The notes below the pieces were generated by a model. That model did no database searches and was not told where the DNA came from. It saw only the letters and a program-made list of their open reading frames with translations. DNA of 64,000 bases from a virus. Both the position numbers and the translations under genes were made by a program. Location of the stretch: positions 1 to 64,000 of the IMG/VR virus record IMGVR_UViG_3300035670_000167; one strand, written 5' to 3'. Position 1 is the first letter of the stretch. Each line of letters starts with the position of its first letter. Shown piece by piece: positions 1 to 64,000 of the stretch.

Positions 1-419
1 GCAATATCACATTGTTCACCTGTTTTATCAGCGATTGAAAGTGCAACTGCTTGAGTAATTGAAGCAAAGATTTTGTTACGATTAGGAACAACTGTTGCTT
101 TCATATTTTCTTCAGCATAGTGTCCTTCAGGTACTTCATCTCCACCTGTTACAAGTGAAGAGTTTAGTAAATCAACTAATCCGTTTAATTGGATTTGACG
201 ATAGTCAATTGGATTGAATGAAGGATGAGTTTTTGCTACTTCTAATGTAAATTCATTCAAATAATCTACTAATGATTGAGCACGTTCAAGCTCAACTCTA
301 TGTTTTTGTCCATAATCAAATGAAAGTGCAGTTACTGTATCATACTCTTTTAAGCAACGAAGTAACAATGTGGAGGAGTCCATCCCTCCGCTAAGACTAA
401 CTACTACGTGTTTTGACAT
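1..419 (-). CDS. queC: QueC, 7-cyano-7-deazaguanine (preQ0) synthase, C-terminus cut by window edge
   Basis: Partial gene: about 139 N-terminal residues are present and the rest lies left of position 1. The protein begins MSKHVVVSLSGGMDSS, whose SGGMDSS is the PP-loop ATP-pyrophosphatase signature of QueC. It continues with FDYGQKH, also typical of the family, and later PNRN. QueC converts 7-carboxy-7-deazaguanine to preQ0 with ATP and ammonia. In phages this normally feeds DNA base modification rather than tRNA queuosine. A DpdA-like TGT-family gene lies about 0.9 kb upstream (1329-2126), which fits that role. The other pathway genes (folE, queD, queE) are not in the window and may lie to the left. 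The start is the ATG at 417-419. Family identity is firm; use for DNA modification is inference. Confidence 0.92.
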   Translation of the reverse strand, partial: MSKHVVVSLSGGMDSSTLLLRCLKEYDTVTALSFDYGQKHRVELERAQSLVDYLNEFTLEVAKTHPSFNPIDYRQIQLNGLVDLLNSSLVTGGDEVPEGHYAEENMKATVVPNRNKIFASITQAVALSIADKTGEQCDI

Positions 420-472
420 AATTTATATAATTTAAATAAGCCAGGTATTTTAGAGCGTATAGGCAAACGCTA

Positions 473-928
473 TTAAAGTTCAAGATTATTAAATGCTGGT
501 TCAATTTGCTTGTCCCAGAAATACTCTTCTTCAAAATCTACTTCTACATCAGTTTCATCTGATTCCCAGCTATCAGGTCCATTGCATTGGAAAATACCAA
601 TTGGGTAAAAAGTTTCGTCCCAGTATCTACCTGTAGCATATGCGCTATTATCATATTCTTGAAGTTGAGCAACCATATTTTTAATTAAAGTATCAGGTGG
701 ATACCAAGCTGATTCAAAAGAAACAAAATATTCATATTCATCTTCACGATACCAATCATATTTAGTAAGCCATTTTGAACCGATTCTATCAATCATATTT
801 TCAGCATCTTGATTACCAAATTGACCAATATAATCTTCTACAGTAAAATCTTTTACAAGTTTTTCAAACCAATCAATAGTTGACATATTAGCATGTAAAT
901 GCACTTCTGTTCTACAAACGTTTGCCAT
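473..928 (-). CDS. Hypothetical acidic protein, 151 aa
   Basis: Not recognised. The product is soluble, acidic and rich in Trp and Tyr, with a very acidic C-terminal third. No transmembrane segment or known motif is visible. Its first codons overlap the end of the small upstream gene at 912-1079 by 17 bases, so the two are probably translationally coupled. It sits between queC and the DpdA-like gene, but a link to base modification is only positional. Confidence 0.75.
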   Translation of the reverse strand: MANVCRTEVHLHANMSTIDWFEKLVKDFTVEDYIGQFGNQDAENMIDRIGSKWLTKYDWYREDEYEYFVSFESAWYPPDTLIKNMVAQLQEYDNSAYATGRYWDETFYPIGIFQCNGPDSWESDETDVEVDFEEEYFWDKQIEPAFNNLEL

Positions 929-1079
929 TTTCTTCTTCTTTGTTTAATTTATCAAATTCTTCTTTTGACATTCCTCCCATTAACATATAAGCTTCAAAAT
1001 CTATATCAAATAATCTCCAATGATTATACCACTCGTATTTCCAAACTAAACGATATTGTTCGAATGTTTTTTTGTCCAT
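912..1079 (-). CDS. Small hypothetical protein, 55 aa
   Basis: An ATG at 1077-1079 opens a 55-codon frame starting MDKKTFEQYRLVWKYEW and ending at TAG 912-914. It overlaps the start of the next gene (start 928) by 17 bases and begins 3 bases after the upstream gene stops at 1083. This tight packing is the main support. The product is charged, Trp-rich and soluble, with no recognisable domain. Its function is unknown. Confidence 0.65.
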   Translation of the reverse strand: MDKKTFEQYRLVWKYEWYNHWRLFDIDFEAYMLMGGMSKEEFDKLNKEEENGKRL

Positions 1080-1082
1080 TTT

Positions 1083-1325
1083 TTAAAAAGGTAAGTCATC
1101 GTCTTCATCAGAAGAAGATAATACTAATTTTGCTTGTTGTTGATTTTGGAAATATTCTTTTAAAAAATCTTCAGGATAAAGCATAACTTTGCCTGTGTAT
1201 TTAGGGTTAGAGATTTCTCTTATTTCTGTTTTAATGTCAGCATTTGCAGCTGCGTCCCAAACTTCTTTACCTAATTTTTCACCGGCGGCATAACCTAGGT
1301 AATCATATAAACTTAACATATTCAT
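1083..1325 (-). CDS. Small protein with SSB-like acidic C-terminal tip, 80 aa
   Basis: The function is not recognised. The C-terminus reads SSSDEDDDLPF, which matches the acidic tail with terminal DDDLPF of single-stranded DNA-binding proteins. The gp32-like SSB of this phage (14228-15055) ends EEDDDLPF. In SSBs this tip binds replication and repair partners. The body (about 65 residues) contains MLSLYDYLGYAAGEKLG and shows no obvious OB fold. A small partner-recruiting protein that mimics the SSB tail is possible but inferred. It lies between the DpdA-like gene (start of spacing 1329) and the small gene at 912-1079, with spacings of only 3 bases. A second in-frame ATG at 1319 is an alternative start. 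Confidence 0.75.
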   Translation of the reverse strand: MNMLSLYDYLGYAAGEKLGKEVWDAAANADIKTEIREISNPKYTGKVMLYPEDFLKEYFQNQQQAKLVLSSSDEDDDLPF

Positions 1326-1328
1326 AAC

Positions 1329-2126
1329 TTATAAATTATTTATTAAACGAAACATTTCAACATTATTATCAACAAGATCTAAATCAATATCTTTTAAAGG
1401 TAAATCTTGAAAATTATTCATATTAGCTTCTGGTTTTTCTGTTAAACCATAAAATTCAATTGTATTACCATCTAAAGCAGCCATAACCGGATTTGAAGTA
1501 TCAATTGATTCAATACATTCAATACCTTGATACCAACCAAATTCTTGTGGTACCTGGCATCCTAATAAATGGACTCGATCGTGTTTAGTTAATGCTTTTT
1601 GTTTATATAGTGTTGAGATTACATAAACACGACCCAATGCTTTACCTAAATCTTTATTTGGATGAACGCATATATCATTGTAATAAGACGCACCATATGA
1701 ATAAGCAATTTTCTTGTATCCTAAATCTTTATAAATTTGAGTACATTCAAATGCTTCATGAAGTGATTGAGCTTGAACTACTGCTACTGGAATAGTATTT
1801 TTGGGGAATTGTGCTTTAATCCACTGGCGGGCATTAACGATGGATGCTGTTTTATCTTCCCATACATCAGGAACAATAAATTCATTAGGTTGTAGTTCAT
1901 GAATCCAATGTATTAGACGAGATGTGGTGTAAGCTACACCTAATTCATGAAGGGAATTATCCATGATAATATATCGACCTTCAGCTCTTGCTTTTCTAAA
2001 ATATGCTAGATATTCTTCGTTTTCATCCAATAGGTGAGGTAGACAATAATCTCCATCTGTGAATTCTCGGCTGTAATCTAATAGACTAAATGGTACTTCG
2101 TGAAAAACTTTTATTTTTGATTTCAT
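1329..2126 (-). CDS. DpdA-like tRNA-guanine transglycosylase family protein (predicted 7-deazaguanine DNA insertion)
   Basis: 265 aa. The layout resembles the TGT/DpdA TIM barrel. An early IIMDNSLHELG segment sits where TGT enzymes carry the catalytic Asp region. It is followed by FIVPDVWEDKT (the PD..D type strand), then PVAVVQAQSLHEA (equivalent to VVQG..E), then VHLLGCQVPQEFGWYQGIECIESIDTSNP (HLLG...DS type). DpdA enzymes exchange guanine in DNA for preQ0 or derivatives. The truncated queC at the left edge supports this reading. At 265 aa it is shorter than classical bacterial TGT (about 380 aa) but in the range of compact phage relatives. No zinc site is evident. It could instead be another TGT-fold enzyme; the family call is moderately sure and the DNA substrate is inferred. 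Confidence 0.65.
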   Translation of the reverse strand: MKSKIKVFHEVPFSLLDYSREFTDGDYCLPHLLDENEEYLAYFRKARAEGRYIIMDNSLHELGVAYTTSRLIHWIHELQPNEFIVPDVWEDKTASIVNARQWIKAQFPKNTIPVAVVQAQSLHEAFECTQIYKDLGYKKIAYSYGASYYNDICVHPNKDLGKALGRVYVISTLYKQKALTKHDRVHLLGCQVPQEFGWYQGIECIESIDTSNPVMAALDGNTIEFYGLTEKPEANMNNFQDLPLKDIDLDLVDNNVEMFRLINNL

Positions 2127-2129
2127 ATA

Positions 2130-2744
2130 CTAATTTTTATACCTCCAAATATACGAAGCGGAAGTTGCTTCTCCACCCTTTCTTAAAGCATTATTAATAG
2201 CTGTTGGATTTCCTTTTACAATTTTTGCTGCTTCTTCTATACTGGGGTGTTCTTGAATGAAATTACCTTGTTTATCAAATTGAAGGATAGGTTTATTATT
2301 AGAGGGTAGAGGTTTTCCTTTTTTAGATTGACTAATTTTAAGTTTATTTTCTTCACTTCTGGTTTTTCCTTTCCAATGAGAATTTTTTCTTTTTCCTAGG
2401 TTTACTTTTCCTTTTTCACTAATAAGTTTTCGAGTATTTTCATTATGAGCTTCTACTCCACCTCCTCCCGGGTTTGAATTTAAACCTTTATTATACGAAT
2501 TATAAAATTCAATCCAATGTTTTTCTCGTTGTGCTAATAAATCCTCAGTATCTTCTAAAATTTCAAATACATGATTTTCAAATCCATATGTTTCAAAGGA
2601 TTGATTTAATTTGGGTTGTTTTTGTGTTTTACTACTATTTTTATAATTTAACCACCTAACATGAATATTTTGAGAACATCCTATATAGACTTCCCCTTTT
2701 GGGTTTGTAATTTTATAAATTCCACTTTTTTTCATATATTCCAT
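2130..2744 (-). CDS. GIY-YIG homing endonuclease with NUMOD repeats
   Basis: 204 aa, freestanding endonuclease. The N-terminal GIY-YIG domain (about residues 5-90) shows SGIYKITNPKGEVYIGCSQN with the paired GIY and YIG motifs, an Arg in the following helix (VRW) and a downstream Glu. The C-terminal half contains NUMOD3-type DNA-binding segments (HWKGKTRSEENKLKISQSKKGK) and a NUMOD1-like stretch (PILQFDKQGNFIQEHPSIEEAAKIV). Such enzymes nick DNA at unmodified alleles and spread themselves. It lies immediately upstream of the DpdA-like gene with 3 bases between. A late-type motif (2748-2757) precedes it. Met4 (2735) is an alternative start that leaves more leader. Confidence 0.92.
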   Translation of the reverse strand: MEYMKKSGIYKITNPKGEVYIGCSQNIHVRWLNYKNSSKTQKQPKLNQSFETYGFENHVFEILEDTEDLLAQREKHWIEFYNSYNKGLNSNPGGGGVEAHNENTRKLISEKGKVNLGKRKNSHWKGKTRSEENKLKISQSKKGKPLPSNNKPILQFDKQGNFIQEHPSIEEAAKIVKGNPTAINNALRKGGEATSASYIWRYKN

Positions 2745-2747
2745 TTA

Positions 2748-2757
2748 TTATAAATAT
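2748..2757 (-). promoter_or_regulatory. AATATTTATAA-type late element
   Basis: The coding strand reads ATATTTATAA, 3 bases before the annotated ATG of the GIY-YIG gene, or 12 before Met4. It belongs to the recurring set found before late genes in this window. Confidence 0.45.
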
Positions 2758-2792
2758 GTGGAAAACAGTAAAAAATGTGGGAGACAATAAAA

Positions 2793-2819
2793 AAAAGCCT
2801 GCTGGTAGGCAAGCTTTTT
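2793..2819 (-). terminator. Putative rho-independent terminator
   Basis: On the minus strand a GCCTACCAGCAGGC hairpin, flanked by AAGC/GCTT pairing, is followed by a T-rich run (the A run at 2789-2796 of the plus strand). It lies just after the 99-aa gene at 2838-3137. Confidence 0.6.
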
Positions 2820-2837
2820 AATAAGAGTTTTAAATTT

Positions 2838-3137
2838 TTACAATACTTCTTCAACATCATTGTTGATATCGATAGTCATAGGACCTCTAGCATTTGTACT
2901 CAAATCAGAAGCAAGAATCATACCTGTTTCATATTTAGGGTTTTCTTTAGCAGGGATAGCTCCAACTCTTACTTTTGTACCATCTTTAAGTTTTAAGATA
3001 TCTCCATTTTTAATGTATGTATCTAAAGCATCTGAGTAAATTGAATGGGTATTTTCATTCAAAATATCCATTATTCTTTTAGCTTGGCTTTCTGTAATGG
3101 TACCAGCTAATTTATTCATTTTGATAATATCTTTCAT
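2838..3137 (-). CDS. Hypothetical protein, 99 aa
   Basis: Not recognised. A soluble mixed alpha/beta protein with an N-terminal helical part (LAGTITESQAKRIMDIL) and a C-terminal part that looks beta-rich (KLKDGTKVRVGAIPAKENPKYETG). It stands as its own unit: a late-type element at 3160-3169 lies upstream and a hairpin terminator at 2793-2819 lies downstream. This suggests late expression, possibly as a virion-associated or accessory protein. An in-frame ATG at residue 7 is an alternative start. Confidence 0.7.
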   Translation of the reverse strand: MKDIIKMNKLAGTITESQAKRIMDILNENTHSIYSDALDTYIKNGDILKLKDGTKVRVGAIPAKENPKYETGMILASDLSTNARGPMTIDINNDVEEVL

Positions 3138-3159
3138 TTGTTCAAATTTTATATTCTGG

Positions 3160-3169
3160 GTATAAATAT
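3160..3169 (-). promoter_or_regulatory. AATATTTATAA-type late element (variant ATATTTATAC)
   Basis: The coding strand reads ATATTTATAC, 22 bases upstream of the 99-aa gene that starts at 3137. Same family as the other late elements. Confidence 0.5.
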
Positions 3170-3219
3170 ATATAAAAAAGTAAAGTTTACTCTTGTTAAT
3201 ACATCTATTGTTTTGTTGT

Positions 3220-3531
3220 TTAGTTGATTGTTAAATTAAATGGTAATTTAAAGTGAGTACCATCGTCTTTAACTTCTATAATTCCTACCGAAAGACCTTT
3301 TTCTTCTTCAAATACTAGTGGAGTACAATGGTATTTTCCATTAGATGTTTCTTCAAACTTTTTAGTAACAACAATAAAGGATTTTGCTAATTCAATAGGT
3401 ACTTGACTATCGAATATCTCTCCACCATGTGTTTTTAATTGGTACGTTTTTTGTGGTTGATAAACCATGATAAATGGTGCATGTGAACTACTTGGTTTAC
3501 CAAATAATAATCTTTTAATTAATTTTTTCAT
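3220..3531 (-). CDS. Hypothetical protein, 103 aa
   Basis: Not recognised. It begins MKKLIKRLLFGKPSSS, a short basic amphipathic N-terminus, followed by a beta-rich body of about 85 residues (QPQKTYQLKTHGGEIFDSQVP). No cysteine-rich or catalytic motif was seen. Downstream, 3138-3219 holds only AT-rich spacer and the late-type element of the next gene. Confidence 0.65.
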   Translation of the reverse strand: MKKLIKRLLFGKPSSSHAPFIMVYQPQKTYQLKTHGGEIFDSQVPIELAKSFIVVTKKFEETSNGKYHCTPLVFEEEKGLSVGIIEVKDDGTHFKLPFNLTIN

Positions 3532-3583
3532 TGTTTTTGTTATTTAAATAAATTTATCTCTCCACCAGATCTTAGTTTTTAAC

Positions 3584-3850
3584 TTAGGCACCTTGTTTTG
3601 ATTTAAGTGATTCTAAAAATTCAACAAATCCTGGCCCATAAGATTCAAATTTAATTGCTGTATTCCAACATTGTAACATTTGTTCCATATTATAGCCTTT
3701 TTGTCTTTCTTCCATTTGTTTTGCTTTACTAACAATATTTTCAAATTGTAATTGATTATTCTGATACATCTCCTTTACTTCATTAGGAAATCTTTCTGAT
3801 AATTCATTTAATAACCATTGTATTGATGTTAATTGCTGTTGTTCACTCAT
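3584..3850 (-). CDS. Hypothetical helical protein, 88 aa
   Basis: Not recognised. The start chosen is the ATG at 3848-3850 (MSEQQQLTSIQWLLNELSERF), because it overlaps the stop of the upstream gene as ATGAGTGA. A longer frame reaching 3928 would be buried in that gene. The protein is predicted helical and charged, with a Gln-rich start and a conserved-looking SYGPGFVEFLESLKSK end. Its function is unknown. Confidence 0.65.
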   Translation of the reverse strand: MSEQQQLTSIQWLLNELSERFPNEVKEMYQNNQLQFENIVSKAKQMEERQKGYNMEQMLQCWNTAIKFESYGPGFVEFLESLKSKQGA

Positions 3851-4013
3851 TGTTCTTTTTTTCATAACGCTTGATATATTTGAAATAAATATAATTAAGA
3901 GATGGTGAGAGTCCAAGTCCACCTGCAATTATTGTAAAAAGATTTGGGTGCCAATGTTCACCACAAAATCCAAGGGAATGTTTAATTATTTCTACCATTT
4001 TTAAAATTTTCAT
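3843..4013 (-). CDS. Small putative membrane protein, 56 aa
   Basis: An ATG at 4011-4013 opens a 56-codon frame. A central hydrophobic segment (LFTIIAGGLGLSPSLNYIYF, about residues 25-44) is followed by a basic tail KYIKRYEKKNNE. Its stop overlaps the next start as ATGAGTGA. Its 5' end overlaps the 31-aa gene at 3982-4077 by 32 bases in another frame. Two nested short membrane proteins in this packing could be membrane or lysis accessory factors, but no family was recognised. Confidence 0.55.
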   Translation of the reverse strand: MKILKMVEIIKHSLGFCGEHWHPNLFTIIAGGLGLSPSLNYIYFKYIKRYEKKNNE

Positions 4014-4077
4014 ATATAGAAAAAATTGCTGTTACTACTATAGCAATACATCCTACTATAAATCCTACTAATTTCAT
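3982..4077 (-). CDS. Tiny single-span membrane protein, 31 aa
   Basis: An ATG at 4075-4077 forms an ATGA overlap with the TGA stop of the AT-hook gene (4074-4676). The product begins MKLVGFIVGCIAIVVTAIFS, one transmembrane helix, followed by a short polar tail. It ends inside the start of the next gene. The coupling geometry and clear hydrophobic helix support it as real; the function is unknown. Confidence 0.5.
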   Translation of the reverse strand: MKLVGFIVGCIAIVVTAIFSIYENFKNGRNN

Positions 4078-4676
4078 ACTATTTTTTTAGGGCGACCTCT
4101 ACCTCGTTTCATTTGTAAAACCTTAGGTATCGGTTCATTCTTTACTTTTTTAGGACGACCTCGTCCTCTCATATTCTTTCTATTTTCAGCAGGAGTAGTA
4201 TAAAGGAATTGTTCAGCATAATTATAGAAATCTAAAATTGTACCATTGAATTTAATAAATTTTTCTTCAAGTTCTTCCTTTGTAATTCGAAAAGCATTTG
4301 TAAATGCATCATAAAGAGAAGCCATTCGAGTTGTTTCTTCTTTTTCAAAATCTTCCATCAATCGTTTGTAACGTGCAAAATCAACAGCACACAACTCAAT
4401 CTGATATTGAACATCATGATGTGATAAATCAAGTTTATCTTTTGCTTGATATAAAGCTAATTGTGCTTGCCAAAAATAAGATGATGGATTAAAATCACCG
4501 TTTAAAATACGATCTTTAAGTGGTGCTCGTTTACCAAGTGGCACAACTTTATCAGTATGTGAACGCCACCACATAAATTTATTATAGTTAAGAGGTTGGA
4601 GTTTTTTAATATGCTCCATAACAACCTCTCGACTATGTCTAATAGACGATTCTTTTATAAAATTATATGTTCCCAT
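4074..4676 (-). CDS. Protein with two C-terminal AT-hook motifs, 200 aa
   Basis: The C-terminal 31 residues carry two AT-hook cores, RGRPKK at about residues 172-177 and again at 193-198, separated by a Pro-containing linker. AT-hooks bind the minor groove of AT-rich DNA, so this is probably a DNA-associated protein. Residues 1-165 are helical with many charged and aromatic residues and match no family I recognise. It overlaps the upstream 68-aa gene by 14 bases and the downstream 31-aa membrane gene by ATGA. Possible roles include nucleoid disruption, regulation or DNA packaging. Only the DNA-binding tails are visible evidence. Confidence 0.8.
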   Translation of the reverse strand: MGTYNFIKESSIRHSREVVMEHIKKLQPLNYNKFMWWRSHTDKVVPLGKRAPLKDRILNGDFNPSSYFWQAQLALYQAKDKLDLSHHDVQYQIELCAVDFARYKRLMEDFEKEETTRMASLYDAFTNAFRITKEELEEKFIKFNGTILDFYNYAEQFLYTTPAENRKNMRGRGRPKKVKNEPIPKVLQMKRGRGRPKKIV

Positions 4677-4869
4677 ACTTAGCTACTAAATCACGTTCTT
4701 GTTGTTCCACCTCAGCAATCTTGTTTACCAAAATTTCGTGGTATTGAACAACATCAACACGATTTGGATTTTCAGGGTGGTATTTCCATACTTCTGTAAT
4801 CTCATTAGTAAGATCAATTAGGTAATTGATCACCTCAGCATGCTTGTTTTCAAATTGTTCTTGTGTCAT
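4663..4869 (-). CDS. Hypothetical helical protein, 68 aa
   Basis: Not recognised. A short helical, charged protein (MTQEQFENKHAEVINYL start, EVEQQERDLVAKYGNI end). Its last 14 bases overlap the start of the AT-hook gene, so the pair is likely coupled. Confidence 0.65.
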   Translation of the reverse strand: MTQEQFENKHAEVINYLIDLTNEITEVWKYHPENPNRVDVVQYHEILVNKIAEVEQQERDLVAKYGNI

Positions 4870-4921
4870 AACTTTATTTTTATTAAATATACGAATTATT
4901 TTTTAAAATTCCAAATTTAGA

Positions 4922-5137
4922 TTAATAACCCATTTCTTTTTGTAAATCGTATCTCTCTTTTTCAACCTCAGAGTATACATTAAGGTTTAAATAGGTATTA
5001 TTCCAACTATTATGAAACAAATACTCTTTAGCCATTGCTGGAATTATAGTAAAACATATCTCTGCTTCTTCAGCTGTTAATGCCTCTTTGTTGTAAATCA
5101 ACTCTTGAGCTTCTTGGAAATCATAATTTTCTAACAT
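4922..5137 (-). CDS. Hypothetical protein, 71 aa
   Basis: Not recognised. The start is set at the ATG 5135-5137 (MLENYDFQEAQELI); the frame extends upstream only to a TTG at 5158. The product is a small soluble helical protein, with EAQELIYNKEALTAEEAEICF suggestive of a paired helix. It lies between the BspA-like gene's hairpin (5179-5207) and the 68-aa gene. Confidence 0.6.
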   Translation of the reverse strand: MLENYDFQEAQELIYNKEALTAEEAEICFTIIPAMAKEYLFHNSWNNTYLNLNVYSEVEKERYDLQKEMGY

Positions 5138-5178
5138 AACCTTTATTTTTATTATCAATCTTACATGGTAAATGTACG

Positions 5179-5207
5179 AAAGGGATCCGGCGAAGCCAAA
5201 TCCCTTT
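5179..5207 (-). terminator. Putative terminator hairpin after the BspA-like gene
   Basis: The arms AAAGGGAT and ATCCCTTT enclose an inner GGC-GAA-GCC hairpin, 20 bases beyond the stop at 5228. The T run after the stem is weak, so it may work as an RNA-stabilising hairpin instead. Confidence 0.5.
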
Positions 5208-5227
5208 GCAAAAGTTTTTAAGAAATT

Positions 5228-6613
5228 TTAAACTTGTCCTCCGTCAGTAATAGTCCAGTTATTAGGAGCATTATCTAAAGTAGCTCGTCCAGCAGCACCT
5301 GCTGCTGTATAATTGGCTGTTCCAAAAGTAATAGTTAAATTAGGTTGAACTGTTAAAAGTGACCAACCGTTATAAATTGCATTTAAATTAGCTGTGGAGA
5401 ATGTTGATGGAGTTTTTCCAGACATAAAATTACTAAAATCATTAACAAGTGATATATCCCACCCACCAATATTTTGATTAAATGCAGTTGCACCTTGGAA
5501 CATACCACCCATACTAGTAACAAGTGATACATCCCAACCCCCAATATTTTGATTAAATGATGTTGCACTATTAAACATACTACCCATATCAGTAACAAAT
5601 GACACATCCCAAGTTGATATGTCTTGATTAAAAGATGATGCATTACTAAACATGATACTCATGTTAGTAACCTTGGATACATCCCAACTTCCAATATCTT
5701 GATTAAAAGATGATGCATTAGTGAACATAGACTGCATAGTAGTAACCTCGGATACATCCCAACTTCCAATATCTTGATTGAATGATGTTGCAAGATAAAA
5801 CATATTAGACATATTAGTAACAAGTGACACATTCCAAGTTGATATGTCTTGATTAAATGATGTTGCACCAAAAAACATACTCTGCATATTAGTAACAGTA
5901 GATACATCCCAAGTTGATATATCTTGATTAAACGCAGAAGCTTGGAAAAACATAGTATTAGTAGTTAGAACTCCAGTGAGATTCCAATTTCCTATCGGAC
6001 CATTAAAATTAGTACATCCTCTAAAAGTACTAGCTAATGATGTTGATGATATTGTTGGAACACTTGTTGCACTAGATACTAAATTCGAACAGCCATAAAA
6101 AGCAGAATTTGTATTAATATCCCAAACACTCCAATTAAATATTTCTAATAATTTAACAGCATCCCCAGCACCATTAAATCTCCATCCGTTTATTATTCCT
6201 GAGGTTATTGTGATATAATATTGTCCAGGTGTTGCATATGTATGGAGAGTTTCTGCTTGGTTATAAGAAGTAATAGTATTTGTTGTTCCATCACCCCAAT
6301 CAATTGTAAAATTAATTACACCATTATTTGTTAAAGGTAATTGGAATTGGTTATCATTTGTAGTGGTTCCTTCCACTACATTTTCAGTATCAATTAAAAA
6401 ATCACCTAAAAGGGAAGGTGTTGGTAGAGAAGTAAGTTGAGATCCTTTATTTTGGAATTGTTGGAGATGCAACTGTTGTTGCATTGATATAAAATTATCA
6501 AATTGCAGTTGTTCATGAAGATATTTTTGAGTTACTTCATTAATAGGTTTTCCAACATTATCTCCTCTTAATATAAAAGACTGCCAAGGTCCGGGATCGT
6601 TTACAAAAAACAT
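5228..6613 (-). CDS. BspA-like (DUF285) repeat surface/adhesion protein, 461 aa
   Basis: Residues 227-401 are seven tandem 25-residue units of the BspA/DUF285 type (SFNQDIxxWDVSxVTNMxxMF), a leucine-rich-repeat-like fold used by bacterial surface adhesins. A preceding part, about residues 88-140, looks like a small beta domain ([21 protein letters not shown]), similar to PKD-type modules. The N-terminal 70 residues begin [23 protein letters not shown], with a Gln-rich helical stretch that could be a virion attachment region. There is no signal peptide, which suits a virion structural protein rather than an exported host protein. A late-type element (6640-6649) precedes it. The likely role is a receptor-binding or accessory fibre protein; the repeat family is firm and the role inferred. 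Confidence 0.85.
5411..5935 (-). repeat. Seven 75-bp coding repeats (BspA/DUF285 units)
   Basis: Seven consecutive 75-base units encode 25-residue repeats sharing FNQ(D/N)I..W(D/N)(V/I)S.V. Units 1-6 are most alike and the last has diverged. Near-identity of neighbouring units at DNA level suggests recent duplication and possible copy-number change. Confidence 0.9.
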
Positions 6614-6639
6614 TAGTTATACTTTTTAAATAGAGTTTA

Positions 6640-6649
6640 TTATAAATAT
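6640..6649 (-). promoter_or_regulatory. AATATTTATAA late element
   Basis: The coding strand reads ATATTTATAA, 26 bases upstream of the BspA-like gene start at 6613, directly after the stop of the membrane EF-hand gene. Confidence 0.6.
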
Positions 6650-7996
6650 TTAAAAATATGTTATAGTATTATCGTCGTCATTTTTATTTTTTAAATTACT
6701 TAACTCAACACTTAATCTTTTTATTTCATTTATTTTATTATTTAATACTGAAAGTTCTTCGTTATTAAGATTATAATATTTTTTTACATCATCTATTACA
6801 GTTTCTACAGAATTATTTAATTTATTTAATGTTTCAGCTGTTTTAGGATCTAAATTAGCTATTTTAGCTTCATTCTCATCAATAAACCCATCATTATTTA
6901 TATCAGATTGATCAAATACTTGTTGAATTTCTTCTTCTTCAATTACCCCATCACCATCTAAATCTAAATTTATAGGTTCGGTATCTGGTTCTTCATAAAA
7001 GAATTTTCCTGTTTTAGGATCTACCATTACTGGAACACCTTCTTGTTTGGGTTTTTCATCTACAACAGGAGATGGGTTACCATATTTATCCCATTCTATA
7101 TTATCTTGAAAATCCATTAATGAAGCTTCTTCCCATTCCTTTATTTCATCTTCTAAATCATCATATGCTTCTACTACTTTTCTCATTCCATCTACATTTT
7201 CTTCTAATAAGATTTCTTTTTTAGGTTTAATTTGAGCAAAAGCAAAGTTAGCAGCAATTACTAAAGATATAGCTAGTGGGTCAAATACAAAAATAATAAC
7301 AAGTAAGAACCAGTTAATAATTTTATCCATTGGTTGACCAGTTAAACCTGAAAGGTATTTTAAGGGGCCTAATTCACTTTCTGTTGTAGATGATGTTTTA
7401 ACTTCTAAAATTTTAGTTTCTAAAGCAAATATAGAATCATTTACATTATCTAATTTAATAGTTAATTTTTCATCTGATTGATTAGCTTGTTCAATTTGGG
7501 AAATACTAGCTTTATTAGATCTAACTACTAAATTTCCTCTTCTATCAGTATATTGAGTTGTTGAACCTTTAGATAGTGAACCTTTTAATTCAGCTAAGGA
7601 TTGTTTTTCTTTTAAAATACCATCTCTAGTATTTTCATATAATCCTTTTTTAGTTTCTAATGATAAAATTTCTTGATCAATAACACTAGCTTTATTAGCA
7701 GTAGTTTGATAAGCTGATGATAAAAATCCATAAATACCAGCCGATGTTATTAATACTAATACACAAGCTGCTACTGTAAGATAAGTTCTAAGGATTTTAT
7801 TTAATTTGTTCCAATATTGATATAATAAAGAAGCAATTACTAATTTAGCAACTTCTAAAGAAGAAGCCATAATTAAAACAGCTAAACTAGCCCCAGCAAA
7901 TAACATGCTGAGACCAGTTACTGAATAGAATGCTGCTGATACACTTACCGATAGTGCTGATAGAGCTATAATTAGAGGTAGTAGATATTTTTTCAT
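6650..7996 (-). CDS. Multi-span membrane protein with coiled coil and paired EF-hands, 448 aa
   Basis: Hydrophobic segments lie at about residues 4-22, 28-58 and 72-95, with another at 228-256 (WFLLVIIFVFDPLAISLVI). A long charged helical region (100-200) separates the third and fourth. The cytoplasm-like C-terminal half holds two canonical 12-residue EF-hand loops, DLDGDGVIEEEE (345-356) and DINNDGFIDENE (365-376), with acidic or Asn ligands at 1, 3 and 5 and Glu at 12. The last 70 residues are again helical. No enzymatic motif is visible. EF-hands are uncommon in phage proteins and suggest calcium binding. A late-type element is only 3 bases before the ATG. The role is unknown; membrane remodelling, superinfection exclusion or a virion membrane contact are all possible. 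Confidence 0.8.
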   Translation of the reverse strand: MKKYLLPLIIALSALSVSVSAAFYSVTGLSMLFAGASLAVLIMASSLEVAKLVIASLLYQYWNKLNKILRTYLTVAACVLVLITSAGIYGFLSSAYQTTANKASVIDQEILSLETKKGLYENTRDGILKEKQSLAELKGSLSKGSTTQYTDRRGNLVVRSNKASISQIEQANQSDEKLTIKLDNVNDSIFALETKILEVKTSSTTESELGPLKYLSGLTGQPMDKIINWFLLVIIFVFDPLAISLVIAANFAFAQIKPKKEILLEENVDGMRKVVEAYDDLEDEIKEWEEASLMDFQDNIEWDKYGNPSPVVDEKPKQEGVPVMVDPKTGKFFYEEPDTEPINLDLDGDGVIEEEEIQQVFDQSDINNDGFIDENEAKIANLDPKTAETLNKLNNSVETVIDDVKKYYNLNNEELSVLNNKINEIKRLSVELSNLKNKNDDDNTITYF

Positions 7997-7999
7997 GAG

Positions 8000-8009
8000 T
8001 TATAAATAT
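8000..8009 (-). promoter_or_regulatory. AATATTTATAA late element, very close to ATG
   Basis: The coding strand reads ATATTTATAA, with 3 bases between it and the ATG at 7994-7996. If it is a promoter, the transcript would be leaderless or start inside the gene. This spacing is a test case for the promoter idea. Confidence 0.5.
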
Positions 8010-8010
8010 T

Positions 8011-9720
8011 TTAACCGTCGCAACTTAAACAGTCAGCTGTACGTGAACCTAAATCACCTTTAATTACTGAATCTGTTCGTAGATAATATAATGTTTTAAT
8101 TCCTAGTTTCCAACTTTCCATATGTACTTGATTAATCCATCTTGGAGAATCTGTTGGATCAAATGCTAAGTTTAAGGATTGAGTTTGATCAATATAACGT
8201 TGACGAACTGCGGCTTGTTGAACTAGTGCTAATTGATTTACTTCAGGAAATGTTAAGAATACTTCTTTTTCATCTTCTGTTAAAATATCACTAGGTAAAT
8301 TTTGAACTGAACCATTATCTGCTAAGATTTGATCCCATACTCTATTATTATTTTTACCTTTTGATTCAAGTAATTTTTCTAATTCAGGATTTTTAACAAT
8401 AAATGTTCCTTTAGCACCATTAAATACATAAACATTTGCTGGTTGGGGTTCAATACCTGCAGAACAAGCATTAATACGAGAATTTGATACTGTAGGAGCA
8501 ATAGCTAATAGGTGAGTATTTCTCATACCTGTATTTTTACACCAAAGTGGTTCTCCATATTCTACAGCTAATTTACGTGATGCGGCTTCTGCTTTAACTT
8601 TAATATCACTAAAGATTGTATGAGTCCAAGCTGTTGAGGCAATTGAGTTAAATGGCAAGTTTTTTTGTTGTAAAAATGTATGCCAACCCATTACACCTAA
8701 TCCAAGTGCACGACCTTTTTTAGCATGTCTATGTGAACGAATCATAGAATCTTTACCATTTGTTTTAACAATAAATTCTTCCATTACTCCGTCTAAGAAA
8801 TAAACTGCTGTTTCAACTACATCTGTATCTTTCCACTCATCATACTTAGCTAAATTAAGTGAACTTAAACAACAAATAAATGAATGTTCCTCATCAGTAT
8901 GTAATGTAATTTCAGTACAAATATTAGTCATACTAACATCAAGGTTATTCATTCTATATGCTAAAGGATTATCTTTATTAACATTATCCTTAAACATAAT
9001 ATATGGTTCTCCTGTCTCTACACGCGATTTAAGAATTTCTAACCACAGCGACATAGCTTCACTATCACGGTCATTTAAACGCTTCATAAACGCATCATCA
9101 ACAACTACACACTGGTGTAGATTAAGGCATTGTCTGTTAGGATCACCTTTAGGTCTACGAATTTGTAAAAATTCTTTAATATCAATATGATTAATATCTA
9201 GATTTACAGATGCGGCTCCCCTACGTACTGAACCTTGATTGGTTGCAATAATAGTTGAATCGTAAATTTTAGCCCAAGGAACTACTCCTTCAGATTTTCC
9301 GTTTCCGGTAATGTTTGATCCTCTACCTCTAATTCTTGAGAGGGAAATTCCAACTCCACCTCCGTAAGAGGTAAGTCGCATAAGTTCAGCGTTCGTAAGG
9401 CCAATACCTCTGATTGAATCTGGAGTATCGATGCCAAAGCAGCTGATCGGCAATCCGCGGTCTGTCCCTGTGTTTGAGAGTACAGGGCTAGCCAATCCAA
9501 TCCAGCCATTCCAAATGTATTTAAAAAATTTATTTTCTAAGTCAGGACGATTTAAACGCATCGCCACAGCGTGTGCTACTCTTCTGTAGGCTTTTTTAGG
9601 TGTTTCACCTGGTAAGAGATAACCTTTAGAAATAGTACTAAGAGCTACTTCATCAAAATATTCAGGGAAATCCTTACCACGTTCCCACTGTGTATAATTT
9701 ACTGCTAAATTGTTATCCAT
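8011..9720 (-). CDS. nrdA: Ribonucleoside-diphosphate reductase class I, alpha subunit
   Basis: Reduces ribonucleotides to deoxyribonucleotides for phage DNA synthesis, with NrdB encoded just upstream. Visible signatures are ISCFGIDTPDS (first active-site Cys), MTNICTEITLH (the N-x-C-x-E active-site loop), ICCLSSLNL (second redox Cys), LYYLRTDS (tyrosine pair of the radical path) and a C-terminal CLSCDG CxxC tail for reactivation. At 569 aa it is shorter than E. coli NrdA (about 760). The N-terminus starts close to the catalytic core, so the ATP-cone that mediates dATP inhibition appears to be absent. It follows nrdB by 6 bases and has no late-type element, consistent with early or middle expression. 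Confidence 0.97.
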   Translation of the reverse strand: MDNNLAVNYTQWERGKDFPEYFDEVALSTISKGYLLPGETPKKAYRRVAHAVAMRLNRPDLENKFFKYIWNGWIGLASPVLSNTGTDRGLPISCFGIDTPDSIRGIGLTNAELMRLTSYGGGVGISLSRIRGRGSNITGNGKSEGVVPWAKIYDSTIIATNQGSVRRGAASVNLDINHIDIKEFLQIRRPKGDPNRQCLNLHQCVVVDDAFMKRLNDRDSEAMSLWLEILKSRVETGEPYIMFKDNVNKDNPLAYRMNNLDVSMTNICTEITLHTDEEHSFICCLSSLNLAKYDEWKDTDVVETAVYFLDGVMEEFIVKTNGKDSMIRSHRHAKKGRALGLGVMGWHTFLQQKNLPFNSIASTAWTHTIFSDIKVKAEAASRKLAVEYGEPLWCKNTGMRNTHLLAIAPTVSNSRINACSAGIEPQPANVYVFNGAKGTFIVKNPELEKLLESKGKNNNRVWDQILADNGSVQNLPSDILTEDEKEVFLTFPEVNQLALVQQAAVRQRYIDQTQSLNLAFDPTDSPRWINQVHMESWKLGIKTLYYLRTDSVIKGDLGSRTADCLSCDG

Positions 9721-9726
9721 TTTTTA

Positions 9727-10704
9727 TTAAAATATTGATTCATCCCAAGTCAAATGACCTTTAGAATAGTTAGTTACACGATTTGCAAAGAAGTCTGTGT
9801 GTTGTTTTCCAGCTGAGAGGTGATCAAACCATTTCATTCTTTCAACTGCTGTCATATCTACATTTGAAATAATTGGTTTATATCCTAAATCACCTAATTT
9901 AGTATTTACTCTATTTTTGATAAAATGTTCTAAATCATATTTTGAGCAACCTTCCAAATCACCAAGTTCATAAACTTTATTAATAAAATCAAGTTCAAGT
10001 TTAAGAGAAAGTAATGCCGCTTCATTAATTGCTGCTTCTAATTCCTTAGTTTTAAGTTTAGGATTTTCTTGTACTAATGTTCTGAATAACCAGCATCCAG
10101 CTTCTGAATGGAGAGATTCATCACGAATAGACCACTCAACAATTTGACCAACACCCTTAAGTTTATTACGCATTTTAAAACTTAATAATACTGCAAATGA
10201 AGAGAACAAATTAACACCTTCTGTAAATGCTGAAAAAATTGCTAATGATTTAGCTACTTCGTGCCAATCTGTTTCACCTTGAAAACTATCTCTTGCATCC
10301 ATCAAATTCTGAATTTTAGCCATTGTAGCTTCATCTTCTAGGAATTCATCAAAATTATCAAGACCTAAAGTTTCGTTTAGTAATGAATAAGCTTCAGCAT
10401 GAATTGTTTCAAAAGCACCAAATGTAGTAGCCATCATTATAATTTCAGGTTTACGGAACCATTTAGTTACTAATCCTGACCAATAGTCATTTACTACTGT
10501 TTCTGTTTGAGCAAATCCTTTTAAAATAGACCCAATAATATTTTTCTCGGTTTTATTTAAATTTGAATTCCAGTCTGTTAAATCTGACATCATAGGTACT
10601 TCTGTGTGTAACCAATGTGCTTGTTGTTGTTTGAGCCAATAATCTGCTGCTTCTTGGTATTCAAACGGTTTATATATTAACCGAGGTTTTGTAATATTTG
10701 TCAT
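9727..10704 (-). CDS. nrdB: Ribonucleoside-diphosphate reductase class I, beta subunit
   Basis: 325 aa radical-generating subunit. Metal-ligand helices are seen at AFETIHAEAYSLL (Glu-x-x-His, with the radical Tyr candidate four residues on) and SIRDESLHSEAGC (Glu...His). An upstream helix, LKGFAQTETVVNDYW, is also typical. The C-terminus ends LTWDESIF, probably the tail that docks on NrdA. The gene lies 8 bases after the helicase gene and 6 bases before nrdA, forming one operon-like run from the SSB to NrdA. Confidence 0.96.
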   Translation of the reverse strand: MTNITKPRLIYKPFEYQEAADYWLKQQQAHWLHTEVPMMSDLTDWNSNLNKTEKNIIGSILKGFAQTETVVNDYWSGLVTKWFRKPEIIMMATTFGAFETIHAEAYSLLNETLGLDNFDEFLEDEATMAKIQNLMDARDSFQGETDWHEVAKSLAIFSAFTEGVNLFSSFAVLLSFKMRNKLKGVGQIVEWSIRDESLHSEAGCWLFRTLVQENPKLKTKELEAAINEAALLSLKLELDFINKVYELGDLEGCSKYDLEHFIKNRVNTKLGDLGYKPIISNVDMTAVERMKWFDHLSAGKQHTDFFANRVTNYSKGHLTWDESIF

Positions 10705-10712
10705 AGTTTTAA

Positions 10713-12086
10713 TTAAACGTTACTTAATTCAAAAAATTTGTTGCGTAATTCCTTTTTATCCATATAATCTACGGTATTAAAAGTTGGAGTAGTTGAATTG
10801 GATGTTGATTCTTCCTCATCATCCTCTACACGTTCAGAAACCTCAAAATGACCTGTGGAAGTATCAGCTTTTACATTAAAACTCATTCCATCCATACCAT
10901 ATCTATTTTTCATAATGTGAAATCTTCCTGTTCCATTAACTTTATCTTGACGTTTTCTTGATAAAGATATTGCAACATCAGTAACCATCATTTTATCATA
11001 TGATCCTGCTGCTTTATCTCCTTCAATAATATCGTCTTTTGCACCTGCACGGTTTACTTGAGAAACAGACCAAATAGGTAATTGTAATTCTCTAGCAAGG
11101 GCTTTAGTGCTAATATAAATATCATCTATTTCATCTTTACGCTCACGATTATTTTTCTTTGAACGAAGGAGATCTACATAGTCAATAATTACTAAATCAG
11201 GTTTAAAATCTTGATCAATACATTTTTTAATATGTGATTCTATTGTTGTAATTGATGCCTTTCCTGGTGAATATTCTTTAATAATTAATTGTCCTTGTAA
11301 TTCTGCAATTACTTCTTCTACATTAGTTCTATATTTCTTTTCTGTAATTCTATTTACTGGGATATTTGTAAAGAAAGAGTCATAACGGCGTCCAACATAA
11401 TCTTCTCCTAATTCAAGAGTGTAATGCAAAACATTATAACCCATTTTAACAGCATAACCACCTAATGCAACAAGAGTCCATGATTTACCACCACCTGGGT
11501 TTCCAAAAATTAAACCAAAATCGCCATTTCCTAATCCACCTTGTAATAGAGTATTAAAAGCATCCCAAGGACAAGGTACTACAGTTCTATGATCTTCTCT
11601 ATAACGAGATTCAACTTCTTTGTTATACTCATGACCTACATTTTTGTCTTGTCCCGATTTTAATGCGTTATCAATTAATGAACGAATAGTATCATAATCT
11701 CCGGCATTAAGGAAATTAACGCTGCTTAACAACGCTGTTTTTAATTGTTGGTTTTTACAAAAATTTGAAAATTCTTCTTCAATATATTTTAAATCTTCAT
11801 CGGATGCTTTATAAGCTTCACGAAGTTGTTCTTTAACTGCTACTTGAAGTACTTCATTATCAATTTTTTTCAATTCTACTTTCAACACATCCATTGAAGG
11901 ACAAGTATGGTATTTTTGATAATATTTTAGGATTTCTTTAATAACCCATTTGTGTGCTTGATTGTCAAAATATTCTTCACTAAGAACATCATGGATATTC
12001 AATAAGAATTCCTTATGTGTTAATAATGATGATAATACTTTAATCTGGAATCCAATCCCATATTGGGATAAATTGCTTAGTGTCAT
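10713..12086 (-). CDS. Replicative DNA helicase, DnaB/T4 gp41 type
   Basis: 457 aa hexameric helicase that unwinds the fork with the phage primase and polymerase. The N-terminal helical domain (about residues 1-150) is followed by the RecA-like ATPase. Walker A is GNPGGGKSW (about residue 195), Walker B is PDLVIIDYVDLL, then WSVSQVNRAG (motif H3 type), and a late ISLSRKRQDK/GRFHIMKNRYG segment holds the arginine-finger region. Length matches T4 gp41 (475 aa). It lies in the replication cluster between RNase H and NrdB with spacings of 5 and 8 bases. No separate primase was found in the window. Confidence 0.93.
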   Translation of the reverse strand: MTLSNLSQYGIGFQIKVLSSLLTHKEFLLNIHDVLSEEYFDNQAHKWVIKEILKYYQKYHTCPSMDVLKVELKKIDNEVLQVAVKEQLREAYKASDEDLKYIEEEFSNFCKNQQLKTALLSSVNFLNAGDYDTIRSLIDNALKSGQDKNVGHEYNKEVESRYREDHRTVVPCPWDAFNTLLQGGLGNGDFGLIFGNPGGGKSWTLVALGGYAVKMGYNVLHYTLELGEDYVGRRYDSFFTNIPVNRITEKKYRTNVEEVIAELQGQLIIKEYSPGKASITTIESHIKKCIDQDFKPDLVIIDYVDLLRSKKNNRERKDEIDDIYISTKALARELQLPIWSVSQVNRAGAKDDIIEGDKAAGSYDKMMVTDVAISLSRKRQDKVNGTGRFHIMKNRYGMDGMSFNVKADTSTGHFEVSERVEDDEEESTSNSTTPTFNTVDYMDKKELRNKFFELSNV

Positions 12087-12091
12087 ATAAC

Positions 12092-13132
12092 TTATTTATT
12101 AAAACTGTTTAATACTTTAAATGTGTCGTTAACCCAAAACTCAACGTTTTTGATTAAATGGCCCAAACCATCATCGTGGTAAAATCGTAAAAAGGCCTCA
12201 GTATTCAAAACTAAAGTATCATCTTCGGCAAATGCCTCTAAAAACTCTTTATCATTATCATCTAATAAAGGTTTCTTTAAATTCATGATTTTATAATTTT
12301 GCTCTAGTCTATCACGCTCAAAAGCGATACGAGCATATACCACGTGTTCTTTATGTTTTTGTTCAGAAATTTCGAATAATTCATCTAGTGTTAATACTCG
12401 TTCAGCCAACTCAGGAAATTTCTTCATTAAACCTTTTGCTCCCAACCCTTTTACTCCTGGGATTTTATCAGAATTATCTCCTAATAACATTTTATACAAA
12501 ATAAAATTATCGGCTAATACACCGAATTTTTCTTCAACGGTGGATTTGGTGTAATATTCCCGTTCTATCGGTCTATACACTATAACATCGTCATTAATTA
12601 ATTGTATAAAGTCTTTATCAGACGATACTATAAAACATTTAGAATTATATTTTTTAGGTAAAATATCACTATAATAAGCAATAATATCATCTGCCTCTGC
12701 TTTATCAATTGCAACTGTTTTAACAGGTAGACATTTTAGATAATGAGCGATACGTACAATCTGAGTGATTTTAGCATCATCTTCATCTTCTAAATCTTCA
12801 AATACTTCCCAATTTGTAATTCGAGCCAGGTTACGACCTGACTTGTACTCTGGGAGTAGGTTCTTCCTATTTGTGGAAGAACCCATTCCGTCGAATACTA
12901 CAAATACTGATGTTGGTTGGATTTGATTAATTAAGGATCCTAATGAACGCATAAAACCACCTAAACCTCCTACATGTACACCCTGAGAGTTTACAATGTT
13001 CATCATGGCAAAATTTCTAAAAAATAAATTTAAACCATCAATAAGGAGTACTCTATCGTATCTATTTGAGGAGGGTGTTTCCTGCTCCTCTACTAGATTG
13101 TCAAGGAGTTTAAGTAATTCGTTTCTTTTCAT
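12092..13132 (-). CDS. rnh: 5'-3' exonuclease / RNase H (T4 Rnh, FEN family)
   Basis: 346 aa from the ATG at 13130-13132 (MKRNELLKLLDNL); a longer frame to 13213 would lie inside the recombinase gene and is rejected. Family features are LLIDGLNLFFRNF (N-terminal metal Asp), FVVFDGMGSSTNRKNLLPEYK (second Asp and basic arch), IDKAEADDIIAYY, FIVSSDKDFIQLI (metal Asp pair) and LLGDNSDKIPGVKGLGAKG (helix-3-turn-helix DNA-binding element). It removes RNA primers and flaps from lagging strands. It sits between UvsX and the helicase, as expected for a replication module. Confidence 0.93.
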   Translation of the reverse strand: MKRNELLKLLDNLVEEQETPSSNRYDRVLLIDGLNLFFRNFAMMNIVNSQGVHVGGLGGFMRSLGSLINQIQPTSVFVVFDGMGSSTNRKNLLPEYKSGRNLARITNWEVFEDLEDEDDAKITQIVRIAHYLKCLPVKTVAIDKAEADDIIAYYSDILPKKYNSKCFIVSSDKDFIQLINDDVIVYRPIEREYYTKSTVEEKFGVLADNFILYKMLLGDNSDKIPGVKGLGAKGLMKKFPELAERVLTLDELFEISEQKHKEHVVYARIAFERDRLEQNYKIMNLKKPLLDDNDKEFLEAFAEDDTLVLNTEAFLRFYHDDGLGHLIKNVEFWVNDTFKVLNSFNK

Positions 13133-13133
13133 A

Positions 13134-14216
13134 TTAATCCGGTTCTTGTGTGAAGATATTTTCAGGTTCAAAATTGTCTTGTTCCTCAAAAATGTCGAAA
13201 TCCATACCTCCAAGTACTTTCATCCATTCAGATGCATGTGCATCTTTGTATGCTTTAAGTTCCTTATCAGTATCGTTAATGAATCCGTGTGGAGTCATAA
13301 TAATTTTTCCTCTTGATTGTACACCATTAATGTGGTTTTTATCAATTTGGATGTTTGTACGTTTAGCAAATTCAACTTGCTTACCATCTTTAATCGCTTT
13401 GATTTTAGATGTACCTGCATTTGAAATGTTACCAAATGTTACTACGAATGTAGCATCAAACCACATTGCAAATCCACCTTTGTTCATCAACTTTGGTTGA
13501 CCCATTGGTACCTCTGCTTTTGCAGTCCATACTTTATTAACACATACTAATGTATTAGTGTATGGTGATGATTCTTTACGTGATAACGTCATTTTCTGGT
13601 TAACATTGTTACCAAATTGGGTTGACATTGCTCCAGCATTCCATTCATTATTATTTTTATTTGATTTTACAGACATTTCACAAGGAATTGATCCAATTGA
13701 ATCCCATAGGAACAATAGATCATAAGGTAAATTACCTTTTTTCTGTTCATCTAATAAATCTAAAACAAATGCTGCTACGTCTTCAATAGTATGTAATGTT
13801 TCACGGTCAACATAGATAAAGTTACCTTCGTAATTTAATACTTCACCTGTTTCTTCGTCTACAATTTCATCTACATGAAGACCCATTTGAACAGCATGTT
13901 CCCAATTCCATTTCATCTCAGTTACAATAAACACAGGTAAAACTCTCATTTTCTGAGCTGAAACCGCTGCTTCAATCATAGCGGTTGTTTTACCTGTATC
14001 ACTGTGTCCGCGAAGAAGTACAATGTGGCCCATTGGAATACCTGGTACTGAGGTTACATCCTGGAATGCAGGGCTCAGTGGGATCCATTTTTGCTCTTTA
14101 AACTTTACGTTTGAATTAAGCATTTTCTTTTCCTTAAACTTAGTTAAATCAAATTTAGATTTAAGTTCAGAGGAGAGAGCAGCCGTTAGCGATTCGCTTT
14201 TTTTACCTCTTGCCAT
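13134..14216 (-). CDS. uvsX: UvsX/RecA-like recombinase
   Basis: 360 aa strand-exchange ATPase. Walker A is LLRGHSDTGKTTAM (about residues 66-79). Walker B is LPYDLLFLWDSIGSIP, followed by a Gln-containing loop region (MSTQFGNNVNQK). The C-terminus is acidic (FEEQDNFEPENIF). The N-terminus is short and basic. UvsX loads with SSB and drives recombination-dependent replication; the gp32-like SSB lies directly upstream (11-base gap). No UvsY was recognised nearby. Confidence 0.94.
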   Translation of the reverse strand: MARGKKSESLTAALSSELKSKFDLTKFKEKKMLNSNVKFKEQKWIPLSPAFQDVTSVPGIPMGHIVLLRGHSDTGKTTAMIEAAVSAQKMRVLPVFIVTEMKWNWEHAVQMGLHVDEIVDEETGEVLNYEGNFIYVDRETLHTIEDVAAFVLDLLDEQKKGNLPYDLLFLWDSIGSIPCEMSVKSNKNNNEWNAGAMSTQFGNNVNQKMTLSRKESSPYTNTLVCVNKVWTAKAEVPMGQPKLMNKGGFAMWFDATFVVTFGNISNAGTSKIKAIKDGKQVEFAKRTNIQIDKNHINGVQSRGKIIMTPHGFINDTDKELKAYKDAHASEWMKVLGGMDFDIFEEQDNFEPENIFTQEPD

Positions 14217-14227
14217 GTGTGTTTAGA

Positions 14228-15055
14228 TTAAAATGGTAAATCGTCGTCTTCTTCAAATAAAGCATCAAATTTATCTGCTTTACTTGCTTGTTCTTTTACC
14301 GGGGTTTTGATTGAATAAGCTTTAGAAGGTTTTTCAACAACAACTTCTTCTTTTTCATCATCAATAATAGCACCTTCTTCATACTCATCTTCAGGAGTCA
14401 ACCATTCTTGAAGTGCTTGCTTCATTTCATCATATGAGTATTTTTTAAATACTTCCATAGGGTTAGGTTGATTGTCCAACAATGCTTCGATAGTTGCTTT
14501 GTCTTCAGCCAATAAAGTTTCTTTAACTTTAGGCATAATAGTTGTTTTGTTGTAGTTTGTACCTGTTACTTCAGGACCTACAGTAGTCAATGTAATATCA
14601 CGACCATTCATTACGTCTGTGAAATCACCTACATCCTCGTTATCTGCAAGATTCAAGAAATCCATATACAATTCCTTACCAAATTGCCACAACTTAACAC
14701 CTTCAGATTCTTCGCCACGTACAAGTACAGGAACAAAAATACGCATTTTAGGATCAAGTTTTTTAGCTAAACGCCAGTTTTCCTTGTCGCTAGTAGTACG
14801 CAATTGTTTTGCAAATTCTACGATTGGATCTTTTTCACCAAAGTTAATTGGAGACACCATAGTGTTTTTTCCAATACCATAATGGAAATACATTTCGGTG
14901 AATGGGTTTTTCTTGTTGTACTTGGAAGGTACTACACGGACTATTTGTTTACCTACTGAGGGTTTCCAAAAGACAGATTTTTTTTCTCCGCCGCCTTTAC
15001 CGGATTGTTTTGACTGCATTGCAGACAGTCGGTTTCTCATTTCATTTAAATCCAT
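14228..15055 (-). CDS. gp32-like single-stranded DNA-binding protein
   Basis: 275 aa. The basic N-terminus (MDLNEMRNRLSAMQSKQSGKGG) resembles the gp32 self-association region. The OB-fold core (about residues 25-190) contains FWKPSVGKQIVRVVPSKYNKKNPF and the GIGKN/FGEKDPI segments found in T4-like phage SSBs. A long acidic linker ends in EEDDDLPF, the partner-binding tip. It coats single-stranded DNA during replication and recombination. The 57-base leader carries TTATATTTATG, which is close to the late element but also to the Bacteroidetes -7 box. It leads the replication run 15.1 to 8.0 kb. Confidence 0.9.
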   Translation of the reverse strand: MDLNEMRNRLSAMQSKQSGKGGGEKKSVFWKPSVGKQIVRVVPSKYNKKNPFTEMYFHYGIGKNTMVSPINFGEKDPIVEFAKQLRTTSDKENWRLAKKLDPKMRIFVPVLVRGEESEGVKLWQFGKELYMDFLNLADNEDVGDFTDVMNGRDITLTTVGPEVTGTNYNKTTIMPKVKETLLAEDKATIEALLDNQPNPMEVFKKYSYDEMKQALQEWLTPEDEYEEGAIIDDEKEEVVVEKPSKAYSIKTPVKEQASKADKFDALFEEDDDLPF

Positions 15056-15112
15056 AACTAATCAATTAATGTTTGTAACATAAATATAATAACCATTTTA
15101 CCGATTACCAAA

Positions 15113-15571
15113 TTAAAGTTCAATAATCTTGTAAACTTTTGTATTAAGTTGTTTAAGGTCCCCATTCTGGGTTAGGAGAATACAATTTTGATAGTGTTGC
15201 CAGTTAACTTTATAGTTAGTATCAACTACTCCACCATTTAATTTTTTAATTAAATCGTTTAGGGCATTAATTGTATATAGGGTATTTGTTTCTTTCTTGC
15301 GATGTACTAGAATCGTATTTAAAGGAATGTTACTTACATTAGCTTGTTCAACATTATATGTAATAACATATTCACCTGTGCTTTTGACAAATAAAACAAA
15401 CATTTTATTGTACATAATTGAATATGCTTTCGATATACTCGTAACCATATCTTCAAGCACATCCTCATCCACGAACGTACAAAATAACTTGTTGTTCAAA
15501 TCTTTAGTATTTAGTTGGGTTTTCTCCCAATAAATATTATAATGTGTGTCAAAAGTCATAACTGCGTCCAT
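15113..15571 (-). CDS. Hypothetical protein, 152 aa
   Basis: Not recognised. It lies between the polymerase-like gene, whose last 23 bases overlap its start, and the SSB. It is a soluble mixed alpha/beta protein (MFVLFVKSTGEYVITYNVEQ; TLYTINALNDLIKKLNGG). An in-frame ATG at 15559 is an alternative start. Its position suggests a replication or recombination accessory role, but nothing in the sequence proves it. Confidence 0.75.
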   Translation of the reverse strand: MDAVMTFDTHYNIYWEKTQLNTKDLNNKLFCTFVDEDVLEDMVTSISKAYSIMYNKMFVLFVKSTGEYVITYNVEQANVSNIPLNTILVHRKKETNTLYTINALNDLIKKLNGGVVDTNYKVNWQHYQNCILLTQNGDLKQLNTKVYKIIEL

Positions 15572-16829
15572 TTTTAACCTTTATTTTAAGTTTTCTTTTA
15601 TCAAATATATTTTTTATATCTTCCATCAAATTTTCATCCGCAGCATAATCAAATAAAAAACTATCGTACGTATATAATACTATTTTAGTTTTCTTGCCTT
15701 TCAACAATTTATGGATATCCATCAAGATACAAACATTGGTTGCTGTTTCCAAGTTTTGTAAAACATAATTAAACAACTTTTGTGGATTCATGTTATCCAG
15801 CTCACTCTTTTTAAAGCAATAACTTGAACCCGGTACGATAACTTGACCGGAGTTATTAAACTCATCCCAAGTTATTGTTATAAATTTCTTTATTTGTTGA
15901 AAAAATTCAAGGTGCTCATATTCCTTAAATACGCCTCCGTATAGTTGTTTAAACGTAAGTTCTTTAGCTTCTTTATAACTCGTTCCATACATGTCGGCAA
16001 AGACTTGGTGAACATCCTGTCCATCAAAATCAAAGGAAACCAAATTGGCAGCAAGGTTAGGATGATATGCACTAATATCGAGCTCAATAAATTCATCGTT
16101 TTGTGGTATGAAGCTCTTTCTAGCGCCCGACTCTTTATTTAATGCTGCAAAGTTAACGCCATTAAAAGAGTTACTTGGTCGTTTTGTTGTTGTAAAAAGG
16201 TTATAATGTGTAAAAACCTTATTGCTACCAACTGAATAGAGTGGATTAGTTGGTTTGAAGTGTTGATTAAAAACTGTTTCATCTATTTTTATCCCGTTAT
16301 TTTCGATTCCAAAGAATGCGAGTGTTGTTTTGTTGTTATAAAAATCATAATACTCCGGTAAATCTTGAGTAAAATGTTGTTTTACTTTATTATAAATATT
16401 TTCACAATACTCATAATGTTTAACTACCGGCACAATCTTGTTGATTTCTTTATTGTCCGGATACTTGTTATAAAAATATGTGTGAGTTGGTGTTGGGTCT
16501 TGTATATACGGAGGAGTAAGTATGTTTACGTCGCGCAAGCCCTTAATTTGAAAATAATATAGTGCATTTTTTTTATCACGCACCCACAACCATTCTATAT
16601 TGTGTAATAACGCATCTATATGCGTTTTACTAACGGATAATGTCTCGCTGTGGGCGACACATAACATATACCCTTTTTGTTCTATAGACGGTCTAAAATA
16701 TATTAAAGACACATCATTAAGTGTAGGATGTATGTTATTATGATAAGGAATTATTTCAATGAATGCCTCCTTATATTGTTTATTTATCAAATATTCAATT
16801 TGATTTTGAGTCTCTATTAACCAGAACAT
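15549..16829 (-). CDS. Compact family A DNA polymerase-like protein, 426 aa
   Basis: The C-terminal half follows the Pol I palm order. FGIENNGIKID (about 173-183) resembles the E..G(I/V).(V/I)D element. TTTKRPSN (about 213-220) sits where Pol I has the TGR loop. FIELDISAYHPNLA (248-260) is motif A with metal Asp251. SYKEAKELTFKQLYGG (284-299) is motif B with the Lys and YG. VLYTYDSFLF (384-393) is motif C with Asp389, where YDS replaces the usual HDE. The N-terminal 150 residues do not show a clear exonuclease. The fingers and thumb must be very short. It could be the replicative enzyme, a repair or primer-extension enzyme, or a degenerate relative. No family B (gp43-like) polymerase is in this window. 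Confidence 0.7.
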   Translation of the reverse strand: MFWLIETQNQIEYLINKQYKEAFIEIIPYHNNIHPTLNDVSLIYFRPSIEQKGYMLCVAHSETLSVSKTHIDALLHNIEWLWVRDKKNALYYFQIKGLRDVNILTPPYIQDPTPTHTYFYNKYPDNKEINKIVPVVKHYEYCENIYNKVKQHFTQDLPEYYDFYNNKTTLAFFGIENNGIKIDETVFNQHFKPTNPLYSVGSNKVFTHYNLFTTTKRPSNSFNGVNFAALNKESGARKSFIPQNDEFIELDISAYHPNLAANLVSFDFDGQDVHQVFADMYGTSYKEAKELTFKQLYGGVFKEYEHLEFFQQIKKFITITWDEFNNSGQVIVPGSSYCFKKSELDNMNPQKLFNYVLQNLETATNVCILMDIHKLLKGKKTKIVLYTYDSFLFDYAADENLMEDIKNIFDKRKLKIKVKNGRSYDF

Positions 16830-16881
16830 TTATTATAACCATTTTGTAATAATATAAAACCTATTTATAAAATATCCAAGT

Positions 16882-17490
16882 TTAGCTTTGATAAAATTTA
16901 ATATAATTTTCTCTTAAAAATAAAGACAAGCCATTAAAACCATTTTTTTCTTCTAATTTAACTATTCTTCTATTAGTGTTAAGTACTTTTTCTATATTTC
17001 CACTAATTTGCCAAGGTAAAGCTACTGTTTTATATAATTGCCATAAATACTCATCATTGTGGGAAGACATATTGTCAAAAGTCTTTTTATTTATTTCAAT
17101 AAATTTTGAAGCATTAACTTGTTTAGCAAAATATCTTGTAAAGTATCCTATCTCATATTCTTGACTAGTAGGTTCTGGGTAAAAAGGGATGGGTACTTGT
17201 TTATTTGTAGGAATTTCGTCTAGGTTTTGAATGTAAGTATTAACAGATCCTGTACTTACAAACGATGTTTGGATTTCAGTAAATAGTCCTTGGGTTGGGA
17301 TAGGTACTAAGTCTAATGGGTCTATTAATTCATCAGGATATTGTCTTGCTTGTGGAGTAGCTCCTAAATATCTTTGTCCTGTGGATAATTTATAATAAGG
17401 GCCTACATATGGAGATAAATCCGATGCCTTAACCAACTCTCCATTAGAGAATAAATCTGTTTGGATTTTTGTTTTAGGATAGTAAGGCAT
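16882..17490 (-). CDS. Putative baseplate/tail structural protein, 202 aa
   Basis: No family is firmly recognised. The protein begins MPYYPKTKIQTDLFSNG and contains PYVGPYYKLSTGQRYLG, a Pro/Tyr-rich virion-style segment. The rest is helical. It is the last gene of the tail module and follows the 1025-aa gene by 5 bases. Between its end and the polymerase-like gene (16830-16881) there is only AT-rich spacer. Confidence 0.65.
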   Translation of the reverse strand: MPYYPKTKIQTDLFSNGELVKASDLSPYVGPYYKLSTGQRYLGATPQARQYPDELIDPLDLVPIPTQGLFTEIQTSFVSTGSVNTYIQNLDEIPTNKQVPIPFYPEPTSQEYEIGYFTRYFAKQVNASKFIEINKKTFDNMSSHNDEYLWQLYKTVALPWQISGNIEKVLNTNRRIVKLEEKNGFNGLSLFLRENYIKFYQS

Positions 17491-17495
17491 TTAAT

Positions 17496-20400
17496 TTATT
17501 GTTGGTTTTGAATTGAATATTTTCTATTAGAACTTACTGTAAGACTTTCAATTTTAGTTTCCCATTTATTATCTTTAATAGAATGAGAAATACCTTTAAT
17601 TAAAAAATCAATAACTCCAGTTTTATTACTAGCTGTGTTGGGTCTATAACTATAAGGAAGAATTTGTTCTGTAATTGAAAAACGCTCATAATTTCTCATA
17701 CCTGAAAGTCCATCCATAGAAAGGGATAAATTAAAAGGAATAAAAAATGGTGAGGGCATATTACCTTCCAAAGCATCGTTACCTGTTAGATATAAAGCAA
17801 TATCTCTATTTGCTGATCTAATAGAATCAATAGTATCTTTAGAATAAAATTTATCTTTATATAAAGAATTTATAACTTTTTGAACTGCTTGTAAATTTTG
17901 TTGAAATATTATTTTAGGATCTGCTTTACCTGTTTGTGCTCCTTCAATACTATCTTTATCTAATTTTAGAGTAATTAATCTATCTGTAAGACCTTTATTT
18001 AGTTTAGATAATCCAGTAGCATTTTCACCAACTATGTTTCCAGAAGCTTGAGCTGAAATTGTAGCCATTGCTGCCATATTAGGGGGTAATTGGACTTGAA
18101 AATCTACATTTTTTATAAAACTACCGTAAGGTGTATTTTCTGTACCTATTCCATATACTTGGAATACCGCCATTTCATTTCTTTTTTGTTCAGCTGCGTT
18201 TATTAATTCTTCAACTCTTTCTATACTGCTTCCTTCAATAATTTTTAATTTATTTGCTTCAGCATCAAAAACGGGTTCTAATTTATTAACATTTCCAAGG
18301 GCATCATTTATATCATTAAATAATGATGTTAAAAAATTAAGTAAACTAGTTTTTCCATTGGCGTCTGTATTTTTATCAACACAACCTGCGGCATGATCTA
18401 GATTAACATATAAATTCATTAATTTAGCAGCATATTGATTGTTTGGATCATTTACAAAATAAGGTGAAACTGCTTGTAAATCACTAAGAACATCCCATTT
18501 AATTTCTGTAGGAGTTGATTTTCCATCTTTATCTACAACTGAAAAGGTATTGTTGTATTTACTTGGTATCACACATATTTTTGGGTCTGCTGAAAATTGT
18601 GCTGGGAATCTTAAACAAAAATTATTTTCAACCTCTGTATCTATTTCAAATATAGGATTTGAAGATGGAGGAGGTGTTTGTGATCCTGTAGGGGTTTGAA
18701 TAACAGTAGTGTCTGATTGGGGTTGGTCGTTAGTTTTAAATGTTATAGCGTTTGGATCATATTTTTTAGTAGAATCATAAACTAAAAGGTTATTTTGAAT
18801 CCATTCTAATAAATAACCTAATCGTACATAATAAAAATTTAAACTTAATTTTGAAGTTCCTGTAGATGAAGGATTTGAAGAATCTGCGGTAAATGTAAGT
18901 TTATAAAGATTACCTTTATTTCCTCCTGCTATTGCTTCTTGTCTCCAATTATATAATTGAAGATTTAAAATAGTTTTATTTTTTGTTTCTACGGAAGTTA
19001 TAGGAGATAAAGAACGAATTTCTTCATCTCGTTTTAATTTTTGAGAAGCAGCATCTAAACCTTTTCTTTTAGCTTCATTTTCTTTTTTCTTTTTTTCTGC
19101 TTCTTTTTGAGCATCTTCTTCTGCTTTTCCTAGATTTTGTTTATCAATAGAATTAATAATTGAAATAATCTCGTTAGCTTGCTTTATAAGATATTTTTTA
19201 TCAGCTTCATATATTTCATCCCATCGAACTTCAGGTTCTTCACGTATCCATGTAGATTTCCAACTGTAAACATCTGATTTGAATTGGGTGATGGTATCTT
19301 TGGCGGAGGTGTTTGAGTTTTTGTCTGCGGAAACTTGAATGTTTAAAGTTTTAGTAGTTCTTTTTATATTTCTACTAGCTTCTATAGCTTCAGCATCATT
19401 TAAACCAATATCTCTTTGTCTTGGGAAAAGATTTGCTCTATTTTTTATATTTCTTATATAACCAGCTATTTTATCATTAGCATTTTTTACTTTTTCTTGG
19501 GTTGTTGCTCCAACGGCTTGAGCAGTTCCATCTATTTCTTGGTCAGCAGCATCTATAGCTTTATATTGGCTATCTATATTTGCTTGTTTTTTAGCAGCTA
19601 ATTGAGAAGGGGTAAGTTCTGTTTTATTAGTAACAATTCCTGCTTTGTTAATTTTAAGAGATTCAATTATATCTCCTAAACCTACTAAATTTAAATCAAT
19701 ATCGTATGAACCATCATCATTAAATTTCCAAGTAAAATTAGTGACTTTACCTAACATTGCATCATAATTATAACTATCTTCCTCTCGTTGTTTGTGAATA
19801 GCTTCTATTATATTTTGTTGGGTTGAACCTTCTTTAAAAAATAATTCAAAGGGTTTAGTTACAAATTCATTTCTTGTTTTTAAAGGATTATTATTATTTG
19901 TATTTGCTGCTAGTTTATTATCTAACCAAATATTATGACCCCATTCTAAAAGCATTGTGTAACCAATTCTAAAATATAAAGCATCAAATATTTGAAGTTG
20001 TTCTACTGAAAATACTTTAATTTTTACTGAAGCTTTAGCAAGTGCTCCTCTATTATAAAAACTTACATCAGCCGATTCAATCATAGGCATAGGAACAAAA
20101 CCTTTAGAGGAAATACCTCCCCATCCATAAGCAGCAATTGTACTTACATAATCATAAGCTCCACTCCCACCATTATCTACAATACCAAATTTAAATTTAG
20201 GATTTAATTTATCATCTACACCAACTGTACCTCCAAATAAAACACAAGCTTTAGCAAGTTCCATTCCTGTAAGATTTTCATTGATACCTCTTTCTTTTAA
20301 TTGGTTTTTTCCTTGAGATAATAAATCACTAGTGGCTCTTTCTTGTGCTGCTGTATCATTTACTGTACTTCCTGAGACTTGGACATCAATAGGTGAAGAA

Positions 20401-20573
20401 CTAGTTCCTACGTTAATAGAAGATGCTAATCGTAAAAATGCATTAACATTATTTCCATAAACTATATGAGAATCATTTTTATATCGTGCTCCTAAATAGT
20501 TTTGTCTATATATTATTTGATCAGTAACGCCTTTATCAAAAACCTCACCTGTAATGTTTCCATTTTTTGGCAT
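17496..20573 (-). CDS. Large tail/baseplate protein, 1025 aa (hub candidate)
   Basis: Not confidently assigned. The N-terminal part contains beta-rich stretches (ASVKIKVFSVEQLQIF; FTWKFNDDGSYDIDLNL) of the kind seen in tail hub proteins. A charged coiled-coil insertion spans roughly residues 320-520, including an Ala/Lys/Glu run (EEDAQKEAEKKKKENEAKRK). The C-terminal part is again beta-rich, with GVIDFLIKGISHSIKDNKWETKIESLTVSSN near the end, typical of a domain contacting neighbouring baseplate rings. It lies between the LysM gp53-like gene (1-base gap) and the 202-aa tail gene. By position it is most likely a central hub or wedge component. Confidence 0.6.
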   Translation of the reverse strand: MPKNGNITGEVFDKGVTDQIIYRQNYLGARYKNDSHIVYGNNVNAFLRLASSINVGTSSSPIDVQVSGSTVNDTAAQERATSDLLSQGKNQLKERGINENLTGMELAKACVLFGGTVGVDDKLNPKFKFGIVDNGGSGAYDYVSTIAAYGWGGISSKGFVPMPMIESADVSFYNRGALAKASVKIKVFSVEQLQIFDALYFRIGYTMLLEWGHNIWLDNKLAANTNNNNPLKTRNEFVTKPFELFFKEGSTQQNIIEAIHKQREEDSYNYDAMLGKVTNFTWKFNDDGSYDIDLNLVGLGDIIESLKINKAGIVTNKTELTPSQLAAKKQANIDSQYKAIDAADQEIDGTAQAVGATTQEKVKNANDKIAGYIRNIKNRANLFPRQRDIGLNDAEAIEASRNIKRTTKTLNIQVSADKNSNTSAKDTITQFKSDVYSWKSTWIREEPEVRWDEIYEADKKYLIKQANEIISIINSIDKQNLGKAEEDAQKEAEKKKKENEAKRKGLDAASQKLKRDEEIRSLSPITSVETKNKTILNLQLYNWRQEAIAGGNKGNLYKLTFTADSSNPSSTGTSKLSLNFYYVRLGYLLEWIQNNLLVYDSTKKYDPNAITFKTNDQPQSDTTVIQTPTGSQTPPPSSNPIFEIDTEVENNFCLRFPAQFSADPKICVIPSKYNNTFSVVDKDGKSTPTEIKWDVLSDLQAVSPYFVNDPNNQYAAKLMNLYVNLDHAAGCVDKNTDANGKTSLLNFLTSLFNDINDALGNVNKLEPVFDAEANKLKIIEGSSIERVEELINAAEQKRNEMAVFQVYGIGTENTPYGSFIKNVDFQVQLPPNMAAMATISAQASGNIVGENATGLSKLNKGLTDRLITLKLDKDSIEGAQTGKADPKIIFQQNLQAVQKVINSLYKDKFYSKDTIDSIRSANRDIALYLTGNDALEGNMPSPFFIPFNLSLSMDGLSGMRNYERFSITEQILPYSYRPNTASNKTGVIDFLIKGISHSIKDNKWETKIESLTVSSNRKYSIQNQQ

Positions 20574-20574
20574 A

Positions 20575-20895
20575 TTATATTCTATTTAATGTATTAAAAA
20601 GAGTTTTAGCAAGTGATACATTATACGGAATTCTTATTTCAAGTCCAACAGGAATAAAAAGAGAATTTTGAGGAATTATATCTGGGTTACCTGAAGCTAT
20701 AATCCACCATAAATTTACATCGCCATAAAATTGTTGGGCTAATAAATCTAATCTATCTCCTAAAGTTGTATAAGCATAAGTATCATTAATGTCATTAGGT
20801 AATTCTGGGTATCTTATACTTTTTTGAATTGGAATAGTTTTATTTCCACCTAATTCTATAAAGGGAACTAATAAATTATTATCATATCTACTCAT
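20575..20895 (-). CDS. LysM-domain baseplate wedge protein, T4 gp53-like
   Basis: 106 aa. The central segment TLGDRLDLLAQQFYGDVNLWWIIASGNPDIIP is a LysM-type motif in the form found in phage baseplate wedge proteins (gp53 of T4, W/I-A-x-x-N-x-I pattern). It is followed by FIPVGLEIRIPYN, the usual closing strand. Gp53-like proteins clamp the inner baseplate. It follows the 430-aa tail gene by 5 bases. Confidence 0.78.
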   Translation of the reverse strand: MSRYDNNLLVPFIELGGNKTIPIQKSIRYPELPNDINDTYAYTTLGDRLDLLAQQFYGDVNLWWIIASGNPDIIPQNSLFIPVGLEIRIPYNVSLAKTLFNTLNRI

Positions 20896-20900
20896 TACTA

Positions 20901-22193
20901 TTAAATATTAGTTGATGAAGGAGATGTAGTATTTTTATATCCTCCAGAATTATTATTTGGATCTCCTGTTTTACCAAATGATATAAACGGAGCATTTACT
21001 TGAGTACCATCTATTTCTATAGGTGCATCTGAGGATGGTAAAATAAATTTATCACTAACAGTTTGAGGAATAAAATTATGAATTGGTGTAAATTTAATAC
21101 TTTTAATTTCAATTAATTTAGGCATAATATAACCATTTGGTTCTGGGGTACCAAATTCAGTTCTAGCTATATCCCAACCTGCTTCATCGGGAAAATCAAA
21201 ATTAATACCTCTAATTATGCCTGGAAGATCTGTAATATAATCCCCAATAGTAATTTTAACTAAATTACCACGCATAAAACCACCTTGTGTATAATCAGGT
21301 GCCATCAATGATGCTAGATAATTTAATTTACTATATACGGCAGATTGTTCATCTTTTGACATTACAGGAACTTGTAAACTAAATCCTAAATCTCTACTAA
21401 AACCTCCATATGAATAAAATTTTTCTCCTCTACCCATATATTTTATTTCATTCCAATCAGCTCCATAATTATCTGAAAGTCCAGTTAAATAGGCTCTAAA
21501 ATGAATATAAGTATTATTTCCTGAACCATCATTATTGATCTTTTGAATATAAAAAGGGACAGTATCAGTTAAATAAGCATCCTCAGGACCTGTTGAACTT
21601 TGATATAAAGGACTTACAGTAATTGAATCTGTACGTTTAGCACTTCGTGCGGCTGCCCCCGCTGCTCTGCGTTCTGCGTTATTTTTAAAAGTTGCAGGTT
21701 CACCATAAGTACTTTCACGAGTAAAAGTTGGATTTAATCCAAAACTAAAAGTATTTCTAACATTTACACCTGTAGGTGCTAATGCAGTATTAGCAACATA
21801 TGATCCTGGGTTGATAAATTGGTAACGTCTTACATCACTTCCATATTGTCGAATATTTTGTGTAAGAAGTAAAGCTTGTTGTTTAGCAAGAAATTGTAAA
21901 CCTTGTTCAGTAATTAAAAATTTACTAATTCGTTCAGTATCCTGAAAGGTAGATCTAGATAATACACCTTGTCCTCTATAAAGACCATCAATAAGTGTTT
22001 GAGGTGTTTGTTGACTATCTAAAGAAGGTAATGGTGTTGTAATTAATGGCTTAGATTTTGATCCATTACCTGCAACTCCTGCATCTCCCGGGGTTCCTGC
22101 TTCCCAGGAAACTTCCCTAGGGTTATAGGTATAACCTTTGCCTCTGTAAAATTTAAAGGATCCTGGTTCTGTAAGGAGTGTTACTAAGCCCAT
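20901..22193 (-). CDS. Tail tube cap/initiator-like baseplate protein, 430 aa
   Basis: Assigned by pattern, not firmly. The central part has FSLQVPVMSKDEQSAVYSKL, LMAPDYTQGGFMRGNLVKI and TIGDYITDLPGIIRGINFDF. This order (aligned KLNYL, PDY, G-N-x-V-x-I-T-I-G-D, then G-I-I-x-x-x-F) resembles T4 gp48/gp54-type proteins that start the tail tube. The N-terminal 90 residues are Gly/Pro-rich and basic (FYRGKGYTYNPREVSWEAG). It sits just downstream of the tape measure and the 54-aa gene and upstream of the gp53-like gene, which fits a baseplate role. Confidence 0.6.
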   Translation of the reverse strand: MGLVTLLTEPGSFKFYRGKGYTYNPREVSWEAGTPGDAGVAGNGSKSKPLITTPLPSLDSQQTPQTLIDGLYRGQGVLSRSTFQDTERISKFLITEQGLQFLAKQQALLLTQNIRQYGSDVRRYQFINPGSYVANTALAPTGVNVRNTFSFGLNPTFTRESTYGEPATFKNNAERRAAGAAARSAKRTDSITVSPLYQSSTGPEDAYLTDTVPFYIQKINNDGSGNNTYIHFRAYLTGLSDNYGADWNEIKYMGRGEKFYSYGGFSRDLGFSLQVPVMSKDEQSAVYSKLNYLASLMAPDYTQGGFMRGNLVKITIGDYITDLPGIIRGINFDFPDEAGWDIARTEFGTPEPNGYIMPKLIEIKSIKFTPIHNFIPQTVSDKFILPSSDAPIEIDGTQVNAPFISFGKTGDPNNNSGGYKNTTSPSSTNI

Positions 22194-22199
22194 TAACTA

Positions 22200-22364
22200 T
22201 TATCTCGGTTGATTTGCAGTGTATTTTGTTGGTTCTGATGCTAGATCTAATTGGGATGCTGCTTTATATTGTTTTTCCAATTTTGATTTTTGTTGGTCTT
22301 CGATTTTTGGAGTTTGTCCAAATAAACTCAACGTGCTTTTTTTTAATAAGTCTAAGATTGCCAT
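22200..22364 (-). CDS. Small tail-module protein, 54 aa
   Basis: An ATG at 22362-22364 gives MAILDLLKKSTLSLFGQTPK, ending at TAA 22200-22202. A late-type element (22376-22385) lies 11 bases upstream and the next gene starts 7 bases after its stop. The short amphipathic N-terminal helix and polar tail match no family. The promoter element and spacing are the evidence for expression. Confidence 0.7.
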   Translation of the reverse strand: MAILDLLKKSTLSLFGQTPKIEDQQKSKLEKQYKAASQLDLASEPTKYTANQPR

Positions 22365-22375
22365 AGTTTTTTTGT

Positions 22376-22385
22376 TTATAAATAT
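22376..22385 (-). promoter_or_regulatory. AATATTTATAA late element
   Basis: The coding strand reads ATATTTATAA, 11 bases upstream of the 54-aa gene, between it and the tape measure stop at 22399. Confidence 0.6.
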
Positions 22386-22398
22386 TAAAAATTAAAAA

Positions 22399-25188
22399 TT
22401 ATTGTTGTTTATAGTTAGATAAAGCTAATGTAGTTCCTACTTTATTTCCGTCAATCATTACTACACCTTCTTTTCCTAAAATTTGTTGTAATAAAGATGA
22501 TACTCTTTGGAGTTCTGCTACTACAGCATTATTATCTCCACCACCACCACCTTTTTTATTTTTATTAAATAAATCAGTTCCAGCAATTACGTCATCTCTA
22601 TCATTTAATTGGATAGCACCTTCTGGACCTAGTAATGTTCTTTTTCCATATCCTCCTTCTGAATAAACGTCATTACCTTTAGCTTTTTGTTCTTGAGAAT
22701 TAAAATATAGTGCAGCAGCAGCTCCAGCAGCTAAGGCTATACCAGCAGCAACACCTAAGGTGGCAGCAGACATACCTGTTACTTGAGCAACTGCTTTTAA
22801 AGCTTGTGCTGCAGCTTCTCTAATTCCTAATAATATTCTTCTACCTAAAGATGCTTCTTCTTTTGAGTTTAATCCAGCAATAACTATTTTTACTGCTTGA
22901 ATACCTTTTTGTATACCTTCATATATAGCTGTAGCTTTATTAATGGCTAACTGAGTGAATTGGATAGCTTTCATAGTTAAATAAAAACCTCCTACGGCAG
23001 TTGCTATTATTCCAATAGTTTTTTCCATTGTTGTAAATTCTTGATTACCTTCAAATAATTTACTTATTAAACTACCTATTGAACCTACTATTTCTACTAT
23101 TATATCTTTAACACTAACAATAACGGGGTAAATTTTATCCCATAATGAAGAAATTACAGGCATTAAATCCATTGCTAAGTTTTTTAACATTTCAAATATT
23201 GGAGTAACAAATTCTTTAACACCTTCAAAAGCACTTTTAATACCTTCGGTCATTATTTTAACATTACCTGTATTTGTAAGCCATTCTTTTACTCCTTCAA
23301 AAATAGGCCAAACAATTTTCCATAATTCTGTAAATAAAGTATTAATTATAGGCATAAGGGCTATTGCTATTTCATTCATAGCAGATTCAAATTGTTGATA
23401 CATTGCTCCTAAAGGACCCATTGATGCTTTTCTAGCATCTTCTTCGTTTTTTATAGCTTCAGCAAGTGATGCCATAGAAGTCATAGCAGCTACTCCTTGT
23501 TTTTGAAGATCTAAAGTATCTTGATTTGAAGCTTCATTTTTCTTTTGATTAGATAACATATCAGCTAAGGAATCACCATTCATACCTAATGCTTTACCTA
23601 AAGCATCTTGTTGAAGACGATTCATTTTACTAAATTCAGCAGCTGTAACTCCTTGTTCAGCTAAAGCTGCCATTAAATCTTCATTTTTACCATTTAAAGC
23701 TGCTTCTCTTGCTTTTTCAAGATTTAATTCTTTACCTGTTAATAATTCTGCTTCCATTTCAGCAGCAATTGAGTCTTCAATATTTAATAAAGCATTTGCT
23801 ATACTTTCAACTTGTTCCATTTCAAGACCTAATTTTTTAGCTTGAACAACAGCTGATGTAATAGCTTTTCCGGATCCTTGGAAACTTAAAGCAACACGGC
23901 TAGAGACTTTAGATACACCTTCCATTACCGATTTCATACTTACATTTACTTTTAAACTTTTAAGAGATTCTTGAGCTTGTGTAGCAATTTCTTCAGCCAC
24001 ATGGCCTGCTTCTTCACCTGTAAGTTTTGAAATATTGTATATTTTGCCTAAAACATCTCCACTTACACCTCCATGAACATTTAGTTTCATAAAGGTTTTC
24101 ATTGTTTCGGCACCTAGCTTTTCAGTTCCTTGGATTTGACCATAAATAGCACCTGCAGCAGCGGTTGCTTGATCATGAGTCATACCCATAGCACCACCTA
24201 TTCCTCTTGCTTCTCCGGCTACTTTAGCACCCATTGATGCTGAAAGTCCTAATTCTCTAGTTAAATTAGCTGTTTCCTGGCTAATTTCTGCCATAAAATC
24301 ACGGGCTTCTCTACCCATTTCCTTAAACTTACCGAATAAAGAAGTAGCCATTCCTATTAAAGCTAAAGGACCTAAAGCAGATTTTAAAGCTGTACCAAAG
24401 GCAGCAATACCTACTCTCATTTTACCAAAAACACCTAATGCTTTTTTACCACCATCCGTTAATTCATAAGTTAAATCTTTTGCTTTTTGGGCAGCAGCAT
24501 CTAATCCTAATTTTTTACCTAAATCACCAAAACCTAATTTTTCTAAAAGTTTATTAGCTCCCATTAATGATGAAGTAAATAAACTTTGAGATTTAACTAA
24601 ATTTTCTTGATAAGTTTGTTGAGTTTTTAAAAATTCGTTATTTCCTTCTAATGCTTTTGAAGTTTCTTGTAATAACATGTATTGTTTTTCTTCAGCTGAA
24701 AGATTTTCTAGTTGGGTAGATAGACCTTTTTGACGGGAATATAATTGTTTTGCTAAAGTATCTGCTTGTTCTTTAGCTCCTTTAACACCTAATTCTTCTT
24801 GTTTTCTTAAATCTTCTAAGATTTTTTTAGAATTAGCTAAACCTTTTTCTTGGTTTTTAATAAATTCTATTCTTTTTTTCCCAGTATTACCTATTTCTTT
24901 TTCAAGATTAAGTTGAGTCCTTGCTACTTCATTTTGTAATTTTTTATTTTTGGCAATATCTTTTTCTACATCTTTAAGAGTATTATATTCGGATGATAAA
25001 GATTGGGTTAAATTAACTGCTTTTTTAGTTAAATCAGCTGATAATTTGTCTTGGGTAAATTTATCTTTTGCGTTTTTAACTAAAAAAGACATCTTATCAT
25101 TTAGAGTAGATACAAGATTTATTTGTTCCGATAATGCTTTATTAGCATCCTCTATATTTTGTCTTTGTATTTGATCTTTATTAGCCAT
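22399..25188 (-). CDS. Tail tape measure protein, 929 aa
   Basis: Long helical protein that sets tail length. The N-terminal 220 residues are coiled coil, with a regular Lys/Glu/Leu pattern. A middle region is Ala/Gly/Met-rich (GGAMGMTHDQATAAAGAIYGQI). Hydrophobic segments follow at about residues 260-290 and later (MSAATLGVAAGIALAAGAAA), as expected for a protein that inserts in the host membrane. The C-terminus is a short helical hub-binding part. The start is placed at the ATG 25186-25188, since the preceding codon is TTG. Position after tube, chaperone pair and terminator matches other contractile-tailed phages. Confidence 0.9.
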   Translation of the reverse strand: MANKDQIQRQNIEDANKALSEQINLVSTLNDKMSFLVKNAKDKFTQDKLSADLTKKAVNLTQSLSSEYNTLKDVEKDIAKNKKLQNEVARTQLNLEKEIGNTGKKRIEFIKNQEKGLANSKKILEDLRKQEELGVKGAKEQADTLAKQLYSRQKGLSTQLENLSAEEKQYMLLQETSKALEGNNEFLKTQQTYQENLVKSQSLFTSSLMGANKLLEKLGFGDLGKKLGLDAAAQKAKDLTYELTDGGKKALGVFGKMRVGIAAFGTALKSALGPLALIGMATSLFGKFKEMGREARDFMAEISQETANLTRELGLSASMGAKVAGEARGIGGAMGMTHDQATAAAGAIYGQIQGTEKLGAETMKTFMKLNVHGGVSGDVLGKIYNISKLTGEEAGHVAEEIATQAQESLKSLKVNVSMKSVMEGVSKVSSRVALSFQGSGKAITSAVVQAKKLGLEMEQVESIANALLNIEDSIAAEMEAELLTGKELNLEKAREAALNGKNEDLMAALAEQGVTAAEFSKMNRLQQDALGKALGMNGDSLADMLSNQKKNEASNQDTLDLQKQGVAAMTSMASLAEAIKNEEDARKASMGPLGAMYQQFESAMNEIAIALMPIINTLFTELWKIVWPIFEGVKEWLTNTGNVKIMTEGIKSAFEGVKEFVTPIFEMLKNLAMDLMPVISSLWDKIYPVIVSVKDIIVEIVGSIGSLISKLFEGNQEFTTMEKTIGIIATAVGGFYLTMKAIQFTQLAINKATAIYEGIQKGIQAVKIVIAGLNSKEEASLGRRILLGIREAAAQALKAVAQVTGMSAATLGVAAGIALAAGAAAALYFNSQEQKAKGNDVYSEGGYGKRTLLGPEGAIQLNDRDDVIAGTDLFNKNKKGGGGGDNNAVVAELQRVSSLLQQILGKEGVVMIDGNKVGTTLALSNYKQQ

Positions 25189-25204
25189 CAATATTTAATA
25201 TATG

Positions 25205-25214
25205 TAATAAATAT
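25205..25214 (-). promoter_or_regulatory. Late element variant ATATTTATTA
   Basis: The coding strand reads ATATTTATTA, one base off the consensus, 16 bases upstream of the tape measure ATG and immediately after the terminator at 25219-25240. Confidence 0.45.
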
Positions 25215-25218
25215 TAAA

Positions 25219-25240
25219 GGGTATCAAATTTTTGATACCC
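25219..25240 (-). terminator. Rho-independent terminator after the tail chaperone pair
   Basis: Perfect arms GGGTATCAAA and TTTGATACCC with a T-rich minus-strand tail (TTTAATATTT). It separates the chaperone pair (ends 25249) from the tape measure gene. Confidence 0.85.
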
Positions 25241-25248
25241 CTTATATT

Positions 25249-25557
25249 TTATTTTAATTTACCTTTATCAGGATTAACCCAATCTAAAGTTGTTTTTCCA
25301 TTTTTACCGGAAGCTTTATTGTAAGCTTCTTGTTGAGATTTATTTTCTTGATCTATTGAATCTTGAATAAATCTAAAAGTAATATTTCTTAACCAAATAG
25401 GCATGTTATATATAGTATTATAATCATAACCTCCACGACCATAAAATACTATTTCATGTATTTGTTTAAAAAGTCGATATCTATACTCTTGCGTCAGGCC
25501 AAAAAAACTGTACCTGTACAGGTACCGCGACCTCCTCTTCGCCATTCGGAGTTTCAT
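25249..25557 (-). CDS. Downstream frame of tail-assembly chaperone pair (gp51-like), probably reached by frameshift
   Basis: The open frame spans 102 codons, but the meaningful protein appears to begin near FFGLTQEYRYRLFKQIHE (about residue 18). The first 17 residues, Arg-rich, are an out-of-frame reading of the upstream gene. The pattern YNTIYNMPIWLRNITFRF resembles the Y..P.WLR.F segment in the second product of T4-like tail chaperone pairs. The upstream gp26-like frame ends just past a U7 run (minus-strand UUUUUUU, 25501-25507). A +1 or -2 slip there would make a fusion of about 325 aa. An independent start at 25557 is the alternative. A one-base homopolymer error would also explain it. 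Confidence 0.7.
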   Translation of the reverse strand: MKLRMAKRRSRYLYRYSFFGLTQEYRYRLFKQIHEIVFYGRGGYDYNTIYNMPIWLRNITFRFIQDSIDQENKSQQEAYNKASGKNGKTTLDWVNPDKGKLK

Positions 25558-26227
25558 AAATAAAACTCATTTTAACATCTGGTTGGTATGTTTTAATATG
25601 GGTTCTAAATGCCGATGAATCTTTAGCTAACATGTAATTATCTACAAATTCACGAATTACTTTTTTATCGGTTTCACCATCTACAGAAAGGATTTGGTGT
25701 TTTAAACGAGTTGAAATATCAGCAGATGAATTTTTATTAATACGTTTCATACCTTTAATATCAGCTTCAATTGCTTTTTCATCTCCAGCTGTAAGATATT
25801 TAAATGTAATTTTGTTTTTGGAAAAAGGTAATTCATATTCAAATTCATTTACTCCTTTTTCAACTTTTTCTTCATCTAATTCTATAGAAGGTAATTCTGA
25901 AAGATCTATTGTGATTTCTTCTCCATTATAATTAAAAGGATAATCTTTACCATAACCTAAAATACGAGCTGCTACCATGATTGCATTTTTATCACCAATT
26001 AAAAGATCATCCCAATTAAATTTAGTTATTACAAGAGATTGTAATAATTTATCAATTACTATGCCTTGTTTGATATAATTAAGATTAGTTAAGATATCTT
26101 CTTCTTTCGCGGTCATATATTTAATTTCAATAGTTCCGCTTGATAAGGGATGACCTTCAGGATACAATAAACCTTTTGAAGGTAATTCTACAGTTTCTGT
26201 AGGGAATTTAAATTTTTGTTCTTGCAT
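25481..26227 (-). CDS. T4 gp26-like baseplate hub/tail assembly protein, 248 aa
   Basis: Begins MQEQKFKFPTETVELPSKGLLYPEGHPL, with the VELPSKG(L/K)YP and later YMTAKEEDIL segments characteristic of the T4 gp26 baseplate-protein family. A repeated related module follows (FEYELPFSKNKITFKYLTAGDEKAIE). These proteins act in baseplate hub or tape measure assembly. The frame ends QFFWPDARV, with a slippery U7 run 23 bases before the stop. The +1/-2 frame continues into the gp51-like coding region (25249-25557), overlapping by 77 bases. A late-type element lies at 26256-26265. Confidence 0.85.
   Translation of the reverse strand: MQEQKFKFPTETVELPSKGLLYPEGHPLSSGTIEIKYMTAKEEDILTNLNYIKQGIVIDKLLQSLVITKFNWDDLLIGDKNAIMVAARILGYGKDYPFNYNGEEITIDLSELPSIELDEEKVEKGVNEFEYELPFSKNKITFKYLTAGDEKAIEADIKGMKRINKNSSADISTRLKHQILSVDGETDKKVIREFVDNYMLAKDSSAFRTHIKTYQPDVKMSFIYETPNGEEEVAVPVQVQFFWPDARV
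25498..25512 (-). other. Candidate programmed frameshift site (U7)
   Basis: The minus strand reads CAG UUU UUU UGG C in the upstream frame. The downstream frame reads AGU UUU UUU GGC. Leaving one U unread (+1) or slipping back two (-2) on the U run joins gp26-like to the gp51-like frame. Confidence 0.6.
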
Positions 26228-26255
26228 AAATATTTTTTTATAACTTTGTTATCGT

Positions 26256-26265
26256 ATATAAATAT
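26256..26265 (-). promoter_or_regulatory. AATATTTATAA-type late element (ATATTTATAT)
   Basis: The coding strand reads ATATTTATAT, 28 bases upstream of the gp26-like gene and after the tube gene terminator. Confidence 0.55.
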
Positions 26266-26279
26266 ATGAAAAAAAAAGA

Positions 26280-26301
26280 AGCTCGCAAAAATTTGCGAGC
26301 T
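26280..26301 (-). terminator. Strong rho-independent terminator after tail tube gene
   Basis: AGCTCGCAAA and TTTGCGAGCT arms with a long minus-strand T run (plus-strand A run 26267-26276). It lies 23 bases after the gp19-like stop and probably limits read-through from the highly expressed tube gene. Confidence 0.92.
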
Positions 26302-26323
26302 CTTTTAATTTTCTTTTTATCTA

Positions 26324-26812
26324 TTAGAAGTTCAATACACAATAATCAGGTTGAACTACCATTGTAAGGTTTACTGCAGTATCTGCTGTATCCCAGTTGT
26401 ATTCACCAAAGTTAGCACTTGTGATAAAACATCCTTTTAAAATCCATTCTGATACGATATCGCCTACAGGTCCTAATACGTTAAATGTTAAATCTTTTTT
26501 ATACATATCTGAATATCCATCACGACCTGTTACGGATTCGTGATGTAAACGTACCCATTCCATTACTGCTTGTGCACCTGAAGGAGTGATAGGATCAAAT
26601 AGTGTAAATGTAATAGGATCCCATTTTGTTATACCTTTTACGTAACGTTGAACGTTAATGTGGTTTAATTGAACAGTACCTGAGTTGAGAGTAATTGCAC
26701 TAACACCTTTGATTTCATATGATGGAATACCATCAATATACATGATAAATCTATTCGCCTGTTTTGGTTCAAACGCGGTGAAAAATATTTCGTTGGAATC
26801 TAATATTGCCAT
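26324..26812 (-). CDS. Tail tube protein, T4 gp19-like
   Basis: 162 aa, matching gp19 (163 aa). It contains PKQANRFIMYIDGIPSYEIKGV near the N-terminus, YVKGITKWDPITFTLFDPI in the middle, and a C-terminal CFITSANFGEYNWDTAD segment. All are typical of gp19-family tube subunits, which share a beta-barrel fold. Many hexameric rings stack to form the inner tail tube. It has its own late-type element (26834-26843) and a strong terminator, consistent with high-copy expression directly after the sheath gene. Confidence 0.93.
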   Translation of the reverse strand: MAILDSNEIFFTAFEPKQANRFIMYIDGIPSYEIKGVSAITLNSGTVQLNHINVQRYVKGITKWDPITFTLFDPITPSGAQAVMEWVRLHHESVTGRDGYSDMYKKDLTFNVLGPVGDIVSEWILKGCFITSANFGEYNWDTADTAVNLTMVVQPDYCVLNF

Positions 26813-26833
26813 TTGTTTATTTATTTAATTCTA

Positions 26834-26843
26834 TTATAAATAT
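26834..26843 (-). promoter_or_regulatory. AATATTTATAA late element
   Basis: The coding strand reads ATATTTATAA, 21 bases upstream of the tail tube ATG (26812). Confidence 0.65.
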
Positions 26844-26858
26844 TCAATATTTAAAAAA

Positions 26859-28601
26859 TTACGCTGGGAAAGTAGCTCCTGTTGGTAAAATGTTAAAATC
26901 TAAGTAAATGAATTCTGCAGTTTTAGTAGGTTGAAGATAAATTTGACCAACCATTTGGTTTCTATCAATTACATCTGCAGGATTATTTGAATCATCCATA
27001 ATTACTTTAAAAGCAAACAAACCTTGACGTTGTTGTACTGTTTCTAAGTAAGGATTTACAGCTGCTAAAAATGCATTTCTAGTAGCAATAGTATTTTGTT
27101 CGAATACTAAATTTTGAGCTACTTCTGAAATAAAATTCTTAAGAGCAATTAATAATCTACGAACATTTACACGATCAAGAGCTGATGCTTTTGTTTGTAA
27201 TGTTTTCTGACCGTATACTACAACTCCGTTTGCTGGGAATGTTGCAATTGGATTAACTTTATTAGAATATAAAGTATCGCGTTGTGTTTGAGTTAATTTA
27301 AGTTCTGCTTTAACTACTTGAGATAATCCACCTCTGTTAATACCAGCAGGAGCAAACCAAGGTTCAGATACTGTATCATTAAAAGCATAAACACCTGGAA
27401 TCATAGTTGATGCTGGAACCCATACTAATTGACCTAAATCTGGGTCAATTGTTTGAACCCATGGCCAATATGAGGCTGCATATGAAGTATTTCTTTGATT
27501 TGCTTGAACAGATACTGTGTTTACACTTGAGCTATAAGGTACTAAATCCATTACAAAAATATTATCACCTCTGTTTTGAGTATTATTAATAACATTGGTG
27601 ATAACAGAATTATAATTAGCATCAGAATTATATAAACCAGGAATTGCTAATACATTAAATTGGTAAGCATCTTGGTTAGACATTAAAGCTACTGAGGATG
27701 TATAATTGTTTGCTACTAATCCTTGAGTATTTGTACCATTAATATTTTGATAAAAATTAGCACTTCCAGTAATAGTACCTACAGCAGATCCAAATGATCC
27801 ACTTGGGTTAGATGCAGGAATAAAAGGAGTATATGCTGCTTTTGGATTACCATTATTATCGAAATAATTAGGTGTTAAAAAGTAAGGATTAATACTAGAT
27901 ACATAAACATATCGTGAATTATTTCTGTATGTACCATAAGAAACCATTTGATTGTTAGTAGTATCTAATTCTTCATAAGTATCACCAATTACTCTAGAAA
28001 GGAAGTTTGGAGCTGTAGGGTCTAAAGATAAACCAGTCCAAGTTTCTAATACAATTGGATTAGCTGTATTATCATCTCCTCTTCTAATGTATAAATCAAA
28101 CGTACCAGAAGATGTATTTGGATTTGCAATTTGGAATCTGATGTTATTTATTGAACCACTTGCTAAAGATCCACTAGCATCAAATGTACTTGTACTATTC
28201 ATTATAGTACCTTCAGAAAATGTGGTTAAAGTAAATGCACTACCACTAGCAACTGCACCGGCAGTACTACCTGAAATGAAAGATGAAGTTGCTGGGGAAT
28301 ATGATCCACTAGCAACTCTAGTTACAAGTAAAGTTTCGCCACCATTAACGAAGAAATTATATGCTGCAATAGAAGTAAAGAAACTATATGTGTTTCCACT
28401 ACCGGTTCCGTTAGAAACTATTAAAGTAGATCCAAATTTGTTTGTAAAATCACTATATGATGTAACAATTTGGGGCCATTCTACAGGACCTAATACTGTA
28501 GGGCCTATAATTGCGGCGCTGTTTCTAATAGGTCCTTGTGAAACGAATGAGTTATCATTTTCTCTTGCAAGTACACCTGGTGATATTAATGCTTCTGCCA
28601 T
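26859..28601 (-). CDS. Tail sheath protein, T4 gp18-like
   Basis: 580 aa contractile sheath subunit. The N-terminus MAEALISPGVLARENDNSFV carries the SPGV.(V/A)RE pattern of sheath proteins. The C-terminal core includes LKNFISEVAQNLVFEQNT, RNQMVGQIYLQPTKTAEFIYLDFN and the final PTGATFPA strand, used for sheath-sheath and sheath-tube contacts. The middle is Ser/Thr/Asn-rich surface domain. The gene has a late-type element 21 bases upstream and is followed by its partner tube gene. Length compares with 659 aa for T4 gp18. Confidence 0.95.
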   Translation of the reverse strand: MAEALISPGVLARENDNSFVSQGPIRNSAAIIGPTVLGPVEWPQIVTSYSDFTNKFGSTLIVSNGTGSGNTYSFFTSIAAYNFFVNGGETLLVTRVASGSYSPATSSFISGSTAGAVASGSAFTLTTFSEGTIMNSTSTFDASGSLASGSINNIRFQIANPNTSSGTFDLYIRRGDDNTANPIVLETWTGLSLDPTAPNFLSRVIGDTYEELDTTNNQMVSYGTYRNNSRYVYVSSINPYFLTPNYFDNNGNPKAAYTPFIPASNPSGSFGSAVGTITGSANFYQNINGTNTQGLVANNYTSSVALMSNQDAYQFNVLAIPGLYNSDANYNSVITNVINNTQNRGDNIFVMDLVPYSSSVNTVSVQANQRNTSYAASYWPWVQTIDPDLGQLVWVPASTMIPGVYAFNDTVSEPWFAPAGINRGGLSQVVKAELKLTQTQRDTLYSNKVNPIATFPANGVVVYGQKTLQTKASALDRVNVRRLLIALKNFISEVAQNLVFEQNTIATRNAFLAAVNPYLETVQQRQGLFAFKVIMDDSNNPADVIDRNQMVGQIYLQPTKTAEFIYLDFNILPTGATFPA

Positions 28602-28622
28602 TTTATGAGTTATTTTGTTTTG

Positions 28623-28632
28623 TTATAAATAT
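28623..28632 (-). promoter_or_regulatory. AATATTTATAA late element
   Basis: The coding strand reads ATATTTATAA, 21 bases upstream of the sheath ATG (28601), the same spacing as for the tube gene. Confidence 0.65.
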
Positions 28633-28650
28633 GTTAAAGTTTTTAAAAAA

Positions 28651-28896
28651 TTACTTGTTTGTAACTTTACCTGTTTTTAAGTTTAAAACTCCTTCACCAT
28701 ATTTTTCTTGTATTTCTTTGCCAAATTTAACAAAACTTTCTTCTAAAATATATAACTCTTGAATTACTTTATTTTTTTCTTGATTTAATAATTGTAATTC
28801 ATACTCTAAAGTACCAAGTTGATGTTTTATTTTTTCTCGTTGATTATTTAGATTATTTATTAATAATAACTCTTCAGGTGTTAAAAACTTATCCAT
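28651..28896 (-). CDS. Small coiled-coil protein, 81 aa
   Basis: Residues 1-60 are a heptad-rich helix (LLLINNLNNQREKIKHQLGTLEYELQ is representative). A short polar C-terminus (YGEGVLNLKTGKVTNK) follows. No enzyme motif is present. It lies between the heptosyltransferase-like gene and the sheath, so it could be a trimerisation or chaperone factor for either. A weaker late-element variant overlaps its start region (28896-28905). Confidence 0.7.
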   Translation of the reverse strand: MDKFLTPEELLLINNLNNQREKIKHQLGTLEYELQLLNQEKNKVIQELYILEESFVKFGKEIQEKYGEGVLNLKTGKVTNK

Positions 28897-28916
28897 AATA
28901 AATATTTAATTTAATT

Positions 28917-30113
28917 TTAAAAATTTAAAATTTTATTTAAAGAATCAAACACTTTTTCAGGTTTAATTGATTTAGTACATTCAAAATGTCTTGATGTATT
29001 TTTATGGCTAGGACACCATTCCCAATCCCCAGGATTTAACCATTCTTTATTAAAACATCCTGTACAAATATTGGTATCATAATTAAATATACGTTCACAA
29101 TCTGTAAATTCACTATAAGGTAAACTAAATCCAGAGATTAAAATTACAGGAGTGTTAAGAGACCAAGCTAACCATGATAATCCACTTCCAACACCTATAA
29201 AAGCATCAGCATGATTTATATCTACCATTCTATCTTCAATAGTATAATTTCCTGTTTTATCAATTACATTTTTTAATGTTCCCCCTAATTTAGAATCATG
29301 CCATTTATCTCCTAAACGTTCTTGAGTAATCATTACTACTTTATAACCTTTTTCATTTAAATAATCAATAACAGATTGCCACCCACCAGGATAGTTCCAA
29401 TATTTAGCATGTGCCGAAGCATGAGGAGCTATGACAACATATTTACCTTCGATTTGTTTTGCTTTATTTGGAATATTAATTTTAGGTTTTATTTCAGTAT
29501 AAGATAAACCTAATACTGAGGTTGATGTTTCCCCTAAAGGATGTTGTTTAAAATCTATTGGTATTTTTGTTTTAACAACTTCTTTATTATCATAAAACCA
29601 TCCAATATTATACATTGCATATAATTTTGGGACTTCAGTACCGGGGGTAACAAATTCTAGTTCAGGATATTCTTTTTCAAACCACTCATTGTGAAAAGTA
29701 GAACAAATTACATGACATTTATGTTTTTTTCTAAATTCATCAATATATGGAAACCATGCTAATGTATCACCAATAGCTGAGGATTCTAAATGGATATAGA
29801 TTCTTTTATCTTTAGCATCGAATTTATGTTCAAATACTAATTCATTGTTCTCTAGATCATAAACTTCTATTTTCCAATCAATAAAATATTCAATACCTGG
29901 TTTGGTCCACATATTATTAGAAATTTCTGATTCGTATATCAGATGATTTTTTTGTTGGTCAAAGAATTTTACTAAGTATTTTTTTGAATCAGAACCTAAT
30001 ATTTCTAAAAATGCTCCATTTAAAAAATGAACATTAAAAGTATTACTAGTTTTTTTATAAGGTAAATTAAGTTGAGAGATGTTATTATACTCCTTGATTA
30101 AAACTTCTTTCAT
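28917..30113 (-). CDS. TibC/Aah-family O-heptosyltransferase (GT9-like) with four-Cys metal finger
   Basis: 398 aa. The N-terminal beta part (1-105) is followed by a GT-B fold with LESSAIGDTLAW (candidate catalytic Asp116), then APHASAHAKYWNYPGGW and later HADAFIGVGSGLSWLAW in the donor-binding domain. The C-terminus has Cys350-x2-Cys353, Cys367 and Cys379 within FEWCPSH/ECTKSI-like context, matching the iron finger of the autotransporter O-heptosyltransferases TibC and Aah. Those enzymes transfer heptose from ADP-heptose to Ser of repeat adhesins. It overlaps the next glycosyltransferase gene by 29 bases, and two genes further up is a giant Ser/Thr-rich repeat fibre. Family membership is strong; donor sugar and target are inferred. 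Confidence 0.87.
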   Translation of the reverse strand: MKEVLIKEYNNISQLNLPYKKTSNTFNVHFLNGAFLEILGSDSKKYLVKFFDQQKNHLIYESEISNNMWTKPGIEYFIDWKIEVYDLENNELVFEHKFDAKDKRIYIHLESSAIGDTLAWFPYIDEFRKKHKCHVICSTFHNEWFEKEYPELEFVTPGTEVPKLYAMYNIGWFYDNKEVVKTKIPIDFKQHPLGETSTSVLGLSYTEIKPKINIPNKAKQIEGKYVVIAPHASAHAKYWNYPGGWQSVIDYLNEKGYKVVMITQERLGDKWHDSKLGGTLKNVIDKTGNYTIEDRMVDINHADAFIGVGSGLSWLAWSLNTPVILISGFSLPYSEFTDCERIFNYDTNICTGCFNKEWLNPGDWEWCPSHKNTSRHFECTKSIKPEKVFDSLNKILNF

Positions 30114-31044
30114 ATATTTTTATTAATTCTTTTGAACGATTAAACCATGATAATTCTTGAGATGTATTAAAAACTTTTTCTCTATATGATTCCCAATTAG
30201 ACATAATATCTTTTAAACCTTTATCCATTTCAAATACATCTCTAGGAGCTCTCCAAGCACCATGAAAATCTGTATTTAGTTCCCAATCAGCAATAATTGG
30301 TAAACCAGCTGCAGCTGCTTCAACCATTGTTAAATTAGGATGGCCTGCTTCTAACATTGTTGGGTGAATAAAGATATCATGTTGATGATAAAGATTTAAT
30401 AATTCATTATTATGAGTATCGAATACTAAATTTAATTTAGGATAATTTAACATCCATAAATGTGAATTAAAAAAACTTTTATTAGCAGAAGGACCAGCTA
30501 TAGTAATTTCTAAATTATTTAACATAGCTAACCCTAAACCGTATGTAAAACCTTTTCTATCATAGGATTGATTTCCTGCTAATCCATTATTAGCTATCAT
30601 TAATAGTTTTGGTTTTATTGGTTTTGGTTTATCAACAGGATAAAAATCATCAGTATTTACACCATGAGAAAAATATATACATTTAGGGTGATCAAAATAA
30701 TCAACTAAAAAACGGGCAGGCATTAAAGCTATAATAGAACCTTCAATTGCTTTTAGATTTTCTTTATAAACATGAGATTCTTTACCATAATGATAAGCAT
30801 GGTGATCATGAATTTGATATATATAAGGAATACCTTTTTTAGCTAATTGAATAGCTAAATTTGCTACATGACAGTGTACAATATCATATTCTCCTGGGTG
30901 GATATGTCCTGACATTTTAATATCAACTTGATGATCTAATTTGGTAAGATTTTGAGTAAATTCCCAAACAATTTTTTCAATAGCTCCCCACGATGGAGGG
31001 GGAATAGGAATACCACAACCAGGATCTATTTGGCAAATTTTCAT
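30085..31044 (-). CDS. Glycosyltransferase family 4 (GT-B) protein, 319 aa
   Basis: Starts MKICQIDPGCGIPIPPPSWGAIEKIVWEF, the Gly-rich N-terminal loop of GT4 enzymes. The C-terminal donor-binding domain has IFIHPTMLEAGHPNLTMVEAAAAGLPIIA, the E-x7-E signature region. A DxD motif is not needed in this fold. It shares one base with the 885-aa gene upstream and overlaps the heptosyltransferase downstream, so the three are translationally coupled. The sugar and acceptor are unknown; by context it may extend a glycan on the giant fibre. Confidence 0.88.
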   Translation of the reverse strand: MKICQIDPGCGIPIPPPSWGAIEKIVWEFTQNLTKLDHQVDIKMSGHIHPGEYDIVHCHVANLAIQLAKKGIPYIYQIHDHHAYHYGKESHVYKENLKAIEGSIIALMPARFLVDYFDHPKCIYFSHGVNTDDFYPVDKPKPIKPKLLMIANNGLAGNQSYDRKGFTYGLGLAMLNNLEITIAGPSANKSFFNSHLWMLNYPKLNLVFDTHNNELLNLYHQHDIFIHPTMLEAGHPNLTMVEAAAAGLPIIADWELNTDFHGAWRAPRDVFEMDKGLKDIMSNWESYREKVFNTSQELSWFNRSKELIKIYERSFNQGV

Positions 31045-33701
31045 TATTCTGTAAATATTAAGGGATTATCTGTTTTACCATCTTTATTGGATTGTTCTAC
31101 TATACTAAATCCTGGGAGATGTTTGGTGTAAATTTTTTCTGCTGTACCTACTCTTAATCTAGCTACATTACATATCCATAAATCAATAGCATCCCAGGGT
31201 AATGTTTCTAGCATTACCTTGATTTTTCTAATTTTAACATTATTAATTAAATACGATTGAGCTGGGATAAAAGGAGTTACATCTGTATAAATGTCTTCTA
31301 TTTTAGGGCCATTTAAATTTCTATCCTGCCATGGATTACCAAATCCTATAATATCCATATCAGTTTGATATGATAATTTATTAAATCTAATCAAAGATTC
31401 ATATAATTCTTGATAATCACTGTCTATTACAACATCACCTTCTACAATTAATACAAAATCATATTTAGTATTATCTTCAGCACATAAAGCATTTTTATGA
31501 GCTAAATAGCACCCATAATGTCCAGGAGCTAATTTATAGTAGCCTGGTTTATCTTGAACATCTTGTGGGCGAGAACATGTTTCTTTTGGAGGGAGTTCTT
31601 TCCAGATTTCATTAATACGTTGTTCGTATACTATATCTGTTTTTTCACAAAAATCCTTAATGTTTTCTATTGATTTAATTTCTTTAGAATTAGAATCAGG
31701 TTCAGTAACTAAATGCATTAATTTTATTTTAGGAATATAATGTTTTACTTCTAATTTTCCATTAAATTCTAAATTAGTTACTTGAATTGTAATAACTTTT
31801 AAAGTTTTATGATAATTACCTATGGTAAATTCTACTTCCATTCCTTCTTCATATCGAAAAACTTTGTAATAATCTGTTTTACCCTCTACATTTAATTCAT
31901 CAAAAAATATTTCATTTTTATCTTTATCGCGTATTACAACTCGAATAAATCTTGATTCTTTACTATTAGAAATTCTAATATAAGGAGCAAATGAGTTTGG
32001 AATATTAGTTGGTAATACTGTGTAATATTCTACTTGGGAAAAATCAGAATGATCAAATGTTTCTAAACTTTTTTGATCAAAAATTTCAATATCTTCAAAA
32101 TATATATAATCAGTACTTCGTTTAAAAATATGATACCACATATTTTCTAAACCATTACTTTCACTTCCTAATTGAAAACGAAGTTGTTCATAATCTTCAG
32201 CATTATAAATTTGATGAATATGATCAAAAAAGAAATCAGAATGAATTGCACAAAAATAAGTATGTAAAGCATCACCTTCGGAAGCTTTATATTTACCAAA
32301 ATATGCTTTTTTATTATCTAATATTTTAGAAATTTCATCTATATGATGAGATGATTGAATTGTATAATCAAAATTAAGAAAAAATAATTTTTTATATCCT
32401 AAACTTTTTGCTAAAGAAGCACCATTTACATAATTTGAATAAACACTAGGACCATGATATATATCATTATTATTTCCTCTTAAATTAATATAAACTTTAT
32501 GATCAGGATGATCTGCCCAATAATTACTATAATAGGTATGTTTTGTAAGAATATTATTGTTATCTACAACAACATAATCTGCTTTTGCTTCAATAGAAAA
32601 TGGAACAGGAATATGTGATGTAACTAAAACTTTATTTCCTCTAGCTTGAATTGAATCTATAGTTTTTAATGTGGTTTCAATTACAGCATCACTTATTGGA
32701 AAAGTAGATAAGATAAATATTTCTTCATCTGAATTTGATTCTTTAATACCTAATTTTTTAGCAATTTTGTCATAATTAGTTTTAAAATCATCAAATTTTA
32801 AATAATCAATAGTAGGGAATTTATTAAAATAATCTAAATAAACAGGAAGGTTATATATTAATGTAGGAATTTGATATGAAATTGCTTCACGAATAACTAA
32901 AGGCATTGTTTCTTTATCGTTTTCATGACCTCTGGAGGTAAATAAAAATAAATCCATTGCCTGGTAGAACTTATCTACATCTGTGCGTTCATTCCACCAT
33001 GTTAAATTTGAGGGTTGATCTTTGGCTAATGGTTCCCAATACCATTTAAAATTATCTGCTCTATTTCCTAAACTATGAAATTCTACATCAGGAAATTGTC
33101 TAGCATATTCAAAAAATTCTGCTTGATTTTTACGAGAAGTATATAATCCTACATGTAAAACATGTTTTTTAGCGGGATCTAATTGTAGATTACGCAGTGC
33201 CTCTTCACGGTCAGGGCGTTCAATATATTCAATAGGATATTCAACTAATACGCTTGGAACATTAATATCTTGATACTGATTAATTTGCCATTGAGATACA
33301 AACATAAATTTATCTGGGAAGAATTTTTTATTGTTTGTATCAAAAGATGAATCATGAGATGTTTCTACAATTTTATAATTTCTTTCCGTATTATAAATTT
33401 GTTTAGCAATATTTTCATCCATAAAAAACTCAGGAATTTCTTCTAAATGAATAATATCCGGTTTAACATGATGAATAATATCAATTAATTCTTGTTTATC
33501 TTCTTTAAGAGTAAAAAATTTATCAGAATCAACTAAATTAACTATTTTATTTTTAGTTATTACTAAAACGCCTCCAGTACAATCTACCCATTCTACAAGA
33601 TAAATCTCGTAAGTATTTCTAAGTAATTCTATCTTCTTGGTTAAATATTGTGGGAGTCCGCCTGTTGATAAATGTGGGGCAATAAATAACAATTTTTGCA
33701 T
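31044..33701 (-). CDS. Multidomain glycosyltransferase (GT4-like + middle domain + GT25-like), 885 aa
   Basis: Residues 1-320 look like a GT4 enzyme (LLFIAPHLSTGGLPQYL start; HVLHVGLYTSRKNQAEFF; LFLFTSRGHENDKETMPLVIREA). Residues 325-500 look like a GT-A-like Rossmann part (IFILSTFPISDAVIETTLKTI, then YKKLFFLNFDYT). A beta-rich linker spans about 560-660. The C-terminal 220 residues resemble LPS/GT25-type transferases (GHYGCYLAHKNAL; DFVLIVEGDVVID with an EGD metal-site-like motif). It is the first of three coupled glycosyltransferase genes and follows the giant fibre gene directly. Such fused transferases build short glycans in sequence. Domain limits are approximate. Confidence 0.83.
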   Translation of the reverse strand: MQKLLFIAPHLSTGGLPQYLTKKIELLRNTYEIYLVEWVDCTGGVLVITKNKIVNLVDSDKFFTLKEDKQELIDIIHHVKPDIIHLEEIPEFFMDENIAKQIYNTERNYKIVETSHDSSFDTNNKKFFPDKFMFVSQWQINQYQDINVPSVLVEYPIEYIERPDREEALRNLQLDPAKKHVLHVGLYTSRKNQAEFFEYARQFPDVEFHSLGNRADNFKWYWEPLAKDQPSNLTWWNERTDVDKFYQAMDLFLFTSRGHENDKETMPLVIREAISYQIPTLIYNLPVYLDYFNKFPTIDYLKFDDFKTNYDKIAKKLGIKESNSDEEIFILSTFPISDAVIETTLKTIDSIQARGNKVLVTSHIPVPFSIEAKADYVVVDNNNILTKHTYYSNYWADHPDHKVYINLRGNNNDIYHGPSVYSNYVNGASLAKSLGYKKLFFLNFDYTIQSSHHIDEISKILDNKKAYFGKYKASEGDALHTYFCAIHSDFFFDHIHQIYNAEDYEQLRFQLGSESNGLENMWYHIFKRSTDYIYFEDIEIFDQKSLETFDHSDFSQVEYYTVLPTNIPNSFAPYIRISNSKESRFIRVVIRDKDKNEIFFDELNVEGKTDYYKVFRYEEGMEVEFTIGNYHKTLKVITIQVTNLEFNGKLEVKHYIPKIKLMHLVTEPDSNSKEIKSIENIKDFCEKTDIVYEQRINEIWKELPPKETCSRPQDVQDKPGYYKLAPGHYGCYLAHKNALCAEDNTKYDFVLIVEGDVVIDSDYQELYESLIRFNKLSYQTDMDIIGFGNPWQDRNLNGPKIEDIYTDVTPFIPAQSYLINNVKIRKIKVMLETLPWDAIDLWICNVARLRVGTAEKIYTKHLPGFSIVEQSNKDGKTDNPLIFTE

Positions 33702-33714
33702 AACAGTCTATTTC

Positions 33715-33724
33715 CCATAAATAT
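33715..33724 (-). promoter_or_regulatory. Late element variant ATATTTATGG
   Basis: The coding strand reads ATATTTATGG, 13 bases upstream of the 885-aa glycosyltransferase ATG. It would let the glycosyltransferase operon be transcribed in addition to read-through from the fibre gene. Confidence 0.45.
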
Positions 33725-33754
33725 ACGTAAAATTATTTAAAGTACCAAGTTGTA

Positions 33755-36700
33755 TTATCCGTTAGTAAAATAAGTTGTATCAGGTCTGAAGTTTATTGTA
33801 TAGTAGGCTCCATTTTGTCTGATTACGTTTCCTACTCCTCTTATAATAGAACCTGCTGCTGTTGGTACGGTTGCACTAACATTACCCGCAGTTGTTCCTA
33901 CATAAAGTGGATCACCAATTGTTGCTACACCATCTATTAAGTTAGTAGTATATATACCATCAATTAATACTGAGATTTCGTTTCCAACTCCAGCAACTGT
34001 TCTTAATACTACCCCTAATATAAATTCAGTTGTAGAAAGTGCATCAGCATCTGTTCTAAACCATTGACCTGAGGCAGCCTGGTAATGTACTAATTGACCA
34101 ACTGTTAATGCTTCTCCGGAGGTTTGGCTATGAAGTATTGTTCCTTGAACATAAACTGCAGCTTGATTTGGATCTAATATAGATGTATGTCCTGGATAAA
34201 GTTTAGCGGTAATTGTAGTACCTGAAAGAGCTGTATCACCTGCCCATAAATAATTTTCAGCATCAGACCATAAGACATTTTCTCCAGAAAATGATACACT
34301 ACCATTTACATCTAATGTTTGTGTTGGGCCTGTAGTATTAACACCTAATCTAGTATTTGTAATATCAGCATATAAGAATGATACACTTTGTACTGTTGTT
34401 GTACTTGTAGTTCTTACTAAATAATCTGGTTGATTGGTAAATACACCACCACTAATACCTGAGGTACCGTTGATTGATTGACCACTTGTTCCCGCTACAC
34501 CACTTGTACCATTAGTTCCGTTTGCTCCTGATGTTCCATTAGAACCTGATGAACCTGAAGAACCTGAAAGCGCACTTACACCTGAATTACCTTTGTTTCC
34601 TGAAACACCATTTGTACCTGAAGAACCAGTTGTACCTGAAGTTCCTGATGCTCCTGAGTTACCGTTGTTTCCTGAGTTTCCTGAACTACCATTTGAACCA
34701 CTTGTACCTGAGTTACCTGAGTTACCTGAAACTCCGTTGTTTCCTGAGTTACCGTTTGAACCATTAGTTCCGCTTGAACCTGAGCTACGGCTTAATCCTG
34801 AAGTACCTGCGTTTCCTGAGTTACCAGAGTTACCTGAAGTACCATTAGAACCTGATGAACCTGAAGTTCCTGATGAACCTGAAGTCCGACTTAAGCCAGA
34901 ATTACCTGCGTTTCCTGAGTTACCTGAAGAACCTGTTGTTCCGGATGAACCTGAAGTTCCTGATGAACCTGAACTACGGCTTAATCCTGAAGTACCTGCG
35001 TTTCCTGAGTTACCAGAGTTACCTGAAGTACCATTAGAACCTGATGAACCTGAAGTTCCTGATGAACCTGAAGTCCGACTTAAACCAGAATTACCTGCAT
35101 TTCCTGAGTTACCTGAAGAACCTGTTGTTCCGCTTGAACCTGAGGTTCCTGATGAACCTGAGCTGCGGCTTAAACCAGAGTTACCTGCGTTACCTGAGTT
35201 ACCGTTTGAACCTGTTGTTCCGCTTGAACCTGATGTTCCTGATGAACCTGAAGTCCGACTTAAACCAGAGTTACCTGCGTTACCTGAGTTACCTGAAGAA
35301 CCTGTTGTTCCGCTTGAACCTGAGGTTGCACTTAAACCAGAAGTACCTGAGTTACCTGAGTTGCCAGAGTTACCGTTTGAACCTGTTGTTCCGCTTGAAC
35401 CTGAGCTGCGGCTTAATCCTGAAGTACCTGCGTTTCCTGAGTTACCGTTTGAACCATTAGTTCCGCTTGAACCCGATGTTCCTGAAGTCTGACTTAAGCC
35501 AGAATTACCTGCGTTTCCTGAGTTACCATTGGAACCATTGGTTCCACTTGAACCTGAAGTTGCACTTAGACCAGAAGTACCTGCGTTACCTGAGTTACCT
35601 GCGTTACCTGAAGTACCATTAGATCCTGTAGTTCCGCTTGAACCTGAGCTGCGGCTTAATCCTGAAGTACCTGCATTTCCTGAAGTACCATTATTTCCGG
35701 AGGTACCATTTGAACCATTAGTTCCGCTTGAACCTGAAGTCCGACTTAATCCTGAAGTACCCGCGTTTCCTGAGTTACCATTGGAACCATTGGTTCCACT
35801 TGAACCTGAGGTTGCACTTAAACCAGAGTTACCTGCGTTACCTGAGTTACCGTTTGAACCTGTTGTTCCGGATGAACCTGAGCTGCGGCTTAATCCTGAA
35901 GTACCTGCGTTTCCTGAAGTACCATTATTTCCGGAGGTACCATTTGAACCATTAGTTCCGCTTGAACCTGAAGTCCGACTTAATCCTGAAGTACCCGCGT
36001 TTCCTGAGTTACCTGAGGTACCGTTTGAACCTGTAGTTCCGCTTGTACCTGATAATCCTGAGTTGCCATTGTTTCCATTATTTCCAGAAGTACCATTTGA
36101 ACCTGTAGTTCCGTTTGTACCTGAATTACCTGAATTACCTGAGGTTCCGTTATTTCCAGAAGTACCATTTGAACCTGTAGTTCCTGATGAACCTGAGGTA
36201 CGACTTAAACCGCTTGTTCCTGTGTTACCTGAGGTACCTGCAGTACCAGCTGAACCTGATGTACCTGAGTTAGCACTAGCACCACTTGTTCCAGCATTAC
36301 CTGAGGTACCTGATGTACCAGCTGAACCTGATGTACCAGAAGTTGCACTAGCACCACTTGTTCCGGCATTTCCTGAATTACCTGAAGTACCGTTTGTACC
36401 AGTTGAACCTGAAGAACCTGAAGTTCTGCTTAATCCTGAATTACTAGTATCACCAGATGAGCCATTAGTACCAGATGAACCACTTGTACCTGAGGTTTGA
36501 CTTGGACCACTAGTACCAGCAACACCTGATGTACCTACTGAACCTGTTGTACCTGATGAACCACTTGTGTTTGATAATCCGCTTGTTCCAGCATTACCTG
36601 AGTTTCCTGAAGTACCGTTTGAACCAGTTGTACCTGAAGTTCCTGAGTTAGCACTAACACCACTCGTACCTGCATTACCTGTAGTACCTGCTGTACCTGT

Positions 36701-39700
36701 TGATCCTGAAGAACCAGAGGTAGCACTTAATCCACTTGTTCCGGCATTGCCCGAATTACCATTAGTACCTGTTGAACCTGAAGAACCAGATGTTCTACTT
36801 AAACCAGAAGTACCATCATTACCTGAGGTACCAACTGTACCTGAAGAACCGGATGAGCCTGAACTACGGCTTAATCCGCTTGTTCCAGCATTACCACTTG
36901 TTCCATTTGAACCAGTAGTTCCTGAAGAACCACTTGTATTTGATGAACCACTAGTTCCAGCAGCTCCTGTAGTACCTGCTGTACCCGTTGAACCGGAAGT
37001 TCCTGAGTTAGCACTAACACCACTTGTACCGGCATTTCCACTTGTTCCATTTGAACCTGTTGTACCTGATGATCCTGATGTATTACTTAATCCACTAGTA
37101 CCTGCTACTCCTGCTGAACCGTTAGTACCAGTTGAACCTGAAGAACCAGAAGTATTTGAAGCACCTGAAGTACCTGCATTTCCTGAAGTACCGTTTGTAC
37201 CTGTAGATCCTGAAGAGCCACTTGTACCAGATGAACCTGAAGTTCTACTTGAACCAGAAGTACCATCGTTTCCTGAAGTACCGTTTGTACCAGCTGAACC
37301 GCTTGAACCTGAAGTTCTACTTAATCCTGAAGTACCGTCGTTACCTGAGGTACCTATTGAACCCGAAGATCCTGATGAACCTGAACTACGACTTAATCCA
37401 CTTGTTCCAACGTTACCTGAGGTACCGTTTGTACCAGTTGAACCACTTGTTCCTGAAGTAGCGCTAGCACCTGATGCACCTGCAGCACCTGAAGAACCTG
37501 AAGTACCAGTTGAACCTGAAGAACCACTTGTTCCTGAAGTAGCACTTGCTCCTGAAGCGCCTGCAGCTCCTGAAGAACCTGAAGTTCCTGTTGAACCTGA
37601 AGAACCGCTTGTATTTGATAATCCACTAGTTCCAGCTACACCTGAAGTACCATTTGTACCAGTAGATCCTGATGAACCTGAAGTATTACTTGCACCTGAT
37701 GTTCCAGCATTACCACTAACTCCTACTGAACCTGATGTACCTGTAGAACCACTTGTTCCACTTGTTGCGCTAGCACCACTATTTCCAGCATTACCTGATG
37801 AACCATTTGAACCTGAACTTCCTGAAGTGCCTGATAATTGACTTAATCCGTTTGTTCCAGCAGCACCTGTTGAACCATTTGAACCTGAACTTCCTGATGA
37901 ACCAGAAACATTACTAATACCTGAAGTACCAGCCGCTCCTGATGAACCATTTGAACCGCTTGTACCTGCAGATCCTGATGTATTTGAATTACCTGAAGTA
38001 CCTGCATCCCCTGTTGAACCATTAGTTCCTGAGGTACCACTTGAACCTGAGCTTCTACTTAATCCACTTGTTCCTAAATCTCCATCTCCGGAAGTACCGT
38101 TTGTACCTGATGTACCTGAAGATCCTGAACTGCGACTTAAACCTGAAGTTCCTATATTACCTGAGGTACCAACTGAACCTGAAGATCCACTTGTTCCTGA
38201 AATTTTACTTTGACCTGAATCTCCAGCTTCACCTGTTGAACCGTTTGTACCTGAAGAACCACTTGTGCCTGATGTATTACTTAATCCTGAAGTACCAGCA
38301 TTACCTGTTGAACCATTAGTACCGCTTGTTCCGCTTGAACCTGAACTGCGACTTAAACCTGAAGTTCCTAAATCTCCATCTCCGGAAGTACCATTTGTAC
38401 CACTTGTTCCACTAGAACCTGAAGTTCTACTTAAACCACTTGTACCTATATTTCCTGAAGTACCAACTGAACCTGAAGACCCAGATGTACCACTTGTATT
38501 ACTTAATCCTGATTCACCAGCAACACCTGAAGAACCTGTAGTTCCTGTTGAACCTGAAGAACCAGATGAACCTGAAGTTCTGCTTAAACCTGAGTTACCG
38601 TCAACTCCTGTTGAACCGTTTGTTCCAGAAGAACCACTTGAACCAGAAGTTGTACTTAATCCACTTGTTCCAGCATTACCTGAGGTACCAACTGAACCAC
38701 TTGTTCCTGAAGAACCTGAAGTAGCACTTTCACCTGAAGTTCCAGCGTCTCCTGTTGTACCGTTTGTACCAGAAGTACCTGAAGAACCACTTGTATTAGA
38801 TAATCCACTTGTTCCAGCTTCACCTGAAGAACCGTTTGAACCAGATGTGCCTGAGGAACCACTTGTGTTTGAAACACCTGAAGTTCCGGCATCTCCTGTA
38901 GAACCTACAGTTCCTGAAGAACCGCTTGTACCTGAAGTAGCACTTTCACCTGAAGTTCCAGCGTCTCCTGTTGTACCGTTTGTACCAGTTGAACCACTCG
39001 TACCTGAAGTAGCACTTTCACCTGAAGTTCCAGAGTCTCCTGTTGTACCGTTTGTACCAGAAGTACCTGAAGAACCAGACGTTTCACTATTTCCTGAAGT
39101 ACCAGCATTACCACTTGTACCATTAGATCCAGTAGTTCCTGAGGAGCCACTTATGTTTGATAATCCGCTTGTTCCAGCATCTCCTGAAGAACCATTTGTA
39201 CCTGTTGAACCAGAAGTACCAGATGTGTTACTTAAACCACTTGTTCCAGCATTACCACTAGAACCATTAGATCCTGAAGTGCCTGAGGAACCAGACGTTT
39301 CACTATTTCCTGAAGTACCCGAAGTGCCTGTTGAACCTGATTCTCCACTTGTTCCTGAAGTACCAGATGAACCTGATTCTCCACTTGTTCCTGAAGTACC
39401 TGAGGTTCCATTTTCACCAGAAGTACCTGATGTGCCTGTTGAACCACTAGTACTACTTACACCTGAAGTGCCTGTTGAACCATTATCACCACTTGTTCCA
39501 CTTGTACCTGTTGTTCCGGATTCACCTGAAATACCTGAAGTACCTGAGGTACCATCTTCACCACTTGTTCCTGAAGAACCAGTTGTTCCTGATTCACCTG
39601 AAATACCTGAAGTACCGAAAGTACCATTTTGACCTGAAGTACCTGCTGAACCAGTTGAACCAGAATTTCCTGAGATACCTGAAGTACCTGTTGAGCCATT

Positions 39701-41953
39701 CTCACCTGAGGTACCTGAAGTACCTGTTGAACCATTATCACCACTAGTACCATTTGTACCTGTTGAACCACTAGTACCACTTAAACCTGAAATACCAGAT
39801 GTACCTTCTTCTCCTGAAGAACCATTTGAACCTGATGTACCTGAAGTACCAGAGATAGCACTTTCACCTGAAGTTCCAGCTTCACCTGAAGTACCAAATG
39901 TACCTGATGTTCCGCTTGAACCAGATGTTTCACTATTTCCTGAAGTTCCAGCTTCACCTGAAGTACCAGATGAACCTGAAGTACCGGATAAACCTGAAGT
40001 TCCAGCTTCACCTGAAGTGCCTGAGTCGCCACTTGTTCCTGAAGAACCTGATGTGCTTGATCCACCAGAAGTACCAGCAGTACCAGTTGAACCACTTTGT
40101 CCTGAAATACCTGAAGTACCATTTGAACCACTTTCACCTGAAATACCTGATGAACCTGTAGAACCAGACTCACCTGAAATTCCTGAGGTACCTGTAGTGC
40201 CATCTTCACCAGAGGTACCACTTGTTCCTGTGGAACCAGAATTACCTGAAATTCCTGAAGTACCTATAGTACCGTTAGCTCCTGAACTACCTGAGGTGCC
40301 AGTTGAACCACTTACACCTGAGATACCTGAAGAACCGATAGTACCGTCTTCACCAGATGTACCAGAAGTTCCTGTTGAACCGGATTCACTACTTATTCCT
40401 GAGGTACCTGTAGTACCATTTTCACCTGAAGTTCCATTACTTCCTGTAGTGCCACTAGTACCTGCTAAACCTGAAGTTCCTAAGGTGCCATTTTCACCTG
40501 AGGTTCCATTAGAACCAGTTGTACCAGATGTACCACTTACACCTGATGTACCATTTATTCCATTTTCACCTGATATACCATTTGAACCATTTGTACCTGA
40601 AGTTCCTGATTCGCCTGAAATTCCTGAAGAACCGTTTTCTCCACTTATTCCATTAGAACCAGTTGTACCAGATGTACCACTTATACCTGATGTACCGTCT
40701 TCACCTGAAGTACCAGATGTACCATTTTCGCCTGAGGTGCCAGCTAAACCTGAACTACCTGAAGTACCGTCTTCACCTGAAGTTCCGGATGTTCCTGAAG
40801 TTCCTGAAGTTCCACTTGTTCCTGAACCTGGAAGATCACCAGGTCCTGTTCTACCTGAACTACCTATTGTACCACTTGTGCCACTTGTTCCTGAAGTACC
40901 AGATTCACCTGAGGTACTATTTAAACCTGAAGTACCTGAAGTTCCGTCTTCACCACTAGTACCTGAAGTACCAGATTCACCACTAGTACCAGATAATCCT
41001 GAAGTACCGGATGTGCCATCTTCACCACTTGTTCCTGAAGTACCAGATTCACCTGAGGTACCATCTAAACCAGACGTACCGGATGTACCATTTTCACCAG
41101 AAGTACCATTTGTTCCTGTTTGACCTGAAGTTCCTGAAGAACCAGTTGAACCTGAAGTACCATTTATTCCTGAAGTACCTGAAGTACCTGTTAATCCACT
41201 TGTTCCGGCTAAACCTGAAGTACCTGAAGTACCGTCTTCGCCTGAGGTGCCATTTGTACCTATTTCACCACTAGTACCAGATAACCCTGAAGTACCAGAT
41301 GTGCCATCTTCACCACTTGTTCCCGATGTACCATTTTCTCCTGAAGTACCGGATGTACCATTTTCTCCTGAAGTACCGGATGTACCCTTTTCTCCTGAAG
41401 TACCGGATGTACCATTTTCGCCTGAAGTGCCAGCATCACCTGAAGTGCCAGAAGTACCATCTATTCCTGAAGTACCGGATGTACCAGTTTGACCTGAAGA
41501 ACCAGTTAAACCTGAAGTACCAGAAGTACCACTTGCACCACTTGTTCCTGACTGTCCTGTGGTTCCTGAAGAACCAGCAAAACCACTTGTACCTGAAGTT
41601 GTATTTACATATCCTACAACACCTGTGGTTGGGTTATAAGTTACAACATAATTTATATCTTGAACAGGAAGTGTTTGAAGTATAATTGGTTGAGATGATC
41701 CTGAAATTACTAAAGAACCAGTAATAACAGCTGAACCTGAAAAAGGAAATCCTACTCCTGAACCAGAAACATATACTGTAACACCTGTAGTATCAAAAGT
41801 AGTTAGTTCAACTGAACCTGAAAAATTTAGGAAAGGTACACTAGCACTAACTAATGTACCATTTTGATAAATGTCAATTGTACCACTACCATCGGTAGAA
41901 TTTACTTGGTACACACCAACGGGAACTTGATCTAAAAATCTTACTTGAGCCAT
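33755..41953 (-). CDS. Giant Gly-X-Y (GTS/GSS) repeat fibre protein, 2732 aa
   Basis: Three parts. Residues 1-120 are a unique beta-rich N-terminus ([34 protein letters not shown]), a likely virion attachment domain. Residues 121-2502 are about 794 collagen-like triplets with Gly at every third position and mostly Thr, Ser, Asn, Glu or Ala elsewhere, almost without Pro. In the later half a superperiod of about eight triplets includes a Gly replacement ([24 protein letters not shown]). Residues 2503-2732 are a unique C-terminal head with [25 protein letters not shown], typical of fibre tips. An extended glycine-rich rod or polyglycine-II-like bundle is likely. The neighbouring glycosyltransferases suggest dense O-glycosylation. 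A late-type element is at 41971-41980. Confidence 0.92.
34448..41593 (-). repeat. 7.1-kb tandem array of 9-bp (Gly-X-Y) coding triplets
   Basis: About 794 nine-base units in one frame, with higher-order periods of 18-27 bases at the 5' end of the gene and about 72 bases towards the 3' end. The bias GG(T/A) AC(T/A) AG(T/C) makes the opposite strand open in long stretches. The array is prone to length change by slippage or recombination and to misassembly. Confidence 0.95.
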
Positions 41954-41970
41954 TCTTCAGGGTTTGTCTT

Positions 41971-41980
41971 ATATAAATAT
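41971..41980 (-). promoter_or_regulatory. AATATTTATAA-type late element (ATATTTATAT)
   Basis: The coding strand reads ATATTTATAT, 17 bases upstream of the giant fibre ATG (41953). Confidence 0.6.
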
Positions 41981-41990
41981 TGGAAAAAAA

Positions 41991-42944
41991 TTATAGTGCA
42001 TTAATCCTTTTTTTTGTTTGTAAAGAATTTGTTGGATCTGTGACTGTAATAGTTCCATCGCTGTTAACAGGGCTATTATATAAGGCATCCAAAGAAGATG
42101 CTTCAACTGAAAATATAATTTTTGTTGTTTCTGTATATTTTTTAATAGAATTAATATCTTTTTGTAAAATTTCGGGAACAATATATCCATTTAATCTAAT
42201 ATTAAAAGTACTTCTAACTATTCTTTCATCATCTTGGCTTAATTCAGTTTGAAAACCAAAGGAATCAATCATAGCTCTAAATTTATATCTTTGTGGGTCA
42301 CCCCAATAGGCATCAGAAGCATATTCAATTGCTTCGACTATTTTGTTGAGTTGTTCTACATAATATGTAAATACAGCACATGTATATGATATTGTAATGT
42401 AATCCGGAATAACAGTTGCATAATATTGTTTTTCTGGGATTCTATTAGTTAAAACTTTAAAATTATCATATGAATTTCTAGCATCATATTTTTTTGTAGA
42501 AACACTATAATTATGAGGGTTATTAGCGTCTAATTTATTACCTACAGATCTAACTTTTTCTAAAGACTCACGTTTAAACATAATTAAAGGAGCCATAATT
42601 TTAGATTTTTGATCTCTGTAGTATCCATCTTTTTGAAATGATTTCCATTTTTCAGGAGAACCATAAATTATAGGAACCGGTAAACGAGCACCATTTTGTA
42701 TAACGGAAGGTTGAATAACATTTTCAAAATAATAAAATACAGCTTCATCAATATCTTTAATACCAATACTAAAAGGTTTTGTATTATCATTACGAAATGA
42801 TGTCTGTAATGCACGGTTAACACCAGGAACATTAGAGTCGGCGTAGTTTGGATTTCCCGCTGGTATATACGTTGATACATGCTGTTCAACGCTAATTTCA
42901 CGTTGAGTCTTAGGTGTTGGTTTATTTAATCTTCCATTACTCAT
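41991..42944 (-). CDS. Tail sheath stabiliser/terminator, T4 gp15-like
   Basis: 317 aa. Segments VPIIYGSPEKWKSFQKDGYYRDQ, ITISYTCAVFTYYVEQLN, YWGDPQRYKFRAMIDSFGFQTEL and RSTFNIRLNGYIVPE follow the order and spacing of gp15-type proteins. These bind the last tail ring and allow head joining. It overlaps the gp14-like gene by one base, as in other T4-like neck clusters. The C-terminal 60 residues are more variable. The assignment is from motif memory rather than alignment. Confidence 0.78.
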   Translation of the reverse strand: MSNGRLNKPTPKTQREISVEQHVSTYIPAGNPNYADSNVPGVNRALQTSFRNDNTKPFSIGIKDIDEAVFYYFENVIQPSVIQNGARLPVPIIYGSPEKWKSFQKDGYYRDQKSKIMAPLIMFKRESLEKVRSVGNKLDANNPHNYSVSTKKYDARNSYDNFKVLTNRIPEKQYYATVIPDYITISYTCAVFTYYVEQLNKIVEAIEYASDAYWGDPQRYKFRAMIDSFGFQTELSQDDERIVRSTFNIRLNGYIVPEILQKDINSIKKYTETTKIIFSVEASSLDALYNSPVNSDGTITVTDPTNSLQTKKRINAL

Positions 42945-43465
42945 TATAATCTCGATAATTCTATATTAATTTTATCAGATGGAGTATAATGTGCTTTACA
43001 AATTACAGATACACTATATCCAAATTGACCTAAATCTTCTTCATAGGGGTTATTTCCTTCTCCATCTAAATAAGGATATTCAGGATCTTTACCTACAAAG
43101 AATTGAGCTGTACTAACATTATCTATTTCCCAATATCCATTTTGATACATAATAATATCTCCAGCTTCAGGGTATACATTAGCATCAACTAAATCATCTT
43201 TTAAAAATTTATAAGTTACTTGCCATTTAAAATCTACCCCAAAATCATCTACTGGGTTTTCAAATTGACTTGTTTCTATTAAAGCAAATAATATTACTGG
43301 GTCTGCAAAATTTCTACCTTCAACTGATTCACCATACATATTTACTTTAGTTGTAGTAACATTATATTTATAAAACACACATTGTTGAGAAATAATATCT
43401 TGCATCAATTCGCGATTTACGAATCGAAACATAGAAATATCTCTCATTTGTCCGTATAATGCCAT
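42944..43465 (-). CDS. Neck protein, T4 gp14-like
   Basis: 173 aa. Contains FYKYNVTTTKVNMYGESVEGR, KFLKDDLVDANVYPEAGDII, YWEIDNVSTAQFFVGKDPEYPY and a final GYSVSVICKAHYTPSDKINI. These are characteristic of gp14-type neck or head-completion proteins in marine T4-like phages. It forms part of the head-tail connector with gp13. It lies 1 base after the gp13-like gene and has a late-type element at 43472-43481 inside the end of that gene. Confidence 0.75.
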   Translation of the reverse strand: MALYGQMRDISMFRFVNRELMQDIISQQCVFYKYNVTTTKVNMYGESVEGRNFADPVILFALIETSQFENPVDDFGVDFKWQVTYKFLKDDLVDANVYPEAGDIIMYQNGYWEIDNVSTAQFFVGKDPEYPYLDGEGNNPYEEDLGQFGYSVSVICKAHYTPSDKINIELSRL

Positions 43466-43466
43466 G

Positions 43467-44699
43467 TTATCCTATAAATATTGTCATTGGTACTTGGTTA
43501 ATCTCAGCAACTCTTGCTACCGATTCTGCTGCTCTTCTTTCAAGTAATGCTTGACGTGAAGTTTGATCAAAATATTCTCTTAATCTTGTTATTAATGCTG
43601 TTTTTTCTGCTTCAGCTGATGTAACTAAAGAATCTCCGTTTAATGTTACTTCAGCTCCTGGGATTGGAACAGAAGCATATTTATTTCTTACTAAACCTAA
43701 CATTTCTTTAGCTTTTGCTAAAGTATATTCAAAAATCCAACTTCTACCTATTGAATTAATTTTAGAATAATTTGGATTTAAATATGGAGCTGTAGCTGTA
43801 TCTGTAATTTTATTAGTACCATCAGCAAAGGCTACATCTATTCTATCTTGTATTTTAATAAAATCAAATATTAAATAATGTCCATACCCTAAATCTCCGC
43901 CTCCGTCAAAATCATCTCCTGTTAAACCAGTTCCGGGGATTGGGAATACTGAAATAATATTATTAATGATATTAAAAGTATAATTTGATAAAGTTACTGT
44001 ATTTTGCATTTCAATGGCTTGCAAGTTTTGAATTGTAAAACTTGTAGGCATCATTAAATAATTTGCATATCCATAACCTAAACCATAAACACCTGCAGGG
44101 GGAACTCCTCCTAATCCACCTTGTCCGGCTAATAAAGTTGGTGAATATAATTGATTAATTGCTGGTGGTGGTTGGTAAAATACATTTTTAATTTCAATTC
44201 CACCGGAGATTCCTAAATCTAAAGCCCATGTGGATAAATCATAATCTTGTACTCCAGGAATAAGTTCTAATTGACCTTTAAACCAAGTTACATTACCACC
44301 TGCTCCGGCTTCTTCTCCATATTGTTGAGATAATCTAACAATAGTAGAAAATGTAGGTGTAAATATAGAATTATTTACATCTATTAATGTAGATGCTCCT
44401 TCTAAAGATAAATAATTATCTCTTAATTGAAAAGCATATAATTCATTTCCGTATACTGTTACTGCTTCTTCAAAAGCAGCAAAAAAGTTAATTTGTTGCA
44501 ATTCAACATTTTCAATAGGATAACCTAAATGTAAGGCACAAAAGTTAGATACTTTATTTGCATCTGTTTGGAATTGGGGATCGTTATCATAAAATCCAAA
44601 CGGTGTTGGAGGAGGCCATTGTCCACTAACATAATAGTCATTATATACTTGAGCAAATGAAGCTGAACCGGGCCAAATAGGGATTACAGTAGATGCCAT
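43467..44699 (-). CDS. Neck protein, T4 gp13-like
   Basis: 410 aa, somewhat longer than T4 gp13 (309 aa). The N-terminal helical part has VSNFCALHLGYPIENVELQQINFFAAFEEAVTVYGNELY, a pattern typical of phage neck or adaptor proteins. A Gly/Pro-rich middle (PPPAINQLY, GLGYGYANYLMMP) follows. The C-terminal helix pair (FEYTLAKAKEMLGLVRNKY) is also typical. Position directly before gp14- and gp15-like genes supports the call. A late-type element lies 12 bases upstream and a terminator at 44729-44752 separates it from the small fibre-like gene. Confidence 0.7.
   Translation of the reverse strand: MASTVIPIWPGSASFAQVYNDYYVSGQWPPPTPFGFYDNDPQFQTDANKVSNFCALHLGYPIENVELQQINFFAAFEEAVTVYGNELYAFQLRDNYLSLEGASTLIDVNNSIFTPTFSTIVRLSQQYGEEAGAGGNVTWFKGQLELIPGVQDYDLSTWALDLGISGGIEIKNVFYQPPPAINQLYSPTLLAGQGGLGGVPPAGVYGLGYGYANYLMMPTSFTIQNLQAIEMQNTVTLSNYTFNIINNIISVFPIPGTGLTGDDFDGGGDLGYGHYLIFDFIKIQDRIDVAFADGTNKITDTATAPYLNPNYSKINSIGRSWIFEYTLAKAKEMLGLVRNKYASVPIPGAEVTLNGDSLVTSAEAEKTALITRLREYFDQTSRQALLERRAAESVARVAEINQVPMTIFIG
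43472..43481 (-). promoter_or_regulatory. AATATTTATAA-type late element (ATATTTATAG)
   Basis: The coding strand reads ATATTTATAG, 6 bases before the gp14-like ATG and inside the last codons of the gp13-like gene. Confidence 0.45.
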
Positions 44700-44711
44700 A
44701 AATTTATTTTG

Positions 44712-44721
44712 TTATAAATAT
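44712..44721 (-). promoter_or_regulatory. AATATTTATAA late element
   Basis: The coding strand reads ATATTTATAA, 12 bases upstream of the gp13-like ATG (44699), immediately after a terminator T run. Confidence 0.65.
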
Positions 44722-44728
44722 GAAAAAA

Positions 44729-44752
44729 AAGGGTTCCATTTTAGGAACCCTT
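44729..44752 (-). terminator. Rho-independent terminator
   Basis: AAGGGTTCC and GGAACCCTT arms with a minus-strand T8 run (plus-strand A run 44723-44730). It lies 22 bases after the stop of the 117-aa gene. Confidence 0.9.
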
Positions 44753-44774
44753 ATATATTTATTTTTAATTTTAA

Positions 44775-45128
44775 TTAAAATAAAGCAACCCATGCACCTC
44801 CTGAAGAGAAGAAAGGAATACCACTTGATGAAACAGCAAATGAAGCTGGATATGTAGTAGCTGATGGGAGGGTACTTTGAGTAGTTAAAGTAATTAAAGA
44901 AGATCCTGTTAATACTATTGAACCTGTTATAATAAAATCACCTATCAATACACTTGAACCTGTAATTGTTGAAGAACCAGATACAACATTACTTCCTATA
45001 GTAGTATTTGAGCCACTAATTATTTGTGAACCAGTTACTGAGTGAGAACCTGTAAAATGTTGGAAGTTAGCATCTAACTCTTGAATAGTTAATGCTGATC
45101 CTTTTGTTTGTCTATACGTTAATGCCAT
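44775..45128 (-). CDS. Small fibre-like protein with GS-repeat beta structure, 117 aa
   Basis: The N-terminus MALTYRQTKGSALTIQELDANFQHF has the LT..ELD.NF pattern common at the start of phage fibre or head-fibre proteins. Residues 27-78 are short repeats of the type (I/V)xGSxx (SQIISGSNTTIGSNVVSGSS is representative), likely a beta-solenoid. The C-terminus ends in an Ala/Ser/Gly-rich strand (FAVSSSGIPFFSSGGAW). The repeat type resembles the N-terminal domain of the giant fibre ([16 protein letters not shown]), so the two may form related or interacting parts. It has its own late-type element and terminator. Confidence 0.78.
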   Translation of the reverse strand: MALTYRQTKGSALTIQELDANFQHFTGSHSVTGSQIISGSNTTIGSNVVSGSSTITGSSVLIGDFIITGSIVLTGSSLITLTTQSTLPSATTYPASFAVSSSGIPFFSSGGAWVALF

Positions 45129-45139
45129 GGTTTATTTTA

Positions 45140-45149
45140 TTATAAATAT
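45140..45149 (-). promoter_or_regulatory. AATATTTATAA late element
   Basis: The coding strand reads ATATTTATAA, 11 bases upstream of the 117-aa fibre-like gene. Confidence 0.65.
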
Positions 45150-45655
45150 TATGAAGATGCTACAATGTATTCTAATTGAATAGAACCTGTATATGTAGTA
45201 TCTGTATCTCCTGCTTTTGCTTTGATTTCACTAATATAAACAAAATCTGAATAATATTGTTCATCTACATATCCTTCTACAACATAATCTCCCACCTGTG
45301 AGGCATTAAAATCATCATTACTTAACATAAGAGATTTACCCGGATCTACTTTAAACACAACAGACTCATCATTTGTTTTAATAATGTATACACTAGCAAA
45401 TTTATTACTTGTTGTTAAATTTGTAATTCTAATATATTTAACATCTGAGTTTACAAAGGATCCTGGAGTTTGTTCTGGTTCTGAGTTTGTAAAAGCTATA
45501 ATACCTACTCCAGATCCACTAAAATCATATGGAATTGTATCTATCCTACGAACAAATTGGTTAACAGAAGGTATAACAACAGTATTAACAGCCGTCTCAA
45601 TATTATTATTGGGAAGTAAGATTTGTTCCTGTATAGTGACAGTTAAATTTGACAT
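45149..45655 (-). CDS. Hypothetical beta-rich virion protein, 168 aa
   Basis: No family is recognised. The sequence is beta-rich with many Thr, Ser, Val and Ile, few Cys and no membrane segment (YIRITNLTTSNKFASVYII; VFKVDPGKSLMLS). The ending SIQLEYIVASS resembles decoration or fibre proteins. It has a late-type element at 45670-45679 and lies between PhoH and the neck cluster. A virion accessory role is inferred from position and composition. Confidence 0.65.
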   Translation of the reverse strand: MSNLTVTIQEQILLPNNNIETAVNTVVIPSVNQFVRRIDTIPYDFSGSGVGIIAFTNSEPEQTPGSFVNSDVKYIRITNLTTSNKFASVYIIKTNDESVVFKVDPGKSLMLSNDDFNASQVGDYVVEGYVDEQYYSDFVYISEIKAKAGDTDTTYTGSIQLEYIVASS

Positions 45656-45669
45656 GATTTATGTGTTTG

Positions 45670-45679
45670 CTATAAATAT
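45670..45679 (-). promoter_or_regulatory. AATATTTATAA-type late element (ATATTTATAG)
   Basis: The coding strand reads ATATTTATAG, 14 bases upstream of the 168-aa gene, after the PhoH stop. Confidence 0.55.
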
Positions 45680-45699
45680 TACAAAAATATTTTTCTTCC

Positions 45700-46434
45700 T
45701 TATTTTTTAGCTCTTCCGCTTGTTCCTGCGGAACCAGTTGTAATTCCTATTTCTGCAGCTTCTTCGTACATTTGTAACAGGTCATCTACGATAGGATCTC
45801 TATGATTTTGTTTAAGAGTAATACCTACCATATTTTTTATTTTACGAGATGCTGTATATAGAAATCTAAAGCCTGAATCACGTTTGGCTTTTAAATCGAC
45901 TTGATAATCATCACCACAAACAATCATTTTAGAACGTAAACCAATGCGAGTAGCAATCATTTCCATTTGTTCATGAGTAACATTTTGTGCCTCATCTACA
46001 ATAATACAAGAATCTAAGAATGTTCTACCTCGCATAAACGCTAAAGGTACAATTTCTATTTTACCGTCATTAATAAGAGCTTCTACTTTTTCTTTATCAT
46101 AAAGAGAATACATATTTTGATAAATTGGTTGTACCCAAGGGTCCATTTTTTCTCTTAAGTCACCTGGTAAGAAACCAATTTCTTCTCTTGATACTGTTGG
46201 GCGAGTAATTATAATTTTCTCAAAATGTCTTCTTAATAGACCATCTAATGCAATTTGACAAGCAAGTAATGTTTTACCTGAACCTGCTCTACCTGCTAAA
46301 ATAGTAAGTGTATTATTTAGTATTTCTTCCTTAGCAGCTTTTTGCTCTTCGTTTAACGGGATTTTAAATTTAATTGGATTTTTGATAATTCTTTTTTCTC
46401 TAAATACCTCATCGGTATGATGGTTTGATGCCAT
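45700..46434 (-). CDS. phoH: PhoH-like P-loop ATPase
   Basis: 244 aa. Walker A is LAGRAGSGKTLLA (about residues 47-59). The PhoH signature TRPTVSREEIGFLPGD follows, then Walker B SCIIVDEAQN and a KQNHRDPIVDDLL motif, with a CGDDYQVDL segment. PhoH proteins are ATPases, often with RNase- or helicase-like roles, common in T4-like marine phages and named for phosphate starvation induction. The start overlaps the end of the decarboxylase-like gene by 26 bases, so expression is coupled. The C-terminal SAGTSGRAKK tail is low-complexity. Confidence 0.95.
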   Translation of the reverse strand: MASNHHTDEVFREKRIIKNPIKFKIPLNEEQKAAKEEILNNTLTILAGRAGSGKTLLACQIALDGLLRRHFEKIIITRPTVSREEIGFLPGDLREKMDPWVQPIYQNMYSLYDKEKVEALINDGKIEIVPLAFMRGRTFLDSCIIVDEAQNVTHEQMEMIATRIGLRSKMIVCGDDYQVDLKAKRDSGFRFLYTASRKIKNMVGITLKQNHRDPIVDDLLQMYEEAAEIGITTGSAGTSGRAKK

Positions 46435-47149
46435 TGTCTTTTAAATTAAGTTTTACTAACTTATCGAGACCTGCATTAACGTGCATAGCATCATCTAATA
46501 CAAGCTCGAAATCAAATCTTTCATCCAGAGGTAGAACTAAGTCTACTTGGGAACCCCATCGGATTAAGCTAAATCTTTCATTTTGAGCTACTAAATCCAT
46601 TTGGTGTTTAAAGGGTGCAATCACGTTTACATCCTCATCGGCTATTTGTATTAGATAGTATGTGTAATCTAGAGAAGGAACATACACTTGGTTAAACATT
46701 CGTTCGTTATACTTCAAATAATCCATATTGTTAGGATTGATTACCTTATTTAAGATATCCTTCTCAACCGCTAACATTGGTTTATTTGTAGATTCAATGG
46801 GTTCTAAGTGTCTATATTTAAGTATTCCACCATAGGGTATGCGGTTTATGTGAACGTCATAAAATGACATAAATATACCGATAACCAATGAGGGTTTATT
46901 ATAATCACTATCACCCATTACATCCTTTAAGGTATAATTCATACCTTTAATTTCCACAACTGATTCATCAGGTTGGACTACTTTTTGATATAGAATTGTT
47001 CCATCCGCTGGGCTATAAAAATGCTCATAATCAATATAGTTTGGGCGGAGTGGGTCTCTAAAAAAGAAAGTATTTGATAATTCTCCTACAGGAAGTTTTT
47101 GTAATTCTTTAACTTCACCGTTTAGCCAATCTTCTAGTATTTGAGCCAT
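46409..47149 (-). CDS. Phosphatidylserine decarboxylase-like protein
   Basis: 246 aa. PSD makes phosphatidylethanolamine from phosphatidylserine using a pyruvoyl group formed by self-cleavage at an internal Ser. The triad positions are visible. FYSPADGTI holds the Asp (Asp49). GIFMSFYDVHINRIPYGG holds the His (His100) in the canonical DVH..R.P context. RFSLIRWGSQVDLVLP holds the cleavage-site Gly-Ser (Ser200), though the usual GST reads GSQ here. There is no N-terminal membrane anchor. It overlaps PhoH by 26 bases and shares one base with the amidinotransferase-like gene. The closest match is a cytosolic, short PSD. Whether it is active on lipids or decarboxylates another substrate is open. 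Confidence 0.85.
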   Translation of the reverse strand: MAQILEDWLNGEVKELQKLPVGELSNTFFFRDPLRPNYIDYEHFYSPADGTILYQKVVQPDESVVEIKGMNYTLKDVMGDSDYNKPSLVIGIFMSFYDVHINRIPYGGILKYRHLEPIESTNKPMLAVEKDILNKVINPNNMDYLKYNERMFNQVYVPSLDYTYYLIQIADEDVNVIAPFKHQMDLVAQNERFSLIRWGSQVDLVLPLDERFDFELVLDDAMHVNAGLDKLVKLNLKDNGIKPSYR

Positions 47150-48102
47150 TACAGTAAAGTTTTGTTATGATCAACTCTATTCAAATGCATCATCATACAA
47201 GATAACATAGCACCTGATTTCATATATTCTGATAAGTTGAATATAACAGGTTCCATACCTGCATCAGAACAAATTTTTTCTAATGATGCAATTTTATGTT
47301 TTTCACCTTCATAATATTCATGAGATTTTTTCATTTCAGAAATATTAGAAGCGCATAAAACCATATTACCCATACGTACTGAATTGGTCATTCCTCCTAA
47401 AGCGTCTTCGACATCTACATCTATAATTTCAGTATATTTTTCTAATAGTTTAATTTCATTTTCGTCATATAGTTCAGTACAAATTAATGTTTGATCACCA
47501 TTTAGTGGAAAAATTGAACAATCTAAATGATACAAATATTCATCAGTCATAGCAACTTTAATAATATTCATATCAAAATTTTTCTCCATCCACTCGTATG
47601 TTTTAATATTTGAACGAATACCATAACCACCTATATAAACATTGTCATACAAATATTTAATATCAGCTTCACCTTCCCATTTATAAGGAGAAATATGAGT
47701 TTTGTAACCTATTTGGTTAAAAAATTTTTCACCAACTAATTCTTCACCTTTTCTAGGATCAGAGGTAAAATTAGATAATAAAATGTGATTTTCATTTTTA
47801 ATGTGAGGTAATTGTAAACCTAAATTAGCTACATAAACTTGATCTTGAAAATTACCTTCTGCGGGGAGCAAATAAGTTAAAGTTTGACCAGATACAAAAT
47901 TGTATAGGTCCATAAATTGTTTATAAGCTTTAGGTCTGTTAATAGCTAAATCCTCATCTGTAAGTTCTTGCATCCAAATATTATTGGGATCGGATGTAGA
48001 TAAGGTAAAGGGAAAGTTCATTACAAAACTTTGGATAGGCAACTGACTTGGGGTTTCTTTCATTTTTAAAACATTAGTTAAACTTATTATTCTACTATAC
48101 AT
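47149..48102 (-). CDS. Amidinotransferase / DDAH-like guanidino-group enzyme
   Basis: 317 aa. The pattern follows the guanidine-modifying superfamily (DDAH, arginine deiminase, amidinotransferase). FQDQVYVANLGL lies near residue 85, EGEADIKYLYDNVYIGG at 143-159 (acidic residues plus GG loop), LYHLDCSIFPL with His192, and KSGAMLSCMMMHLN with the likely catalytic Cys302. These hydrolyse or transfer amidino groups of arginine-like substrates. It overlaps the decarboxylase-like gene by one base and follows the fibre-like gene and its terminator (48129-48150). Which member of the family it is cannot be decided by eye. Confidence 0.8.
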   Translation of the reverse strand: MYSRIISLTNVLKMKETPSQLPIQSFVMNFPFTLSTSDPNNIWMQELTDEDLAINRPKAYKQFMDLYNFVSGQTLTYLLPAEGNFQDQVYVANLGLQLPHIKNENHILLSNFTSDPRKGEELVGEKFFNQIGYKTHISPYKWEGEADIKYLYDNVYIGGYGIRSNIKTYEWMEKNFDMNIIKVAMTDEYLYHLDCSIFPLNGDQTLICTELYDENEIKLLEKYTEIIDVDVEDALGGMTNSVRMGNMVLCASNISEMKKSHEYYEGEKHKIASLEKICSDAGMEPVIFNLSEYMKSGAMLSCMMMHLNRVDHNKTLL

Positions 48103-48128
48103 ATTAGGTAGATACCTATAAGTAAAAA

Positions 48129-48150
48129 AGGCCTAGAAAACTCTAGGCCT
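48129..48150 (-). terminator. Rho-independent terminator
   Basis: Perfect 9-bp arms AGGCCTAGA and TCTAGGCCT with a minus-strand T run (plus-strand A run 48124-48129), 22 bases after the stop of the fibre-like gene. Confidence 0.93.
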
Positions 48151-48172
48151 CTCTTTAAAGTATTTTTGAATT

Positions 48173-48811
48173 TTAATAAGTCTTATTTAATGTAAAAATA
48201 TCACTATAAATATTATTACCATCATTAGTACTACCCCATTGAGCAGTTATATCAAGTGTATTAGAGATAGTAGTATTAAATGTTGTATTATTTACAGTAT
48301 TAAAAGCAAAGCCTTCAATAGTTCCATTACTGGTTTTTGTATAGTGAAATGCTCCTAATGAAACAATAGATGCTACTCCAGCTGCTCCAATTTGTCTGAT
48401 GGTGAAATCTATATTTAAAGAAAATATATCATCTGTAATGTTTGTAATAGCTTGAGTGCCACTATCTAAAAGGATTAGGCTTCCTGCTTTTACTTTAATT
48501 CGTATAGTCTGATTATTAGCGGCATTTAAAATTCCTCCCATTATTGCTCTAAAACTATCTCCAACTTGAAATCCGTTTGCAGGAACACTTAAGGTACCTA
48601 CTCCACTATCTATTAAAGATAGTTCAGAAGTAGTACCTGTTATAGGAGTACTATCTGCTGTTTGAGAAAATAAACCATAGTTGTTTCCTGGGATATAATT
48701 AATTGAGGTAAGTGTAGTATGTTTTGTTATACCATCCTGAACAATGGCAAATAGTTCAGCTCCTGTTAAGGCATTAGCTGTAGGTAATTGGGAAATAGGT
48801 AAATTAGGCAT
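48173..48811 (-). CDS. Head-fibre/decoration-like protein, 212 aa
   Basis: The N-terminus MPNLPISQLPTANALTGAELFAIVQDGIT has the ISQLP.A..L.G.E...(V/I)Q.G.T pattern common to phage capsid fibres and tail fibre-like virion proteins. The rest is a beta-rich, Thr/Asn/Ser-rich domain compatible with a jelly-roll (FSLNIDFTIRQIGAAGVASI; ITAQWGSTNDGNNI). It lies between the 91-aa gene and a strong terminator, downstream of the major capsid gene. A capsid-decorating fibre is likely. The N-terminal motif is clear; localisation is inferred. Confidence 0.75.
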   Translation of the reverse strand: MPNLPISQLPTANALTGAELFAIVQDGITKHTTLTSINYIPGNNYGLFSQTADSTPITGTTSELSLIDSGVGTLSVPANGFQVGDSFRAIMGGILNAANNQTIRIKVKAGSLILLDSGTQAITNITDDIFSLNIDFTIRQIGAAGVASIVSLGAFHYTKTSNGTIEGFAFNTVNNTTFNTTISNTLDITAQWGSTNDGNNIYSDIFTLNKTY

Positions 48812-48815
48812 AATG

Positions 48816-49091
48816 TTATACTGTTACATAAATAAAAGATCCATCTTCTTGTAAGATAGAATAATAATCTAAGTATTCATCGCTATTAATGTAAGATTCT
48901 TCTTGAGCTAAAAAACCAACAATATTAGAATGAGGTGCTTTATTTTGAGTACTTATCCAATTTTGTCTTGCTTCACTTAATTGAAACAAATATTGGTTAT
49001 AATAATTAACTTGTTCTTGAAGAGGTAATTGATAAATATGCGACAATTGAGTAAATTGAGGCCAAGTTATTTCTTCAAAAATATTAAACAT
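48816..49091 (-). CDS. Small hypothetical protein after the capsid gene, 91 aa
   Basis: Not recognised. Aromatic and Gln-rich (MFNIFEEITWPQFTQLSHIY; LQEQVNYYNQYLFQLSEARQ) with no membrane segment or metal site. It precedes the fibre-like gene by 4 bases, so it may be its chaperone or partner. It lies just after the capsid gene terminator. Confidence 0.65.
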   Translation of the reverse strand: MFNIFEEITWPQFTQLSHIYQLPLQEQVNYYNQYLFQLSEARQNWISTQNKAPHSNIVGFLAQEESYINSDEYLDYYSILQEDGSFIYVTV

Positions 49092-49120
49092 AAAGATTAT
49101 TTATTATACATATGAAAAAA

Positions 49121-49140
49121 AGCCCCGCTTTCGCGGGGCT
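49121..49140 (-). terminator. Strong rho-independent terminator after major capsid gene
   Basis: AGCCCCGC and GCGGGGCT arms with loop TTTC/GAAA and a T7 run. The GC-rich stem stands out in this AT-rich genome. Confidence 0.96.
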
Positions 49141-49173
49141 TCCTTTCGAAAATTAATCCTAAGTTACTTCAGA

Positions 49174-50946
49174 TTAGATGGTGTTTAAACCATTGATGTA
49201 AATCTTACCGTAGAATTCAGGACGTAACATCTTCTTAGCGTAACGAGTCAAGAGACCTTTACGTGGAGTAAATGTATCTGGATCGTACACTAGAGGAGTC
49301 ATAATTAATGGAATGTATGGAGCGAATACAGCACCTGTTTCCAAGAACTGAGAACCTCTATAACCCATAAGGATTAAGTTTTCAGTCATGTAAGGGTTTT
49401 TGTAAACTTTGTAACGACCATTAACTGAACCAACTTTCTGTACACCGAAAGCGTATTCCATTTGATCAGCTTCACCGTTATTAGTAGAAGCAAATCCTGG
49501 GATTGACTCAAGGATAGTAGCGATTGTTGGAGAAGTTACTAAGAAGTTAGCACCTCCACGTAAAGTCAACTGGTGGATTTTGTTAGATACTTTTTGGATT
49601 TTAGTACCTAATGTTTGGAACCACTGACCTTGTGTGTTGTAGAACGCTTGTGTTGTTGCAGCAGCAGCAAATGTATCAGATGCTGGGTTGTAAACTGTGT
49701 TGTTTACAGCTGACCAATATTCAGTAGCAGCAGCAGCATCTTCAATCAACATATCTAAGATTTCAAGGTCAATTTCCATTGAAATGTACTCAGACATGAT
49801 GTTTGTTAATTCAGCTTCAGCATCGATGTTTTGGTAAGCAGCTAAATCTTGTGCAAATTCAGGTGTCCATACTGCCTTCAATTTCTTGGTTTTAGCAGTG
49901 ATGGCTTGAGATTGCATTCTTACGTTAATCTCAGGGATAACGATGTCAGTAGCTGACGCAGCGTTAGGAACTGCAAAAGCACCTTCAGCTTCGAAATCAC
50001 CACGACCTGATTGGTTACCACCGATAGCAGATGTTTGGTTGTTACCTGAAGTTACGTTAATACCATCTTGGTTACCTGATTTTTCGTAGAATACAGTTAC
50101 TGCTGAACCTGAGTTAGGGATACTAGCAAAGTTAGATGAACCAGTAAAGAAGAAAGCAATTGTACCAGCTGTGTAGTTGTAATTTGTAAAAGCAGGTAAT
50201 AAAGTAGTTGCATTAAACAATGAACCTGTAGTTAATACAAAACCACGTGTTGCGTCTTGATCAAATGAAGGAATTGTTGAAGAACTAATCGTAAATTTGT
50301 AAATTTGACCAGCAGCTACAGAAGCTGAATAAGTAGAATCGAAATTTAATTCAGCCCAAGAAGCAGATACGATTGAACCTGTACCTGTTGTTGCATTTGG
50401 TGCAACACCTGTTAAAGATGAAGTTAAATTTGCAGATGCTGTAAATTGGTTAGTTGCGTAAGTGAAACGACCCTCAGGACCACCATATAAACCACCTTCA
50501 GCAGCTGGAGTAGAGAATGGGAATTGAGAAGCTGTGTTTCTGTTACCATATAAAGATGAACCAGCAGTGAAAGGTGTCTTATTATTACCATATTGGAAAT
50601 CTAAGAAGAACACAAGACCTGAAGGCATGTTCATTGGTTGAACTGAAACGAATTCTTTAGCTACGATAGTACCGAATACTTTACGTACTAAAGGAAGAGC
50701 AATACCAGCCCAGTTCTCACCTTGTCCACCTGAAGTGAATGATGAGTTTGAAGAGATAGTATTGGTTTCAGTTACTAATTGTTTAGCTTGGTTTTCTAAC
50801 AAGATAGACATGTTATTTTTATCAAGCTCGGTAAGACCTTCAAGAAGACCGGTTTTGGTCCACTTTCCAGCCAATCTTGCAGCGTCGCTTTGAAGTGACT
50901 TCCATGAGCCAGCTGCGCTTTCGAGTAATTGTTGTACTTGTGACAT
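49174..50946 (-). CDS. Major capsid protein, T4 gp23-like
   Basis: 590 aa, the main shell subunit. The N-terminal 60 residues are helical (LLENQAKQLVTETN) and correspond to the prohead segment removed by the gp21 protease. The mature core has ALPLVRKVFGTIVAKEFVSVQPMNMPSGLVFFLDFQYG, diagnostic of gp23-type HK97-fold proteins. C-terminal parts include RMQSQAITAKTKKLKAVWTPEFAQDL and MEYAFGVQKVGSVNGRYKVYKNPYM. Residues 62-78 carry NTISSNSSFTSGGQGEN, also found in the 285-aa head gene at 53964-54821. Its leader is A-rich (AAACAAAAACA) with no Shine-Dalgarno, as in Bacteroidetes. A GC-rich terminator follows. Confidence 0.96.
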   Translation of the reverse strand: MSQVQQLLESAAGSWKSLQSDAARLAGKWTKTGLLEGLTELDKNNMSILLENQAKQLVTETNTISSNSSFTSGGQGENWAGIALPLVRKVFGTIVAKEFVSVQPMNMPSGLVFFLDFQYGNNKTPFTAGSSLYGNRNTASQFPFSTPAAEGGLYGGPEGRFTYATNQFTASANLTSSLTGVAPNATTGTGSIVSASWAELNFDSTYSASVAAGQIYKFTISSSTIPSFDQDATRGFVLTTGSLFNATTLLPAFTNYNYTAGTIAFFFTGSSNFASIPNSGSAVTVFYEKSGNQDGINVTSGNNQTSAIGGNQSGRGDFEAEGAFAVPNAASATDIVIPEINVRMQSQAITAKTKKLKAVWTPEFAQDLAAYQNIDAEAELTNIMSEYISMEIDLEILDMLIEDAAAATEYWSAVNNTVYNPASDTFAAAATTQAFYNTQGQWFQTLGTKIQKVSNKIHQLTLRGGANFLVTSPTIATILESIPGFASTNNGEADQMEYAFGVQKVGSVNGRYKVYKNPYMTENLILMGYRGSQFLETGAVFAPYIPLIMTPLVYDPDTFTPRKGLLTRYAKKMLRPEFYGKIYINGLNTI

Positions 50947-50980
50947 TGTTTTTGTTTTGTTTTTTAAATTTGGTTTTAAA

Positions 50981-52228
50981 TTATTTTTTAATACCGGCTA
51001 ACATTTGCCATCTAGCAAATTGATCGTTAACTTCTAGAATTGGAGATTTTGTTGGAGCAATACCAGCAGCTTTAGAAGCACCACCAATCATTGATTCAGT
51101 TACAGAAGATTTTCTTTCTTTAACTTCAGTTGACAATGTTTCGTATACTAATTTAGCTTCTTTTACAGTAGTTGCTTTATCAAAAGCTTCCAATACTTTT
51201 GACTTTTGACTTTCAGTTAAATTCTTAGCTTTAAAGATTTTATTAACGTAAAGAAGTTTTGAATTTAAAAGATTGATTTCGTTAAGTTCTGATTTTAACT
51301 CTTCCATTTCTTTTTTCATTTCGTCAACTTCAACTTCTGCCATAGCTCCTACTTTTTTACCTTTAACAAGGTCTTTAACACCTCTGATTTTATCTTCAGC
51401 ATAAGCAGCTATAATAGACATTAAAGGAACACCAATAGTACCTGCAATAGCAGCTAAAATAGCTTGTGTATCTGAAATGTTCATTGCACCGATGTCATAA
51501 ATTTCTTTGACTCTCTTTTTGTAGTCTTCAACGCCTTCTTCTTCAGCAGTGTCTTTTTTGTCACCACGTTTAGCAGCAGGAACGTCTCCTTTATTACCAC
51601 CGTACTTTTTTCTTTCCATTAACTCAGTTTCTTCTTCATCTTCGATTTCAACTTCGTCATCTTCTTCTTCACCTTCTACGTTACCCTCTAGCTCGCCAGC
51701 GGATACCATATCAGCGATTACTGATTCGATAAATGATTTTAGGTCATCTTCAGACATATTTTCAAGATCGATTTCTTCATCTTCTTCTTCAGTCTCTACT
51801 TCTTCTTCTTCAGCTACATTGCCGTGAGCAGTAGGGCCTTTAGGGTCGTTGATCAAGTCATCTTCACCTTCCATCATGTCTTCTTTTTTTCCTTCTTCCA
51901 TATCATCGAGTTCTCTTAAAAGTTCATCAAGGTCCATTTCGTCAAGTTCTTTACCTTCTTCCATTTCATCTGCTTCATCCATTGTTTCAGCTTCATCCAT
52001 TTCTTTGGCTTCGTCCATATCGAAATTTTCCTTCATTTCCTTTTCGTCTTTTTTAGCTTCTTCGATTTCGGCTTCATCCATATCGTCCATTTCAGAAAGC
52101 TTTGCAGCTAACTTTTCTCTTAGATAAGGGGTGAAAGCTTCTTCCAAAGCAGCTTTTGCATTTGCAATAGCAGTTTCTTTAACAGCTTTTGCATCAGCGA
52201 TTGCTTCTTTTAGCAGATCTCTGTTCAT
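50981..52228 (-). CDS. Prohead core scaffold, T4 gp22-like
   Basis: 415 aa from the ATG at 52226-52228; the frame extends to a TTG at 52243. Strongly acidic, with a long Glu/Asp/Met-rich middle (residues about 45-210), then a helical C-terminal half with coiled-coil character (MKKEMEELKSELNEINLLNSK). It ends DQFARWQMLAGIKK. This composition and its place between protease and capsid genes identify the gp22-type scaffold, which is degraded by gp21 during maturation. An AGGA-like element (GAGGAC) lies before the ATG. A 200-base leader with hairpins and a terminator separates it from the protease gene. Confidence 0.88.
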   Translation of the reverse strand: MNRDLLKEAIADAKAVKETAIANAKAALEEAFTPYLREKLAAKLSEMDDMDEAEIEEAKKDEKEMKENFDMDEAKEMDEAETMDEADEMEEGKELDEMDLDELLRELDDMEEGKKEDMMEGEDDLINDPKGPTAHGNVAEEEEVETEEEDEEIDLENMSEDDLKSFIESVIADMVSAGELEGNVEGEEEDDEVEIEDEEETELMERKKYGGNKGDVPAAKRGDKKDTAEEEGVEDYKKRVKEIYDIGAMNISDTQAILAAIAGTIGVPLMSIIAAYAEDKIRGVKDLVKGKKVGAMAEVEVDEMKKEMEELKSELNEINLLNSKLLYVNKIFKAKNLTESQKSKVLEAFDKATTVKEAKLVYETLSTEVKERKSSVTESMIGGASKAAGIAPTKSPILEVNDQFARWQMLAGIKK

Positions 52229-52447
52229 ACTTTTTGTCCTCAAATTAAATGTTGGAAATACGCTTATTGGTAACGATTGTCGAAGCGTAATAAAATTTAT
52301 TAGCGTGATGCGATATAAGAAAATCGCATATTACGAATATACATATATGGGGATTCTTTAAAGTCGCCTGTTGCATTAAAAAAAGACCCGCAAGCAGTTC
52401 TTATGGTATGCTTACGGGTACATTTATTGCCTAAGGTAGCAGGCGTC
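52229..52447 (-). other. Structured intergenic region between protease and scaffold genes
   Basis: About 200 bases without a gene. It holds the terminator at 52386-52419, a hairpin with arms ATGCGAT/ATCGCAT (52308-52329) and an imperfect palindrome around 52284-52306. Arms TAAGACGCCTG and CAGGCGACTTTA flank the terminator (around 52366 and 52440). None of the AATATTTATAA elements is present, so the scaffold-capsid unit may use another promoter here. Confidence 0.6.
52386..52419 (-). terminator. Rho-independent terminator after prohead protease gene
   Basis: The minus strand reads ACCCGTAAGCA ... TGCTTGCGGGT followed by CTTTTTTT. The 11-pair stem includes one G-U pair and a 12-base loop. Confidence 0.88.
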
Positions 52448-53053
52448 TTAGAGAATGGGGCAAGTCCCATTAGCGCAAAGTATTTCTGTTAATATAGAAT
52501 TTACTTTTGCAAATTTATTTTCGGGAAGATTTTCTTTACCTTCTTTTACCAAATGCATATATGAACCTGGGTTTGAAGGGGTGGAAACGAAATCCCAACA
52601 TAATAATTCGAAATCGTCTTGTACTTCTAGAGTTTCACCAATTTGTTTTAATGAACCCATTCCACGAGATGATACGCCTACTGTTACGTTATTTTCAATT
52701 AATGCTTTTAAAATATTACCAGATACTGTAGGTAAAATTTCTAATTTACCTATTACTTTATCTCCATCCCACCAAATATCTCTGATGATATGAGATACAT
52801 TTTTAAGGTTAATAATTGAAGATTCAGGGTGATCTAATTCACCTGTTGCTCTATTTTCTTTAACAACATCTTGATATTTAGAAATTTCTCTTTCCCACAA
52901 TTCTTTTGGATAATATCTTCCATTCCCGTTTTTAACTTCGGCAGTAGCAAGTATCCCTTCAACTAAAGGATTACCAGAAGGTGCTTTTAAACCTTCAATT
53001 AGTTGTATGGGGGCAACTGAAAACGGGATAGTTTCAATTAATACTTGTTTCAT
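52448..53053 (-). CDS. Prohead core protease, T4 gp21-like
   Basis: 201 aa serine protease that matures the prohead. The likely catalytic His is in ATGELDHPE (His75) and the Ser in VGVSSRGMGS (Ser128 or 129). The EGILATAEVKNGNGRYYPKELW start and the DFELLCWDFVSTPSNPG segment are typical of the family. Targets should include the capsid and scaffold proteins encoded next downstream. It follows the 202-aa gene by 6 bases and is followed by a strong terminator. Confidence 0.93.
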   Translation of the reverse strand: MKQVLIETIPFSVAPIQLIEGLKAPSGNPLVEGILATAEVKNGNGRYYPKELWEREISKYQDVVKENRATGELDHPESSIINLKNVSHIIRDIWWDGDKVIGKLEILPTVSGNILKALIENNVTVGVSSRGMGSLKQIGETLEVQDDFELLCWDFVSTPSNPGSYMHLVKEGKENLPENKFAKVNSILTEILCANGTCPIL

Positions 53054-53059
53054 GATTTG

Positions 53060-53668
53060 TTATTTGTCTAAATCGCCGTAGCCACTTGATTTATATTTTC
53101 CTTTTGGTGCTTTAGGTTCGCCACCACCAACAAAATCTTTAGTGTATCCAATACCTTTAACACCAAATGAAGCATTTGTATGGTAATAATTAATATCTTT
53201 AGCCATGTTTTTAGCAACAATAGCTTTTAATTCATCAACTGTTTTTTTAGCATTTTTAGGATCAGCCATTTCGGTTAAATAACCTAACAAAAATGATTGA
53301 CCATAAAGGTTATCAATATTTTTAGGATCATTATTATCGAATTGATGATCTAAAGCTGCTTGAACATCTTTATCAATTTTTTCGAATGAGTTTTGGTCAC
53401 CGTATTCTTTTTTATCTTTAACACCTACTGCTTCTTCAATTTTTTCATTGAAAATTTTAAACCAGTTAGGTTGGGCTTTAGATTGAGTAACAATACCACC
53501 TATAGCTTCACTTAAAAGACTTTTACTTTTTAAAATATTTACAGCAGCATTAAAATCATTACCATGAGCAATATATTCAGGAAACATATTTCTAGCCATT
53601 TTAAGGAAATGGTCTTTATTACCTTTTCCTTCTTTTATAAGTTGATATTCTTGTTGTAAGGTTTTCAT
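53060..53668 (-). CDS. Hypothetical head-module protein, 202 aa
   Basis: Not recognised. Helical and charged at the N-terminus (LQQEYQLIKEGKGNKDHFLKMARNMFPEYI). The C-terminus is Gly/Lys-rich (GGGEPKAPKGKYKSSGYGDLDK). A segment IVTQSKAQPNWFKIFNEKIEEAVGVKDKK lies in the middle. This looks like an internal core or scaffold-associated protein. It has a late-type element 3 bases before the ATG (53672-53681) and precedes gp21 by 6 bases. Confidence 0.7.
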   Translation of the reverse strand: MKTLQQEYQLIKEGKGNKDHFLKMARNMFPEYIAHGNDFNAAVNILKSKSLLSEAIGGIVTQSKAQPNWFKIFNEKIEEAVGVKDKKEYGDQNSFEKIDKDVQAALDHQFDNNDPKNIDNLYGQSFLLGYLTEMADPKNAKKTVDELKAIVAKNMAKDINYYHTNASFGVKGIGYTKDFVGGGEPKAPKGKYKSSGYGDLDK

Positions 53669-53671
53669 CTG

Positions 53672-53681
53672 TTATAAATAT
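53672..53681 (-). promoter_or_regulatory. AATATTTATAA late element, very close to ATG
   Basis: The coding strand reads ATATTTATAA with 3 bases before the ATG (53668). Like 8000-8009 it leaves almost no leader. Confidence 0.5.
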
Positions 53682-53962
53682 TATGTGTATAAAATTACGG
53701 GTGCACTACCTGCAGCTAAACTACAAGAAGTTATAAATAAAGGAATAGTAGCTCCTGCAGGAATGGTGAATGATACACCAGTTGCTTCTATAATTGCTTG
53801 ATTTGCTTGTAATCCGTTCCCGTACTTAAATGCAGAAATTGTTGATCCGGTTGGTGAAGCTGCCGATCCAGTTCCCAAGGAAATTATTCCAGCAAAAGAT
53901 CCAGTAACTGAATTTCCTGCTGTTAAAAGTACTCCACCAAAATTTATTGGTATATTTGCCAT
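53681..53962 (-). CDS. Small beta-rich virion protein, 93 aa
   Basis: Not assigned. Gly/Ala/Ser/Thr-rich with beta character (MANIPINFGGVLLTAGNSVTG; TGVSFTIPAGATIPLFITS), no charged clusters and no membrane helix. It resembles small capsid decoration or fibre-tip proteins. It lies 1 base after the 285-aa head gene. A structural role is inferred. Confidence 0.65.
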   Translation of the reverse strand: MANIPINFGGVLLTAGNSVTGSFAGIISLGTGSAASPTGSTISAFKYGNGLQANQAIIEATGVSFTIPAGATIPLFITSCSLAAGSAPVILYT

Positions 53963-53963
53963 A

Positions 53964-54821
53964 TTATTGTTTTTTAAATAAGTCTATTAAATCGTTTAAA
54001 TAATCATTTGCTAAATCTGTTCCATAAACAACAGAAAATGAATTTGGATTTTCTCTGTAGTAATCCATTGTATCATGTTTTGCTGCTTGTAATAAAGGAA
54101 TTAAAGCATTTAATTTTTTTTCTAAAGTATCAAATCCTTCTAATCTATCTGTTATAAATTTTCTTTTATCAGGATCTGTAATGTTAATGCCATTAAGAAA
54201 ATCTTCAACATCTGTTGCTTCCATTACTCGTTTAACTTCAATACCTTTAGCTTTTTTATTTAATTCTTTTTGATTAACTAATTTGTATTTAAAGTCTTTA
54301 ACATAAACATTATCTTTAACACCTTCAGGACCTGCTTTAGGACCAGGACCAAATGTTGCTCCAGGACCTTCATTTACTTTTTTCCATCCAGCTTGCGTAT
54401 AAGCGCCATATGTTGATTTGCGAGGAGATGGACCTGTATGATTTTCACCTTCTCCACCCGAAATAAATCCTGAGTTTGAGGATATGGTATTATCTTCTGC
54501 TATCATTTTAATTCTAGCATATTCTTCAGGATAATTTTTTCGAACATGAGTACGTAACTCATTAAATATTTTAGTTAATTCTTGCTGGAGTTTTAACATT
54601 GTAGAATCTGAACGGAGGGCTTTGTTTCTAACTAAAGAATCCATAAATTCTTTAGATTTTTTTAAATTTCTAAATACTGAAGTAAAATCGGGAGTGTCTT
54701 CAATATCCCAAGTAATTCTACCTGTTTCAGGATCAATATCAGTAACTGTAGATTTTGTACCTTTACTGTACTCTACATCACCAATTTTTAATTCCTTTAA
54801 TTTATATTTAAACTTATCCAT
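53964..54821 (-). CDS. Head-module protein sharing a motif with the major capsid protein, 285 aa
   Basis: Start set at the ATG 54819-54821 (MDKFKYKLKELK); the frame extends to a TTG at 54833. Helical N- and C-terminal parts flank a Gly/Pro-rich middle. Residues 111-127 read NTISSNSGFISGGEGEN, 14 of 17 identical to capsid residues 62-78 and also similar at DNA level. The middle then has PGATFGPGPKAGPEG. This suggests a protease site or assembly signal used by both proteins, making it a candidate internal or prohead protein. It overlaps the upstream 285-aa gene by 8 bases. Confidence 0.75.
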   Translation of the reverse strand: MDKFKYKLKELKIGDVEYSKGTKSTVTDIDPETGRITWDIEDTPDFTSVFRNLKKSKEFMDSLVRNKALRSDSTMLKLQQELTKIFNELRTHVRKNYPEEYARIKMIAEDNTISSNSGFISGGEGENHTGPSPRKSTYGAYTQAGWKKVNEGPGATFGPGPKAGPEGVKDNVYVKDFKYKLVNQKELNKKAKGIEVKRVMEATDVEDFLNGINITDPDKRKFITDRLEGFDTLEKKLNALIPLLQAAKHDTMDYYRENPNSFSVVYGTDLANDYLNDLIDLFKKQ

Positions 54822-55671
54822 TTGATTTAACAAGTTCTTCTAATAATGAAAAATATTGTAACAAATTAATTAATTCATTATCACCAACATTAGATACTTT
54901 TCTTAAAGGTGATAACATATTATTAACTTCTGTTATTTTAATTTGAATAGCTTTATCTTTAATATTAGGAGTAAGTTTAGTTAATTCTTCTTTAATTTGT
55001 TGAATTTTATTATTATAAAATTCTTTTAATTTTGGAGTTGAATCAACTGAATTGATGAATTCTTTTAAAACTTCTTTTTGGTAATTATTCAAGGTAGCAT
55101 ATTTACCATTGAATTTTTCTAACATTACTTTGTAAGTTAAAATACGTAAATCTTTATCGTATGATTGAAATTCTGTCATTAAATCATCTTCTACTTTTTG
55201 TTTATCAACAATACGTGTTGTTAAACTTTCTAAAATAGCAATTTTATTGTTGATTATTTGATCAGGATTTGATAAATTTTCACTATTATAAATCTCAACT
55301 AATGTATATAAAGCAGCATGTATTTTATAATTTGGTAATTTTGTTTTAAAGAACTCATCTAAATTATAATATTCAGATATTTCTTTAATCAAATTATATT
55401 TTTGTCTTTTTAAAGCACCTCTGTTTAAATTTTTAGAGGATTCAATAACTGAATTAATTACAACTTCTGCTTTGCTTTCTGTAATATTTTTATGCTTGGA
55501 TAGAGTTTCATACAATTTGTATTCTCTTCCTAATTCTGTTTTAACAAAATATTTTTTTAGAATATTGGTTGCTTTTGAATCTTTTCCTGACAAAGTATCT
55601 GAAGTAATTTGTCTTACTAAAAGTTCAAACAGAATTCCAGTATTCTTGTACTTAGAATGTTTTATATTCAT
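54814..55671 (-). CDS. Hypothetical helical head-module protein, 285 aa
   Basis: Almost entirely helical and Lys-rich (MNIKHSKYKNTGILFELLVRQI start; QEVLKEFINSVDS-like turns). It contains no catalytic motif. It is placed directly after the portal gene with a late-type element at 55686-55695. Proteins of this type between portal and protease in T4-like phages are usually head core or completion factors. No family is named here. Confidence 0.7.
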   Translation of the reverse strand: MNIKHSKYKNTGILFELLVRQITSDTLSGKDSKATNILKKYFVKTELGREYKLYETLSKHKNITESKAEVVINSVIESSKNLNRGALKRQKYNLIKEISEYYNLDEFFKTKLPNYKIHAALYTLVEIYNSENLSNPDQIINNKIAILESLTTRIVDKQKVEDDLMTEFQSYDKDLRILTYKVMLEKFNGKYATLNNYQKEVLKEFINSVDSTPKLKEFYNNKIQQIKEELTKLTPNIKDKAIQIKITEVNNMLSPLRKVSNVGDNELINLLQYFSLLEELVKSNG

Positions 55672-55685
55672 CCCTATAGGTTTTA

Positions 55686-55695
55686 TTATAAATAT
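55686..55695 (-). promoter_or_regulatory. AATATTTATAA late element
   Basis: The coding strand reads ATATTTATAA, 14 bases upstream of the helical head gene (start 55671), just after the portal stop. Confidence 0.65.
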
Positions 55696-55705
55696 ATAAA
55701 GATTT

Positions 55706-57607
55706 TTATTCTCTTATTTGATTTTCATCTAATAATGAAGATTTCGGTTTATCCTCATTAAATGAAATTTTTTTAACTACACTTTCAATTAATGTTTTAT
55801 TTTTAAGATAAACTTGTTTAGCTTCTAATGCTAGTGGAGAATCACCTTTATATTCTGGTTTGATTGAGTCTGATTCGTTATCGTCTTTTTTCATTCCTTT
55901 ATTACCTAATCTATCTTTACCGAAATTATCATCTTGAGTATTTCTAGTAGTTGATTTTTCTTCAGGACGACCCATTTTTAAATCATCTCCGTATCCTACA
56001 GGAACATTATCTGGTTCAGAATATATTCTTCCTTTACCATAAAGTGAAGCTAAATCGTGTGGTGTACCATATGATTTACCTGTTACTTTAGGATCATTAC
56101 CTTCTTCTTCTAATTGTTTATATCTAAAGGTACGTTTTTGGTCTTCAGCTAATAAATCTCTATATTCATCGTACTCATCTTGGCTAAAGTTAAATATATG
56201 ATCATAAATCCAATCAGTAGGTAATAACTTAGTTTCCATAATCTTTTGAGCTAAGTCTACTTTTTGAGTTAATAATGCTATTTTTTCTTGGTCATATATA
56301 ATTGATGGACCCGTTAAATCTAATTCAAAATTAGTTAATTCTTCACCAGTGTATCCTTGCGAATATAAATGAACTAACGCGATCTTATATAACTCTGATA
56401 GAACAATGCGTTGTATACGGTCAATTGTGCGAGCAAAACGTATATCTTCAGCGGCTAATGTTGCTTTACCAGTTAAATCTTTTTCATAGCCCATAAATGC
56501 TTTAGGCACCTTAAGGGCAGCAAATAATTTATCACGTAAATAAGTAACATCTTGAATTCCATCATATTGTAAACCAGGTGTAGTTTCAATTTTAGTTGAT
56601 GTATCATTTCCACGAATTGGAATATAAAAGTCTTCCAATAAGTTTTGCATGTTATATTTTAAATTATACTCACCGGTTTGACTATCCATTAATGGAGTAC
56701 GTTTCATAGTAGAAATAGTTTTCTGCATGAAATTTTCTACTTCATTAGGAGGAATTGAACCAACATTAATATAAAATATGCGACGATCAGGACTACGAGA
56801 AATTCTATGGATTAACATAGCATCCTCCATTAAAACGTATTGTTTAAAGATACGACGAGCAGGTTCTAAATATGAACGACCATAAGGAAGATAATTAACA
56901 TCTGTTAATAATCTAAAATGAGCCATCTCATAATTATCAAAATAAATACCGGGTTGGTTATCTTGGTATTGACCTAATACTGGAGTACCATAATAACCTG
57001 AACCACCAGCATAAATACCTTCTGGGGAATATCTAAATCTTACAGCATTTGGATGTTCTTTATCATAATTTTCTTGTCTTTCAATATGGTAAGCAGTGTA
57101 TGGGATTACATTATAAACTCCATATTTTTCTGCGATTTCCATTTTAAGGAAAAAGTCACCATATTTACACATTTGGCGAATCCAAGACCATAAATTAAAT
57201 TCGATGTTTAATACATCATAAAATAAATTATAAAGGATTTGTTGTACATCTTCGTTATTTGATTTAATACGAAGTACTTCTCCCATATCATTTTTTAATG
57301 TACTTTCATCAGCTATAATATCAAGGGCAGAAGCAACAATAGCATCATAATCCATATTATCATAGTCTGAATAGACCATGGTTCTTAGGTATTGCCAATT
57401 TATATTAATCTGGGAACCTAAAAGTGAAGTTGATGCTGGGGAGTATAAGCGATTATATCTATCCATTAATGAATTTGTAGCTACATCCCCGGATTGTTGG
57501 ATAGAATCTACATCCATTACTTTTAATTCATTTCCACCTACGTTTCTTACGATAACATCTGTTGAAAACAAACGTTGTAATCGGGTGAATAAACTAGTAT
57601 CTGCCAT
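55706..57607 (-). CDS. Portal vertex protein, T4 gp20-like
   Basis: 633 aa, dodecameric ring at the packaging vertex. Recognisable elements are QININWQYLRTMVYSDYDNMDYDAIVASALDI, GDFFLKMEIAEKYGVYNV, RRIFKQYVLMEDAMLIHRISRSPDRRIFYINVG, MQNLLEDFYIPIRGNDTSTKIE and LRDKLFAALKVPKAFMGYEKD. All are diagnostic for gp20. The C-terminal 110 residues are charged and low-complexity. It follows terminase by 29 bases containing a late-type element at 57628-57637. Confidence 0.97.
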   Translation of the reverse strand: MADTSLFTRLQRLFSTDVIVRNVGGNELKVMDVDSIQQSGDVATNSLMDRYNRLYSPASTSLLGSQININWQYLRTMVYSDYDNMDYDAIVASALDIIADESTLKNDMGEVLRIKSNNEDVQQILYNLFYDVLNIEFNLWSWIRQMCKYGDFFLKMEIAEKYGVYNVIPYTAYHIERQENYDKEHPNAVRFRYSPEGIYAGGSGYYGTPVLGQYQDNQPGIYFDNYEMAHFRLLTDVNYLPYGRSYLEPARRIFKQYVLMEDAMLIHRISRSPDRRIFYINVGSIPPNEVENFMQKTISTMKRTPLMDSQTGEYNLKYNMQNLLEDFYIPIRGNDTSTKIETTPGLQYDGIQDVTYLRDKLFAALKVPKAFMGYEKDLTGKATLAAEDIRFARTIDRIQRIVLSELYKIALVHLYSQGYTGEELTNFELDLTGPSIIYDQEKIALLTQKVDLAQKIMETKLLPTDWIYDHIFNFSQDEYDEYRDLLAEDQKRTFRYKQLEEEGNDPKVTGKSYGTPHDLASLYGKGRIYSEPDNVPVGYGDDLKMGRPEEKSTTRNTQDDNFGKDRLGNKGMKKDDNESDSIKPEYKGDSPLALEAKQVYLKNKTLIESVVKKISFNEDKPKSSLLDENQIRE

Positions 57608-57627
57608 TGTTTTTTAATTCGTTATAT

Positions 57628-57637
57628 ATATAAATAT
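57628..57637 (-). promoter_or_regulatory. AATATTTATAA-type late element (ATATTTATAT)
   Basis: The coding strand reads ATATTTATAT, 20 bases upstream of the portal ATG (57607), touching the terminase stop. Confidence 0.6.
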
Positions 57638-59208
57638 TATAACAACCATCTAATATCCTCAAATCCACCATCTGTTTTTATTTGATATGGATTTTTTGGA
57701 GCATTTAAGTTGTAAGCACCAACATACGTACTCTTACTCATATTACCAAGCGTAGCTCGAGTCATATCATGAGATTGTTGCTGGAATTTTAGTGAGGTAT
57801 CTCTTAGGTACATTCCAATGCCAAAGCTCATTACTAAATCATCATTATAACCAGATTGAGCTTCAGGTCTACCATTTTTCCAAATAAATACTTTCATTTC
57901 TTCTAACAAACGTTTTGAACGAATTGTTACAGAACGATCACCAATATATTCTCTAAATTTATTTACAACTAAAGGTCTTGTTCTTAAGGACATTGTAAAT
58001 CCAGGTGTCATTTCAGAACCACCTTCAAATACTCGCAGATAAGATTCAGCTGTTAATTGGTCAGATTTTGGTGAATGATATAAATTTCTATATCCTCTTT
58101 CAATTACAGCATCTAATGTTGCCCATCCAATTGATGCATTTTCAATTACCAACATTGCATTATTATATTCGGATCCTAATCCAACTAAAAAATATCCAAA
58201 TTCTTTAGGGGGAAGTTGTCCTTTATATTCAGCAACTTGTGTGTTAGTTGCAATATCAATTACGTGACACGCAGAAGAGTCTTTACCATCACCTCGGGCT
58301 ACGTCAGCTACTATTATATATTCACGTGTATAATCTGCTGGTTCCCATACCCATAAATTTTGGTCGGCTCCTCTACGTTCAAGTGGTTCTTTTATTGTTG
58401 TTTCTTTTATAAAATCAACCCATTCAGGATAAAATACCACATCACCTGAGGTACTAAAATCACAGTCACATTCTTGAGATGCTAATCTAGGGTCACCTAA
58501 AAGTTCATCTTGGCGTTTTCTCCAAGTTTCATCTCGTTCAGGATGAACGTACCAAGGTAGCTTGATAGGTAAAAAGTCGTTCTCTGCTGATTCCGCTGAT
58601 ACCCATGTTTTGTGGAACCAATTCCCAGTTCCATACGGTGTTGAAAGTACTATTGCTCCACCACCCGTTGCTAGTGTTTGTTGTGCTGATGCCCATATTT
58701 CTCCGATTTGTTCAATGAAAGCTGCCTCATCGACTATTAGTAAAGATACTGCTTCTGATCGACCAGCATCACTACTTGCTGAGGTAGCTTTGATTTGTGA
58801 TCCGTTACTTAATCTTAATGTTAATTTATTATGTTCGTCTGCTGATATTTTAAGCCATGAAGGTAAATTATCAAACATAAACTTAACCTTTGTAACCATG
58901 TTTTTAGCAGTTTCTTGCTTAGTTGCAATACAAAGTACGTTTTTATCTTTATGAAATAACATTAACCATAAAGAATAACCTGCTGCTAGTGTTGATATAC
59001 CTAACTGGCGAGATTTTAGTACGATTGAATATGGATTATCTCTAAATAAACGTAGTGTTTTTTCCTGGAAAGGGTATAGGTTAAATAATACTCTACCTCT
59101 TTGTGGGTGTTGAATGTGGCAATATTTTTTCATAAAATGCGCAGGATCTGCTGCACATTTTAAATACTCTTCACGTATTATTTGCCTTAAATCGGGTTGT
59201 TGACTCAT
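57637..59208 (-). CDS. Large terminase, T4 gp17-like packaging ATPase/nuclease
   Basis: 523 aa from the ATG 59206-59208 (MSQQPDLRQIIREEY), which forms an ATGA overlap with the spanin-like gene. A longer frame to 59256 would begin inside that gene. ATPase: Walker A-like LKSRQLGISTLA, Walker B LLIVDEAAFIEQIG and coupling motif VLSTPYGTGNWF. Nuclease: YIIVADVARGDGKDSSA (first Asp), AMLVIENASIGWA (Glu) and GYNDDLVMSFGIG (last Asp). It pumps DNA into the prohead through the portal encoded next. A small terminase (gp16) was not identified with confidence. Confidence 0.97.
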   Translation of the reverse strand: MSQQPDLRQIIREEYLKCAADPAHFMKKYCHIQHPQRGRVLFNLYPFQEKTLRLFRDNPYSIVLKSRQLGISTLAAGYSLWLMLFHKDKNVLCIATKQETAKNMVTKVKFMFDNLPSWLKISADEHNKLTLRLSNGSQIKATSASSDAGRSEAVSLLIVDEAAFIEQIGEIWASAQQTLATGGGAIVLSTPYGTGNWFHKTWVSAESAENDFLPIKLPWYVHPERDETWRKRQDELLGDPRLASQECDCDFSTSGDVVFYPEWVDFIKETTIKEPLERRGADQNLWVWEPADYTREYIIVADVARGDGKDSSACHVIDIATNTQVAEYKGQLPPKEFGYFLVGLGSEYNNAMLVIENASIGWATLDAVIERGYRNLYHSPKSDQLTAESYLRVFEGGSEMTPGFTMSLRTRPLVVNKFREYIGDRSVTIRSKRLLEEMKVFIWKNGRPEAQSGYNDDLVMSFGIGMYLRDTSLKFQQQSHDMTRATLGNMSKSTYVGAYNLNAPKNPYQIKTDGGFEDIRWLL

Positions 59209-59609
59209 AACAATATTAAAATTAAAGCAATAGCATTCAAACCAGCAACTCCCCAAGCAATTTTGGTTTTAGTTTTCTGTTTTTGAAATTGTTTGTCTTT
59301 AATTTTGATTTCAGAATCCTTATTTTGGATAATCTGTTTAAAACTTACTTCATTTTTTTGATATAAATGAATTGTACTATCTTGTTTAACAATAACAGAA
59401 TCTTGGTTTGTAACTATTTGAGTTAATAAAAGAGTTGAATCTCTAGATATATCTAATTGGGTTAGTAAAAAATCTCTTTCAGTTTTTACTAATAATGCTC
59501 TTTTTAATGATTTACAAGGAACACAACAAGTGCTATCATTGGAAAGCGTTTGTGAATTCGCTAATAACGGCAGCGTTACTAAGAGAATTAATGCGATTAG
59601 ATTCTTCAT
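59205..59609 (-). CDS. Exported protein with coiled coil and C-terminal hydrophobic segment, spanin-like partner, 134 aa
   Basis: A signal-peptide-like start MKNLIALILLVTLPLLANSQ is followed by a Cys cluster (STCCVPCK), a coiled-coil-prone stretch (residues 40-105) and a C-terminal hydrophobic helix (GVAGLNAIALILILL). Its first 74 bases lie inside the previous gene (59536-59886), which has an N-terminal membrane anchor and coiled coil. This embedded geometry resembles Rz/Rz1 spanin pairs that fuse the membranes at lysis. No exact lipobox is present, so the o-spanin assignment is uncertain. It overlaps terminase by ATGA. Confidence 0.6.
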   Translation of the reverse strand: MKNLIALILLVTLPLLANSQTLSNDSTCCVPCKSLKRALLVKTERDFLLTQLDISRDSTLLLTQIVTNQDSVIVKQDSTIHLYQKNEVSFKQIIQNKDSEIKIKDKQFQKQKTKTKIAWGVAGLNAIALILILL

Positions 59610-59886
59610 TGTATTTTTGTTTATTTTTTTTAGCTTTAATCTTTAAAAGAGCTAATTTCTTTTTATCTTCTTCTACTTTAAGTTTATATTCTTTAATTTC
59701 TAAAGATAAAGAGTGGATTATAACTTGATTCGAATCAATATTAGCTTTTAAAGAATCATTTTGACGATGAAGACTTTCGATTTTATTTTTATAGTCTATA
59801 TTTTTAGCATAATTAATATTATTGTATATAATTACAACAATTAATATTACAGTGGCATAGCTAAGAATTTGATAAATGTATTTCAT
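59536..59886 (-). CDS. Membrane-anchored coiled-coil protein, i-spanin-like, 116 aa
   Basis: An N-terminal transmembrane helix (YATVILIVVIIYNNI, about residues 9-24) is followed by a long periplasmic-type coiled coil (KNKIESLHRQNDSLKANID onwards) and a short polar end. This is the plan of an Rz-type inner-membrane spanin. Its 3' end overlaps the signal-peptide-bearing gene at 59205-59609. No lysozyme or holin was recognised in the window. It shares one base with the upstream 140-aa gene. Confidence 0.6.
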   Translation of the reverse strand: MKYIYQILSYATVILIVVIIYNNINYAKNIDYKNKIESLHRQNDSLKANIDSNQVIIHSLSLEIKEYKLKVEEDKKKLALLKIKAKKNKQKYNEESNRINSLSNAAVISEFTNAFQ

Positions 59887-60308
59887 TATTCTTCACCGTC
59901 ATCATCCATTGAAGGATTAATCATAGCTTCAATTTCTTTTTTAAGCTTAGTTAAATTCTTTAATTGACCAACGTATTTTTGCTTTTCAGCACCTTCAGCT
60001 GATTTGTATTTATTTACAATAGATTTCATCTGCTTAACTACCTCACCATATTTAGACTGTAATTTAGCAATTGAAGCATTAGCTGCGATATCCTTAGCTG
60101 TAGGTTCAGTATCAAATTCTTCTTCATTTTCTAAAGTAACAGTTCCACCTGCTTTTAAAGTATTAACAGGAGTTACTTTATCTTTTGAAGCAGAAAATTT
60201 AGGATCTTTCTGGAGGTCATCTACAGCTCCTGGTCCTACATAAGTAGCTTCGGATAATTCATTTACAATAAGTTCTTTAATATATTCTTTAGCTTCAGAT
60301 TTTTTCAT
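59886..60308 (-). CDS. Hypothetical helical protein, 140 aa (small-terminase or core candidate)
   Basis: Not recognised. Helical, charged and Lys/Glu-rich, with a Gly/Pro interruption near residue 25 (EATYVGPGAVDDLQKDPKF). A C-terminal coiled coil (KYGEVVKQMKSIVNKYKSAEG) ends in an acidic tail, MDDDGEE. It lies two genes before the large terminase, the general region where small terminase lies in T4. That role is only positional. A late-type element is at 60325-60334. Confidence 0.65.
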   Translation of the reverse strand: MKKSEAKEYIKELIVNELSEATYVGPGAVDDLQKDPKFSASKDKVTPVNTLKAGGTVTLENEEEFDTEPTAKDIAANASIAKLQSKYGEVVKQMKSIVNKYKSAEGAEKQKYVGQLKNLTKLKKEIEAMINPSMDDDGEE

Positions 60309-60324
60309 TTGTAAAAATATTTTG

Positions 60325-60334
60325 TTATAAATAT
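60325..60334 (-). promoter_or_regulatory. AATATTTATAA late element
   Basis: The coding strand reads ATATTTATAA, 16 bases upstream of the 140-aa gene and directly after the kinase stop. It is the right-most clear member before the head module. Confidence 0.65.
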
Positions 60335-60864
60335 TACAAAGAAAGGGCAGATTTCACTTGTGCAATACGTTCTTCAGTAGAACCACTAATAATTGTATAA
60401 TTTTTAAATTTATATTTATATCGTTTAATTATATTCTGGATTATAAAATCAATTAATTCACGATATTCTAGATCAGTTTCACGAACACCATTGTCTTCCA
60501 TATCAACTCCTTCAGGAGAAACATAAAAAATATAATCATATTCAGATAATAAACGTGCCGCTAATGTTTGAAAATCATCGGCTTCATGATAATCAATTGA
60601 TTTAGCTGCTTTAGTAAATGCCATAACATCAATAATAGTACGGTCTGTAATAATATTTTCGCACATTAATTCACTAGCTCGCTCAGCCAAAAATACAATT
60701 TGACCTTTAATTGTTGAATCTGTGTTTAATGGGATACCTAACTCCATTAAATACTTTGAGCGTTCAGTTCTAAATTGATAATCTTTAAATTCAGGTAATT
60801 CCTTCAACGCATTTACAAGCGTTGTTTTACCTACTGACATTGTTCCGCAAAAACCTATTTTCAT
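60334..60864 (-). CDS. NadR-like P-loop kinase/ATPase, 176 aa
   Basis: Walker A is GFCGTMSVGKTTLV (residues about 4-17). A second pattern is IITDRTIIDVMAF (DRT, like the DR(S/T) motif of nucleoside and nucleotide kinases). YDYIFYVSPEG and DNGVRETD follow, then an Arg-rich lid. This fits the AAA_28/NadR-type ATPase family found in many phages. Possible substrates include nicotinamide riboside or nucleosides; none is provable here. It overlaps the cupin gene by ATGA. Confidence 0.8.
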   Translation of the reverse strand: MKIGFCGTMSVGKTTLVNALKELPEFKDYQFRTERSKYLMELGIPLNTDSTIKGQIVFLAERASELMCENIITDRTIIDVMAFTKAAKSIDYHEADDFQTLAARLLSEYDYIFYVSPEGVDMEDNGVRETDLEYRELIDFIIQNIIKRYKYKFKNYTIISGSTEERIAQVKSALSL

Positions 60865-61244
60865 CCTTGTGAATCTCCTTTTTTAACTCGATAACTATCT
60901 TCTTCAAAATGTTTTGTTGATACTTCAAAAATTGTAGCTTCATCGGTAAGTGCCATTAATTGATGAGGTTGACCACGTTCTAAATCTACAACATCTCCTT
61001 CTTTAAGCCACACTACTTTTGTTTCTGCTGTTTCAGTATTAATCCATCTATATTCAAATTCTCCTTTAGCTACATACCATGATTCTTCTTTAATCAAATG
61101 ATAATGCATTGAAAATTTTTTACCTTTTTCAAATACAAGGAGTTTACCACAATAAGCATCATGATTTACAATCCAAAGTTCATGACCCCATGCTTTTTCA
61201 TATCTATCTCCCTTGCGGGGAATTGGTTCATATTTGTGTCCCAT
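60861..61244 (-). CDS. Cupin-domain protein, 127 aa
   Basis: A single cupin barrel. KAWGHELWIVNHDAYCGKLLVFEKGKKFSMHYHLIKEESWYVAKGEFEY carries the HxH...E metal-binding pattern. VVDLERGQPHQLMALTDEATIFEVST carries the second motif with its His. The closest general match is the mannose-6-phosphate isomerase type II/ManC-like cupin, used in sugar metabolism. Metal and substrate are unknown. It precedes the kinase with an ATGA overlap and starts 2 bases after the 86-aa gene. A sugar-related role would suit the glycosyltransferases of this phage, but this is speculation. Confidence 0.85.
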   Translation of the reverse strand: MGHKYEPIPRKGDRYEKAWGHELWIVNHDAYCGKLLVFEKGKKFSMHYHLIKEESWYVAKGEFEYRWINTETAETKVVWLKEGDVVDLERGQPHQLMALTDEATIFEVSTKHFEEDSYRVKKGDSQG

Positions 61245-61245
61245 T

Positions 61246-61506
61246 TTAAAATCTATTTGTTTGTCCTTTTAATCCAGGATTTTTATACCAAGGTAATCCT
61301 TCTCTTTCCTTGCGAGCTTGTCTCCACTCTTCTTCTGTTTTTTTAATACCATTAAGATAATATTCACGTTTACGATTATCACCTTCTGGTATTAGTGCCG
61401 GACCTTCCCAGTTATGAAGTTTATTATCGAAAACATATGCTATTGTACCATCTACTTTAGTAAGTTTCTTTGATGGGGTGTACTTGTGGTTTGATTTTTG
61501 TTCCAT
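61246..61506 (-). CDS. Hypothetical protein, 86 aa
   Basis: Start set at the ATG 61504-61506 (MEQKSNHKYTPSKK), one base after the upstream stop at 61508; a longer frame to 61635 lies inside the oxidoreductase gene. Contains DGTIAYVFDNKLHNWEGPALIPEGDNRKREYYLNG, a pattern of small phage proteins with MORN-like or WG-like strands (N.WEGPA..., ...YYLNG). Its role is unknown. Confidence 0.7.
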   Translation of the reverse strand: MEQKSNHKYTPSKKLTKVDGTIAYVFDNKLHNWEGPALIPEGDNRKREYYLNGIKKTEEEWRQARKEREGLPWYKNPGLKGQTNRF

Positions 61507-61507
61507 A

Positions 61508-62875
61508 TTAAAATAAATCTCCTGTTCCTTGTTCGTAAAGATACAAATCATTTTTATGTTCTCCAAGTATAGATTCACAAACATAAATTGCTTGTGCTCC
61601 TGATACTGTAATACCTCGTGCTGATAAAGCATCACCTACAAAGTGTACATTTGCATAATCAGCTAATGCTAAATTACTATAATCTACTTTAACTTCAGGT
61701 GATAGATATTTTACTTCAGGAATATAAATACCCCAATCGTCTTGTAATGTTGGGAATACTTTTTTCATGTCTTGAATAAAATCCATAACATATTTAAAGT
61801 AACCTTCCATAGCAGGTTCAACAACATGAGCTAATGTATCTAAACTAATTTGAGTTGCTGTTACACCATTACCTTCAGATGTAGTTGATGGTTGACGAGA
61901 TGGACTATAATATAAACCAGTACCATTTGCTTGTACTTTATTTACTACATCACGTGACCATTTAAACGGATCTTCAATACCATTAATTTCCATTAAGATA
62001 CCGAAATTAGTCATATTATTTCTATATGCTTCGTCTTTCTTAGCATGTCCATTATATGAATGATCACCATATGTTTCCTCTACAGCAACATAAGCAGCAT
62101 TATTATTTGTACAGAATGAACGTAATGAAACTCCTTCATCTTCAAATTTTCTATATAACTTAAAGTCATATGAAATATCGATTAGTTTTTGAAAGTGTTT
62201 TTGTGGTGCTTCAAATCGAACTCCAATTTGTACTGATTTGGGTTCATCTGGGAGTTCGTATTGGTGGGCTAGCTCTTGAGCAAAATCAATGCCTGATTTA
62301 CCTACTGCAAATATAAGTTCATCATATATTAAAGATTTAATTTTTCCTAGTTTAACAGGTAAAGAAGAATAACCTAATGAATTTTTATTAAAATTAACAT
62401 CAGTTACTTTAGTTTCCCAAATAAACTTTACACCTTTTTCAACTAAATAATCATACCAATTTTTAGCAATTTCAGATAGATAATCTGTACCTACGTGCCA
62501 TACTGGGAATAAGCGTAAACCAAAATAGGGTTTGATAAATTCAGGTTCTGCTTCAGGATTTGAACATTGTACTTCTTCTGGTTTAGGGTGGAAACGTTTG
62601 AAATTGGTAATGACTTGATCCATCAATTCCATTGCTTTTTCCTCACCACAATATTTTGATAGTTGACCTCCAATTGCTGTGTGATAAGTCAATTTACCAT
62701 CAGACCAACCTCCAGCACCTAAGAAACCTGTCATTACTTCTTCAGGTTTACGTTGGTATGGATCTTTACCCATATCAATTACAGTGATCATTTCACCAGG
62801 ATAACCGTTATCAACAAGTTTTGTTGCTGCATTTACACCTGCTACTCCTGCTCCTACAATTACTATTTTTTTCAT
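61508..62875 (-). CDS. FAD-dependent oxidoreductase, 455 aa
   Basis: The N-terminal Rossmann dinucleotide-binding motif is IVIVGAGVAGVNAATKLVDNG (GxGxxG) ending in an acidic position (IDMGKD). Later segments include GFLGAGGWSDGKLTY, a second NAD/FAD contact (LIFAVGKSGIDFA) and the C-terminal FAD motif VHFVGDALSARGITVSGAQAIYVCE. It resembles COG2509-type uncharacterised FAD dehydrogenases. Substrate is unknown. Such an enzyme is not a core T4-like gene and may support redox or cofactor metabolism during infection. Upstream, 62876-62993 holds a terminator and a small second hairpin. Confidence 0.88.
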   Translation of the reverse strand: MKKIVIVGAGVAGVNAATKLVDNGYPGEMITVIDMGKDPYQRKPEEVMTGFLGAGGWSDGKLTYHTAIGGQLSKYCGEEKAMELMDQVITNFKRFHPKPEEVQCSNPEAEPEFIKPYFGLRLFPVWHVGTDYLSEIAKNWYDYLVEKGVKFIWETKVTDVNFNKNSLGYSSLPVKLGKIKSLIYDELIFAVGKSGIDFAQELAHQYELPDEPKSVQIGVRFEAPQKHFQKLIDISYDFKLYRKFEDEGVSLRSFCTNNNAAYVAVEETYGDHSYNGHAKKDEAYRNNMTNFGILMEINGIEDPFKWSRDVVNKVQANGTGLYYSPSRQPSTTSEGNGVTATQISLDTLAHVVEPAMEGYFKYVMDFIQDMKKVFPTLQDDWGIYIPEVKYLSPEVKVDYSNLALADYANVHFVGDALSARGITVSGAQAIYVCESILGEHKNDLYLYEQGTGDLF

Positions 62876-62915
62876 TTTATAATCAGCGTTTAATATTTAA
62901 ATATACATAAAAAAA

Positions 62916-62943
62916 GTGGCGTCTCCAAATTGGATGACGCCAC
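62916..62943 (-). terminator. Rho-independent terminator
   Basis: GTGGCGTC and GACGCCAC arms with an inner TCCA/TGGA pairing and a minus-strand T run (plus-strand A run 62908-62915), 50 bases after the stop at 62994. A smaller GGCGGG/CCGCC hairpin lies at about 62968-62987. Confidence 0.9.
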
Positions 62944-62993
62944 AGCTGTCAAGTTTTTAAGAAAAATCGGCGGGCTATGAATCCGCCTATAAA

Positions 62994-63602
62994 TTAAGCA
63001 AATAAACCTGAAATGAATTGTTTAATTTCACCTCCTTTAACAGCACTTAAAGCTGTTTCTAAAGTAGCTAAAGATAAATTTTTGGCTTGGAGTGCTTTAA
63101 CGGCTGTTGCTCCTGAAGCAACCAAGAAAGTAGCTACAATTACGTGAAAAATACCATTTGCTATTTTTTTAGCTTTAGTTTCATCTTTAACGAATTTTTT
63201 AACAACTGCTGTTAAAGGAACCATATATAAATGATGTAATTCATCAGCAATTTTACCTAATTTAGTCATCCATTGTTGATAAGCATCTTGATCGGTTGGT
63301 TTTTTACCTAACATTTTATTAACCATATTACCAGCTGCTTGACCAAATTTAGCAACTAATCCCATAATAGCGGGGAGTGCAATAGCAATACTAGCTACTG
63401 TTAATAAACCTTCGTTAGTTGTTTTTGATGCTTTAGCTAATTCAGTATCCATAGTTTTTAATATAGAAGACATTTCATCTTTTACATCATCTACTACAGC
63501 TTGTTCTTTATCATCTAAGTTAATATCAACTTCTTTTAAATTTTTTTCTAACTGTCCCTCAGCTAAAAATTTTCTTAAATCAAATGCGTCTGCTTGTTTC
63601 AC
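62994..63602 (-). CDS. Membrane-associated hypothetical protein, 202 aa
   Basis: The start chosen is GTG 63600-63602, which overlaps the upstream TGA as GTGA; a frame reaching 63656 would overlap that gene by 58 bases. Residues 1-60 are acidic and helical (MKQADAFDLRKFLAEGQL). Two hydrophobic segments follow, LLTVASIAIALPAIMGLVAKFG and IFHVIVATFLVASGATAVKAL, on either side of a charged helical stretch. No family is recognised. It could be a membrane-binding or virion-internal protein. Terminated by the hairpin at 62916-62943. Confidence 0.7.
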   Translation of the reverse strand: MKQADAFDLRKFLAEGQLEKNLKEVDINLDDKEQAVVDDVKDEMSSILKTMDTELAKASKTTNEGLLTVASIAIALPAIMGLVAKFGQAAGNMVNKMLGKKPTDQDAYQQWMTKLGKIADELHHLYMVPLTAVVKKFVKDETKAKKIANGIFHVIVATFLVASGATAVKALQAKNLSLATLETALSAVKGGEIKQFISGLFA

Positions 63603-63862
63603 GATTTGTGTATTTTTAATTTTAATGTTCCTGTTCCTTTGATTACACGATGCCACTCATGTTTTGATATAAATATGGGTGAATTTATAGAAGTTGGTAG
63701 TTGATTATCAAGTTGCAATTTCCAATCTGTTTCTCCAATTATTTCAACTGTTCTATTTTCATTATCACGATGCCATAAAAGTTCTATTGGATCTATATTT
63801 TCGTTAAATTCACGAATAATATATTTGTCAGTAACTTTTATGTCTGTGTATGGTTTACTCAT
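63599..63862 (-). CDS. Hypothetical protein, 87 aa
   Basis: Start at the ATG 63860-63862, overlapping the end of the upstream partial gene as ATGAGTAA; a longer frame from 63913 lies inside that gene. Beta-rich with charged residues (ELLWHRDNENRTVEIIGETDW; PIFISKHEWHRVIKGTG). The two WHR segments and short strands resemble a tiny cupin-like fold, but without a full metal motif. It overlaps the next gene by GTGA. Confidence 0.65.
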   Translation of the reverse strand: MSKPYTDIKVTDKYIIREFNENIDPIELLWHRDNENRTVEIIGETDWKLQLDNQLPTSINSPIFISKHEWHRVIKGTGTLKLKIHKS

Positions 63863-64000
63863 CGTAATTAAATTTTGTAGCATTTGCTGCTGTCCATCTA
63901 TCTTGATTTTCACATATCCATGTTTTGGTAGAAAATCTAAAATATGGAATTTTTAAATTTGTTGAAGAGGTTTGTGATTGATGTTTCCAAATAATTCTAT
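63855..64000 (-). CDS. Partial hypothetical protein, 5' end beyond the window
   Basis: An open frame of 47 codons runs from the right edge to TAA 63855-63857, ending WTAANATKFNYDE. It contains TWICENQDRWTAANATKF and a basic Ser/Thr-rich part. Too short to classify. The ATGAGTAA overlap with the next gene supports that it is coding. Confidence 0.55.
   Translation of the reverse strand, partial: RIIWKHQSQTSSTNLKIPYFRFSTKTWICENQDRWTAANATKFNYDE

Follow-up and report, generated by a model that had tools for sequence, protein, structure and literature searches.

Phages that carry DpdA together with QueC, QueD, QueE and FolE, without QueF or an amidotransferase, have dPreQ0 at about 28-32% of their G positions and are resistant to several restriction enzymes (PMC6884629). 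In the DNA of Mycobacterium phage Rosebush and Escherichia phage CAjan dPreQ0 was measured (PMC6884629). Both resemble the locus described here in combining DpdA with QueC, QueD, QueE and FolE without QueF; they differ in that their DpdA belongs to another class, a phosphoribosyltransferase (PRT) was not found in them, and the QueCs of CAjan and of a Rosebush-type phage keep the zinc cysteines.

The DpdA3-class phages (Campylobacter phages of Firehammervirus, Flavobacterium phage immuto and Cellulophaga phage phiST) share with this locus a compact DpdA of 240-270 aa and TGT-fold type with the motif order MDNS/PD/HLLG/SIDTSNP. QueD, QueE and FolE are also present in immuto and phiST, and QueC in immuto; immuto differs by the addition of QueF and a PurN-like formyltransferase and by a queC about 15 kb from dpdA, and phiST by the absence of queC from its annotation. 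In the Brevundimonas phages StAshley and MaInes a compact DpdA, annotated as hypothetical, adjoins the DNA polymerase, queC-queD-queE are present, and an XGPRT-like gene comes straight after folE; these phages belong to another host class and phage lineage, and the QueC of StAshley differs in keeping the zinc motif.

The stretch of DNA analyzed here (the window) covers the first 64,000 bp of a virus record, G000, which is 69,633 bp long and starts at base 1. The phage carries head, portal and terminase genes and its own ribonucleotide reductase, which is 76% identical to that of immuto, a phage close to it. No RNA families were found in the window by an RNA family search, and no tRNA was found in it. 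With a probability of roughly 0.78, the locus is read as a phage 7-deazaguanine DNA-modification operon that serves preQ0 synthesis, insertion of the base by DpdA (most likely as dPreQ0), escape from restriction and recycling of guanine by a PRT. What is established below, by computation, concerns the genes with their folds and motifs, and the order and linkage of the genes.

The compact DpdA and its neighbors

The gene at 1329..2126 on the minus strand encodes a compact protein of 265 aa, annotated from identity, fold and motifs as dpdA, a predicted DNA-guanine transglycosylase. The preliminary description had seen here a compact TGT-family protein with the order MDNS/PDVWED/HLLG, which was confirmed on all three grounds. 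The motifs follow one another as MDNS (residues 55-58), PDVWED (86-91), HLLG (186-189) and IDTSNP (208-213). Pfam TGT gave no match, the match of NCBIfam DpdA was marginal (E=0.03), and the best PHROG match is a family of unknown function; because none of these three collections named the protein, fold and neighborhood were used. Over its full length it is 33% identical to an immuto protein annotated as DNA guanine transglycosylase, and it also aligns at full length and 33% identity with Campylobacter Firehammervirus proteins (tblastn 1e-27). Compact relatives from MA9V-3, BSP7, StAshley and phiST match as well, and the same motif order is found in DpdAs of Brevundimonas, Cellulophaga, Chryseobacterium and Bacillus phages, including proteins annotated as hypothetical. 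At least 566 relatives were confirmed in a pattern scan. The compact DpdAs annotated as hypothetical in MA9V-3, BSP7, StAshley, MaInes and phiST have genes for DNA polymerase or the preQ0 pathway next to them or nearby.

An AlphaFold2 model of the window protein, made from 24 relatives, has a mean pLDDT of 93.7. The top Foldseek matches of the model are all TGT, with the DNA preQ0 insertase DpdA (7ui4) at E 4.6e-7, and VIA alignment gave Z scores of 17.9 to the archaeosine TGT (arcTGT) 1iq8 and 17.7 to 7ui4; the model has the TGT-type TIM-barrel fold. A PDB sequence search with the DpdA profile returned mostly designed TIM barrels, and its match to 7ui4 (E 0.011) was treated as weak. Among 18-24 relatives, D56 (MDNS), D87 (PD), H186, G189 and D209 (IDTSNP) never vary, and Q118 hardly does. 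Judged by motif order, the catalytic-type aspartates would be equivalent to D102, D156 and D280 of TGT. By fold, motifs and neighborhood the protein is a member of the DpdA family, and it is predicted to exchange guanine in DNA. It probably belongs to DpdA3, a class name of Cui et al. 2023 that is reportedly linked to complete guanine replacement.

An ORF of 80 aa (1083..1325, minus strand) lies between dpdA and queC, in a place taken in many relatives by the f10 family, of which 54 occurrences were found in related loci; it resembles this family in position and in a motif (SLYDYLGYAAGEKLGKEVWDAAANAD vs SLFDYLGHAAGSDLGKQVAAAASAEK). The ORF of 151 aa (473..928, minus strand) between the f10-like gene and queC resembles DUF1281_C weakly and below the threshold (E 0.034) and is probably a passenger. 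On the other side, a GIY-YIG/NUMOD homing endonuclease gene (2130-2744, minus strand) ends a few bp from the start of dpdA; similar endonucleases recur near the ribonucleotide reductase genes of relatives. Further along, at 5228-6613 on the minus strand, a protein with many BspA-like repeats is encoded; locus L124 has a similar one close to its dpdA.

QueC and the operon in related loci

The second gene, queC (preQ0 synthase), occupies 3..419 on the minus strand and matches Pfam QueC PF06508 (6.6e-25), PHROG QueC (1.8e-25) and TIGR00364 (2.9e-24). It had been described beforehand as a clear QueC with SGGMDSS, 0.9 kb downstream of the DpdA-like gene. The family and the motif stand, as does the spacing (0.91 kb, same strand); the gene is present only as its 5' 139 codons, the N-terminal 139 residues, because the record begins at base 1. 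This part holds SGGMDSS, YGQKH and VPNRN and is 85% identical, where aligned, to the full-length QueC of related locus L002, whose model (pLDDT 83.5) has the QueC fold, with 3bl5 and 2pg3 as first structural matches.

Two scans of viral contigs yielded 95 related loci. Wherever both genes were present (87/87 loci), queC lay downstream of dpdA on the same strand and within 3.5 kb, with a median gap of 473 bp, and the pairing is therefore not due to chance. Behind queC the relatives usually carry queD, queE and folE (or folE2), followed by a PRA-PH/MazG-like NTPase and a family-B DNA polymerase; FolE2 takes the place of FolE in three records without FolE. No QueF was found above the cut-off in 19 related records, four of them 147-156 kb long. 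In three records QueF matches below the threshold fell exactly where FolE matched, and they were set aside. The radical-SAM cysteine motif of QueE is widened to CX3CX7C in 60 of 74 phage QueEs from related loci (e.g. L102, L086), and some relatives have a different QueE with a long insertion instead. Between queE and folE, L006 (10969-11625) and six other loci encode a protein of about 218 aa that is possibly glycosyltransferase-like and has no Pfam match; it may be a base-decorating enzyme or a passenger.

To judge from the relatives, from which everything beyond dpdA and the partial queC is taken, this end of the window would hold the first two genes, dpdA and queC, of a phage operon for 7-deazaguanine DNA modification. 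The system is of a known kind, and the earlier suggestion of a likely 7-deazaguanine DNA modification is supported by the TGT/DpdA fold, the conserved aspartates, QueC, and the queD, queE and folE or folE2 of the relatives.

The QueCs of this clade are distinguished by their zinc site. The zinc motif C(x)8CxxCxxC is lost in all 82 full-length copies, with D, S and S at its last three positions in 82/82; the window copy ends before the motif. The catalytic motifs are kept in the relatives' QueCs of at least 255 aa (SGGxDS, VPNRN and YxDC in 84/84, YGQKH in 83/84). The immuto QueC, 77% identical, also lacks the zinc motif. Zinc cysteines are kept in the examined QueCs of Campylobacter, Mycobacterium, Arthrobacter, Vibrio KVP40 and Brevundimonas phages, and with wider spacing in those of CAjan, phi3ST:2 and vB_VhaS-tm. 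The zinc-less subtype also occurs in marine Poseidoniales, Pirellulaceae and Cysteiniphilum, whose QueCs likewise have no C4 motif and are about 43-58% identical over the N-terminal part; they differ in being chromosomal, presumably for tRNA archaeosine or queuosine. In one marine archaeon the gene stands inside a folE-queE-queC-msrB-queD locus. In the bacterial loci L131 and L134 (Cysteiniphilum, Facilibium), queE and queC, and in L134 also queD, closely resemble the phage set and share the odd QueE motif and the zinc-less QueC, so that gene exchange between phages and bacteria is possible.

A survey of PF06508 describes the zinc motif as a hallmark of QueC and zinc as required for function (PMC13329287); no description of the zinc-less subtype was found in it. 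Loss of the cysteines could alter the product, and an alternative is that the base is dADG or another derivative, either because a QueC without zinc goes no further than the amide or because an unrecognized enzyme alters the inserted base. The uniform loss of a motif described as required speaks for this reading, as do the dADG of some Campylobacter phages (PMC6884629) and the QueF and PurN-like formyltransferase beside dpdA in related immuto. Against it stand the retention of all QueC catalytic motifs, the zinc-less copy in an archaeal locus where preQ0 is needed, the nitrile preQ0 needed by the QueF of immuto, and the 19 records of the clade in which QueF was not found; the alternative is tentatively kept as a minority reading. 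Since immuto QueC is 77% identical and immuto QueF needs preQ0, the zinc-less subtype probably makes preQ0. In immuto (L023, 12948-13475) the PurN-like gene is flanked by dpdA and a thymidylate-kinase-like gene, and QueF comes next; the PurN-like gene and QueF fit a formylated preQ1 base.

A phosphoribosyltransferase beside folE

Among the 53 loci in which queE and folE are both visible, 42 have a PRT in or next to the queE-folE interval, 29 of the HGPRT and 13 of an XGPRT-like type; the L002 copy matches HGPRT TIGR01203 at 7e-36. Because a start from dpdA biases this count, separate scans were anchored on each PRT family. They found 7-deazaguanine pathway genes in 78/80 and 78/80 loci, these being the best-scoring 80 of each scan and hence no random sample of viral PRTs, with median PRT-folE gaps of 6 and 38 bp. 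In annotated phages the XGPRT-like family was found in 11 records, 11/11 with a compact DpdA and from three unrelated groups; in the Brevundimonas phages the gene directly follows folE. HGPRT matches in the annotated phage collection were mostly unannotated or metagenomic contigs looking bacterial and were not used. On the DpdA tree the PRT state (HGPRT, XGPRT or none) changes at least 16 times, and the window DpdA falls into a well-supported set of seven, the five scorable members of which all have HGPRT.

Pribosyltran matches were present in five of 11 compact-DpdA records tested and missing from six, so that recycling of guanine would be optional. This absence, and the frequency of host nucleotide salvage in phages, would agree with a PRT that serves general scavenging of nucleotides from degraded host DNA and RNA, and has no particular part in recycling the guanine expelled by DpdA. 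Such a role is possible and is considered less likely than recycling: the gene is very tightly linked to folE and the 7-deazaguanine genes, its slot was filled repeatedly by two PRT families, and no Pribosyltran match was found in six phages with other DpdA classes (DpdA1/DpdA2-type).

Proposed pathway and significance

In the favored reading, that of base exchange with guanine recycling, the operon would continue leftwards past the contig with queD, queE, a guanine-type PRT and folE, then a MazG/PRA-PH-like NTPase and a family-B polymerase. FolE (or FolE2), QueD, QueE and QueC would convert GTP to preQ0. After replication the compact DpdA would cut guanine from the phage DNA and insert the 7-deazaguanine, so that restriction enzymes would no longer recognize or cut it. 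Each exchange would release one guanine, which the PRT would turn into GMP and thereby, via GTP, return to FolE. The synthesis and exchange steps are standard for these families; the recycling loop, suggested by linkage and chemistry, probably operates as well. In the window phage the nature of the base, its share of the guanine positions, guanine recycling and protection from restriction are inferred. dPreQ0 would be the likeliest base, because no QueF was found in the 19 related records and because phages with DpdA, FolE, QueD, QueE and QueC that lack both QueF and an amidotransferase carry it, which makes it the best guess here; a further base-tailoring gene could be present.

Guanine phosphoribosyltransferases use the purine N7, which 7-deazaguanines lack, and this counts against incorporation during replication, a route in which the PRT would make a nucleotide of preQ0, which ribonucleotide reductase and kinases would convert to the dNTP for incorporation by the polymerase of the phage. 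The PRT does adjoin folE near the DNA polymerase gene, the phage has its own ribonucleotide reductase, and a modified-dGTP path was once proposed for Campylobacter phages (PMC6884629); a DpdA in the same operon would nevertheless be superfluous and many compact-DpdA phages have no PRT, which leaves this route improbable. Least probable is a tRNA role, in which the phage would raise host queuosine and the TGT-like protein would be a tRNA-guanine transglycosylase: the fold is common to tRNA TGTs and a supply of queuosine precursor was suggested for phages without DpdA (PMC6884629), but by sequence the protein is related to DpdA-type proteins of phages, of which one is annotated as DNA guanine transglycosylase, DpdA 7ui4 is among the best structural matches, and QueF, which bacterial queuosine needs, was not found in the 19 related records.

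A literature search, which did not include Cui et al. 2023, found no earlier description of the zinc-less QueC, the PRT-folE coupling or the FolE2 swap. As far as the literature searched shows, the new parts are the zinc-less QueC and the coupling of PRT and folE. Several compact DpdAs bear no annotation beyond hypothetical protein. The analysis would extend 7-deazaguanine DNA modification to a large group of phages related to a Flavobacterium phage, and points to a widespread QueC subtype without the canonical hallmark zinc site in phages, marine archaea and bacteria. The chances are about even that these parts form a self-feeding base swap, in which guanine expelled by DpdA would pass through the many times exchanged PRT (HGPRT or XGPRT) to GMP and on to FolE, and in which the zinc-free QueC and, in some phages, FolE2 would cut the need for zinc. 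This suggests a testable answer to the question of cost, that is, of the fate of the expelled guanine in a phage that exchanges a large share of its guanine; if true, the self-feeding loop would make near-complete guanine replacement affordable.
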